A stretch of 42,672 nt of DNA from assembly GCA_030830695.1 (NCBI GenBank), contig JAURML010000134.1:1-42672 (forward strand). The letters run 5' to 3'. This document shows, one piece after another, positions 1 to 42,672 of this stretch. The DNA is from Caenibius sp. (GTDB taxonomy: Bacteria; Pseudomonadota; Alphaproteobacteria; Sphingomonadales; Sphingomonadaceae). Below the pieces are notes generated by a model. The model had not been told where the DNA came from. It worked only from the letters and a program-made list of their open reading frames with translations, and ran no database searches. Positions within the stretch are counted from its first letter, which is position 1. Every line of letters begins with the position of its first letter. Both the position numbers and the translations under genes were made by a program.

Positions 1-1751
1 GCCCCGCCTTGCAGGCCCGGAACCGGGCGCGCATCGTCCCGCCCCATCCACACGCCGGTCGTGATCCCGCTGGAAAAGCCCAGAAACCATCCATCCTTGT
101 TGGAGCTGGTGGTCCCGGTCTTGCCTGCCACCGGCCGCCCGATCTGGGCAGCCTTGCCGGTGCCGACATTGACCGCGGTTTGCAGCAGGTCGGTGATGCC
201 TGCCGCGACATAATCGGGAACCAGTTGTTGTGGCCGGGTTTCTTCATGCGCGTAAAGCAGCTCGCCATCGGCGGTTGTCACCTTGGTCACGCCATAGGGA
301 TCGATCGCCTTGCCCCGTGCAGATACGGCGCCAAAGGCGCGGACCATGTCAATCACCCGCACTTCGGAGCTGCCCAACACCATCGCCGGGAAGGTCGAAA
401 TTGGCGTCGTGATGCCGAAGCGGCGCGCCATGCCCGCCACGGCGCTGAAGCCCACATCATTGCCAAGCTGGGCGGCGACGGTGTTCTTGGAATAGGCGAA
501 GGCGGTGCGCACATCGATCGGACCCGCATAGCTGCCGCCCGAATTGCGCGGGCTCCAGCCCTGAATCGTGACCGGTTCATCCACCACCGGATCGTCGGGG
601 ATATAGCCTGCCTCAAGCGCGGCCAGATAGACAAACAGCTTCCAGGCCGATCCCGGCTGGCGCACCGAATTGGTGGCGCGGTTGTAATTGGAACTGACGT
701 AGTCAGTCCCGCCGACCATCGCCAGCACCGCGCCGTCGCGATCGATGCTGACCAGCGCGCCTTGCGCGCCCTTGGGCGCATTGGCCTGGATGGCGGCAGT
801 AGCGGCGCGCTGCATGCCAAGGTCGAGCGTGGTCCACACCTCCAGCGGCTCCTGCGTATCTGGCAGGATCAGGTCGAGCTGGGGCAGCACCCAATCCGTG
901 AAATAACGGATCGAATTCTGGCCCTTTTCCTCTTTCAGCTTCACCGCCGATACATCGACCGCATCCGCTTCAGCCGCCCCGATCGCGCCATATTGCTTCA
1001 TCAGCGCCAGCACGACATTGGCGCGCTTCACCGCAGCCTGGACATCGGCGGTGGGGGAATAGCGTGACGGCGCCTTGACCATGCCGGCAATGATTGCGGC
1101 TTCCGCCACGCTCATCTTGCGGGCCGAATGGCTGAAGAACTTGTGGCTGGCCGCGTCAATCCCGTATGCACCGCCTCCGAAATAGACCTTGTTGAGGTAG
1201 AGTTCGAGGATCTGGTCCTTGGAAAATTTCGTTTCCAGCGCCAGCGCCAGCACCGCCTCGCGCGCCTTGCGGTGGAATGTGCGGCTGTTGTTGAGGAAGA
1301 CATTGCGCGCCAGCTGCTGGGTAATGGTGGAAGTGGCGGCGATCCTCCGGTCCCCGGTCGCGGCCACCCACAGGGCACGGCCGAGACCAATCGGATCAAT
1401 GCCGAAATGCGAATAGAAGCGGCGGTCCTCGACCGAGACCATCGCATCCTTCATCACCTGAGGAATTTCATCGGCTGGCAGCCATTCGCCGGGGCTCGGG
1501 CCAAGCGTGACAATCTCCGTCCCGTCATTGGCGCGTACCACGATGGCCTGCCCCGCCTCGCTTTTCGTCAGCGCGGTGTAGCCGGGCAGGGACCGGGCCG
1601 CCATGGCGACCGTTATGCCCAGAATGAGCACGCCGAGCAGCGCCAGCGTCGCACCCCAGGCGAACAGCCGCCGCAGCCAGCGCCAGCGGCGCGGCTGTGA
1701 TTGTTCCTGGCCGGTCTGCCTGCTGTTCGGAAGCCCCCGCCGTCTGGCCAT
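1..1751 (-). CDS. Bifunctional penicillin-binding protein, class A (PBP1A-like), 3' end cut by window
   Basis: Peptidoglycan glycosyltransferase/transpeptidase anchored in the inner membrane. 583 residues are visible and the C-terminus lies beyond the left edge. A basic N-terminus is followed by one membrane segment (about residues 30-52). The GT51 domain carries EDRRFYSHFG (catalytic Glu108), STITQQLARN (141-150) and LELYLNKVYFG (182-192). The transpeptidase domain has SxxK as SAWK (Ser368), SKN (421-423) and KTGT (544-547), so both active sites look complete. The start ATG at 1751 puts the basic stretch and membrane anchor in the usual place. Monocistronic as far as seen; about 120 bp separates it from msrB, which is transcribed toward it. 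Class A is certain; which paralogue (PBP1A, 1B or 1C) cannot be settled without the C-terminus. Confidence 0.93.
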   Translation of the reverse strand, partial: MARRRGLPNSRQTGQEQSQPRRWRWLRRLFAWGATLALLGVLILGITVAMAARSLPGYTALTKSEAGQAIVVRANDGTEIVTLGPSPGEWLPADEIPQVMKDAMVSVEDRRFYSHFGIDPIGLGRALWVAATGDRRIAATSTITQQLARNVFLNNSRTFHRKAREAVLALALETKFSKDQILELYLNKVYFGGGAYGIDAASHKFFSHSARKMSVAEAAIIAGMVKAPSRYSPTADVQAAVKRANVVLALMKQYGAIGAAEADAVDVSAVKLKEEKGQNSIRYFTDWVLPQLDLILPDTQEPLEVWTTLDLGMQRAATAAIQANAPKGAQGALVSIDRDGAVLAMVGGTDYVSSNYNRATNSVRQPGSAWKLFVYLAALEAGYIPDDPVVDEPVTIQGWSPRNSGGSYAGPIDVRTAFAYSKNTVAAQLGNDVGFSAVAGMARRFGITTPISTFPAMVLGSSEVRVIDMVRAFGAVSARGKAIDPYGVTKVTTADGELLYAHEETRPQQLVPDYVAAGITDLLQTAVNVGTGKAAQIGRPVAGKTGTTSSNKDGWFLGFSSGITTGVWMGRDDARPVPGLQGG

Positions 1752-1870
1752 CTGGCGCTGTTACCTTTCGTGGCGCGGGATCACCCGCATCGATCCGGTC
1801 GCATGCATAAGCGAATTGTAACCAGGCGTTAACGGCGAATGCGGCGGGGCGTGGCCAAGGGCTGGCTGGC

Positions 1871-2278
1871 CTATTCGCCCGCTTCGTCAGGCGCGAAGCT
1901 GAGCGCGCCGCTGTTCAGGCAGTAACGCAGGCCCGTGGGCTCTGGACCGTCCGGAAAGACATGGCCAAGATGGCCTTCGCAACGCGCGCAGCGCACTTCG
2001 GTGCGAACCATGCCATGCGAGGCATCGCGGCGTTCTTCGACCACATCATCGGCCACCGGCTGGTAAAAGCTGGGCCAGCCCGAACCGCTGTCATATTTGC
2101 TGTCCGAACGGAACAGCAACTGCCCGCAGCCGGCGCAGTGATATTCGCCGCTGGCCTTATTCTTCTCGTAAATCCCGGTGAAGGCCCGTTCAGTGCCCGC
2201 TTCGCGCAGGATGTAATATTGTTCGGCGCTCAGCCGCTGGCGCCATTCGGTATCGGAAAGATCGAGTTTGTCAGCCAT
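1871..2278 (-). CDS. msrB: Peptide-methionine (R)-S-oxide reductase MsrB, cytoplasmic
   Basis: Reduces methionine-R-sulfoxide in proteins, with thioredoxin as the usual reductant. 135 residues, normal for a single-domain MsrB. Structural zinc cysteines form two CxxC pairs (Cys48/51 in CAGC and Cys97/100 in CARC). The GWPSF, HLGHVF and RYCLNS motifs are present, with catalytic Cys120. There is no signal peptide. An upstream in-frame ATG at 2323 exists, but the start at 2278 is preferred: AAGGAG lies 6 nt before it and the protein then begins just ahead of the conserved fold. A second, exported MsrB sits at 41709-42203. Confidence 0.95.
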
Positions 2279-2338
2279 GGCATTCTCCTTGGCGCCAAGA
2301 GATACGGCCTGACCGCCCGCCATTCAAGTCGATGCAGG

Positions 2339-3010
2339 TCAGGCGTTGGGGTCCGAATAATGGCCGGGTGGCTGGATTACGTCCATTCGTTCGGCAAGCA
2401 GTGGCCGGAAGCTCGGCCTGCTCTTGAACAGGGCGTACCAGCCCTTGGCCTGTTCATGCCCGTTCCAGTCGATCCCGCCCAGATAATCCGCGACCGAAAT
2501 CTGCGCAGCGGCGGCCAGATCGGCCAGGCTCATCTGCGGGCCGGCCAGCCATGGGCGGTTGTCGATCAGATAGTCGAGATAATCGAGATGGTCATGCGCC
2601 GCCTTCATCGCCTGGCGCAGCATCCCTGAATCGGGCGGGCTGCGATAGACCAGCCGTTTCTTCATCCGTTCATGCAGCAACGGGCCAGTGACATCGGCGT
2701 AGAAATTCTCGTCGAACAGGGCGATCAGCCGACGGATTTCAGCCCGCCCGGCCACGGTCCCATTGATCATCGGGTTCTTGTCGACCGTCTCCTCGAAATA
2801 TTCGCAGATCGCCCGGCTGTCGACCAGCGTGGCCTTGCGTTCGGGATCGTGCAGCACGGGCGTGCGTCCGGCGGGGTTCAGCGCATAGAATTCGTCGCGC
2901 TCTTCCCACGGGTTTTCACGCTCAAGTTCAAAGGGGATGCCCTTTTCGCTCAGCAGCAGCCGGACCTTGCGGCTGAACGGGCAGAGGGGAAACTGGAAGA
3001 GGTGCCACAT
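2339..3010 (-). CDS. GST-superfamily protein, FzlA-like
   Basis: 223 residues with a thioredoxin-like N-terminal domain and an all-helical C-terminal domain. The N-terminal motif is CPFS (Cys10-Ser13), followed by NPAGRTPVL and the DSRAICEYFEE loop. The C-terminal domain has WLAGPQMSLADLAAA and ends in a short proline-rich tail (PPGHYSDPNA). From memory, this layout, including the SRPSFRPLL stretch and the HY-acidic tail, resembles alphaproteobacterial FzlA, which binds FtsZ and controls constriction, more than catalytic glutathione transferases. A true GST or a stringent-starvation-like protein remains possible. It lies 60 bp upstream of msrB on the same strand and may be cotranscribed with it. 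Confidence 0.75.
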   Translation of the reverse strand: MWHLFQFPLCPFSRKVRLLLSEKGIPFELERENPWEERDEFYALNPAGRTPVLHDPERKATLVDSRAICEYFEETVDKNPMINGTVAGRAEIRRLIALFDENFYADVTGPLLHERMKKRLVYRSPPDSGMLRQAMKAAHDHLDYLDYLIDNRPWLAGPQMSLADLAAAAQISVADYLGGIDWNGHEQAKGWYALFKSRPSFRPLLAERMDVIQPPGHYSDPNA

Positions 3011-3082
3011 GCAGGGGCTTCATGCCCCAAGCGGCATTTCGCGTCCACCGGGGACCGCGTAAATATTCAGTGCAAAACCGGC

Positions 3083-3490
3083 TCAAACCCCCGATGCGTC
3101 AAGCGAGGCCAGGCAATCGGGCATCGCCGCTTCCAATGCGCCGGGCGCGTCCAGTGCGCGGGCCTGATCGTGCATCAGCGCGCTCAACCGGTCACGCCCG
3201 ATCTGGGCATTGTCCATCAGTTCGGCGCCTGCCCGCACGAAATACTCCCGCCCGCGTTCGGCCAGCCGGGGCCAGCCCAGCGCCGCCGCATCACCGGCGC
3301 CCTGGCGTTGTGCGGCCAGCGCGAAGGCCGCCGAACAGCGCAGCAGCGTGGCATGGCGCGGATTGAGCGCGGCAGCGGCATCTTCCGCCACAGCGGGCGC
3401 CGGCGCAAGCACGGCCGCCAGAATGGCAAGCGTCAGCGGGAGGCGGGCAGGCGACAGGGCGCGCACGATGCGCATTGTGTGAAGGTCCAT
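3083..3490 (-). CDS. Small exported protein of unknown function
   Basis: About 135 residues. Two ATGs five codons apart can serve as start. The one at 3490 has AGGAAGGGA directly before it (tight spacing); the one at 3475 gives a cleaner signal peptide. Either way the protein begins with a basic residue, a hydrophobic core (LPLTLAILAAVLA) and an APAVAED-type cleavage site, so it is probably periplasmic. The mature part is alanine-rich and helical, with a conserved-looking CSAAFALAAQRQ segment. Small sphingomonad periplasmic proteins of this look are usually annotated as hypothetical. I cannot assign a function. It is transcribed divergently from mobA with about 50 bp between them. Confidence 0.6.
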   Translation of the reverse strand: MDLHTMRIVRALSPARLPLTLAILAAVLAPAPAVAEDAAAALNPRHATLLRCSAAFALAAQRQGAGDAAALGWPRLAERGREYFVRAGAELMDNAQIGRDRLSALMHDQARALDAPGALEAAMPDCLASLDASGV

Positions 3491-3542
3491 TCCCTTCCTA
3501 TAGCGGCACGATGATGAACCGCAGCAAACTTCGTATCGCATC

Positions 3543-4091
3543 GTGCAGGCAAGCTGCGTGATTCTGGGGCTGGTTCTGGCGGGTGGGGCGTCCACGCGCT
3601 TTGGCAGTGACAAGGCGCTGGCCCAGCTCGACGGGCACAGCCTGATCGCGCTGGCGGTCGATCGCCTGTCCGGCTGGTGCGAACAGGTGGTGATCGCCGG
3701 GCGCGAAGCAGGCCCCGCACCCTGCCTTCCTGACTGGCCGCGCCCGGGCATGGGGCCGCTGGGCGGCATTGCTGCCGCCCTCCATCATGCGCGAGATGCA
3801 GGCTTTGCGGCGGTGCTGAGCTGCGGGGTGGATTCACCGGGTCTGCCCGATGATCTGCCTGTCATGCTGGACCCTGCGCCTGCCTATTGCGCGGGCCAGC
3901 CGGTGATCGGGCTGTGGCCCGTGTCGGCGGCAGGCGCGATCGAGGCGATCCTGGAAGGCGCGGGCCGCCATTCCATGCTGGCCTTTGCGGAACGGATCGG
4001 GGCCCGGGCGGTGATGCTGCCTGCCGGGCCAGCCAATATCAACACGCCTGTCGATCTTGCCGCTGCGCGGCGGCGCCCGCTTAGCGGGTAA
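3543..4091 (+). CDS. mobA: Molybdenum cofactor guanylyltransferase MobA
   Basis: Transfers GMP from GTP to molybdopterin to form the dinucleotide cofactor. 182 residues, close to the family norm. The nucleotide-binding signature LAGGASTRFGSDKA is near the N-terminus, followed by GPLGGIAAAL, the metal-site region CGVDSPGLP, and NINTPVDLA at the C-terminus. The start is GTG 3543, or GTG 3558 five codons later; both precede the signature. The 3' end overlaps the convergent metW stop by 11 bp. No other Moco genes lie nearby. Confidence 0.9.
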   Translation: MQASCVILGLVLAGGASTRFGSDKALAQLDGHSLIALAVDRLSGWCEQVVIAGREAGPAPCLPDWPRPGMGPLGGIAAALHHARDAGFAAVLSCGVDSPGLPDDLPVMLDPAPAYCAGQPVIGLWPVSAAGAIEAILEGAGRHSMLAFAERIGARAVMLPAGPANINTPVDLAAARRRPLSG

Positions 4092-4668
4092 CCTGGAACA
4101 CCGCGTTATGCGCGCGCCAGTTCGCATTCATCGGCGAAATCAGCTTGCCGCGCGACAGGAACCAGCAGCGTTTCACCTTCACCCCCCGCACGTCCAGCAG
4201 ATCGCGGAAATCGGCGATGGTCAGGTGATGGATGTTGGGCGTGTCATACCATGTCTGCGGCAGGTTGCGCGTCACCGGCATGCGTCCCTTGGCCAGCAGG
4301 TACAGCCGCACCCGCCAATGCGCGAAATTGGGAAAGCTGACAAAGGCCTGCCGCCCCACGCGCAGCAATTCGTCCAGCATCTGATCGGGGCGCTGGGTGG
4401 TTTGCAGCGTCTGGCTCAGGATCGCGTAATCGAACGAATCATCAGGATAAAAGGCGAGGTCAGTGTTGGCGTCGCCCTGGATGACCGAAAGCCCCCGGCT
4501 GACGCATTGTTCGACCTTTTCCGCATCGATTTCCATGCCGCGCGCATCGACAGCGCGTTCGTCGCGTAGCGCGGCCAGCAGCATGCCATCGCCGCAGCCG
4601 ACATCAAGCACGCGCGTGCCGGGCTGCACATGGCTGGCGATGAGGGCAAGATCGGGGCGCAGGCTCAC
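4081..4668 (-). CDS. metW: MetW, methionine biosynthesis partner of MetX
   Basis: 195-residue class I SAM-methyltransferase-fold protein. The glycine-rich loop VLDVGCGDG (about 20-28) is followed by an acidic residue at the end of the second strand (GMEIDAEKV) and the family stretch PNFAHWRVRLYLLAKGRMPVT. Genetic linkage of metW with metX is characteristic of alpha-, beta- and gammaproteobacteria, where MetW supports homoserine acylation. Its GTG start overlaps the metX stop (GTGA), indicating translational coupling. The 3' end overlaps mobA on the other strand by 11 bp. Confidence 0.95.
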   Translation of the reverse strand: MSLRPDLALIASHVQPGTRVLDVGCGDGMLLAALRDERAVDARGMEIDAEKVEQCVSRGLSVIQGDANTDLAFYPDDSFDYAILSQTLQTTQRPDQMLDELLRVGRQAFVSFPNFAHWRVRLYLLAKGRMPVTRNLPQTWYDTPNIHHLTIADFRDLLDVRGVKVKRCWFLSRGKLISPMNANWRAHNAVFQVTR

Positions 4669-5774
4669 TGTTCGAGGAACCCCTTCACCACCCGGTCAAG
4701 CGCGGGCACGTCCAGCAGGAAGCTGTCATGGCCAAAGGGCGCGGCCAGTTCGACAAAGCTGACCGGTGCGCCGGCGGCATTGAGCGCATGCACCAGCTTG
4801 CGGGACTGGGGCGTAGGATAAAGCCAGTCCGTGTCGAAGCTGATGACGCAGAATTTGGCATGCGTGCGGGCGAAGGCTTCCGCCAGCCGGCCACCCTGTT
4901 CTTCCTCCAGGTCGAAATAGCTCATCGCCCGGGTGATATAGAGATAGGAATTGGCGTCGAACCGCCCGGTAAAGCTCAACCCCTGGTGGCGCAGATAGCT
5001 TTCCACCTGGAAATCCGCATCGAAACCGAAGCTTTTGGCATCGCGATCCTGCAGGCGGCGGCCGAATTTACCGGTCAGGCTTTCTTCCGACAGATAGGTG
5101 ATATGCGCGGCCATGCGGGCCAAGGACAGCCCGGCATCGGGCGCCTTGCCGGTGCCGTAATAATTGCCTTCCTGCCAGTCCGGATCGGCCATGATCGCCT
5201 GGCGCCCCACTTCCTGGAATGCGATATTCTGCGCGGCCATGGTTGCGGTGCTGGCGATGGCGAGAACGCGATCGGCCATGTCGGGCCAGTTGGCCGCGAG
5301 GCTGAGCGCCTGCATCCCGCCCATTGAACCGCCGACGATGGCGTGCAGCCGTTCGATCCCCAGCTCTTTCAGCAGCGCCACATGCGCGCGTACCATGTCG
5401 CGAATGGTGATGACCGGAAAGCGCATCGCATAGGGTTTGCCGTCGGCGGCCAGACTGCCGGGGCCGGTCGATCCCATGCAGCCGCCCAGCACATTGGCGG
5501 AGAGGACGTAGAAGCGGGTTGTGTCGATCGGCTTGCCCGGCCCAACCATGCGGTCCCACCAGCCCGGCTTGCCGGTAATGGGGTGGGGGCTTGCCACATG
5601 CTGGTCGCCGGTGGTGGCATGAGCGACGAAGATCGCATTGTCGCGGGCCGGGTTCAGCGTGCCATAGGCTTCATAGGCGATTTCCACGCCATCCAGCCGC
5701 TGCTCGCCATCCAGCGGCAGAGGTTCGGGCAGCGTCACGGTTCCGTGATTGCTTATGATCGAGGCGGTGGCCAT
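4665..5774 (-). CDS. metX: Homoserine O-acyltransferase MetX
   Basis: Alpha/beta-hydrolase that acylates homoserine in the first committed step of methionine synthesis. 369 residues. Nucleophile elbow GGSMGG (Ser150), acidic region FDTDWLYP, and catalytic His349 in FGHDSF. Family hallmarks [14 protein letters not shown] and [14 protein letters not shown] are present. The frame is open far upstream, but that part is antisense to hisC and has no homology. ATG 5774 gives the normal family N-terminus. MetX-fold enzymes may use acetyl-CoA or succinyl-CoA, and the donor cannot be decided by eye. First gene of a metX-metW operon, divergent from hisC. I saw no SAM-II-like riboswitch in the 108-bp gap. 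Confidence 0.95.
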
Positions 5775-5897
5775 TGCGATTGCGACTTGGGGCGTGGCTG
5801 GCGCGCTGTCAATCGCCCCCGCGCACGCCCGGCTGACGACGCGATCGCATCGCAAGGCTGTCAATCGGCGCGGAACAGCGCTATGCGCCCGCGCGTG

Positions 5898-6998
5898 ATG
5901 GATAACGCACCCACAGCCAAACCCTGGATCGAAGCGATCCATGCTTATGTTCCGGGCAAATCGCGTGCCGGGGACGGGCGGCCGCTGATCAAGCTTTCGG
6001 CCAATGAAAACCCGCTGGGCACCAGCCCCGCCGCACTGGCTGCGATCGCTGACGCGGCCGGTCCCGATCTTTACCCGGATCCCGATTCTGCCACCTTGCG
6101 GGCAGCGCTGGGCCGGGTGCACGGTATCGACCCGGCGCGGATCGTATGCGGCGCGGGCTCTGACGAACTGCTCAATCTCGCCGCGCAAGGCTATGCCGGG
6201 CCGGGGGACGAGGTGATCTACGTGCGCTACGGCTTTTCGGTCTACGATATCGCCGCGCGCCGCTGCGGGGCGACCCCAGTAATTGCACCCGATGCGGATT
6301 ACGGCACGGATGTGGACGCGCTGCTGGCGCTGGTGACGGAGCGGACGCGGGTGGTGTTCATTGCCAATCCCAACAATCCGACCGGCAGCTTTCTGCCCAG
6401 GGGCGAAGTGGCGCGGTTGCATGCGGGCCTGCCAAAAGACGTGCTGTTCGTGCTCGATCAGGCCTATGCCGAATATCTCCGGCCCGAAGATGATGACGGC
6501 GGGCTGGCGCTGGCCGCCGCGCATGACAATGTGCTGGTCACCCGCACCTTTTCCAAGATTTACGGGCTGGCCGGGCAGCGCATCGGCTGGGCCACAGGCG
6601 CGCCGGGGCTGATCGCCACGCTCAATCGCATTCGCCTGCCCTTCAATGTCGGCAATACCGCGCTGGCGATGGGCACGGCGGCGCTGGCCGATCAGCAATT
6701 CGTGGCCAGTTCGCGCGATCACAATCTGGCGGAACGCGCGCGCTTTGCCGCCGAAGTCGCGGCGATGGGCAATCATGGTCTGCGTCCGGTGCCGAGCGAG
6801 GCGAATTTCGTGCTGGTGCTGTTCGAAGGCGCGTTGAGCGCGGAGGCCGCGCATGACGGGCTGATGCAGCGCGGCTATGCCACGCGCTGGCTGCCCGGGC
6901 AGGGCCTGCCGCACGGGCTGCGCATTACCATCGGCACCACGGCGCAGATGGACGATATTCTGACGGGGCTGCGCGAAATGGCCGAAGCCGCGCGATGA
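5898..6998 (+). CDS. hisC: Histidinol-phosphate / aromatic aminotransferase HisC
   Basis: PLP-dependent class I/II aminotransferase, 366 residues. It interconverts histidinol phosphate and imidazole acetol phosphate, and probably also transaminates aromatic keto acids given its partner gene. Motifs: SANENPLG (substrate/arginine region), NPNNPTG (155-163), and the PLP lysine in [10 protein letters not shown] (Lys220), followed by QRIGWA. ATG 5898 gives the typical MDN..KPWI..IHAYVPG start; ATG 5883 and GTG 5895 are in-frame alternatives. Its stop overlaps the next gene's start (ATGA). The pairing with tyrosine biosynthesis resembles the Zymomonas hisH-tyrC arrangement known in this order. Confidence 0.93.
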
Positions 6999-7921
6999 AC
7001 CAGCCTCTCGCCTGTGTCGAACGCGTCGCCATCATCGGCCTCGGGCTGCTGGGCGGATCGATCGGCCTTGCCATTGCCGAACATCTGTCCGGCGTCACCA
7101 CTGCGGGCTATGACGCGGACCCGGCGGTGCGCACCCGCGCGGCAGAGCGTGGCCTGGCCAACGATATCTGCGATACCGCCGCTGGCGCGGTCGCGGGCGC
7201 TGATCTGGTTATCCTGTGCGTTCCGGTGGGGGCGATGGGCGCTGCGGCAGGCGAAATCGCGGCCAGCCTTGCACCGGGTTGCATCGTCAGCGATGTCGGT
7301 TCGTCGAAACAGAGCGTGAAGGAAGCCCTGCACAAGGCGCTGCCCGGCGCAGCGATCATCCCCGCGCATCCGGTGGCGGGCACGGAACACAGCGGGCCGG
7401 ACGCTGGTTTTTCCAGCCTGTTCCACAATCGCTGGTGCATTGTCACCCCGGATGACCAGACCGATCCGCGCCAGTTGACCCGGCTGGTTGCCTTCTGGGA
7501 AGCTCTGGGCGCCAATGTCGAGTTGATGAGCGCGGAACATCACGATCTGGTGCTGGCGGTGACCAGCCATATTCCCCATCTGATTGCTTATACGATCGTG
7601 GGCACCGCTTCCGATCTGGAAGAGGTGACGCAGAGCGAAGTCATCAAATATTCGGCCGGCGGGTTTCGCGATTTCACGCGCATCGCCGCCTCCGATCCGG
7701 TGATGTGGCGCGATGTCTTCCTCAGCAACCGGGAAGCGGTACTGGAAATGCTGGGCCGGTTTACGGAGGATCTGACCGCGCTGCAGCGCGCGATCCGCAG
7801 CGGCGATGGCGATGCGCTGTTCGATGCCTTCACCCGCACCCGCGCCATCCGCCGCTCGATCATCGAGCAGGGACAGGATGACGCGCGGCCCGATTTCGGG
7901 CGCTCCGACCACGGCGATTGA
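6995..7921 (+). CDS. tyrC: Prephenate / cyclohexadienyl dehydrogenase (TyrA/TyrC)
   Basis: Oxidative decarboxylation of prephenate or arogenate in tyrosine synthesis. 308 residues. Rossmann motif [13 protein letters not shown] near residue 15, then [22 protein letters not shown] and the helical dimerisation domain containing [17 protein letters not shown]. There is no fused chorismate mutase or C-terminal ACT domain, as in the feedback-insensitive Zymomonas cyclohexadienyl dehydrogenase. The C-terminal tail ([11 protein letters not shown]) is short. It is translationally coupled to hisC through ATGA and ends 20 bp from the convergent plsC. Confidence 0.93.
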
Positions 7922-7941
7922 TAGCCCGACGGCAGCGGGCG

Positions 7942-8622
7942 TCAGTCGTTCAGTTCATTGATCGCGGCATGGACCCGCGCCTCGATTTCGGCGCGCGACA
8001 GGCCGGGCGGGATCGGCTCGCCAATCCGCAGGGTGATCGTGCCCGGTTGCTTCCACAGCCGGTGGTAAAGCGGGCCGCTGTTGACCGCCACCGGCACCAC
8101 TGGCAGCCCCGCGATCTTGTACAGCCCGGCAAAGCCCGAACGCAGCGGCGGCCGCTGCCCGTGCGGCACACGCGTGCCTTCGGGAAAGATCGCCAGCGGC
8201 CTGCCGGTCTGCGCGAATTTGCGTGCGGCCTTGCCCATCGCGCGCAATGCGGTCGCGCCCTGTTCGCGCTCCACCGGAATCAGTCCGTAATAGCGCGCGG
8301 CGCGGCCCCAGGCAGGGATTTTGAACAGTTCAGCCTTGGCGAAGACGACCGGGCGGGGCAGATAGTGCGGCAGTTCCAGTGCTTCGAAGAAACTCTCATG
8401 CTTGATCGCATAAAGCGCCGGACCATCGGCGAGTTTCCCTTCGACCCGGACCTGAATCCCCGCCAGCCGCATGCAGGCGCGGTGCCAGACGGTCCAGAAG
8501 CGGACGATGGAGAACAGTCCGGCGCCGCCGATCATCGCTGACCCGACCGCGACGATGACCAGCCCCACGGTGAGCGGGTAGAAGGCAATGTAGAACAGGA
8601 TCGACCGGAAAGCGGCGATCAT
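7942..8622 (-). CDS. plsC: 1-acyl-sn-glycerol-3-phosphate acyltransferase (PlsC family)
   Basis: Likely makes phosphatidic acid from lysophosphatidic acid at the inner membrane. 226 residues with an N-terminal hydrophobic hairpin (about 8-38). Acyltransferase block 1 reads KHESFFE, giving His75 followed after four residues by Glu80 instead of the usual Asp. Block 3 is FPEGTR (146-151), and PVVPVAVNSG lies further on. Last gene of the ftsE-ftsX-ydcF-plsC run; its ATG overlaps the ydcF stop (ATGA). Substrate could also be another lysophospholipid or an ornithine-lipid-type acceptor. Confidence 0.88.
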   Translation of the reverse strand: MIAAFRSILFYIAFYPLTVGLVIVAVGSAMIGGAGLFSIVRFWTVWHRACMRLAGIQVRVEGKLADGPALYAIKHESFFEALELPHYLPRPVVFAKAELFKIPAWGRAARYYGLIPVEREQGATALRAMGKAARKFAQTGRPLAIFPEGTRVPHGQRPPLRSGFAGLYKIAGLPVVPVAVNSGPLYHRLWKQPGTITLRIGEPIPPGLSRAEIEARVHAAINELND

Positions 8623-9164
8623 GCGCCGGTTTCCAGCATTCCGGTGTAGCGGGAAAGCCCGCTTGCCAGCAGCTTGTTATATTCGAGAAACAGGATGCGC
8701 AGCGAGGGGCGCGAGGGCACCGCATCGCGCACCAGCGTGACGCCTTCGGGCAGGGCGTGTTCCAGTTCCCCGGCGGCACGGCGCATGTGCCAGTCGGCCG
8801 TGACCAGGCGCAGGCTCTTGTACCCGTTCTTCCTGACCCAGGCCGCGGTTTCGCGCGCATTGCCGCGCGTGTCGACCGCCGCGAATTCCAGCGTGATGCA
8901 GCAACGCATCAGGCGGCGTTCGACCTTGTATTCCGCCGCGAATTCGCGCGGCTTGACCTCGGGGTCGACCCCGCTCACCAGCATTTGCCGCGCCTGCTCC
9001 TGGCGCAGCACTTCCAGCCCGCGGGCGATGCGCCCGTCACTGCCGGTCGGCACGACCACTGCATCGGTCTTGATGTCTTCCGCCGGGCCGGGCAGCGCAA
9101 AGGCAAAGCCGAGGAAGCTGAACAGCCAGACAAGCACCGCCCCGGCGGCAAGCCGCGCGATCAC
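8619..9164 (-). CDS. YdcF/SanA-like DUF218 membrane-anchored protein
   Basis: 181 residues with one N-terminal membrane segment (LAAGAVLVWLFSFLGFAFAL) and a DUF218-type domain. The domain shows DAVVVPTGSDGRIARGLEVL, LVSGVDP and the segment RGNARETAAWVRKNGYKSLRLVTADWHMRRA, typical of the YdcF/ElyC/SanA family linked to envelope and peptidoglycan-precursor homeostasis. GTG 9164 is chosen because it overlaps the ftsX stop (GTGA) and begins just before the membrane segment; the frame remains open further upstream inside ftsX. Its position after ftsEX suggests a cell-envelope role. Confidence 0.85.
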   Translation of the reverse strand: MIARLAAGAVLVWLFSFLGFAFALPGPAEDIKTDAVVVPTGSDGRIARGLEVLRQEQARQMLVSGVDPEVKPREFAAEYKVERRLMRCCITLEFAAVDTRGNARETAAWVRKNGYKSLRLVTADWHMRRAAGELEHALPEGVTLVRDAVPSRPSLRILFLEYNKLLASGLSRYTGMLETGA

Positions 9165-10096
9165 AGCATGCGCCTTAGTGCGGCGAGGACGGTGAAGCGC
9201 GCGGTCAGCGTTGCCAGCACGATCCCCGCCACCGGGACCAGCGCCAGGATCGCCCAGTCCATTACGCCCAGCCCGCCACCGTCGATCATCCCCGAACCAA
9301 GCGCGGCAAAGCGTTGCGCCAGCAGGAATACCGCGATCAGCCCGATCGCCAGCCCCGCACATCCGCCCAGCAGCGCATCGCGTGCGACCGAGCGCTGGAA
9401 AATGCGGGCGATCTGCGCATCCGTGCCGCCCAGGTGATGCACCACCTCGATCGTTTCGTGATTACTGCCCAGCGCGGAGCGGGCGGCAAGCCACACGGCG
9501 GCGACACTGGCCAGCGCCAGCAGCGCGATCAGCGCCAGCGCCAGCCATTGCAACGATGAAATGGCGGCAAACACCGGGCCAAGCCAGTCCGCCTGCGCAT
9601 CGATCCGAGCCGACGGAGCGGCGCCGGCCAGGGCGGTGCGCAGCTCGCCAAGGCGTTGCGGGGTGATGGTTCCGGACAGGCGCAGGTCGATCAGCGCCGG
9701 AACCGGGATGGCCGCGTCGCCGCTGGCGGCATCGCCCAGCCAGGGTTCAATCAGCCGGTCCAGCTCGGCATCAGGCACCACCCTGATCGCGCTTACCCCC
9801 GGTTTTCCGGCCAGCGCCGTGGCGGCATCGGTCGCCTGGCGGGCGCGTTCGGCGGGATCTGCCTCCACGATCTGCACGGTGACACCGCCCGACAGCTCGG
9901 CCCTGGCCGCCTGCGCCAGATTGTTCAGCGCCAGCCCGCCCGCCGCCGCGATCGAGGTCAGCGCGATCATGATGGCGATGACCCAGGGCATCGGCCCGGC
10001 CAGCCGGGCCTGCGGCAGCAGCTGCGATCCACGCTCGCCGGACAGGCCGGAGAAGCCGCGCGCAATCGCGCGGGCGATGACCGGCGGCGACTTCAC
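9161..10096 (-). CDS. ftsX: Cell division ABC-type permease FtsX
   Basis: Membrane partner of FtsE; the complex controls periplasmic peptidoglycan hydrolases during division. 311 residues. Membrane segments at about 36-58 (LPWVIAIMIALTSIAAAGGLAL region), 175-205, 233-262 and 280-300, with the periplasmic loop between the first two. The periplasmic loop contains VTVQIVEADPAERARQ, typical of FtsX. The long basic N-terminus precedes the first segment. It overlaps ftsE by four bases and ydcF by four bases. Confidence 0.92.
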   Translation of the reverse strand: MKSPPVIARAIARGFSGLSGERGSQLLPQARLAGPMPWVIAIMIALTSIAAAGGLALNNLAQAARAELSGGVTVQIVEADPAERARQATDAATALAGKPGVSAIRVVPDAELDRLIEPWLGDAASGDAAIPVPALIDLRLSGTITPQRLGELRTALAGAAPSARIDAQADWLGPVFAAISSLQWLALALIALLALASVAAVWLAARSALGSNHETIEVVHHLGGTDAQIARIFQRSVARDALLGGCAGLAIGLIAVFLLAQRFAALGSGMIDGGGLGVMDWAILALVPVAGIVLATLTARFTVLAALRRML

Positions 10097-10830
10097 GACA
10101 GGGCCGCCTGGCGGCGCGGGGGATAGCGCAGCGCCCCGGTGGGGTCGCTCAGCCGCCCCTTGTCGAGCCGCATGATCAGCGAATCCGGTACTTTCTTGAG
10201 CAGGTGCAGATCGTGCGTCGCCACCACCACGGTCGTCCCCAGCCGGTTCAGCGCCTCGAACAGGCGCAGCAGCTTGAGCGCCATCTCGGGATCGACGTTG
10301 CCGGTCGGTTCGTCGGCCACCAGCATGTCAGGCCGCCCGATCACCGCGCGCGCAGTCGCCACGCGCTGCTGTTCGCCGCCTGACAGCGTGGCGGGGCGGG
10401 CATCCGAACGCCCGGCCAGTCCGACCCATTCCAGCATGTCGGCGACCGGCTTTTGCAGATCCTGTTCGGTTACCCCGGCCACGCGCAGCGGCAGCGCGAT
10501 ATTATCGAATGCGGAGAGATGAGGGATCAGGCGGAAATCCTGAAACACCACCCCCAGGCGGCGGCGCAGGCCGGGTAGCCGGTCACGCGGCAGGGTGATG
10601 ATGTCCGTGCCGAACATGCTGATCATCCCGCGCGACGGGCGCTGGGCGAGGTACAGCAGCTTGAGCAGGGATGTCTTGCCCGCGCCGCTGGCCCCCGTCA
10701 GGAAATAGAAGCTGCCAGGATAAAGCGTGAAGGAAACGTCGCTCAACACCTCCTTGCCGGTGCCATAGCGCAGCCCGACATTGCTGAACTGGACGATATC
10801 CTCGCCGTTTCCGTTCATCGGGCGTTCCAT
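10093..10830 (-). CDS. ftsE: Cell division ATP-binding protein FtsE
   Basis: ABC ATPase energising FtsX. 245 residues. Walker [10 protein letters not shown] (46-54), Q-loop in [17 protein letters not shown] (the FtsE-type Q-loop context), signature LSGGEQQR (149-156), Walker B and D-loop [11 protein letters not shown] (170-180), switch His in VATHD. ATG 10830 or ATG 10818 (four codons later) could be the start; neither has a strong Shine-Dalgarno. First gene of the four-gene run, with about 145 bp to the divergent zinc-ribbon gene. Confidence 0.95.
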
Positions 10831-10974
10831 TGGCCGCTCGTGGCGGTGCAGGTGTGAATGGCGATCATGCTGCGCGGCCTATAGCGGTCAATCGATGTGG
10901 AAAAAAGGCATGCTGAACTGCGCAGTGTCAGCCTGACTCTTGTTGCTGCGCCTGCAGCATGCTTAGTAGCCCGA

Positions 10975-11784
10975 ATGATTATCGCCTGCCCAGCCTGCCA
11001 GACGCGCTATGTTGTCCTTGACAGCGCCATCGGCGTGGACGGGCGCACGGTGCGCTGCGCCAAATGCCGCCACAGCTGGTTTCAGGGCGGGCCGCACATC
11101 GATGGCCCGCCGGAACCCGTAGCCGCTCCTCCTCTGCCCCCCGTGCAGGCGCCGCCTCCGCCCGCCCCGCCTCCGCCAGCTCCGCGCGTGGAGGAACAGG
11201 AAGAGGATGACCTTGCGCCGGTTGCGGAGCCCCCGTCACCCGTGGCGGAGCCGCCTGCCCCGCCCGAATTTGCCGAACGTCATGACGCGGAACCTGTGGA
11301 AGAAGCGGTTGAGGACGAATATTCGCAGTTCGAGCATGAACCGCCATTTCGCGGGCGGCGCAACTGGCTGAAGCTTTGGACGGTCGCCGCCGCCATCTTT
11401 GCTGCGGTCGCGCTCGCCATCGTGGCGGCGGTCAGCTATTGGGGCCTGCCGGACTGGGTGCCGGTCAGCCGCCCCACCTTTGCCCAGGCGCAGCCCGATC
11501 TCCAGCTGGAATTCCCGCCTGACAAGCAGGATCGCCGGACCTTGCCCAATGGCACGGAATTTTTCGGTGCCAGCGGCACGGTCACCAATCTGGGCAGTTC
11601 GACTCACAGCGTGCCGCCGATCCTGATCGTGCTGCGCGATGCGCGTGAACGCATTGTCTACAGCTGGGAAGTGCGCCCGCCCAAGCCGACGCTTGCCCCC
11701 GGCGAAAGCGTTTCAATCAATGAAGCAGTCACTGATGTGCCGCGTTCCGCCGAATTCGCGGAAATCGGCTGGAAACCGGGCTGA
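10975..11784 (+). CDS. MJ0042-type zinc-ribbon membrane protein with proline-rich linker
   Basis: 269 residues. The N-terminal zinc ribbon has CPAC (Cys5/8) and CAKC (Cys28/31) within the typical MIIACPACQTRYVV start. A long proline/acidic linker (about 45-120) follows, then one membrane segment (about 130-152) and a C-terminal extracytoplasmic domain like that of DUF3426 proteins (FFGASGTVTNLGSS, LAPGESVSINEAV). The frame is open 26 codons upstream, but ATG 10975 starts right at the ribbon. Such proteins often sit beside ftsEX in alphaproteobacteria, as here (divergent). Molecular function is not established. Confidence 0.85.
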   Translation: MIIACPACQTRYVVLDSAIGVDGRTVRCAKCRHSWFQGGPHIDGPPEPVAAPPLPPVQAPPPPAPPPPAPRVEEQEEDDLAPVAEPPSPVAEPPAPPEFAERHDAEPVEEAVEDEYSQFEHEPPFRGRRNWLKLWTVAAAIFAAVALAIVAAVSYWGLPDWVPVSRPTFAQAQPDLQLEFPPDKQDRRTLPNGTEFFGASGTVTNLGSSTHSVPPILIVLRDARERIVYSWEVRPPKPTLAPGESVSINEAVTDVPRSAEFAEIGWKPG

Positions 11785-11786
11785 GT

Positions 11787-12020
11787 TCAGTCAAATTCGA
11801 AAGTCACCCGCAATCCGTTGCCGGTGCGCTGATAATGCGTGGCGGGCTGGGCGCTGCGCTTGGCGGCGGCATCCATCGCGGCAAAGCTGGTCCGTTAGGC
11901 GCGCGTAATTTCAACCGCAGCGCTCGCCCCTGCCCGGGTTTGCACACCATTGGGCGCGTCGGGCGCCAGCACCGCCGGACCGCCCGCTGCGGCCAGCAGC
12001 AGCGCCGCGGCCAGGCTCAT
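11787..12020 (-). pseudogene. Small secreted protein gene interrupted by in-frame TAA
   Basis: Reading from ATG 12020, 41 codons encode a signal-peptide-like start (MSLAAALLLAAAGGPAVLA) and a mature stretch (TRAGASAAVEITRA), then TAA. The same frame then stays open for 35 more codons (RTSFAAMDAAAKRS through NGLRVTFEFD) to TGA at 11787. The two halves together have the look of small exported sphingomonad proteins that end in an L-V/T-FEF-type strand, and a single base change (for example GAA or CAA to TAA) would split them. Alternatives are a genuine 41-residue peptide or coincidence. It is convergent with the zinc-ribbon gene, whose stop is 2 bp away. Confidence 0.5.
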
Positions 12021-12224
12021 TGCGTCCGCTCCGGCCCGTCAGGGGAGCGCGCGGCGAAGGCTGCGGCAAGGACTGGGACAGGGCAGGAAATCCGGCAGGT
12101 CATGCCGCAATGGTTGACGCGCGATTAACCCTTTGCGCAAGCGATCGGTTAAGCCCGTCTCGGAGCGGGACGGTCGTATGCGGAGTGGTGAAGGCGTGAT
12201 CTGCGCATTGGCATGCAAGGGGCG

Positions 12225-12252
12225 CTTGCAGGGTGCAGGGGGCTTTGCTAAG
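12225..12252 (+). promoter_or_regulatory. Putative sigma-70 promoter of tRNA-Leu(GAG)
   Basis: CTTGCA (12225-12230) and GCTAAG (12247-12252) are separated by 16 bp. The two hexamers resemble the promoters common ahead of stable-RNA genes in alphaproteobacteria. Transcription would start near 12259, about 40 bp before the mature tRNA end. Seen by eye only. Confidence 0.4.
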
Positions 12253-12270
12253 GGCGCGCTCCTACCCCGC

Positions 12271-12291
12271 AGGGGCCGGTCTTCGGCCCTT
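12271..12291 (+). other. Hairpin in the tRNA-Leu(GAG) 5' leader
   Basis: AGGGGCCG pairs with CGGCCCTT around a five-base GTCTT loop, giving an 8-bp stem with one G-U pair, followed by GTCGATTTT. It ends 10 bp before the tRNA. It could be a terminator for upstream transcription or a processing element; the U-run is weak. Confidence 0.3.
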
Positions 12292-12300
12292 GTCGATTTT

Positions 12301-12387
12301 GCGGTCGTGGCGGAACTGGTAGACGCGCAACGTTGAGGTCGTTGTGGGCGAAAGCCCGTGGAAGTTCGAGTCTTCTCGACCGCACCA
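12301..12387 (+). tRNA. tRNA-Leu, anticodon GAG
   Basis: 87 nt including encoded CCA (12385-12387). Acceptor stem GCGGTCG pairs with CGACCGC. The anticodon stem CAACG/CGTTG flanks the loop TTGAGGT with GAG at positions 34-36, reading CTC/CTT leucine codons. The long variable arm (TGGGCGAAAGCCCGT) is the class II feature of tRNA-Leu. The T-arm is GTTCGAGTC. No gene follows on this strand for more than 5 kb, only remnants. Confidence 0.96.
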
Positions 12388-12422
12388 GACAGTCAGCAGC
12401 AGACACTGATCCTCGCCTTCGG

Positions 12423-12629
12423 GCGGAGCATGACGGGGCGAGCGGTGCGGTCATCCGCGAATACATCTGGCTGGGCGACACAGTGATTGCTATGGTGGAT
12501 GGCATGGCAAGCGCGCCTGCATACAGCTTCGTGCATACGGGGCATCTGGCGGAACCCCTGCTGGTTGCCGATGCGGCGGGCGCGGTGGTCTCCTCCATCA
12601 CGCGCGATCCGTGGGGCAATGCCATCCTG
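12423..12629 (+). pseudogene. RHS/YD-repeat protein remnant
   Basis: Continuous frame of about 69 codons starting 36 bp after the tRNA CCA. It reads SGAVIREYIWLGDTVIAMVDG, then PAYSFVHTGHLAEPLLVADAAGAVV and DPWGNA. This matches the end of the RHS core, where the consensus has a REYxWLGDxPVAxxDG strand, a YYxHTDHLGTPxLxTDAxGxVV strand and a DPWG/PFG motif. A full RHS protein exceeds 1000 residues, so this is an internal fragment with no start or toxin tip. Location directly behind a tRNA suggests residue of a former integration or recombination. Which RHS subfamily it came from cannot be told. Confidence 0.7.
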
Positions 12630-12632
12630 CTG

Positions 12633-12664
12633 GCGCAGAGGCCGCAAAAGAACGCAGAGAATAT
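12633..12664 (+). repeat. Possible interspersed GCAGAGGCCGC..AACGCAGAGA element
   Basis: The stretch GCGCAGAGGCCGC, then AAAAGAACGCAGAGAA, has two copies of a CGCAGAG core. It is similar to short intergenic elements I recall from sphingomonad and other proteobacterial genomes. It joins directly to the RHS remnant. No second copy is in the window, so repeat status is from memory only. Confidence 0.35.
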
Positions 12665-12711
12665 GGGCGCGGCGTGCAGCAAGTGATCATGAGGGTAAGC
12701 GCGTGGCGCGG

Positions 12712-12739
12712 CTGGATTGCCGCCTGCGCGGGAATGACG
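12712..12739 (+). repeat. REP-like extragenic palindromic element (single copy here)
   Basis: CTGGATTGCCGCCTGCGCGGGAATGACG is an imperfect match to the common bacterial intergenic palindrome of the form CTGGATTCCCGC-loop-GCGGGAATGACG. The arms GCCGC/GCGGG flank a short loop. Such elements are multi-copy between genes in many proteobacteria. Only this copy lies in the window. Confidence 0.5.
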
Positions 12740-12962
12740 CAATGAGCCATGAGTTTCGGGTGCGGTATGCGTAACCCCCAGAGCAACCCATCCTCGCCCG
12801 CCAAGTCTGCCCGTCAGATCGTTTTCCTGCATGGTTGCGGCCTGCCCGCCCGCCCGGATGAACCGGTATCGCCGCGTCTCCGCCGCTCGCTGCAGTTGGG
12901 GTGGGCAAGCGGATTTTCCCTGTCCTGATGTGTCCGATATCTCCGATTTGGGCCCCCGCCCC
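12740..12962. other. Non-coding stretch without recognisable feature
   Basis: Short open frames on both strands here show no recognisable domain, no ribosome-binding site and arginine/proline-rich shadow composition. I see no tRNA, terminator or clear repeat. With the remnants to its left it makes about 575 bp of decayed sequence between tRNA-Leu(GAG) and the polyketide cluster. Confidence 0.5.
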
Positions 12963-14051
12963 TCAGTCGATGCGCAGCCAGCCCGCGATGCACCGCGAAA
13001 GGCCCGGCAGCGCGGCCAGCCGTGCCAGCCATGGTCCGCCCCGCGCACTCACGCCCGCAGCGGTGATCGCCTGCGCCAGGGCGAGGCGCGGGCGAAGCCG
13101 TGCGGCCATGGCTTTGCGGAAGCGTTCGGCCCCGCCTGCGCCGTGCGCCAGCCAGTGCTGCACCGCCAGCTCAGCGCTGGCCAGGGCAATGCCTATCCCC
13201 TCCCCGGCGAGCGAGGGGATGACCCCGGCCTGATCGCCCAGCCGGAACAGGCCGGGTGCACCCCGGCCGGCATACCAGCCATAGGGCACCTGCCCGATGG
13301 CATCGACGCGCGGCTGCCCCGGCAAGGCGGCCATGCGCAGGCCGAGCGGCCCGGCCCGGCCGGCGAGTTGATCGAACAGGCGCAGCGGATCGCCTCCGGC
13401 CTCGGCAAGGCGGCGCTTGCGCAGGGCGAGGCAGAGATTGGCGCTGCCATCTTCCTGCAGCACTATCCCGGCATAGCCGCCCGGAAACAGGTGCATCTCG
13501 ATCGTGCCCGTCAGCTCTGCCGCCATGGCAGCGGGAGGGGCAAAGCGGGTGCGCAGGCCGAGGAAGGGGTTCTGCCCGGCGGCGGCGCGGGGCCGCCGGG
13601 GCAGGCCGCGCAGGTCATGCTTGCCGGTGGCCAGAAAGATGCTGTCCGCGCGCAGCGCCCGCCCGTCATCCGCGCGGAAGGCGCCCTCTTCATGGCGCAC
13701 GGTGGCATGCCGGATCTCTGCGCCGAGCGCACGGGCGCGGTCAAGCAGCAGGCTGTCGAGCCTGCGCCGCGAGAGGCCCATGGCCGCTGCGGGCAGGCTG
13801 CCCGACCATTCCTGTGTGCCCGCGGTGATGCGTAGCCGCCGGACCGGGTGACCGCCCGCTTCACCGGGGGCAAGGCCCAGTGCCTGCAGGCGTTCAAGCG
13901 TCCGCCAGCTGAGGAAGCCGCCGCACAATGCGTCACCCGGCGTTGCCTGCCGTTCGTAGACGATGGGGGCTATGCCGTTGGCGAGCAGCAGGATCGCTGC
14001 GGCGGAACCGGCCGGGCCGGCGCCCACGATGATCGGCGGCGCTTCGTTCAT
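12963..14051 (-). CDS. FAD-dependent oxidoreductase of the type III PKS cluster
   Basis: 362 residues, geranylgeranyl-reductase/UbiH-like flavoprotein. The N-terminal dinucleotide motif is GAGPAGSAAA (about 11-20), with ERQATPGDALCGG following. A GD motif near the C-terminus, FRLGDQAGVIPSLAGEGI, contacts FAD. Its ATG overlaps the polyketide synthase stop (ATGA), so the two are coupled. By analogy with the Streptomyces srsABC set (type III PKS, methyltransferase, flavoprotein hydroxylase) it probably hydroxylates or oxidises the polyketide ring toward a quinone. Saturation of an isoprenoid tail is the alternative. Confidence 0.85.
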   Translation of the reverse strand: MNEAPPIIVGAGPAGSAAAILLLANGIAPIVYERQATPGDALCGGFLSWRTLERLQALGLAPGEAGGHPVRRLRITAGTQEWSGSLPAAAMGLSRRRLDSLLLDRARALGAEIRHATVRHEEGAFRADDGRALRADSIFLATGKHDLRGLPRRPRAAAGQNPFLGLRTRFAPPAAMAAELTGTIEMHLFPGGYAGIVLQEDGSANLCLALRKRRLAEAGGDPLRLFDQLAGRAGPLGLRMAALPGQPRVDAIGQVPYGWYAGRGAPGLFRLGDQAGVIPSLAGEGIGIALASAELAVQHWLAHGAGGAERFRKAMAARLRPRLALAQAITAAGVSARGGPWLARLAALPGLSRCIAGWLRID

Positions 14052-15118
14052 GCCCGGCTGAAGGCGAAGCCTTCGGCGGCGAGGCCCGGCCCGAAGGCCA
14101 TGGCGATGCCTGCCGCATGGCGCGGCCGGGCCATGATCTCGGCCAGCACGAACAGGATGGTGGCCGAAGACATGTTGCCGAAGCCGGCCAGGACCGAACG
14201 TGAGGGGCGAAGCGCCGCAGGGTCAAGCGCCAGCCCGCCCTCCACCGCATCGACAATGGTGCGCCCGCCCGGGTGAACGGCCCAATCGAGCATGGCCGCG
14301 TCCTGTCCGGCCAGCAGCACTTCGCGCAACTCCGGTTCCTGCAAGGCCTCCGCGATGCGTGCGGGAACCTCGCCTGACAGGATCATGTCGAACCCCGTAT
14401 CGCCGATCGTCCACTGGATCAGCGCATCGCTGGCGGGCAGGGTGGTGCAGAAGAAGCGGTCAAGCCGCGTACCGCCCGGCCCGGCGCAGACCAGCGCTGC
14501 CGCCGCGCCGTCGCCGAACTGCATCGCGCCCAGCAGTACCTCCAGCCCGGAGCCTGACGGCAGGTGCAGCGAACACAGCTCCACCGTCACCACCAGGACA
14601 CGCGCCTGCGGGTCCGACCGGACGATATGATGGGCCACGCGCAGCGCCGCGATGCCGGCATAACAGCCCATGAAGCCCACCAGCGTGCGTTCGATGGCGG
14701 GGGAAAGGCCCAGCCTGCGGGCGATGATCTGGTCAATCCCGGGTGCAACAAAGCCGGTGCAGCTGGCGACCACCAGATGCGTGATGCCACCAAGCTCTGC
14801 CTGCCGGGAAAGGTCCGCAATCGCGGCGAGCGCCAGTTCGGGCGCCTCGCGGGTGTAGATCTCCATGCGCCGGGCGGTGGACGGGGCGGGGCGGGCGCGG
14901 AAGAACCCTTCGGCGCTGGTCGATGAGCGGCTGGCCCCATCGCCTGCCAGCACGGACCAGCGATGATCGATGCCCGAACGCCTGGCCATGCGCGTGAACA
15001 GCGCCCGTTCGCGCGACTGGCCCATCTGCTCCTCGGCCCAGCGGACATAGTCCTGATGCACGTCGTGCTCCGGCACCGCCTTGCCGATGGCCTGGATATG
15101 AGCCGCTGCATGCTGCAC
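14048..15118 (-). CDS. Type III polyketide synthase (chalcone/stilbene/alkylresorcinol synthase family)
   Basis: 356 residues, thiolase fold. Catalytic triad is visible: Cys152 in GFMGCYAG, His282 in VHPGGRTIVD and Asn315 in GFGNMSSAT. Extends an acyl-CoA starter with malonyl-CoA and cyclises it. The partners suggest a long-chain alkylresorcinol or pyrone type product. Start is GTG 15118; GGAAGG lies 12 nt upstream, which is long spacing, so a slightly different start is possible. The 142 bp between it and the methyltransferase show no gene and may hold a promoter. Coupled downstream to the flavoprotein. Confidence 0.93.
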   Translation of the reverse strand: MQHAAAHIQAIGKAVPEHDVHQDYVRWAEEQMGQSRERALFTRMARRSGIDHRWSVLAGDGASRSSTSAEGFFRARPAPSTARRMEIYTREAPELALAAIADLSRQAELGGITHLVVASCTGFVAPGIDQIIARRLGLSPAIERTLVGFMGCYAGIAALRVAHHIVRSDPQARVLVVTVELCSLHLPSGSGLEVLLGAMQFGDGAAAALVCAGPGGTRLDRFFCTTLPASDALIQWTIGDTGFDMILSGEVPARIAEALQEPELREVLLAGQDAAMLDWAVHPGGRTIVDAVEGGLALDPAALRPSRSVLAGFGNMSSATILFVLAEIMARPRHAAGIAMAFGPGLAAEGFAFSRA

Positions 15119-15260
15119 GATCGCTTGCGTCCTTCCGGAATGGCTGGCTGCGCAGCGACCATCGCCTGCTGCCAGTGACTCACTTCACCAATCATGCACC
15201 ATTATCGGCGCGGGCGCATTGGCCCAGGCTGAACCATGCCCGGTTATTGCGGCGGGGCCG

Positions 15261-15965
15261 TCAGCCGCGCAACCGTTCGACTGACAGCCTGAAGGGAATG
15301 TGGCGGCGAATACGAACGCCGTCGCGCGCAATTCCCGCATCTTCCAGTATCGGGCGCCATTCGTCCGCCCGGATGGACCGCGCTATGGAGAGCGTTCCAT
15401 CCTCGCGCACGATGCGATGCACGCGCATCAGCCGCGCCAGCAGGGGAAAGGCGCAGTAGGCGATGACGTGCCGGTCGAGATCGCTGACCAGCCAGCCGCA
15501 ACGCGCTTCATCCTCCATGAAGCGCAGGAAGGCGCGCAGCTGGTCCATGCTCATATGATGAGCGACCTGGCTGCTGATGATGAAGTCGAAACGCCCGGCC
15601 AGCGCCTGGTAATCGCCGGTCAGGAAGTCGATCGTTGGATCAGCGGGGGTTGCCGCGCGGGCGATCTGCCGGCTCAGGGGATTGAGATCGGTCCCGATCA
15701 GCTGCGCTGCGATCCCGCGCCTGCCTGCCCATGCGGCGATGGCGCGCAACATGTCGCCATGGCCGAAGCCGACGTCGAGCAGGCTGAAGGAGGTCATGTG
15801 CCGTGTCGCACGGCTCAGGAAACGCAGGGTTGGCCGCACTGTCAGCGTCCAGCGATTGACGCGCGAAAGATCGGCAAGAACGGCGGCATAGACCAGGGGG
15901 TCGATGGCCGGATCGTCCATCTGTTCGGGTTCGAAGGATCGCGTCGACAGGTCTCGCATCGTCAC
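15261..15965 (-). CDS. Class I SAM-dependent methyltransferase of the PKS cluster
   Basis: 234 residues. SAM-binding motif LLDVGFGHGDML (62-73), acidic residue after strand 2 in GTDLNPLSRQIA, then FDFIISSQVAHHM and the DLDRHVIAY stretch seen in UbiE-like enzymes acting on lipophilic rings. It lies upstream of, and on the same strand as, the type III PKS, so O- or C-methylation of the resorcinol product is the likely job. Substrate is inference. ATG 15965 (MTMRDLSTRSFEPEQMDD) fits family N-termini. Confidence 0.85.
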   Translation of the reverse strand: MTMRDLSTRSFEPEQMDDPAIDPLVYAAVLADLSRVNRWTLTVRPTLRFLSRATRHMTSFSLLDVGFGHGDMLRAIAAWAGRRGIAAQLIGTDLNPLSRQIARAATPADPTIDFLTGDYQALAGRFDFIISSQVAHHMSMDQLRAFLRFMEDEARCGWLVSDLDRHVIAYCAFPLLARLMRVHRIVREDGTLSIARSIRADEWRPILEDAGIARDGVRIRRHIPFRLSVERLRG

Positions 15966-16091
15966 CTCCGCCGCGGCAGGGCGCAGGCGGCGGCAGCTAT
16001 CCTCCTGCGGGAGATGCGTGGGTATGACGGTGGCGGCACACTGTCAAACAGACAGGCGCGGGCTCACCCTCCGGCGCTCACCGCGAAGCGC

Positions 16092-16646
16092 TCACAGCTT
16101 GGGCAGGGTAACACCGCGCTGGCCCATGTACTTCCCCGCGCGTTCGGCATAGCTCGTCTCGCACGGTTCATTGCCTTTCAGAAACAGGAACTGGCATGCT
16201 CCTTCATTGGCGTAGATCTTCGCGGGCAGTGGCGTGGTGTTTGAAAACTCCAGCGTCACATGGCCTTCCCAGCCAGGTTCGAGCGGAGTGACATTCACGA
16301 TGATGCCGCAGCGGGCATAAGTGCTCTTGCCCAGGCAGATCACCAGCACATCGCGCGGTATGCGGAAATACTCAACCGTGCGGGCGAGAGCAAAGCTGTT
16401 GGGCGGGATCACGCAGACGTCCGTCTTGCGGTCGACGAAGCTGTTGGCCGCGAAGTCCTTGGGGTCGACCACGGCCGAATCGACATTGGTGAAGATCTTG
16501 AACTCGTCCGCCACGCGCGCGTCATAGCCATAGGAGGAGAGTCCGTAGGAAATGCAGCCGTCACGGCGCTGCGCCTCGACGAATGGTTCGATCATCCCGC
16601 TATGGCGGGCCTCGTTGCGAATCCAGCGATCACTGAGAATGGACAT
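16092..16646 (-). CDS. dcd: dCTP deaminase
   Basis: Makes dUTP from dCTP for thymidylate synthesis; acts as a trimer. 184 residues, exactly family-like, starting MSILSDRWI and containing MIEPF, the [12 protein letters not shown] signature, the [12 protein letters not shown] region with the conserved Ser/Arg, [17 protein letters not shown] with the catalytic Glu, and EGACQFLFL. About 45 bp separates it from the sugar epimerase gene on the same strand. Monofunctional, without a dUTPase fusion. No regulatory site was seen. Confidence 0.97.
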
Positions 16647-16691
16647 GACCCGTCATCCCCCATGCGCCAGCGGCGGGCAAGACCGTGCGGG

Positions 16692-17690
16692 TCAATCAGC
16701 GTGGTATTGGCGGAACCAATCCACAAATTTCGGCACGCCTTCCTCGATCGAGGTGGTGGGGGCATAGCCAAGGTCGCGGGCGATTGCTGTGATATCGGCA
16801 TAGGTGCGGTGCACGTCGCCCGGCTGCATGTCGAGCATGTCCAGCTCCGCCTTGCGACCGCAGGCCTCTTCCAGCAGGCCGATCACCTTCATCAGCGGTT
16901 CCGAGCGATGATTGCCGATGTTGTAAAGCGCATGCGGCTTGACGCTGCCGCCTGCCTTTTCCGCGCCGTCGTCAGCAGGCGGGTGATCCAGTGCGGCGAT
17001 GACGCCCGCGATGATATCGTCGATATAGGTAAAATCGCGATACATGTCGCCATGATTGAAGACCGGGATCGGCTTGCCGGACAGGATGTTGGCCGTGAAT
17101 TTCCACAGCGCCATATCCGGCCGTCCCCAGGGGCCATAGACGGTGAAGAATCGCAGCCCCGTCAGCGGCAGGCGATAGAGATGCGCGTAAGTCTCGCTCA
17201 TCAACTCGTCGGCACGCTTGGTCGCGGCATAGAGCGAGACCGGGTGATCGGCCCGGTCTTCCACCGCGAAGGGCAGCTTGGCGTTGCCGCCATAGACTGA
17301 ACTGGAACTGGCATAGACCATGTGATCGACCCGCGCGTGGCGCGCGAGTTCCAGCAGGTTGAGGTGGCCCGCCAGGTTGGACTGGACATAGGCATGGGGG
17401 TTTTCCAGCGAATAGCGCACCCCGGCCTGCGCGCCCAGGTGCACGATCCGGTCGAATCCGAGCCCGTGCAGCGCGGATTGCAGCCCCGCCATGTCGGCAA
17501 AGTCGAGGTGCAGGAAAGTGAAGCGATTGCCGCCTTGTTGCGAGAGCCGCTGGCGGCGCGCCTGTTTGAGCGCAACCGGGTAATAATCGTTCAGATTGTC
17601 CACGCCGATGACCGTGTCGCCCCGGCCCAGCAGCTTTTCCGCCAGCGCGGCACCGATGAAGCCGGCAGCGCCGGTAACCAATACACGCAT
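16692..17690 (-). CDS. NAD-dependent sugar epimerase, UDP-glucuronate 4-epimerase type
   Basis: 332 residues, extended short-chain dehydrogenase. NAD motif TGAAGFIG (6-13), SSSSVYGGN, and catalytic Tyr154/Lys158 in YAATK. The stretch DNLNDYYPVALKQARRQRL and the FTVYGPWGRPDMALWKF segment are typical of UDP-glucuronate 4-epimerases (LpsL/CapI/GlaE). These supply UDP-galacturonate for lipopolysaccharide, glycolipids (including sphingolipids in this order) or capsule. Located 880 bp from the flippase, so a shared surface-glycan role is plausible. Confidence 0.85.
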   Translation of the reverse strand: MRVLVTGAAGFIGAALAEKLLGRGDTVIGVDNLNDYYPVALKQARRQRLSQQGGNRFTFLHLDFADMAGLQSALHGLGFDRIVHLGAQAGVRYSLENPHAYVQSNLAGHLNLLELARHARVDHMVYASSSSVYGGNAKLPFAVEDRADHPVSLYAATKRADELMSETYAHLYRLPLTGLRFFTVYGPWGRPDMALWKFTANILSGKPIPVFNHGDMYRDFTYIDDIIAGVIAALDHPPADDGAEKAGGSVKPHALYNIGNHRSEPLMKVIGLLEEACGRKAELDMLDMQPGDVHRTYADITAIARDLGYAPTTSIEEGVPKFVDWFRQYHAD

Positions 17691-17834
17691 GGACGACGGT
17701 CCCTTCCCTTCGATACGAACAAGGATAGCGCGATTGCCACGAAAGTCCTAAGAAATCGCCTGCTTGTCGCGCCGATTGGACAAGCGGCCTCAGATGCTGG
17801 CACAATCGGCGGCGCAACAGGAAGGATCGTTCCA

Positions 17835-18581
17835 GTGACCATTACCGTGCACCAGTTTCCCTGCCTGTCGGACAATTACGGCTATCTCGTGCGCGATGAC
17901 GAAAGCGGCAAGGTGGCCTGCATTGACACGCCCGATGCCGAAGCGATCATTGCGGCCGCCGCGACCAGAGGCTGGGGCATCGACCTGGTGCTCAACACGC
18001 ACTGGCACCCTGATCACGCCGGGGCAAACGCCGCGATCAAGGAACGCTTCGGCGCTTGCCTGGCAGGACCGGAAGAAGTGCGCGCGCATTATCCGCTCGA
18101 TCATGCGGTGAAGGATGGCGACACTGTTTCGCTCGGTGAAACCCGCTTTGAAGTGCTTGACACCGGGGGCCACACGCTGGGCCATGTCTGCTACTATTCC
18201 GCGCCGGACCGCACCATCTTCGTCGGCGACACGTTGTTCCCCCTGGGTTGCGGGCGCGTATTCGAAGGCACGCCGCAGCAGATGTGGGCCAGTCTGTCGC
18301 GCCTCGCCGCACTGCCGGAGGATACGGTGGCGTACAGCGCGCATGAATATACGCTCGCCAACGCCCGCTTTGCCGAGACGGTGGACAAAAGCGAAGTGCT
18401 GATGCGCCGGATCGCTCTGGTGGAGGAACTGCGCCTGCAGGGATTGCCGACCGTGCCCACCACGATTGGCGAGGAAAAGGCGACGAACCCCTTCTTCCGC
18501 GCGCCGATGCTCTCACCCGAACCGGATCCGGCACTGGCCTTTGCCGATATCCGCGCCCGCAAGGATGGCTTCAAGGGTTGA
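17835..18581 (+). CDS. gloB: Hydroxyacylglutathione hydrolase (glyoxalase II)
   Basis: Hydrolyses S-lactoylglutathione in methylglyoxal detoxification. 248 residues, metallo-beta-lactamase fold. Metal motif THWHPDHAG (55-63), later GGHTLGHV, FVGDTLF and the AHEYTLANARF block typical of GloB. GTG 17835 is preferred over the longer open frame because AGGAAGGA lies 8 nt upstream and the fold begins at once (VHQFPCLSDNYGYLV). Its 3' end overlaps the convergent flippase by 11 bp. Confidence 0.94.
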   Translation: MTITVHQFPCLSDNYGYLVRDDESGKVACIDTPDAEAIIAAAATRGWGIDLVLNTHWHPDHAGANAAIKERFGACLAGPEEVRAHYPLDHAVKDGDTVSLGETRFEVLDTGGHTLGHVCYYSAPDRTIFVGDTLFPLGCGRVFEGTPQQMWASLSRLAALPEDTVAYSAHEYTLANARFAETVDKSEVLMRRIALVEELRLQGLPTVPTTIGEEKATNPFFRAPMLSPEPDPALAFADIRARKDGFKG

Positions 18582-19926
18582 AATCGGCGGTCCGCATGGC
18601 TTCTTCGCGGTGCAGCTGGCGCAGTGTGTAGCGCACCATCAATCCCATGGTCAGGTAGAAGACGGCACCGCCCAGAGCCACCGCCCAAGCAATTCCCGCG
18701 GCACCGTTCGATTCGACAAAAGCGACAAGCGCAATGCTCAGCGCCGTAATGGCAATCAGTTGCGCGATCAGGCCGTAGCGTGCACGGCCAGTCGAATGCA
18801 GCACGGGTTCGAACGCGACGCTGGCCAGTTCGAATGAAGCGCCGATGGTAAGGGGAATCATCACCGCATAGCCGGCGCGGAAGGCATCGCCGCCGATAAG
18901 TCCCAGCAATTGGGCCCCTGCCGCGATCGCCAGCACAACCACCAGCGCGCCAGCGGCCCCCGCGATCAGTGTGGTCTGGATCGCGAGGCGGCTGAATTCC
19001 GAAGCTTCCGCTGCCACCCGCGCCCTGGCGATTTCCGCATAGACTGCACGGGTGAGCAGGGCGGACAGCTTGCCCAGCGCCTGGCTGAGCTGTTGGGCAA
19101 GCCGGTAAAGACCGGCCGCCTTGGTGCCGACAAAGTAACCGACCGCCAGCAGTGGCCCGTCCCGCTTCACCGCAGCCAGCGTGGCATTCGCATAAGTGAC
19201 CCAGAAAAACATTATGATGCCCGGGTTTTCATCCAGCGCCTTGCGCCAATGGCGCAGATGGCCGAAGCGAACGGACTGCGGTGCCAGCCGCCGGGCCATG
19301 ATCCAGTATGCTAGCGCTTCGAGCAGATCCACGATCGCCCAAGCGACAAGGAAGCGCAGCAGTGTGGGCTCTGTTAGCCAGATGGCGACGGCTGCGCCGA
19401 GACGGCCAAGGGGGACAATTGCTTCCACATAAACTGCGACATCGAACCGATCAAGCGCCCGAACGATTCCGGTTGGCGCAGAAACCAACGCCCAGAGCAT
19501 GGCGCAGTTGAAATAGAATGCGGTGTCGATCAGGGCCGGGTTCAGATCGAGCGCGACACTGAAATGATAAAAGACCACATAGGCAATGCCACATCCCATC
19601 GCTGCGCCCAGCACATCGAGCACGCCGCATAGCATGCCGAGCCGACCAAAGGCGGACCAGTTCCTTGCATGCACATGTTCGGCGCCATAGCGTACCACCA
19701 CGCGCCAGGTCTGGAATCCGGCGATGGCAATCAGTGCCTGTGCAGTGCCGAAAATCAGCGAAAAATGACCAAAACCCTTAAGGCCGAGCGAGCGTGTCAG
19801 GATTACGAGGTAAAGCACGCTGCACAGCGCGCCAAAACCCTTGCCTCCCAGAAGCCACATGGTGTTGGTCAATACCCGCCCGAGCAAACCGTCCGGGGCA
19901 ATGGATGTTCTTCGAGCGGCAGCCAT
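18571..19926 (-). CDS. Wzx-type polysaccharide/lipid flippase (MATE/MOP superfamily)
   Basis: 451 residues, largely hydrophobic, with about 12 membrane segments. The N-terminus GRVLTNTMWLLGGKGFGALCSV and LTRSLGLKGFGHFSLIF is the polysaccharide-biosynthesis-protein pattern. Probably moves an undecaprenyl-linked glycan or another lipid-linked precursor across the inner membrane. The DNA is visibly less GC-rich than the housekeeping genes around it. No glycosyltransferase or Wzy-like gene lies beside it, which is odd for a classical Wzx system and leaves a phospho- or glycolipid substrate open. It is divergent from the cytidylyltransferase gene (about 97 bp apart). Confidence 0.85.
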   Translation of the reverse strand: MAAARRTSIAPDGLLGRVLTNTMWLLGGKGFGALCSVLYLVILTRSLGLKGFGHFSLIFGTAQALIAIAGFQTWRVVVRYGAEHVHARNWSAFGRLGMLCGVLDVLGAAMGCGIAYVVFYHFSVALDLNPALIDTAFYFNCAMLWALVSAPTGIVRALDRFDVAVYVEAIVPLGRLGAAVAIWLTEPTLLRFLVAWAIVDLLEALAYWIMARRLAPQSVRFGHLRHWRKALDENPGIIMFFWVTYANATLAAVKRDGPLLAVGYFVGTKAAGLYRLAQQLSQALGKLSALLTRAVYAEIARARVAAEASEFSRLAIQTTLIAGAAGALVVVLAIAAGAQLLGLIGGDAFRAGYAVMIPLTIGASFELASVAFEPVLHSTGRARYGLIAQLIAITALSIALVAFVESNGAAGIAWAVALGGAVFYLTMGLMVRYTLRQLHREEAMRTADFNP

Positions 19927-20023
19927 CGAACTTCATTTGGACGAGCCGGTCGAATTGCGCAAGCACAGGCGTGGCTTCCCGCAGCCGTTGCGATGAACGC
20001 GCGCATTGCCTAAGGGCGCAGGG

Positions 20024-20761
20024 ATGATCGAACACGCCATCCTCCTCAGCGCGGGCCAGGGCTCGCGCATGCTCCCGCTCACGGCTGAACGGCCCAAGTG
20101 CCTGATCGAATTTTCTGGCCGTTCGTTGCTCGAATGGCAGATAGAGATGCTGGCCCGCGGCGGGGTGAAGCGGATCGATGTCGTCACCGGCTTCATGACC
20201 GATATGGTGGATGCGGTGATCGCCGGTGTCCAAGATCCCCGGGTCAAGGTGCGCAGCTGCTTCAACCCGTTCTACAAGGTGGCGGATAATCTGGGCTCGT
20301 GCTGGATCGCGCGCGAGGCGATGAAGGGCGATTTCCTGATCCTCAACGGCGACACGCTGGTTTCCGAAGAACTGGTGCAAAAGGTGCAGCAAGGATCGCC
20401 ATGGCCGATCGCCGTGACGGTCGATGTGAAGCCGACCTATGACAGCGATGACATGAAGGTCACGCGCGAGACTGACGGTCGCCTGTCGCGGATCGGCAAG
20501 ACGCTCACAGCAGCCGAAAGCAACGCCGAATCCATCGGGTTCCTCGCCTTCCGCGGAGAAGGTTCGGCTCTGTTCCGCGATGCGGTGCGCGCGGCCATGC
20601 GCACGCCCGAAGGGGTGCAGCACTGGTATCTGAAGGTGATTGACAGTCTGGCCACCACTGGCAAGGTCGGGACCCTATCGATCGAAGGGATGGGCTGGGC
20701 CGAAGTCGATTTTCTCAATGACATTGAAACTGCCACCAGTCTGACTGACGGCTGGGCCTGA
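20024..20761 (+). CDS. Phosphocholine/inositol-phosphate cytidylyltransferase-like nucleotidyltransferase
   Basis: 245 residues, NTP-transferase fold. Signature AGQGSRMLPLTAERPKCL (10-27, Lys25), VTGFMTDMV, FLILNGDTL as the metal site, and GMGWAEVDFLND near the end. LicC-type CTP:phosphocholine cytidylyltransferases and the cytidylyl domain of archaeal IPCT/DIPPS look like this. ATG 20024 is chosen; a TTG six codons earlier is possible but less likely. It is convergent with the HIT and CDP-alcohol phosphotransferase genes and probably makes their CDP-activated substrate. The exact alcohol (choline, inositol, glycerol or a sugar) is unknown. Confidence 0.75.
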   Translation: MIEHAILLSAGQGSRMLPLTAERPKCLIEFSGRSLLEWQIEMLARGGVKRIDVVTGFMTDMVDAVIAGVQDPRVKVRSCFNPFYKVADNLGSCWIAREAMKGDFLILNGDTLVSEELVQKVQQGSPWPIAVTVDVKPTYDSDDMKVTRETDGRLSRIGKTLTAAESNAESIGFLAFRGEGSALFRDAVRAAMRTPEGVQHWYLKVIDSLATTGKVGTLSIEGMGWAEVDFLNDIETATSLTDGWA

Positions 20762-20770
20762 CCGGCCGGG

Positions 20771-21199
20771 TCAGGCAAAGGCCGCTTTCAGCCAGCTGAC
20801 AAGAGCCGCCTGATCCTCACCTTCCAGCGCGATCGCCTGGCCCAGCTCCGGTAGCCTGGGCCAGCCTGCGTCAATGAATTCGCGCCCGCCCCAGGTGCGC
20901 GCGCCGTCATAACGCGGAATGACGTGGAAATGGACGTGAGGATCGACCATCATCAGCATCAGATAGTTGAGCTTCGAATAGGATACGGCCTTGCCCAGTG
21001 CGCGTTCGATGGCGGCGGTAGCCTTTGCCAGTTCGGCATGAGCGGCGGCAGGAAGATCCCCGAATGCAGTCACCTCGGATTTGGCGGCCAGGACCAGACT
21101 ACCCAGAGTGGGCTGAGCGGGCCGGGCAAGTACCACCCAGTGCTCGAACTCGGTCACCAGCGTTGCGGGCCAGCCGAATTTGCGGAGCGTTTCGTTCAT
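20771..21199 (-). CDS. HIT-family (histidine triad) protein
   Basis: 142 residues. The histidine triad is HVHFHVIPR (His88, His90, His92). HIT proteins hydrolyse or transfer nucleotidyl groups (for example AMP-lysine, Ap4A, ADP-sulfate or nucleotide-sugars). Its ATG 21199 overlaps the stop of the CDP-alcohol phosphotransferase (ATGA), so it may clear or recycle a CMP- or NMP-linked intermediate of that pathway (inference). The frame extends upstream, but that part is antisense-type sequence without homology. Confidence 0.85.
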   Translation of the reverse strand: MNETLRKFGWPATLVTEFEHWVVLARPAQPTLGSLVLAAKSEVTAFGDLPAAAHAELAKATAAIERALGKAVSYSKLNYLMLMMVDPHVHFHVIPRYDGARTWGGREFIDAGWPRLPELGQAIALEGEDQAALVSWLKAAFA

Positions 21200-22260
21200 C
21201 CTCTTTTCTCTTCCAGCCAAGTGCCGATGGCCTCCCCGCCCCTTGCGCGCATCATCGCCTGCGCCAGCCGCACGCCATGCACCGCGCAGGAAATGGCGGT
21301 CCACCATGCAACGGCGATCAGGCCGATGTCAGGCCGGGCGAACAGGGTGGCTACGAACAGGATCACCATATTCGGATTGCGGCGCGCTGTGACCAGGCGA
21401 AAGCGGCTGTCGAACCGTTCCCAGACATGAAGATGAATGCCGCCGTAAAGGCGCATGAAGGCCCCTTCGATCAGGCGCTGGATGACATAGCCGCCAAGGA
21501 TGACCCCCATCACCCACAGGAATGTCGGAGTGGAGTATGCCAGCCCCCAGCTGCCCAGTCCCATCGCCCAGGCCCACCACCAGAAGGGCGGGTGCAGTAG
21601 ATCGATGCCGTGATCGAAGATATTGCCCCACCAGCTTGAGGTGATGGTGCAGCGCGCCAGCTTGCCGTCCACCGTGTCCAGCACCATGAATACGAAGCCC
21701 GCCGCCATCCCTTCCCAGTACCGGCCCTGCCAGAACAGGAAGAACGCCCAGACGCACAGCGCTGCCCCGATCGCAGTCACCATGTTCGGGCTCATCCGCA
21801 GGGCAGCGGCAAGCCGGGTGAGGTGGAAAGCCAGGCCCGGCCACAGATATCTGGTCAGCAGGTCAGTCACCCCCTTGTAGGAAGCGTCATAGCTCGCCCG
21901 TTCGGCCTCGGCCCGGCTTTGCGGGGTCAGCCGGATGGCAAAGGGTCGCTCGACCTTGCGCAGCTGGGCGTTGTAGAATTCGGGGCGGGTGGCCAGGTCA
22001 ACCATTTCGGTGCCTCCGTCCACCCCGATCACGAAATCCTCCCCATGCGTGAAACTCTTGTCGGGGTGCCGGAGCGCCAGCCGCATCAGCAGCGGATCGA
22101 AGGCATAGATCAGGTTGACACGCAAGGCGCGGCCCTCGGGAGGCTGGATTCTGGCGGCGCAGGCAAGGCGGCGCACCCGTTCGGCATTGTCCATCCCCCA
22201 GATCGGGGCCTGAGCTAGGCCTTGGGCTTCCAGCCAGTCAGGTGTGTCAGCTTTGGTCAA
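21196..22260 (-). CDS. CDP-alcohol phosphotransferase with reduced N-terminal domain
   Basis: 354 residues, membrane enzyme. The family motif is complete: Asp195, Asp198-Gly199, Ala202-Arg203, Gly212, Asp216 and Asp220 (DTVDGKLAR, then GNIFDHGID). About six membrane segments lie from residue 155 to 330. The first 120 residues, with WGMDNAERVRRLA and FDPLLMRLAL, look like a shortened sugar-nucleotidyltransferase domain lacking the GxGxR signature. Bifunctional IPCT/DIPPS enzymes have a full domain there. Transfers a phospho-alcohol from a CDP donor to an acceptor; both are unknown. TTG 22260 overlaps the GMC oxidoreductase stop; the HIT gene follows with ATGA. Confidence 0.85.
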   Translation of the reverse strand: MTKADTPDWLEAQGLAQAPIWGMDNAERVRRLACAARIQPPEGRALRVNLIYAFDPLLMRLALRHPDKSFTHGEDFVIGVDGGTEMVDLATRPEFYNAQLRKVERPFAIRLTPQSRAEAERASYDASYKGVTDLLTRYLWPGLAFHLTRLAAALRMSPNMVTAIGAALCVWAFFLFWQGRYWEGMAAGFVFMVLDTVDGKLARCTITSSWWGNIFDHGIDLLHPPFWWWAWAMGLGSWGLAYSTPTFLWVMGVILGGYVIQRLIEGAFMRLYGGIHLHVWERFDSRFRLVTARRNPNMVILFVATLFARPDIGLIAVAWWTAISCAVHGVRLAQAMMRARGGEAIGTWLEEKRG

Positions 22261-23876
22261 GCGCGCGCTCCCTTTTTGTCAAGCACCCCCCTCAAATGAT
22301 CGCCAAGCCGCAGTGCCATAGCCACGATCGTATAAGTCGGATTGGCCCAGCCGCAGGTACTGAACACCGAACTGCCGGCAACGAAAAGATTGCCATAGCC
22401 GTGCACTCTACAGTCAGAATCAACCACCCCCGAGGATGGTACGGCGCTCATCCGGGTGCCGCCGACGTGGTGATATCCGGCGATCGGGTGATTGCCGACA
22501 GTTGGATCGACCGGCCATTCCGACCCCGCTTCGTTCAGCCAATCGCTGGGCGTAACCTGGCCCATCCCCAATCGCTCCAGTTCCTGACCAAATGTTTCAG
22601 CCATGACCCGCGCACTGTGCTTGTCCAGTTCGCTCAGCCGCCAGTCCAGATCTGCCCTTCGCGAACCCAGCGCATCGCGCTGCGCTGACAACAGGACCCG
22701 GCTGGCCGGATTGGGTGCCTGCTCGCCGCGCACGATCAGGTAAAGGCTGGTCATGCCAGAAGCTGCGCGAAGTCGCTCCACATTGCTGCGCAACTTGCGG
22801 TGAAACCATGCGCGTAATCCGCGATAGGTGTGATCGAGAAAGCGGCCCTTGCGGTCCGGCGAGAGCGAATGCTTGAGATTGTGATACAGCTTGTTGCCCA
22901 GCGCCACCCCATGTTTCGGGTCACGCTGAAGCTTGAAAGTCGCAATGTCGTTCAGCGCGCTCTTGCGCTGCTGTACTGCGTTGCCCAGCCGCAATGCTGG
23001 CGCGAGTGGGGGGCCGCGGCGTGGAAAGCGCTTCTGATATGCGTCCCAGAGTGCGAATGGTTTGTCCGTCTCTACCTTGCCGATGCGGCCGGTCGGATGT
23101 TCCATGAAGAAGCGGCCGACCTGATCATGCACGTTGCCGATGCCCGCAGTCTCCACATCGTCCGAGGCGAGCAGGAGTCGGGCGTTCTCGATTGCCCCAC
23201 ATGCGAGCACAAAATGGTGCGCCTTGGCCCTGCAATTTGCTCCGGAAAGCGACTTAATATCGACATGTTCAACCGTGCGGGCGTCTGGTCCGGCCTGCAG
23301 TTTCACCGCATTTGCATGCAGGACCACACGGACGTTCGGAGCGTTGAACAGATCGCGTGTGCGTGAGGCGGTGAAGCGCTCGGCGGCCTCATCGAAGCGC
23401 CACAAGGCGGTATCAATTTGCGTCGGGTCGAAGTCGTATGGGTCAATGCCCAGACGCTGCCAGATGTTTTCGCCATTGTCGGTGTCGTTCAGTTCGAAGA
23501 TCCGGTCTGCCGCGCGGTAATAAGGCTCGATGTCGGCCATTCCGATCGGCCAGCCGCTGTGCGGAACCCAATCCCTGCGTTCAAAGTCGATCGGATCGAG
23601 CTTTGCTGCGCGGCCGCCCCAGATCGACACGGTCCCGCCAAAAAAGCGCAAGCGGGACTCTTCAAGATCGTAATACGGCATGCCAACGTTTGCGCCGACA
23701 TACAGATCCTGAGTGGCTTGTTCAAAATCAAGCCCGCCGCTTTCCAGCAGGATAACGTCATGCCCGGCTGCAGCCAGAATGCGCGTGAGGCATACTCCGG
23801 CTGCGCCTGCGCCAATGACGCAAATATCGCCGGGGTTGCCCAGTGCTTGCGCATCGCTGCGCAGGTCGATCAGCAT
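22257..23876 (-). CDS. GMC-family FAD-dependent oxidoreductase
   Basis: 539 residues. FAD-binding GAGAAG (22-27) then LLESGG, middle GMC signature with FFGGTVSIWGGRAAKLDP, CGAIENARLLL, and C-terminal HHVGGTRMS and WANPTYTIVAMALRLGDHL with the His/Asn catalytic region. Likely oxidises a sugar or alcohol. GGAGG lies 7 nt before ATG 23876, which fixes the start; longer readings run into asnB. It sits between asnB (22 bp upstream) and the CDP-alcohol phosphotransferase (overlapping), so it belongs to the same transcript. Substrate cannot be inferred. Codon usage is less GC-rich than neighbours. Confidence 0.9.
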   Translation of the reverse strand: MLIDLRSDAQALGNPGDICVIGAGAAGVCLTRILAAAGHDVILLESGGLDFEQATQDLYVGANVGMPYYDLEESRLRFFGGTVSIWGGRAAKLDPIDFERRDWVPHSGWPIGMADIEPYYRAADRIFELNDTDNGENIWQRLGIDPYDFDPTQIDTALWRFDEAAERFTASRTRDLFNAPNVRVVLHANAVKLQAGPDARTVEHVDIKSLSGANCRAKAHHFVLACGAIENARLLLASDDVETAGIGNVHDQVGRFFMEHPTGRIGKVETDKPFALWDAYQKRFPRRGPPLAPALRLGNAVQQRKSALNDIATFKLQRDPKHGVALGNKLYHNLKHSLSPDRKGRFLDHTYRGLRAWFHRKLRSNVERLRAASGMTSLYLIVRGEQAPNPASRVLLSAQRDALGSRRADLDWRLSELDKHSARVMAETFGQELERLGMGQVTPSDWLNEAGSEWPVDPTVGNHPIAGYHHVGGTRMSAVPSSGVVDSDCRVHGYGNLFVAGSSVFSTCGWANPTYTIVAMALRLGDHLRGVLDKKGARA

Positions 23877-23898
23877 TGTGCCGCCTCCGGTTACCGTC

Positions 23899-25815
23899 TT
23901 ACGCCGTGCGGGCCTGCCCGACGAAACTTTGCTGCCACCAGCAGCTGAACATGGCGATCGCATAAAGGATGCGACCATGGTTGGCGAGGCCTGAGCGGTG
24001 CTCGGCGAACAGTTCGTCCACTGCGCGGGGTTCCAGAAAGCCGCTTTGTGCCGCGCCACTTTCACGCCAGGCCTCCTGGGCAAAGGCGCTGAAGTCGCCC
24101 CTGAACCACTCGCCAAAGGGAAGCTGAAAACCAATCTTGCGGTTGTCGAAAGTTCCATGCGGAAACCAGGGTTCGACGGCCTTGCGCAAGGCGTATTTTC
24201 CGGTCTTGCCATGCAATTTCATCGCGGCCGGCATCGTCAGCGTCCAATCGACGAAATCGTGGGAAAGGAACGGAACGCGGATTTCCAGCGAGTGCGCCAT
24301 GCTGCCGCGATCCGAGCGATGCAGCAGCGAACCCGGCATATGCACCGTCATATCGGCCAGCATGAATTGTTCGAGCGCGCTTAACTGCGTGCGATCCGTG
24401 TCGTTGAAATATTCCGCGTCGAGGCGGGAGAAGCGGTTCCCGCTATCCTGCCGTTCGTGAAATCCACACTCATACAGGCGGTCGCGTACATCGGGCGTAG
24501 AAATCTGGGTTGCCTGGAAGAATCGCTGAAATCCGTTATCCAGCATCGCTGACGTACGAAACCGGCGAGCATTCTGTCGCAGGTAGTTGAACTGTGCCGA
24601 AGACCCGGCGGGCAGGCGATCAATCAGCCCAAGCACAGGGTCAAGTGCGCGCAGCACCGGTTTCCAGCGTTGCGCCATAAGAGCGGTGCGCTGGCGCTTG
24701 TATCCGGCGAAAATTTCATCGGAACCTTCCCCGGCCAGAACTACTTTGACATGTTGCGCCGCCAGTTTCGAAAGATGCCAGATCGGGACAGCCGCAGTAG
24801 CCGCGCATGGCTCATCGAATGCGGCCTGCACTGCGGGAAGTAGATCTCCCGCCGCCTCTGGCTCAAGCGAAAGCAGGATATGCTCGCAGCCCAAATGACG
24901 CGCAATTCGGCGTGCCGCATCGGTTTCGTCCATGGATGTACCGGGAAAGCCCACAGTGAAAGTCTTTATCGGCTGGTCGGTCGTGCGTGTCATCGCCGCG
25001 ACGATTGCGCTTGAATCGACACCGCCTGAAAGGAAAGCGCCAACGGTCACGTCGGCCAGCATGTGTTCGCGTACCGTTCCGAGAACGCGCGCACGCGTTT
25101 CCTCGATCCATTCCGCTTCAGAGAGATTGTGACGCACCCGGAACCGGGGGCGCCAGAACTCCCGGATGCGCGCGTCGCCGTCCGGTCCGATGCGCAGAAC
25201 ATGTCCTGGATCAAGGCTGCGGACCTGACGATAGATCGAGCGTGGGCGCTGGACATGGCCGAACATGAAGAAATCATGGACGGCTCGTTCGTCCGTGTCG
25301 AACGACAGCCCCGGCAAGACACGCAAGGCCCGGATCTCGGATGCGAAGGCGATTCCTCCGTTCTGTTCGGTGATGTACAGCGGCTTGATGCCCATTGGAT
25401 CGCGCGCCAGCGTCAGACTGCGTTCTGCACGATCCCAGATCGCCGCGGCATACATGCCGTGCAGGCGTTGCCACGCCTCGTCACCCCAGCGGATAAAACA
25501 CTGAAGCAGGGTTTCGGTGTCACTGTGCGTTCGGAACCGAACACCTGTCTCTTCCAGTTCCCTGCGCAGGGCGGGATGATTGTATATCTCGCCGTTAAAG
25601 ACGATGGCGTAGCGTCTATCCCGGGTTTCGATCGGCTGGTGCCCTCCGGCCAGATCGATGACGCTGAGACGCCGCATGCCAAAGCCGAAATCGCCATCGG
25701 CCAGCTGCCCGCTGTCGTCAGGACCGCGATGGATGATCTGGTCGCATTGCCGGATCAGGTCTGCGCGCGTGACAGGGCGCCCGGCGCGGCGATACCATCC
25801 TGCAATTCCGCACAT
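23899..25815 (-). CDS. asnB: Asparagine synthase (glutamine-hydrolysing) family, AsnB type
   Basis: 638 residues. Met is followed by the nucleophile Cys2 (MCGIAGW) of the class II glutaminase domain, with HRGPDDSG, FNGEIYNH and SDTETLL. The synthetase domain has the PP-loop SGGVDSS (263-269) and AGEGSDEIFAGY. Makes asparagine or, in glycan clusters, amidates uronic acid or other carboxylates; this copy heads a GMC/CDP-alcohol gene run, so amidation of a pathway intermediate is plausible (inference). ATG 25815 is required for the N-terminal Cys2; a longer frame exists. About 200 bp separates it from the divergent lipid-kinase operon. Lower GC than flanks. Confidence 0.9.
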   Translation of the reverse strand: MCGIAGWYRRAGRPVTRADLIRQCDQIIHRGPDDSGQLADGDFGFGMRRLSVIDLAGGHQPIETRDRRYAIVFNGEIYNHPALRRELEETGVRFRTHSDTETLLQCFIRWGDEAWQRLHGMYAAAIWDRAERSLTLARDPMGIKPLYITEQNGGIAFASEIRALRVLPGLSFDTDERAVHDFFMFGHVQRPRSIYRQVRSLDPGHVLRIGPDGDARIREFWRPRFRVRHNLSEAEWIEETRARVLGTVREHMLADVTVGAFLSGGVDSSAIVAAMTRTTDQPIKTFTVGFPGTSMDETDAARRIARHLGCEHILLSLEPEAAGDLLPAVQAAFDEPCAATAAVPIWHLSKLAAQHVKVVLAGEGSDEIFAGYKRQRTALMAQRWKPVLRALDPVLGLIDRLPAGSSAQFNYLRQNARRFRTSAMLDNGFQRFFQATQISTPDVRDRLYECGFHERQDSGNRFSRLDAEYFNDTDRTQLSALEQFMLADMTVHMPGSLLHRSDRGSMAHSLEIRVPFLSHDFVDWTLTMPAAMKLHGKTGKYALRKAVEPWFPHGTFDNRKIGFQLPFGEWFRGDFSAFAQEAWRESGAAQSGFLEPRAVDELFAEHRSGLANHGRILYAIAMFSCWWQQSFVGQARTA

Positions 25816-26014
25816 TCGATCAATTATCCCGAACCAAGAATACGTGGCGGTCCGCCCATGTCTGACTCGCACGAATGGACGCCCCTTGTCCATGTGCGCC
25901 GCGCGACTCTAGGTCCGGAAAGCGTTGCCTTTAAGCCCCAATCGCGTCGTATCCACCAGCGTTGCGTCAAAAAAATGTAGTAATTCGTGGCGGCTCCATG
26001 GATAAGGCAGCGCC

Positions 26015-27064
26015 ATGGATGGATCGGTTCACGAATTTGACGCCTTGCCGCGCGTTTTCGCGGGCGATCCGGGCGTGGATGCGGCGCCTGTGCGGCGCGT
26101 CCGCAACGCGCGCGCGGCCGGTTCGCTGCCACTGGTGGGGGTGATCCGCAACCCGCGCAGCCATCGCAATCGCGGCCATGTGCCGGAAATGGATGGGCAG
26201 CCCAACGTGCTGAACGCGGTACCCGGTGCGCGTGGCGAATTGCCTGAAATCCTGGCCGGATTTGCCGCACGCGGGATCGATCTCCTGGTGGTTGATGGCG
26301 GCGACGGGACCGTGCGCGATGTGCTGACGGCCGGTGCGCCGGTGTTCGGGCACGATTGGCCGCCACTGATCGTGCTGCCCAAGGGCAAGACCAACGCACT
26401 TGCGGTCGACCTTGGCCTGCCCAACCACTGGTCGTTACCTCAGGCGCTGGAAGCGGCGCGGGACGGGCGCATCGTGGAACGCCGCCCGGTGGTGGTCGAC
26501 CAGCCCGGCGGCGACGGGGGCGAAGCGCATGGGTTCATCCTCGGCGCAGGCATTTTCAACACTGCGACTCAGGCCGGGCAGACTGCGCATCGCTACGGCG
26601 CTTTCAACAATCTGGCGGTCGCCCTGACCGCGGTGAGCGGCATGGCGCAGGCCCTGTTCGGTATTGGCCGGGGCGACTGGCGCAAGCGGACGCCGATGCG
26701 TTTCTACACCGGTCATGACCGGGCAGAACTGGCGGCCAGTCGCCATGGCCGCGATGGCGAACGCTATTCGCTGCTGGTTTCGACGCTGTCGCGTTTTCCG
26801 CTCGGCATGCAGCCGTTCGGCAAGCCGCGCAGCGGGATCCGCTATTCGGTCATTGACGCACCACTGCGCCGGGTGGTGGCCATGGTTCCTGCGCTGTTGA
26901 GCGGTTGGGAAACGCCGGGTCACGAACGGTTGGGGGTGTTTCGCGGATCGACCAACGAAGCATGGGTGGAATTCGGCGACCGCTTCATTCTCGATGGTGA
27001 AGCATTCCCGGCAGGCTGCTATCGTTTGCGCATGGGTCCGAAGCTTCAATTCATCGCCCCGTGA
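26015..27064 (+). CDS. Diacylglycerol/lipid kinase catalytic-domain protein
   Basis: 349 residues. Nucleotide site GGDGT (95-99) in VVDGGDGTVRDVL, followed by LPKGKTNALAVDLG where most family members have PxGTGNDxAR. The C-terminal DGE signature is in FILDGEAFPAG. This is the DagK/YegS/LCB5 fold, which phosphorylates diacylglycerol or sphingoid-type lipids. AAGG lies 7 nt before ATG 26015. The first 40 residues are not conserved-looking. Its stop overlaps the GTG of the next gene (GTGA). In context it would supply a phosphatidate-like lipid to the Tam41-like enzyme. Sphingosine-type lipids are also possible, since sphingomonads make sphingolipids. Confidence 0.85.
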   Translation: MDGSVHEFDALPRVFAGDPGVDAAPVRRVRNARAAGSLPLVGVIRNPRSHRNRGHVPEMDGQPNVLNAVPGARGELPEILAGFAARGIDLLVVDGGDGTVRDVLTAGAPVFGHDWPPLIVLPKGKTNALAVDLGLPNHWSLPQALEAARDGRIVERRPVVVDQPGGDGGEAHGFILGAGIFNTATQAGQTAHRYGAFNNLAVALTAVSGMAQALFGIGRGDWRKRTPMRFYTGHDRAELAASRHGRDGERYSLLVSTLSRFPLGMQPFGKPRSGIRYSVIDAPLRRVVAMVPALLSGWETPGHERLGVFRGSTNEAWVEFGDRFILDGEAFPAGCYRLRMGPKLQFIAP

Positions 27065-27957
27065 GCGCGGCGCTTAACGCGCGCATCGCCTCCGGAATTG
27101 CCGCGCCCATGGCGCAGCCGGTGCGCGATCAGGCCGAGCGGCTTGGCCGCGCAGCAGGGGCTGTGGCCGTGCTGTTCTATGGCTCCAATCTGCGAACCGG
27201 TTCGCTCGAAGGGGTGCTGGACTATTATGTGCTGCTGCCCGGCGCGGTGGAGCGCGGCATCTGGCCGCGTGTCAGCTATCACGAATGGGACGCGGGCGGG
27301 CAAGGGCTGCGGGCCAAGGTGGCGACGATGAATATCGGCACTTTCCAGGCGGCCGCATCGGGCCAGCTTGTCGACACCACGATCTGGGCGCGCTTTGTCC
27401 AGCCCTGCGCGCTGGCGTGGGGCGCGGACGAAAATGCTCATCGTCAGGTGGTGGAAGCGCTGTCCGCGGCCGCAATGACTGCGACACGGCTGGCGGCGGC
27501 GCTGGGGCCATCATCGGGGGTGCCTGACGCTTTTTGGCGGGCGCTGTTTCGCGCCACTTACCGCGCCGAATTCCGGGTGGAAGCGGCTGGACGGGAGGAT
27601 TCGATCCTGACTGCGAATCAGACTCATTTCGAAGGGCTGCTGCCGCTCGCGCTGGACGCGAGCGGGATCGCTTTCACACAGCAGGCCGGAGAAATCACTC
27701 CGCAGATCGGGCCGGGCGAAGCGCAGCGGATCCGGCGCTGGTGGGCGCGTCGGCGGCGGCTCGGCAAGCCGTACAACCTGCTCCGCCTGATCCGGGCCAG
27801 CACCACCTTCGAGGGCGCAGCGCGCTATGCCGCCTGGAAGATCGAACGGCACACGGGCGTTGCCGTTACCCTGACCCCCTGGCGCGAACGGCACCCGTTG
27901 CTCGCCGCGCCGGGTGTGCTGTGGCAGGTCTGGCGCGCAAGAAAGCGGGCGCGATGA
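27061..27957 (+). CDS. Tam41/Mmp37-like putative phosphatidate cytidylyltransferase
   Basis: 298 residues, no membrane segment. The nucleotidyltransferase signature is VLFYGSNLRTGSLEGVLDYYVLL (FYGS 39-42, Asp54). Further along are LRAKVATMNIGTFQAAASG, IWARFVQPCALAWG, RATYRAEFRVEAAGRED and, at the C-terminus, LLRLIRASTTFEGAARY. In order and spacing these parallel blocks I recall in mitochondrial Tam41: the YGSGVF-IDMIF signature, a GVVSM..L segment, LAGRLQKPVKIL, a Y..DIRYKLGGE block and a final IS.SS..Q..KG..TAG..KS..Y..AK tail. Tam41 makes CDP-diacylglycerol from phosphatidate and CTP. Overlaps both neighbours by 4 bp. The assignment comes from memory of one family and needs a profile search. 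Confidence 0.65.
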   Translation: MSAALNARIASGIAAPMAQPVRDQAERLGRAAGAVAVLFYGSNLRTGSLEGVLDYYVLLPGAVERGIWPRVSYHEWDAGGQGLRAKVATMNIGTFQAAASGQLVDTTIWARFVQPCALAWGADENAHRQVVEALSAAAMTATRLAAALGPSSGVPDAFWRALFRATYRAEFRVEAAGREDSILTANQTHFEGLLPLALDASGIAFTQQAGEITPQIGPGEAQRIRRWWARRRRLGKPYNLLRLIRASTTFEGAARYAAWKIERHTGVAVTLTPWRERHPLLAAPGVLWQVWRARKRAR

Positions 27958-28724
27958 CGCCTGCAGCGCTGATCCTTGCCGGATCCCGAGGCGAGCCGGA
28001 TGCGCTGTGTCAGGCCGAAGCCGTCGCGCACAAGGCGCTGATCGAGGTGGAAGGCGTACCGCTTCTCGCAAGGGTTCACGCGGCGCTGAGCGCGGCGGGG
28101 GTCGAACGAATCGCCGTTTCCTGCAGTGATGCAGAAGTTGCGGCGCTGGCTCGACGGCTCGACTGTACAGTACTGGAGGCCGCCCCGGGGCCAAGCGCCA
28201 GTGTGGCGCAGGGCTTTGCCGCGCTGGGCGCACCATTGCTGGTCACCACCGCCGATCATGCCCTGCTGCGCCCGCAATGGGTCCGCCAGTTCATCGCCGA
28301 TACGCCTGCTGATGCTGATGTTTCCATAATGCTGGCAGAGCGGCACAAGGTGGACATTGCGCTGCCGAACAGCCGCCGAACGTGGCTCAAATTCGCTGAC
28401 GGCGAATGGTCGGGGTGCAATCTGTTCTACCTTGCGCATGCACGGGCAAAGGCTGCGCTCACGGTGTGGAGCGAGGTAGAGCGCAACCGCAAACGGCCCT
28501 GGAAAATCGCCGCGCGGCTGGGGGTGGCAACGCTGTGGCTTTATCTGCGCGGGCGGCTGACCCTGGCCGAGGCGGTGGCGCGGCTGGGGCGGCGGATCGG
28601 CATCGAGTCTCGCGCCGTCGCAGCGGCAGACGGGCTGGCCGCCGTGGATGTCGACAAGCTTGCCGATCTTGCCGATGTGCGCCGGATCGCGGCAGAACGG
28701 CGCGCGTCCGGGGGGCTCGGCTGA
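27954..28724 (+). CDS. Divergent MobA/IspD-like nucleotidyltransferase
   Basis: 256 residues. It opens with AALILAGSRGEPDALCQAEAVAHKAL, a stretched variant of the LAGGxSxRxGxxK signature with the lysine kept (HKAL), followed by LLVTTADHALL as the metal site, GCNLFYLAHARAKAAL, and AAVDVDKLADL near the C-terminus. This is the NTP_transf_3-type fold, which attaches a nucleotide to a phosphorylated or alcohol substrate. ATG 27954 overlaps the previous stop (ATGA); the frame is open upstream but antisense-like. Third gene of the lipid-kinase operon. Real substrate unknown; guanylyl or cytidylyl transfer to a head group is a guess. Confidence 0.75.
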   Translation: MTPAALILAGSRGEPDALCQAEAVAHKALIEVEGVPLLARVHAALSAAGVERIAVSCSDAEVAALARRLDCTVLEAAPGPSASVAQGFAALGAPLLVTTADHALLRPQWVRQFIADTPADADVSIMLAERHKVDIALPNSRRTWLKFADGEWSGCNLFYLAHARAKAALTVWSEVERNRKRPWKIAARLGVATLWLYLRGRLTLAEAVARLGRRIGIESRAVAAADGLAAVDVDKLADLADVRRIAAERRASGGLG

Positions 28725-28739
28725 CGACCGGCGGCGGGC

Positions 28740-29255
28740 CTACATATAGCGCATGCGGATGCGGATCGATTGCACCCCGCCGTTCACGGTGAAGGCGGTC
28801 TTGCGGTAATTCGGCTTGCCCAGATTGAAGATGTTGAGGCTGGGGTTGTTGGACATGCCACCGCCATCCTGGCTGAGATCGGTCTTGCCATTGCCGTTGG
28901 CGTCATGGCGCACCGCGATGCCATAGGTTCCGGCGGCCGGCACGGGAACGCAGAAGGTCATGGTTCCGGCCTTGGCGGGCACTTCGATACGGCTCAGCCA
29001 GCGGCCTTTTTCCAGCCAGTCCTGCTCCACCCCGCGATAGGCCTGCACGCGAATCTTGCCTTGCGAGGATTTGACGCCGTCCACCGTGACATAGACTGCC
29101 GGCCCCTTGTCCGAGGTGCAGCGCGACAGATTGTTGGCTATTTCCTGCCGGTACTGCACCTGCGCCATGGCAGGGGCAGCGACCGGCAAGGCTGCGAAGG
29201 CAAGCGGGGCGGTCGCGGCCACCGACATCATATTCTTGCTGCGCAAAATCATCAT
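28740..29255 (-). CDS. DUF2141-type secreted protein
   Basis: 171 residues (170 if the second ATG at 29252 is used, which gives better spacing to AGAGGA). The signal peptide ends near APAMAQ. The mature part has KIRVQAYRGVEQDWLEKGRW and YGIAVRHDANGNGKTDL, then GGMSNNPSLNIFNLG, the calcium-like DxNxNGxxD pattern of DUF2141 beta-sandwich proteins. Function unknown; probably periplasmic or surface exposed. It is convergent with the lipid operon and ends 15 bp from it. Confidence 0.8.
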   Translation of the reverse strand: MMILRSKNMMSVAATAPLAFAALPVAAPAMAQVQYRQEIANNLSRCTSDKGPAVYVTVDGVKSSQGKIRVQAYRGVEQDWLEKGRWLSRIEVPAKAGTMTFCVPVPAAGTYGIAVRHDANGNGKTDLSQDGGGMSNNPSLNIFNLGKPNYRKTAFTVNGGVQSIRIRMRYM

Positions 29256-29364
29256 ATCCTCTGCTCACCTTTCGGGCCGGGTCAGGTGCGGGTGACCTGC
29301 CGGATTGGCTCTTGATGTGCCAGTGTGGCCGTGAATAGTCGCTGAATTCAGCTTGCTGCGTTCC

Positions 29365-30153
29365 TTAAGGAAGCATGTGGCGCGGGGCAATATCGTGCGC
29401 CTTGATGCGGAGCGGCACGAGCTGGCCCTGTTCCAGCACCGCTTCCTGATCCGCGATGCGGGCAAAGGCGTCGCGATGGCCCAGAATTACGATGGTCAGG
29501 CTGCCGCGCAAGGCATCGATGGCAGCGATGATCGCGGCTTCGTTTGCGGGATCGAGTGCACTGGTAGGCTCGTCCAGAATCAGCAGATCCGGTTCGCGCA
29601 ACAAGGCCCGGGCAAGGGCCAGGCGCTGCTTCTCCCCGCCTGAAAACTCATGCCCGCCTTCGCCGATCCTGGTCTCCAGCCGGTCAGGCAGGGCTGTCAC
29701 GAAACCTGCTGCCGCCCGTTCCAGCGCGGCCATCATCCGGGCCTCATCCGCCGCAGGGTCGACAAAGCGCAGGTTTTCGCGGATCGTTCCGGCGAAGAAC
29801 AGCGGTTCCTGCTGGACATAAGTGACGCGGCTGCGCCACGCCGCGCGCATCCCGCCACACAGTGGCGCCCCGTCAATCGCGATCGTCCCTTCATCCGGGC
29901 TGACCAGCCCGGCCAGGCAATCGGCCAGCGTGCTCTTGCCCGATCCGGACGCGCCCCCGATCAGCGTCAGGCTGCCTGCGGGCAGTTGCAGTGTGACCCC
30001 GTCCAGTTCGTCGATCCCGCATCCGGCTGGCAGCCTGGCGGCGCGGATTGTTCTGGCGCGGGCCAGCGTTTCGGGCGCATCGGGCAAGGTCGCGGCGGCG
30101 GCGGTCATGGCGCTGAATGTATCCTTGCGGCGAATTGGGGGCAATAACGACAT
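29365..30153 (-). CDS. ABC exporter-type ATP-binding domain without membrane domain
   Basis: 262 residues from ATG 30153, or 247 from ATG 30108; neither has a good ribosome-binding site. Walker A GGASGSGKST (66-75), Q-loop YVQQEPLFFAGTIRENL, signature FSGGEKQR, Walker B LLILDEPTSALD, switch His in LGHRD. The FFAGTIRENL stretch is characteristic of fused ABC exporters (CydCD/MsbA type), which normally carry six membrane helices first. Here the gene begins directly at the ATPase domain and rpe starts only 70 bp further upstream on the other strand. It may be a 5'-truncated remnant or a stand-alone ATPase. Confidence 0.75.
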   Translation of the reverse strand: MSLLPPIRRKDTFSAMTAAAATLPDAPETLARARTIRAARLPAGCGIDELDGVTLQLPAGSLTLIGGASGSGKSTLADCLAGLVSPDEGTIAIDGAPLCGGMRAAWRSRVTYVQQEPLFFAGTIRENLRFVDPAADEARMMAALERAAAGFVTALPDRLETRIGEGGHEFSGGEKQRLALARALLREPDLLILDEPTSALDPANEAAIIAAIDALRGSLTIVILGHRDAFARIADQEAVLEQGQLVPLRIKAHDIAPRHMLP

Positions 30154-30222
30154 CTTGTGTGGAAAAAGCGCCGCTTTCCGCTTGTGACCACAAGCACTGG
30201 TGGATTACTGCCCTGAGCCAGT

Positions 30223-30885
30223 ATGGCATCACCCCCGCTCATTTCGCCCTCGATCCTCTCCGCCGATTTCGCGCGCCTGGGAGAGGAGGTGCGTGCGATT
30301 GACGCGGCCGGGGCGGACTGGGTCCATATCGACGTGATGGACGGGCATTTCGTGCCCAATATCACCATCGGGCCCGATGTGGTGAAGGCGCTGCGTCCGC
30401 ATACGGCCAAGCGTTTCGACGTCCATCTGATGATTTCGCCGGTGGACGCCTATCTCGAAGCCTTCGCGGCAGCTGGCGCGGATATCATCACCGTCCATCC
30501 CGAAGCGGGGCCGCATGTTCACCGCACCGTGCAGGCGATCCGCGCGCTGGGCAAGAAGGCGGGCATCTCGCTTAACCCCGCAACCCCGGCCAAGATGCTG
30601 GATTACCTGCTGGAAGAAATCGATCTGGTCCTGGTGATGAGCGTCAATCCCGGGTTCGGGGGGCAAAGCTTCATTGCCAGCCAGCTGCGCAAGATCGAAG
30701 CGATCCGCAAGCAGATCGACAAGGCCGGGCTTCAGGTCCATCTTGAAGTGGATGGCGGGGTCAACGCCCAGACGGCGCGCCAGTGCGTCGATGCCGGGGC
30801 TGATGTGCTGGTCGCCGGTTCAGCCACCTTCAAGGGCGGGCCGGAATGCTATGCCGCCAATATCGCCGCGCTCAAGGGGGACTGA
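30223..30885 (+). CDS. rpe: Ribulose-phosphate 3-epimerase
   Basis: Interconverts ribulose-5-phosphate and xylulose-5-phosphate in the pentose phosphate pathway. 220 residues, TIM barrel, family length. Motifs [51 protein letters not shown] and LEVDGGVN are all present, including metal and catalytic residues. First gene of the rpe-heparinase-purH run, with GTG of the next gene 3 bp after its stop. Confidence 0.97.
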
Positions 30886-30887
30886 GG

Positions 30888-32780
30888 GTGAGCGAAGCGA
30901 CGAGTCAGGGGCAATTGGCATTCGCCGTTTCGGCAGGGCAGGCTGAAACCGGTGCGGGTGCGGAGGAAGCGATGGCGATCCCCCTTACGGACAAGAGTGA
31001 ACCCAACATCGCCGCCAAGGACAATGGAGTGGAGCCTGCCGGCACGCTGATCGAACCGGGCCGCGCACTGGCTCTGTCCGATTTGACGGCGCCGGCGATG
31101 AGCGCGGGCGAACGGCTGATGGTGCTGGCTTACCGGCTGGGCGTGCCCGGCAGCACCATGGCCGCGCCCTTTCGCAAGCCGGCCAGGCCGCGCCTGCTGG
31201 CAACGGTGGATTGCCCGCTCAGGGGTGATCGGGTGGCTGGCGTTGCCCTGCGGGCGGGCCATTTTCTGGTGCACGGGGTGAAGGCGCCGATTGGGCAGAT
31301 GGATTTTTCGCCCAGCGCCAAGCTCACTCAGCCTTTCGAGCGCACGGTGCACGGTTTTACCTGGCTGGCCGATCTGGCTGCCTCCGCCCCGCGCGAACAA
31401 TGTGTTGCGAGTGCGGAACGGGTGCTGTCGGCCTGGCTCGCGGCCAACCCCCGCCCCGGCAAGGGTCCGGCCTGGAAAGTGGGCCACGCCGGGCATCGCC
31501 TGCTGGGCTGGCTGGTGCATGCGCCGATGATCCTGTCAGGGCAGGACAAGGCCTTGCGCGGAACCGTCCTGCACGCGGTAAGCGAAACGGCGCGCTGGCT
31601 TGACCGCAATGTCGCGCGCGCGGAAGACCGGCTGGCCGAAGTCGCCGGCTGGTGCGGGATTACCGCTGCGGGCCTGCTGCTGCCGGACGGCAAGGCGCGC
31701 CGCCTGTTTGGCGAAGCCGGGCTGATTCGCGCGCTTGGCGAACTGGTGGGTGACGATGGCGGCGTGCTGTCGCGCAGCCCGCTTGACCAGATGGAAGCGA
31801 TCGCGCTGCTGCTGCAGGTCGAAGCCTGCTATCGCGCGACCCGGCGCGACCCACCGCAGGCGCTGGACACGATGAAGGGGCTACTGGTTCCGCCGCTGCT
31901 CGCGCTGCTGCATGGCGATGGCTCGCTGGGCAACTGGCAAGGCGCCGGTGCGGTCAAGGCGCATCGCATTGCCGCGCTGGTGGAGGCGAGCGCGGTGCGC
32001 ACCCGCCCGCTGCGCGACGTGCGCCAATGGGGCTATCAGCGCGTGGCGGCGGGCAAGACCCTGTTGCAGTTCGACGCCGCCCCGCCGCCGCTGGCGCGCC
32101 ATGCGCGGTCCGGCTGCGCCTCCACGCTGGCGTTCGAAATGTCGCATGGCGAACAGCGCCTGATCGTCAATTGCGGCGGCGCTGCCTTTGCCGGAGGGCT
32201 GATCCCGGTGCGGATCGAACAGGGGCTGCGCGCCACTGCGGCGCATTCAACGCTGGTGCTTGACGATGCCAATTCCACTGCCGTGCTTATCAATGGCAAG
32301 CTGGGTGGCGGGGTTGGTGAGGTGGAGGTTGACCGACGCTCGCTCGACCTTGATGGCGCAGGCGCGACGCGGCTCGAAGCCAGCCATGATGGTTATGCCA
32401 GTCGCTTTGGCCTGATCCATCGCCGCATCCTGATCCTGCGCGACGATGGCAGTGAACTGCGCGGGGAAGATGTGCTGGTTCCTGCCGGGCGGCGTGGCAA
32501 GCGCGGCAAGGTCGGCTTCGCCATCCGCTTTCATATCGGGCCGGGCATCGAGATCGGCCTTTCAGACAATCGCAAGGGCGCGGGGCTTGCCCTGCCCGAT
32601 GGCAGCTATTGGCAATTCGTGACGGGCGCGGGCGGGGCCGAAGGCGTCGAGCTTGCGATTGATGAAAGCATGTGGTCTGACGGCAGCGGCAAGCCGCACC
32701 TGATTCAGCAATTGGTGATCGCGGGCATGATCTCGCGCGGCGGGGGGACATTCTCCTGGCTGCTCAAGAAAATGGGGTAA
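30888..32780 (+). CDS. Heparinase II/III family protein
   Basis: 630 residues. The N-terminal 60 residues are low in conservation; the middle is alpha-helical ([70 protein letters not shown]), followed by a beta-sandwich domain ([46 protein letters not shown]). These are typical of the C-terminal Hep_II_III domain of alphaproteobacterial proteins between rpe (or rsmB) and purH. GTG 30888 is chosen with AAGGGGG 7 nt before. No clear signal peptide. Enzymatic target, perhaps a uronate-containing polymer, has not been established to my knowledge. Confidence 0.88.
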
Positions 32781-32788
32781 TTCGCAAA

Positions 32789-34378
32789 GTGAACGATGTG
32801 GTGATCAAGCGGGCGCTGCTGTCAGTGTCCGACAAGACCGGCTTGGTCGAACTGGGCCAGGCATTGAGCGGGCGCGGGGTGGAACTGGTGTCCACCGGCG
32901 GCACGGCTGGGGCGCTGCGCGATGCGGGGCTGGCGGTGCGCGATGTTTCGGAGCTCACCGGCTTTCCCGAAATGATGGACGGGCGGGTCAAGACGCTGCA
33001 CCCCAAGGTGCACGGCGGCCTGCTGGCAGTACGCGACAATCCCGAACATGCCGCCGCGATGGAGGCTCACGCGATCGGTGCGATCGATCTGGTCGTTGTC
33101 AATCTCTATCCGTTCGAGGCGACCTGGCGGCGCGGCGCCGATCGGGACGAGATGATCGAGAATATCGATATTGGTGGCCCTTCGATGGTACGTTCTGCGG
33201 CCAAGAATCACGCCTTCGTCACCATTCTGACTGATCCGGCCGATTATCCGGCCTTGCTCGCCCAGCTTGATGACCGGGACGGGTCGACCGGTTTCGACTT
33301 CCGCAAGGCGATGGCGGCCAAGGCATTCGGCGCGACCGCCGCTTATGATGCGATGATCGCCCGCTGGTTCACCACCGTTGACCAGCCGGAAAAATTCCCG
33401 GCGCGGCGCACCATGACCAGCAATCTGGTGACGACGCTGCGCTATGGCGAAAACCCCCATCAGCAGGCGGCGCTCTACACTGCGGGCGGCCCGTTCGGCG
33501 CGGGTATTGCGCAGGCCCGCCAGCTGCAGGGCAAGGAACTGTCCTACAATAATTACAACGATGCCAATGCCGCGCTGGAACTAGCGGCTGAATTCGCCGG
33601 ACAGGACCCGGCGGTGGTGATCGTCAAACATGCCAACCCCTGCGGCGTCGCGCAGCGCGCCAGCCTGGTGGAGGCATGGCACGAGGCGCTGGCGTGCGAT
33701 TCGGTGTCGGCCTTCGGCGGCATCGTTGCCACCAATGTCCCGCTGGACGGCCCGACCGCCGCCGCGATCTGCGAAATCTTCACCGAAGTCGTGATCGCCC
33801 CCGGTGCGGACGAGGCCGCGATTGCGGCTTTTTCCGCCAAGAAGAACCTGCGCCTGCTGCTGGTCGATCAATTGCCCGATCCGCGCCGTGCGGGGCTGAC
33901 CGCCACCGTCATCGCGGGCGGCGTGCTGGTGCAGGATCGCGACAATGGCCATATCGAGCCGCAGGATCTGCAAGTGGTGAGCAAGCGCCAGCCGAGCGAG
34001 CAGGAACTGAAGGATTGCCTGTTCGCCTGGACCGTGGCCAAGCATGTCAAGTCGAATGCCATCGTCTATGCGCGGGACGGGGCGACGGCAGGGATTGGCG
34101 CGGGCCAGATGAACCGGCGCGATTCGTCGCGCATTGCCGCGGCAAAAGCAGAAGAAGCCGCGCAGACTCACGGCTGGGAACAATCCCGTGCGGTGGGCAG
34201 CGCGGTGGCATCGGATGCGTTCTTTCCCTTTGCCGATGGCCTGCTGGCAGCGGCGGAAGCGGGGGCGACGGCGGTGATCCAGCCCGGCGGTTCGATCCGC
34301 GACGAGGAAGTGATCGCCGCTGCTGATGCGGCAGGGCTGGCGATGATCTTTACCGGGATGCGCCATTTCCGCCATTGA
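32789..34378 (+). CDS. purH: Bifunctional AICAR transformylase / IMP cyclohydrolase
   Basis: Catalyses the last two steps of IMP synthesis. 529 residues. The N-terminal IMP cyclohydrolase domain has [41 protein letters not shown] and NLYPFEA. The transformylase domain has [42 protein letters not shown], and the C-terminal [25 protein letters not shown] 32789 lies 8 bp after the heparinase stop, consistent with an operon. Confidence 0.97.
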
Positions 34379-34481
34379 TCCGTGTGCTGAATGGCGCAGG
34401 GCTGGACCGTTCAGGCGCGGCTAAGCCACGCGGGGGCAAAGGCTTGCAGGTCAGACAATCTTGCAGGCACGGATTATCAGC

Positions 34482-34592
34482 GTGAGCATCTTCGAACCCG
34501 ATTTCCTTCGCCCCTTCGCGGTCGGCTTTGGCGCCGGTGCGGTGATCGCCCTGTTCCGGGTCATTGCCGAACTCGCGCCATTCATCGGCTGA
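34482..34592 (+). CDS. 36-residue putative membrane peptide coupled to msrA
   Basis: GTG 34482 opens a 36-codon frame: an amphipathic start (VSIFEPDFLRPFAVGFGAGA), then a hydrophobic segment VIALFRVIAELAPFIG and TGA. The stop overlaps the msrA start by one base (TGATG), the classic coupling arrangement. The codons have GC-rich third positions like real genes here. No domain can be named. It could be a small membrane protein conserved in sphingomonads or a leader-type peptide. Too short for routine gene callers to keep reliably. Confidence 0.5.
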   Translation: MSIFEPDFLRPFAVGFGAGAVIALFRVIAELAPFIG

Positions 34593-35266
34593 TGCGGCGC
34601 TGGCTTGCAGTAACCGCCGCCGCCTTGCTGCTGGGGGCATGCGGGCAGGTAGCCGCCGCCGGGGAGAGCGCGGTTCGCGCACCCGCTGCGGATCGGGTCG
34701 CGACCGAGACCAGGGGCCTCAAAACCGCCATTTTCGCAGGTGGATGCTTCTGGGGGATCGAGGGCGTGTTCAGCCATGTGAAGGGCGTGAAAAGCGCGGT
34801 CTCCGGCTATCATGGCGGCACCAGCGCCGACGCCACTTATGCCAATGTCAGCACGGGCCAGACGCGCCATGCCGAAGCGGTGAAAATCACTTATGATCCC
34901 GCCGTCATCCGTTATGACCAGCTGCTGCGCATCTTCTTTTCGGTCGGCGCCGATCCGACCCAGCTGAACCGGCAAGGCCCGGACACGGGCACGCAATATC
35001 GCTCCGCGCTGGTGCCGCTGGGCAAGGAACAGGCGGCTGTTGCGCGCGCCTATCTGGCCCGGCTCGACCAGGCGAAACTGTGGGACAGGCCTGTCGTTAC
35101 CCGGATCGAGGCTGCGGCCACCTTCTATCCGGCGGAAGCCTATCATCAGGATTTCATGGCGAAGAATCCACGCCACCCCTACATCTTGCGCTGGGATGCA
35201 CCCAAGGTGAAGGCGCTGGGCGCACTTTTTCCCGATCACTACCGGGCGAGTTTCCGGACAGGCTGA
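34592..35266 (+). CDS. msrA: Peptide-methionine (S)-S-oxide reductase MsrA, lipoprotein form
   Basis: Reduces methionine-S-sulfoxide. 224 residues. Signal sequence with lipobox LGAC (Cys17) indicates a lipid-anchored periplasmic enzyme. Catalytic GGCFWG (Cys52), GYHGG, HAEAVKITYDP, TQYRSAL and YHQDF follow. ATG 34592 is preferred over the open upstream frame because it starts the signal peptide and overlaps the small ORF stop. A Tat-exported MsrB lies at 41.7 kb, so both stereoisomers can be repaired outside the cytoplasm. Confidence 0.94.
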   Translation: MRRWLAVTAAALLLGACGQVAAAGESAVRAPAADRVATETRGLKTAIFAGGCFWGIEGVFSHVKGVKSAVSGYHGGTSADATYANVSTGQTRHAEAVKITYDPAVIRYDQLLRIFFSVGADPTQLNRQGPDTGTQYRSALVPLGKEQAAVARAYLARLDQAKLWDRPVVTRIEAAATFYPAEAYHQDFMAKNPRHPYILRWDAPKVKALGALFPDHYRASFRTG

Positions 35267-35301
35267 TTGCCGTGCGGCGCGCGTCTGCCTATGATCGGGC
35301 C

Positions 35302-35766
35302 ATGGCGAAGCATCAACACCGCGAACACCGGGGCGACCAGCTGGTGCTGGCCGCGCGCCGCGTGCTGACGGCGGCGGGCGAGAAGTGGACTGCGCTGCGG
35401 GCCGATGTGTTCGACGTGCTGGCCGGGCAGGATCGCCCGCTCTCGGCCTATGACATCGCTGACAGCCTCAGCGCGCGCAGAGGGCGGCGCATCGCGCCCA
35501 ACAGCATCTATCGCATCCTTGACCTGTTCGTGCGCGCCAATCTGGCCAATCGCATCGAAAGCGCCAATGCCTATCTCGCCAACAGCCACCCCGGTTGCCA
35601 CCACGACTGTATTTTCCTGATCTGCGACCGGTGCGGCCATGCGGTGCATCTGGATGATGACCGGCTGACCGATGCGCTGCGCGATGCGGGGCGCGCAGCC
35701 GGTTTTGGCGAGGTGAGACCGGTGATCGAGCTGCGCGGACGCTGCGAGTCCTGTTCAGGGGCTTGA
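35302..35766 (+). CDS. Fur-family metalloregulator, Zur-like
   Basis: 154 residues from ATG 35302 (GTG 35272 is ten codons upstream in frame). Winged-helix part: LTAAGEKWTALRADVFDVLAGQDRPLSAYDI and RRIAPNSIYRILDLFVRANLANRIES. The metal part has SHPGCHHDCIFLICDRCGHAVHLDDD, with CDRC and CESC forming a structural Zn4Cys site. The His-rich HPGCHH region and neutral spacing are closer to Zur than to Fur, but PerR/Irr-type cannot be excluded. Located 36 bp after msrA. Confidence 0.85.
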   Translation: MAKHQHREHRGDQLVLAARRVLTAAGEKWTALRADVFDVLAGQDRPLSAYDIADSLSARRGRRIAPNSIYRILDLFVRANLANRIESANAYLANSHPGCHHDCIFLICDRCGHAVHLDDDRLTDALRDAGRAAGFGEVRPVIELRGRCESCSGA

Positions 35767-35854
35767 GATTTCCGCACTTTGCGGCCAAGCGCGCCCTGAC
35801 TTTCCCTGCTGTGCATTCATCGACAGTCCAGCCAATCGCGTGTAAACACTGACA

Positions 35855-37777
35855 ATGTCCGAAACCCCGGCCACCCCCCTGCTTGATCTTGTTCACCTGC
35901 CCGAGGATCTCAGGCAGCTGGAAACCCGCCAGCTGCGCCAGCTGGCAGATGAATTGCGCAGCGAAATGATCGCGGCGGTGGGGCAGACCGGCGGCCATCT
36001 GGGGTCCGGGCTTGGCGTGGTGGAACTGACCGTGGCAGTGCATTACGTCTTCGACACGCCGCGTGACCGGCTGGTGTGGGATGTCGGCCATCAGGCCTAT
36101 CCGCACAAGATCCTGACCGGGCGGCGCGACCGGATTCGCACGCTGCGCCAGGGTGGCGGCCTGTCAGGCTTCACCAAACGCAGCGAAAGCGAATATGATC
36201 CCTTCGGCGCCGCGCATTCAAGCACCTCGATTTCCGCCGCGCTGGGCTTCGCCGTGGCCAACAAGCTGGCGGACCGACCGGGCAAGGGGATCGCCGTGAT
36301 CGGCGATGGCGCGATGAGCGCGGGCATGGCCTATGAGGCGATGAACAATGCCAAGCAGGCTGGCAACCGGCTGGTCGTGATCCTCAATGACAATGACATG
36401 TCGATTGCGCCACCGGTGGGCGCACTGTCATCCTATCTTGCGCGGCTGGTTTCCAGTGGCCGATTCCTGGGCCTGCGCGAACTGGCCCGCCGCTTTGCCC
36501 GCAAATTGCCGCGCCCGCTGCATCGCGCCGCGCACAAGGCGGATGAATTCGCGCGCGGCATGGCGATGGGCGGCACCCTGTTCGAGGAACTGGGCTTCTA
36601 TTATGTCGGGCCGATTGACGGGCACGATCTCGATGCACTCGTTCCTGTCCTGCATAATGTGCGCGATGCGGCAGAGGGGCCGTGTCTCGTCCATGTCGTC
36701 ACGCAGAAGGGCAAGGGCTATGGTCCGGCCGAAGCGGCAGCCGACAAATATCACGGCGTCCAGAAATTCGACGTCATCACCGGCGAACAGAAGAAAAGCG
36801 CGGGCGGCCCGCCCAGCTATACTGCGGTCTTCGCTGATGCGCTGATTGCCGAGGCGAGGCGGGATGACACCATCTGCGCGATCACCGCCGCCATGCCTTC
36901 GGGCACCGGGCTGGACCGGTTCGAACAGGCTTACCCCGAACGCAGCTTCGATGTCGGCATTGCCGAACAGCATGCCGTGACTTTTGCTGCCGGCCTGGCC
37001 GCGCAGGGCATGCGCCCGTTTTGCGCGATCTATTCGACCTTCCTGCAGCGCGCCTTCGACCAGGTGGTGCATGATGTGGCGATCCAGAACCTGCCGGTGC
37101 GCTTCGCGATTGACCGGGCGGGGCTGGTCGGGGCGGATGGCGCCACGCATGCCGGCAGTTTCGACATCACCTATCTCGCCACCCTGCCCAATCTGGTGGT
37201 GATGGCCGCCGCTGATGAGGCGGAGCTGGTGCATATGGTGCATACCGCCGCCTGCCATGACAGCGGCCCCATTGCCTTCCGCTATCCGCGCGGCAATGGG
37301 GTGGGCGTTGCGTTGCCGGATGCGCCGCAGCGTCTGGAAATCGGCAAGGGGCGGATCGTCAAGCAGGGCAGCAAGGTCGCGCTGCTGTCACTCGGCACCC
37401 GTCTGGGCGAAGCGCTGACAGCGGCGGAACAGCTGGAAGCCAGGGGGCTTTCCACCACGGTGGCCGACCTGCGCTTTGCCAAGCCGCTGGACAGCGCCCT
37501 GATCCGCCAGCTCATGGCCAGTCACGAGGTGATCGTGACGGTCGAGGAAGGCAGCATTGGCGGGCTGGGCGCGCATGTGCTGACGCTGGCCAGTGATGAA
37601 GGACTGACGGATGCCGGGCTGAAGATCCGCACCATGCGCCTCCCGGACCAGTTTCAGGATCATGGTGCGCCGGACCGGCAATATGACGAGGCCGGGCTCA
37701 ACGCGCCGCAGATCGTGGAGACAGTGCTCAAGGCGCTGCGCCACAACAGTGCCGGGGTGGAAGAAGCGCGGGCCTGA
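35855..37777 (+). CDS. dxs: 1-deoxy-D-xylulose-5-phosphate synthase
   Basis: First enzyme of the MEP isoprenoid pathway, thiamine-diphosphate dependent. 640 residues. [36 protein letters not shown], the ThDP motif [17 protein letters not shown], the ADKYHG segment, [18 protein letters not shown] with the catalytic Glu, and the C-terminal transketolase domain with [15 protein letters not shown]. Its stop abuts the stop of the convergent NnrU-family gene with no spacer. Confidence 0.97.
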
Positions 37778-38452
37778 TCAGCCCACCCATTTCCACACGC
37801 CCGCCGGGATGCCGGCCAGCCACAGATGCGCCCAGGTCGCTCCCAGCCAGACCACAATCGCCGCAATCCATATCAGCGGTCCGGCCGCGCCCAGCCGCTG
37901 CCAGCGCGGCCAGTAACTGGTCTGCGCTTCCCAGTGCGACCAGGCATCGCCCAGCAGGGCTTCCTTCTTGCGATCCTGCAAATGCGCGCCGACCAGCGCC
38001 AGGACCAGCAGCGATCCGGCCAGAATCAGCGTCCGTTCGCTCCACCCCAGCAGAATATGGGCCAGTGCCCACAGCGCAAAGCCCCACATCATCGGGTGGC
38101 GGGTGACGCAAAACACGCCCTGCGCTCGTGCCGCCGCGACCTTGTCCGCAGGCGTATCGGGCAAGGCCGGATTGCCGGACAGGGAGCCGATGAACAGCAC
38201 CAGCGCGACGATGCTCAGCACGCTTGCCGCCACCCATGCACCTTCGCTCATCACGCCAGAGCCGGGGGGCGAGGCGCGAAAGGCCATCACCATCCAGGCG
38301 AATGTGCCAAGGCTGACCAGCGAATATACGGCCAGAAAGCCCTTCTCGCCCAGCGCGCGCACCAGTCCTGCGCGCAACGGATGCGACAGGATGAAATGCG
38401 TGCCGACAAAGGCGATGCTGGCGGCCAGCAATGATGTGAGTTGCGGATTCAT
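37778..38452 (-). CDS. NnrU-family integral membrane protein
   Basis: 224 residues with about six membrane segments. The N-terminal FVGTHFILSHPLRAGLVRALGEKGF stretch and the RHPMMWGFALWALAHI block are the NnrU pattern, related to isoprenylcysteine/phospholipid methyltransferase-like membrane proteins. NnrU was first noted near denitrification genes, but no such genes are here. ATG 38452 overlaps the POT transporter stop (ATGA). Confidence 0.85.
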   Translation of the reverse strand: MNPQLTSLLAASIAFVGTHFILSHPLRAGLVRALGEKGFLAVYSLVSLGTFAWMVMAFRASPPGSGVMSEGAWVAASVLSIVALVLFIGSLSGNPALPDTPADKVAAARAQGVFCVTRHPMMWGFALWALAHILLGWSERTLILAGSLLVLALVGAHLQDRKKEALLGDAWSHWEAQTSYWPRWQRLGAAGPLIWIAAIVVWLGATWAHLWLAGIPAGVWKWVG

Positions 38453-40026
38453 GATTGTGCCCCTTCCCCGTCCCCTTCAGCATCGCGCAGCGTATCGAGA
38501 TGCATCCAGCGCTTTACCACGGGCGCCACCAGCAAGACCAGCACCGCCACGCCGATCGAAATCCAGCCGATCTTCTCGTAAATGGCCAGCGTCACCGCCC
38601 TGGACATTTCCCCGTCCTCGCCTCCGGTCGCCTCGCCGATCTTGCCCGCCACGAAACTGCCCACCGCCGTCATGTAGAACCACGCGCCCATGATGAAACT
38701 GCCCAGATGCAGGGGGGACAGGCGGGTCATCGCTGACAGGCCGACCGGGGACAGGCACAGCTCGCCTGTGGTGTGCAGCAGGTAGATCAGAAAGACGAAG
38801 ATCACCGGCAGCATCGCGTCCGGCCCCACTGCCCGCGCGCCCCATACGAACACCAGAAAGCCCAGCCCCACCTGCACCAGCGCGAGGCCGAATTTGGCGG
38901 GCGCGGAAGGTTCCTTCCCGCGCTTGGCCAGCCAGGTCCACAACCCGGCGAACAGCGGGGCCAGCAGCACGATGTAGATCGGGTTGATTGACTGGAACAG
39001 GCTGGTCGGTACGCCCTGCCGATCGACATAGCGATCCGTATAGAGGTTGAGACTGCCACCCGCCTGTTCGAACAGGCCCCAGAACAGCGGGTTGAGCGCG
39101 ATCAGGAACAGGATGGCGAACATGCGTTCGCGCGCCTCTTTGGGCAGCTTCAGCGCTTCGTAGAGCGTATAGCCCAGCATTGCGATGCCGCTGACGATCA
39201 GCAGCGTCTGGATCACGTCCTGATATTGCACCAGCAGCCAGATCACTGCCACCGCGCCCGCGCCGATACCGTAAATCCGCATTTCGTGCCCCCGGGCAAG
39301 CGGGGCGGGCGGTTCGCCATGACCCTGCAGCGCGCCCTTTCCGGCAATGAAGATGATCAGACCCAGCACCATGCCGATCCCGGCCAGGCCGAAACCGTAG
39401 GCCCAGCCAATCGTCTCGCCCAGATAGCCGACCAGAATCGTGCCCAATGCCGCACCCACATTCACCCCCATGTAGAAGATCGTATAGGCCGCGTCCCGCC
39501 GCGTATCCTTCAGGCCATAGAGCTGGCCGACGATGACCGAGATATTGGCCTTGAGGAAACCGGAGCCGACAATGATGAAGGCCAGCGCCGCCCAGAATAT
39601 GTTGATGGCCGGATCGCCCTGTCCGCCGCTGCCTTCGACCGCCATCAGCGCGTGGCCGCAGGCCAGCAGCACCCCGCCGAAGACGACGGCCTTGCGCTGG
39701 CCCAGCACCCGGTCAGCCAGCAGCCCGCCCAGCACCGGGGTGATATAGACCAGGCTGCCGTATGCGCCGTAGATCAGGCTGGCCTGCCCGTCAGAAAACA
39801 ACCAGTGCTTGGTGAGGTAGAGCACCAGCAGGGCGCGCATGCCGTAATAGGAAAAGCGTTCCCACATTTCGGCATAGAACAGCACGAACAGTCCGCGCGG
39901 ATGGCCGATAGCCCGGTCGGACCGGCTGGCCGCCAGCAACCCGCCCGCTGCCAGAAAGCCGAACAGGGCCAGCGCCGCGATCGCCGCGATCCAGTCTCCC
40001 TCGTTCCACAAGGTCATGTTTTTCAT
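38449..40026 (-). CDS. POT-family proton-dependent oligopeptide transporter
   Basis: 525 residues, about 14 membrane segments. The POT signature EMWERFSYYGMRALLVLYL near the N-terminus supplies the ExxERFxYY motif, followed by GGLLADRVLGQRKAVVFGG and GSGFLKANISVIVGQLY. FYMGVNVGA and LLHTTGELCLSPVGLS are also present. Imports di/tripeptides with protons. ATG 40026 has GGGGGA 7 nt upstream. An AT-rich palindromic block lies about 100 bp upstream. Confidence 0.93.
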   Translation of the reverse strand: MKNMTLWNEGDWIAAIAALALFGFLAAGGLLAASRSDRAIGHPRGLFVLFYAEMWERFSYYGMRALLVLYLTKHWLFSDGQASLIYGAYGSLVYITPVLGGLLADRVLGQRKAVVFGGVLLACGHALMAVEGSGGQGDPAINIFWAALAFIIVGSGFLKANISVIVGQLYGLKDTRRDAAYTIFYMGVNVGAALGTILVGYLGETIGWAYGFGLAGIGMVLGLIIFIAGKGALQGHGEPPAPLARGHEMRIYGIGAGAVAVIWLLVQYQDVIQTLLIVSGIAMLGYTLYEALKLPKEARERMFAILFLIALNPLFWGLFEQAGGSLNLYTDRYVDRQGVPTSLFQSINPIYIVLLAPLFAGLWTWLAKRGKEPSAPAKFGLALVQVGLGFLVFVWGARAVGPDAMLPVIFVFLIYLLHTTGELCLSPVGLSAMTRLSPLHLGSFIMGAWFYMTAVGSFVAGKIGEATGGEDGEMSRAVTLAIYEKIGWISIGVAVLVLLVAPVVKRWMHLDTLRDAEGDGEGAQS

Positions 40027-40126
40027 TCTGTTTCCCCCGTGATTGCTGGCCGGTCCGGGCCGCCGGCGGCGCCAAGACTATCGCAATTGCCGCTGCTGTG
40101 AAGCGCTTGTTTCGGAGTTTGCTGAT

Positions 40127-40154
40127 AGATACATATCTAATGTAATAATTATTA
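40127..40154. promoter_or_regulatory. AT-rich palindromic regulatory candidate between POT gene and ihfB
   Basis: Two palindromes sit side by side: AGATA-CA-TATCT (40127-40138) and the perfect 12-mer TAATAATTATTA (40143-40154). This is the most AT-rich patch in the window, in the 244-bp gap between the divergent POT transporter and ihfB genes. It could be a regulator-binding site or promoter of either gene. No known operator consensus is matched with confidence. Confidence 0.35.
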
Positions 40155-40270
40155 TGTCAGGGCGATTGCGTCGGAGCCGCTGATCTGGCACTCTTGCAAC
40201 TGCTTTGTGGCCAGTCCAGCGCCGGGTCGCCTTTGGGGAAAGGTACGGGGGCGGTTGGGGGAGATTGACG

Positions 40271-40552
40271 ATGATCAGGTCGGAATTGCTTGAAACCCTG
40301 GCTCGGGACAATCCCGAGCTTCGCGCCGAAGAAGTCGAGCAGGTGCTTGACATATTCTTTGACGAGATCGCGCAACGGCTGGCCGAAGGTGGCCGGGTGG
40401 AACTGCGCGGCTTTGGGGCCTTTTCCACGCGCGAGCGCGATGCGCGCAAGGGCCGCAATCCCCGTACCGGGGAATCCGTCGCCGTTCCGGCCAAGCGCGT
40501 GCCCTATTTCAAACCGGGCAAGGAAATGCGCGAACGGCTGAACGCGGAGTAA
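40271..40552 (+). CDS. ihfB: Integration host factor subunit beta
   Basis: DNA-bending nucleoid protein that pairs with IHF alpha. 93 residues, starting MIRSELLETLARDNPEL. It has the DNABII pattern VELRGFGAFSTRERDARKGRNPRTGE, with the intercalating-proline arm, and PYFKPGKEMRERLN. GGGGAGA lies 7 nt before ATG 40271. HU is the alternative, but the start and arm sequences favour IhfB. Confidence 0.93.
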   Translation: MIRSELLETLARDNPELRAEEVEQVLDIFFDEIAQRLAEGGRVELRGFGAFSTRERDARKGRNPRTGESVAVPAKRVPYFKPGKEMRERLNAE

Positions 40553-40658
40553 GCGCTGCGCGCAGGCGCAAGCCGATTGCCAGGAGGGAAGCGGGCGCGT
40601 GATCCGCGCTCCCGAACAGACTCCATCGCCAGAAACATAAGGACAAGAGGATATCGCC

Positions 40659-41132
40659 ATGGCCGTGCCGCTGTTGACCCCTGACTGGTTGCAAATCCCC
40701 GGTTTCCCCGGCGCAGACCCGCTGGCCGGCGTCCTGGGCGGGGCACTGATCGGGCTGGCTGCAAGCTTTACCCTGCTTGGCCTTGGCCGCGTGGCGGGCG
40801 TATCGGGCATTGCGGCGCGCGCTTTCGGCCTCAGCGGCGAAGGGATGCCGCGCAGTATGGCGGTGCTGTTCATCATCGGCTTGCCGGTGGGTGCTGCCAT
40901 TCTCAATCTCCTCACCGGGCGCGGGGCGGGCAGCTTCCCCGAATGGCCGTTCCTGCTGGTCGCGGGCGTGGTGGTCGGTTTCGGTACCCGGCTGGGATCG
41001 GGTTGCACCAGCGGCCATGGCGTGTGCGGGGTCAGCCGGCTGTCAGCGCGATCGATTGTCGCCACCGTCACTTTCATTTTCACCGGGATCGTCACGATCC
41101 TGATCATGCGGGCGCTGGGGGTCGCGGGCTGA
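40659..41132 (+). CDS. YeeE/YedE-family membrane protein, first half
   Basis: 157 residues, about four membrane segments. The C-terminal half has the family cysteine motif GSGCTSGHGVCGVSRLS. YeeE/YedE (DUF395) proteins move sulfur species such as thiosulfate (TsuA), and in proteobacteria are often split into two small proteins. AGAGGA lies about 9 nt before ATG 40659. The stop overlaps the next ATG (TGATG). Substrate inferred from family only. Confidence 0.88.
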   Translation: MAVPLLTPDWLQIPGFPGADPLAGVLGGALIGLAASFTLLGLGRVAGVSGIAARAFGLSGEGMPRSMAVLFIIGLPVGAAILNLLTGRGAGSFPEWPFLLVAGVVVGFGTRLGSGCTSGHGVCGVSRLSARSIVATVTFIFTGIVTILIMRALGVAG

Positions 41133-41545
41133 TGCGCAATCTTGTTTCTGCCCTGTTCGCCGGCGCCCTGTTCGGTGCCGGGCTCACCCTTTCGGGCATG
41201 ACCGACCCGATGCGGGTGCGCGGTTTTCTCGACCTGTTCGGCGACTGGGATCCGACGCTGGTGTTCGTGATGGGATCGGCGCTGCTGGTCACCGCCATTG
41301 CCTGGCGCATTCAACCAGCCATGGCGCGACCCCTGTTTGGCGAAAAATTCTCGCTGCCGACGCGCAAGGATCTCGACTCGCGCCTGATCACTGGTGCGGC
41401 CCTGTTCGGGGTAGGCTGGGGGATTGCGGGGGTCTGCCCTGGCCCCGGCTTTGCCGCGCTCGCGCTGGTGCCCGTTGCCGCGGTGATTTTTCTGGGCGGC
41501 ATGCTTGGCGGGATGATCCTGTTCCGCTTCACTCTCGACAAATAG
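41132..41545 (+). CDS. YeeE/YedE-family membrane protein, second half (DUF6691 type)
   Basis: 137 residues, about four membrane segments. The motif GAGLTLSGMTDPMRVRGFLDL at the N-terminus and GVGWGIAGVCPGPGFAAL with the second conserved cysteine mark the partner half of a split YeeE/YedE sulfur-compound transporter. It is coupled to the first half by TGATG, so equal production is expected. No persulfide dioxygenase or ArsR-type regulator accompanies the pair here, although they often do. Confidence 0.87.
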   Translation: MRNLVSALFAGALFGAGLTLSGMTDPMRVRGFLDLFGDWDPTLVFVMGSALLVTAIAWRIQPAMARPLFGEKFSLPTRKDLDSRLITGAALFGVGWGIAGVCPGPGFAALALVPVAAVIFLGGMLGGMILFRFTLDK

Positions 41546-41612
41546 GCACGCGATCCGCTGGGCGATTGCCTCGCGGCGGCGGACGGTCTAGCCCGGCTGC
41601 GCCGTGCAGCGT

Positions 41613-41697
41613 GCGGGCGTGGCGGAATGGTAGACGCCGGGGACTTAAAATCCCCTGAGCTTTGCTCGTGCGGGTTCGAGTCCCGCCGCCCGCACCA
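41613..41697 (+). tRNA. tRNA-Leu, anticodon UAA
   Basis: 85 nt including encoded CCA (41695-41697). Acceptor GCGGGCG pairs with CGCCCGC. Anticodon stem GGGGA/TCCCC around the loop CTTAAAA places UAA at 34-36, reading TTA and TTG. The variable arm (TGAGCTTTGCTCGT) forms the class II hairpin. The T-arm is GGTTCGAGTCC. A weak promoter-like TTGCCT and GTCTAG pair lies 20-50 bp upstream. Followed within 12 bp by the convergent end of msrB. Confidence 0.96.
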
Positions 41698-41708
41698 GAG
41701 ACTGCGCT

Positions 41709-42203
41709 TCAGGCCGCAGGGCGAAACAGCATCGCCACGCCATTCATGCAGTACCGCTTGCCGGTCGGGCGCGGCCCGTCATCAAAGACATGGCCCAGAT
41801 GCCCGCCGCAATCGGCGCAATGCACCTCGGTGCGCGGATAGCCCAGCTTGTAATCGGTGGAAGCGCCGACCGCGCCCGGCAGTGGCTTCCAGAAGCTTGG
41901 CCAGCCAGTTTTGCTGTCATATTTGGTGCGCGCATCGAACAGCTCATTGCGGCATCCGGCGCACAGGAAGGTGCCGTTGCGCTTTTCCCGGTTCAGAGGG
42001 GAGGTGAACGGGCGTTCAGTTCCTTCCTCGCGCAGGATACGGAATTGCGCCGGTGTGAGCCTCCTCCGCCACTCAGCCTCGCTCAGCTGGATGGGGAAGC
42101 TCTTCGCCTGCGCGTTTTGTGCATCGCAGGCGGCGGCATGCGGCAGTGCCGCCCCGGCTCCGAGCCAGGCCAGCATGCGGCGGCGAGTGAGGCGTTTCTG
42201 CAT
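41709..42203 (-). CDS. msrB: Peptide-methionine (R)-S-oxide reductase MsrB, Tat-exported form
   Basis: 164 residues. The N-terminus TRRRMLAWLGAGAALP is a twin-arginine signal, so the enzyme is probably periplasmic. Zinc cysteines 81/84 (CAGC) and 129/132 (CADC), motifs GWPSFW and HLGHVFDDGP, catalytic Cys152 in RYCMNG (most MsrBs have Asn-Ser here). ATG 42203 begins right before the Tat motif; a longer frame to 42383 is not supported. Second msrB in the window, about 45% identical by eye to the cytoplasmic one. Confidence 0.92.
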   Translation of the reverse strand: MQKRLTRRRMLAWLGAGAALPHAAACDAQNAQAKSFPIQLSEAEWRRRLTPAQFRILREEGTERPFTSPLNREKRNGTFLCAGCRNELFDARTKYDSKTGWPSFWKPLPGAVGASTDYKLGYPRTEVHCADCGGHLGHVFDDGPRPTGKRYCMNGVAMLFRPAA

Positions 42204-42247
42204 GGCCCCGAGCCCTACCCCGCCCAGGCTGAGCGGGCAATGAACGT

Positions 42248-42672
42248 TCAGCCGGCGGCGCGGCGTGTTTTGCGCAGCAGGTCCGAGAAGATGCCCCGAG
42301 CCCTGCTCGTCCGCGCCGGGCCGGATTTCATCACCCGGCGGCGGAACAGGGTGGCGCCTGCCCGCACGAATAAATAGACCCACAGCGCCTGCGAGGCGAG
42401 CGCGAGGGCATGAGGGGCGAGCCGTTCGCTCTGCGCCGCCAGGGCCAGCATCGCGAAGGGCGAGCTGAGCGGGAAGACATCAGCGGCAAAACCAACCCAG
42501 CTATCCGGTTGCGACAGGGCGTAGCTGGCGAAGAAGAACACCATCAGCTGGGCCATGGTGACGGGCATGGACAGGGTCTGCACCTCGCGCACCGTATTGG
42601 CGAGCGAGCCGATGGCGAGGAAGATCGAGCCGAGCAGGAGATAGGCCATCGCAAAATAGATTACGCCCAGCA
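42248..42672 (-). CDS. ABC-2-type transporter permease, C-terminal part (cut by window)
   Basis: The last about 141 codons of a membrane protein whose 5' end lies beyond the right edge. It reads GVIYFAMAYLLLGSIFLAIGSLANTVREVQTLSMPVTM, a typical NatB/ABC-2 permease segment, then three more hydrophobic stretches and a basic cytoplasmic tail. It exports an unknown substrate together with an ATPase not in view. The stop is at 42248, 44 bp before the msrB start on the same strand, so cotranscription is possible. Confidence 0.8.
   Translation of the reverse strand, partial: LGVIYFAMAYLLLGSIFLAIGSLANTVREVQTLSMPVTMAQLMVFFFASYALSQPDSWVGFAADVFPLSSPFAMLALAAQSERLAPHALALASQALWVYLFVRAGATLFRRRVMKSGPARTSRARGIFSDLLRKTRRAAG

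Follow-up and report, generated by a model that had tools for sequence, protein, structure and literature searches.

Gene sets that pair a type III polyketide synthase (PKS) with a methyltransferase (MT) and a flavoprotein (FAD) have been described in cyanobacteria and planctomycetes. In hidABC of Cyanobium sp. LEGE 06113, the locus for hierridin B, a class I MT, a flavoprotein and a type III PKS are adjacent, and among hid-like clusters of cyanobacteria the order PKS-MT-FAD occurs too (PMC8086630). The alkylresorcinol operon of Gimesia maris and Rhodopirellula baltica has the same three kinds of gene in the order MT-FAD-PKS. The PKSs of G. maris, R. baltica and S. maiorica, from the trio or a two-gene variant of it, formed alkylresorcinols in C. 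glutamicum, the expressed planctomycete enzymes giving pentadecyl- and/or heptadecylresorcinols (PMC10896814). The more distant PKS of S. ferox made alkylresorcinols as well, whereas two PKSs without the operon yielded no product in the same work. When MT and FAD of G. maris were added, a methylated resorcinol was obtained; it was read as C-methylated, the MT hence as a C-methyltransferase, and the role of FAD was left open there (PMC10896814). Hierridin B is 5-pentadecylresorcinol with an extra ring hydroxyl and two O-methyl groups (PMC10896814). Since PMC8086630 describes hierridin formation in terms of a reduction and a methylation and names no hydroxylation, a hydroxylation by HidB is something we infer.

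A further set of systems, srsABC of Streptomyces griseus and pkqABC of Mycobacterium smegmatis, also combines a PKS with methylation and oxidation steps, and SrsB is described as an isoprenylcysteine carboxyl methyltransferase (ICMT; PMC6669644). For sphingomonads, type III PKS or alkylresorcinol clusters appear as genome predictions only in the accessible parts of PMC9611098, PMC9281055 and PMC9723273. A literature search, with most subscription papers outside its reach, found no characterised product of a sphingomonad trio, in agreement with the preliminary description of the locus, and no publication that brought polyketide quinones and alphaproteobacteria together.

Organisation of the locus

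The window, i.e. the whole stretch of DNA analysed (42,672 nucleotides), is one entire contig of a Caenibius sp. draft genome of 200 contigs, so the gene order is supported by one assembled contig. In the list of open reading frames (ORFs), the minus strand carries MT (15965-15261), PKS (15118-14048) and FAD (14051-12963), in this order. The features are:

12963..14051, minus strand: FAD-dependent oxidoreductase, 362 aa, probable ring hydroxylase of the halogenase / geranylgeranyl-reductase-like group (Pfam, fold and sequence-profile matches)
14048..14051, minus strand: ATGA overlap of 4 bases, PKS stop and FAD start (sequence)
14048..15118, minus strand: type III PKS, 356 aa, GTG start (PF00195/PF02797; triad C152/H282/N315; PKS18 as best PDB match of a 9-row profile)
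14411..14413, minus strand: Trp236 codon of the PKS, at the position of CHS Gly256 and PKS18 Leu266 (counted along alignments)
14564..14566, minus strand: His185 codon of the PKS, at the position of PKS18 Asn208 and CHS Thr197 (alignment; conserved in trio rows)
14663..14665, minus strand: codon of the catalytic Cys152 of the PKS (sequence)
15119..15260, minus strand: gap of 142 bases from MT stop to PKS start, no gene seen (ORF list and sequence)
15261..15965, minus strand: class I SAM methyltransferase, 234 aa, W39 T42 Q133 V182 subtype (Pfam, fold, trees and residue counts)
15567..15569, minus strand: Gln133 codon of the MT, three residues before the His136-His137 pair (sequence and row comparison)

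The overlapping FAD oxidoreductase and the same-strand MT had both been reported in the preliminary description, and both were found as described. Pfam support was strong for the PKS (PF00195, 3.5e-31; PF02797, 8e-23), and weaker, yet above cut-off, for MT (Methyltransf_25, 9e-11) and FAD (FAD_binding_3, 3.3e-10). The NCBIfam matches (DpgA for PKS, GG-red-SF for FAD, PRK06202 for MT) were all below cut-off. A search of the Caenibius sp. genome gave a single match for each of the three proteins. With a dCTP deaminase upstream and a tRNA-Leu downstream, the few neighbours tested included no pathway-like gene. Of the 198 other Sphingomonadaceae genomes searched, 102 had a PKS of the same type, and in 93 of them it was accompanied on one strand by adjoining MT and FAD homologues; the trio at 12963-15965 is thus real and hardly a chance assembly of neighbours.

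Polyketide synthase

The PKS contained both chalcone-synthase domains, and the Cys152-His282-Asn315 triad was complete, residue for residue as first described (numbering from the GTG start). PKS18, an enzyme that uses long-chain acyl-CoA, ranked first among the PDB matches of the 9-row profile. Counted along the printed alignment, H185, W236 and S317 of the window PKS correspond to N208, L266 and L348 of PKS18; the chalcone synthase (CHS) equivalents are T197 (via PMC6274091), G256 (by offset) and probably S338. His282 and Asn315 were each present in 112 of the 113 trio rows, a set in which the window is counted and at least six genomes stand twice. His185 was kept in all 113 of them, versus none of the 15 rows of a second, ICMT-paired PKS type of the family (A or S in 15/15).

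Trp236 was kept in 113/113 trio rows and also in 15/15 ICMT-paired rows. In ArsB/ArsC, a tryptophan has been tied to the making of resorcinols instead of pyrones (PMC6274091), and Trp236 probably occupies the position of ArsB W281, judging from a Trp/Met spacing of 9. ArsC (3VS8/3VS9) was absent among the best 60 rows of each of three structure-match listings, so this correspondence does not come from a direct alignment. According to a figure legend, the residue is likewise conserved in an alignment in which the pyrone-forming PKS11 of M. tuberculosis is represented (PMC9927152). Since the ICMT-paired rows and the PKS11 alignment carry it too, Trp236 does not discriminate between the two outcomes and was dropped as proof of resorcinol formation.

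On the FastTree phylogeny, the window PKS was the first branch of an 81-row sphingomonad clade, the other 80 rows being united with support 87; with IQ-TREE it was the first branch of an 80-row clade. It sits on a long end branch.

Flavoprotein and methyltransferase

The structural model of the flavoprotein (pLDDT 88.8) aligned with PltA (Z 36.0, rmsd 2.6, 351 residues aligned), squalene epoxidase (Z 32.5) and 3-hydroxybenzoate 6-hydroxylase (Z 31.7), among many further matching folds. The fold is near phenol hydroxylases, squalene epoxidase, QhpG and halogenases; QhpG, an aromatic hydroxylase, was the ninth Foldseek row. The top five matches of the sequence profile were halogenases or proteins named as such. 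Flavin-dependent halogenases have a catalytic lysine, and we take the motifs W.W.[IVL]P (WxWxIP) and F.P.S.G to be their marks. Neither motif occurred in any of the 37 FAD rows, and an invariant Gly-Tyr-x-Gly of the trio family lies where CmlS has GWVWMIP; a canonical flavin-dependent halogenase is therefore not supported. Lysine stayed below 40% in every column of residues 42-143, a stretch that may or may not include the position of the halogenase lysine. The fold, together with the extra hydroxyl of hierridin B, points to a probable ring hydroxylase.

The MT model (pLDDT 96.6) aligned about equally well with BpumL (Z 20.2, rmsd 2.8, 208 residues), CouO (Z 20.0, rmsd 2.9, 209 residues) and NovO (Z 20.0, rmsd 2.9, 208 residues). 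The N-methyltransferase-like CysG scored slightly lower. Yeast Coq5 was the first Foldseek row (TM-score 0.61), and phosphoethanolamine N-methyltransferases ranked first for the sequence profile. The His136-His137 pair was invariant in 48 rows, with Q133 three residues ahead of it. The modelled folds of MT and FAD are compatible with O-methylation and ring hydroxylation, no more, and do not settle the reaction of either protein.

Distribution in Sphingomonadaceae

A PKS match was found in 125 of 199 family genomes (the Caenibius sp. genome included), of which 103 were trio-type, with at least 51% identity to the window PKS (two being fragments), and 22 of a distant type with 29-37% identity. 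About ten candidates were scored per genome, so a second PKS could have been missed. Order was read from the PKS, MT and FAD match tables of the 199 genomes, in which the genus of the window is represented by its own genome only. The 93 compact loci had the order PKS-MT-FAD on one strand, which bears out the earlier remark that such trios are common. The window order, MT-PKS-FAD on one strand, was seen in none of the other 102 trio-type genomes, five of which could not be read fully for order. Among the deviating genomes, G122 and G043 have MT between its partners but on the opposite strand, with FAD 4-6 kb further on; G031 has PKS and FAD adjacent and MT on a different contig; G061 has a reversed MT 2.4 kb ahead of the PKS; and G026 has a broken locus. 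In G123, G189, G096 and G158 a partner is missing or on another contig, the loci lying at or near contig ends. In a sample of 398 genomes of the phylum, MT (E up to 1e-15) was found in 11, namely 9 of the 19 same-family genomes among those listed and 2 of the 379 others.

The distant-type PKS has other company. In all 16 loci examined out of the 22, an ICMT-like ORF adjoined or overlapped the PKS; four were confirmed by Pfam, and the ICMT profile had been trained on 4 of the 16. No flavoprotein of the trio type was found within the 13-14 kb examined. We take this PKS-plus-ICMT pair to be BpsAB-like. It shares with the window a type III PKS and a methyltransferase, but differs in its ICMT partner, its distant PKS (27-34% identity) and the lack of a trio-type flavoprotein, whereas the window PKS is flanked by a class I MT and FAD with no ICMT adjoining. 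No genome among the 199 had both types (about 11.4 expected if independent; P 2.7e-8, ancestry ignored), and the genus g54 comprised one trio genome and two of the ICMT-paired type.

Relatives outside the family

The window proteins shared 40% (PKS), 32% (MT) and 29% (FAD) identity with those of Cyanobium usitatum, which served as proxy for the hidABC strain and has the order MT-FAD-PKS; a homologous trio was also found in Gimesia sp. and Paludisphaera, which stood in for the planctomycetal operon in the comparison with the window. With adjacent homologues of all three proteins, the window trio is, by sequence comparison, an alphaproteobacterial member of the hidABC type, from which it differs in its low identities and its order MT-PKS-FAD. 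The preliminary description had named srsABC of Streptomyces instead. As a comparison of likely chemistry this holds, but kinship is ruled out by the methyltransferase class, the window MT having class I SAM domains and SrsB being of the ICMT type (PMC6669644); hidABC and the planctomycetal operon are closer, and srsABC is a functional analogue, not kin.

Of 192 plasmid records that matched, 11 were examined. All three partners were near the PKS in ten of them, by annotation or profiles: Sphingobium (two), Novosphingobium, Microvirga, Methylobacterium, Falsirhodobacter, Psychrobacter, Paludisphaera, Deinococcus radiodurans (as annotated) and Microbacterium. The flavoprotein gene is short in the Microvirga locus, and the PKS is unannotated in that of Microbacterium. 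The eleventh record, from Streptomyces, is unannotated, and the profiles gave no MT or FAD match there. A scan of genome contigs yielded at least 80 loci from many phyla; 80 had been chosen by patterns including the FMGC and GNMSS motifs, so the conservation of both is by construction. Of 93 loci in total, made up of these 80, the 11 plasmid loci and two more, 61 had profile matches for MT as well as FAD in the vicinity of the PKS, in several orders, a few FAD matches being weak and the profiles having been trained in part on plasmid loci that they later scored. MT-PKS-FAD on one strand occurred in none of the 93, several contigs being cut short.

History of the methyltransferase

In seven sampled loci, those of G122, G043, G031 and G061 and of three plasmids (one from Novosphingobium, two from Sphingobium), the MT is out of line, meaning that it does not lie between PKS and FAD on the strand of these two genes. 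The seven were chosen on gene order, ahead of any MT tree. Partial, duplicate or broken rows were dropped before tree construction, and L254 was left out. The seven MTs formed one clade (SH-aLRT 86-87 with IQ-TREE; local support 92 with FastTree), whereas approximately unbiased (AU) tests, made with the seven without the window and on 64 of the rows that the three genes share, rejected their grouping for both PKS (log-likelihood difference 128, p-AU 5e-4) and FAD (203, p-AU 2.5e-6). Because the MT tree groups the seven while the PKS and FAD data reject the grouping, the MT has a history of its own: its gene seems to have been swapped separately from PKS and FAD, and may be an exchangeable part of the trio.

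The window MT is compatible with membership in this group. Constraining it with the seven gave a log-likelihood 18.8 above that of the free search (p-AU 0.74), and the free IQ-TREE search placed it with L053 beside the seven-MT clade, within an 11-row set with support 95 (92 in a second run); FastTree, with more rows, did not settle its place. W39, T42, Q133 and V182 occurred together in 8/8 out-of-line MTs (window included) versus 1/102 others, the one being L053, which is in line.

Proposed product and alternatives

The first reading, a PKS, methyltransferase and flavoprotein trio for a methylated phenolic lipid, remains the best one. We consider it probable that the window carries a hidABC-type trio whose PKS makes a long-chain phenolic lipid and whose other two enzymes hydroxylate and methylate it; this is favoured because of the trio homologues, the products of the planctomycete PKSs, the PKS18 match, the conservation of H185 and W236 and the folds of MT and FAD. 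By analogy, the most likely product would be a hydroxylated, methylated 5-alkylresorcinol. The PKS would extend a long-chain fatty acyl thioester with three malonyl units and close the ring by aldol condensation, as its homologues suggest; the flavoprotein would hydroxylate the ring, and the MT would methylate it at least once, at a ring carbon or at oxygen. The product would be expected to remain in membranes, and a quinone is a possible end product. Some observations speak against this explanation: the flavoprotein shares no more than 29% identity with that of Cyanobium, the MT profile first matches phosphoethanolamine N-methyltransferases, PKS18 itself is a pyrone maker, the window PKS as a single query best matches a rice enzyme, and MT lies upstream across the 142-base gap, which leaves cotranscription putative.

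An alkylpyrone pathway, in which the PKS lactonises tri- or tetraketides like PKS18 or ArsC and the neighbours decorate the pyrone, would fit the best solved match of the profile and the occurrence of the Trp236 residue outside the known resorcinol makers. We regard it as unlikely, given that expressed trio homologues gave alkylresorcinols (PMC10896814) and that PKS18 has Leu at the position of the trio-family Trp. Instead of being a hydroxylase, the flavoprotein could halogenate, or could reduce an alkene or a ring: among the top matches by fold and by sequence are PltA, CmlS, FasV, Bmp2 and a geranylgeranyl-reductase-like protein, and a reduction is named among the hierridin steps (PMC8086630). 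The missing motifs and the Gly-Tyr-x-Gly described above count against it, and we think it rather improbable. That MT is a chance neighbour, or the gene order an assembly artefact, would agree with the fragmented draft, the gap and an order not seen elsewhere; it is very unlikely, as the window MT is trio-type, the sole match in its genome, and of the same four-residue subtype as the MTs of the seven other out-of-line loci. Least probable is a genuine srsABC/pkqABC operon, whose homologous enzymes would yield an O-methylated alkylbenzoquinone. The same three activities are present, and the Trp has also been reported for PkqA and for a Streptomyces homologue, but the MT classes differ and the ICMT-paired PKSs are a separate type within the same family.

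A bolder idea, which we put forward as speculation with little expectation that it will hold, is that the trio yields a polyketide counterpart of ubiquinone. FAD would convert the alkylresorcinol to a 1,4-quinol and the Coq5/CouO-like MT, no relative of the methyltransferase in the actinobacterial polyketide-quinone pathway, would add a ring methyl, giving a membrane redox lipid. Exchange of MT subtypes would set the methyl pattern, and in sphingomonads the trio and the PKS-plus-ICMT pair would be alternative means to one end.

About half of the sampled family genomes (103/199) keep a trio-type PKS, nearly always in a compact trio, and kinship with the hierridin and planctomycete trios gives a concrete product to look for. 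The two PKS types in different genomes and the separately inherited MT suggest which part of the molecule varies.

Genomic surroundings of the trio

Genes adjoining the trio of type III polyketide synthase (PKS), methyltransferase (MT) and FAD protein were located as follows (L-numbers are fetched loci with their own coordinates).

L066:2141-4004, genes before the PKS, Novosphingobium pentaromativorans plasmid pLA3
L051:8655-9863, ketosynthase region, genome G061
L064:3995-9080, Deinococcus radiodurans trio region, annotated order PKS-MT-FAD
L067:1807-9050, trio and efflux genes, Sphingobium indicum plasmid pSRL1
Window 12301-12686, tRNA-Leu (gag) and overlapping ORF (12333-12686)

On pLA3, the genes immediately before the trio PKS encode a DUF2147 protein, a carrier protein and, as is also present in G061, a beta-ketoacyl synthase. 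This arrangement suggests that the starter is supplied as acyl-ACP. In D. radiodurans, the trio adjoins a glycosyltransferase gene and another of phospholipase D-like type; the third gene of this trio was missed by our FAD profile and is assigned by annotation. Downstream of the window's trio, the translated ORF resembled an RHS-repeat remnant by eye; it had no Pfam match.

Sphingomonads also encode another type III PKS type with an adjoining ICMT-type methyltransferase gene (L032-L047); none of the 199 Sphingomonadaceae genomes searched showed both this type and the trio.

The trio pathway may be undergoing loss in places, because an in-frame stop was reported within the MT of two genomes (G063 and G133) and the trio is broken in G026. 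It may also spread among strains, as pSRL1, where efflux genes adjoin it, was typed as mobilizable in PLSDB.
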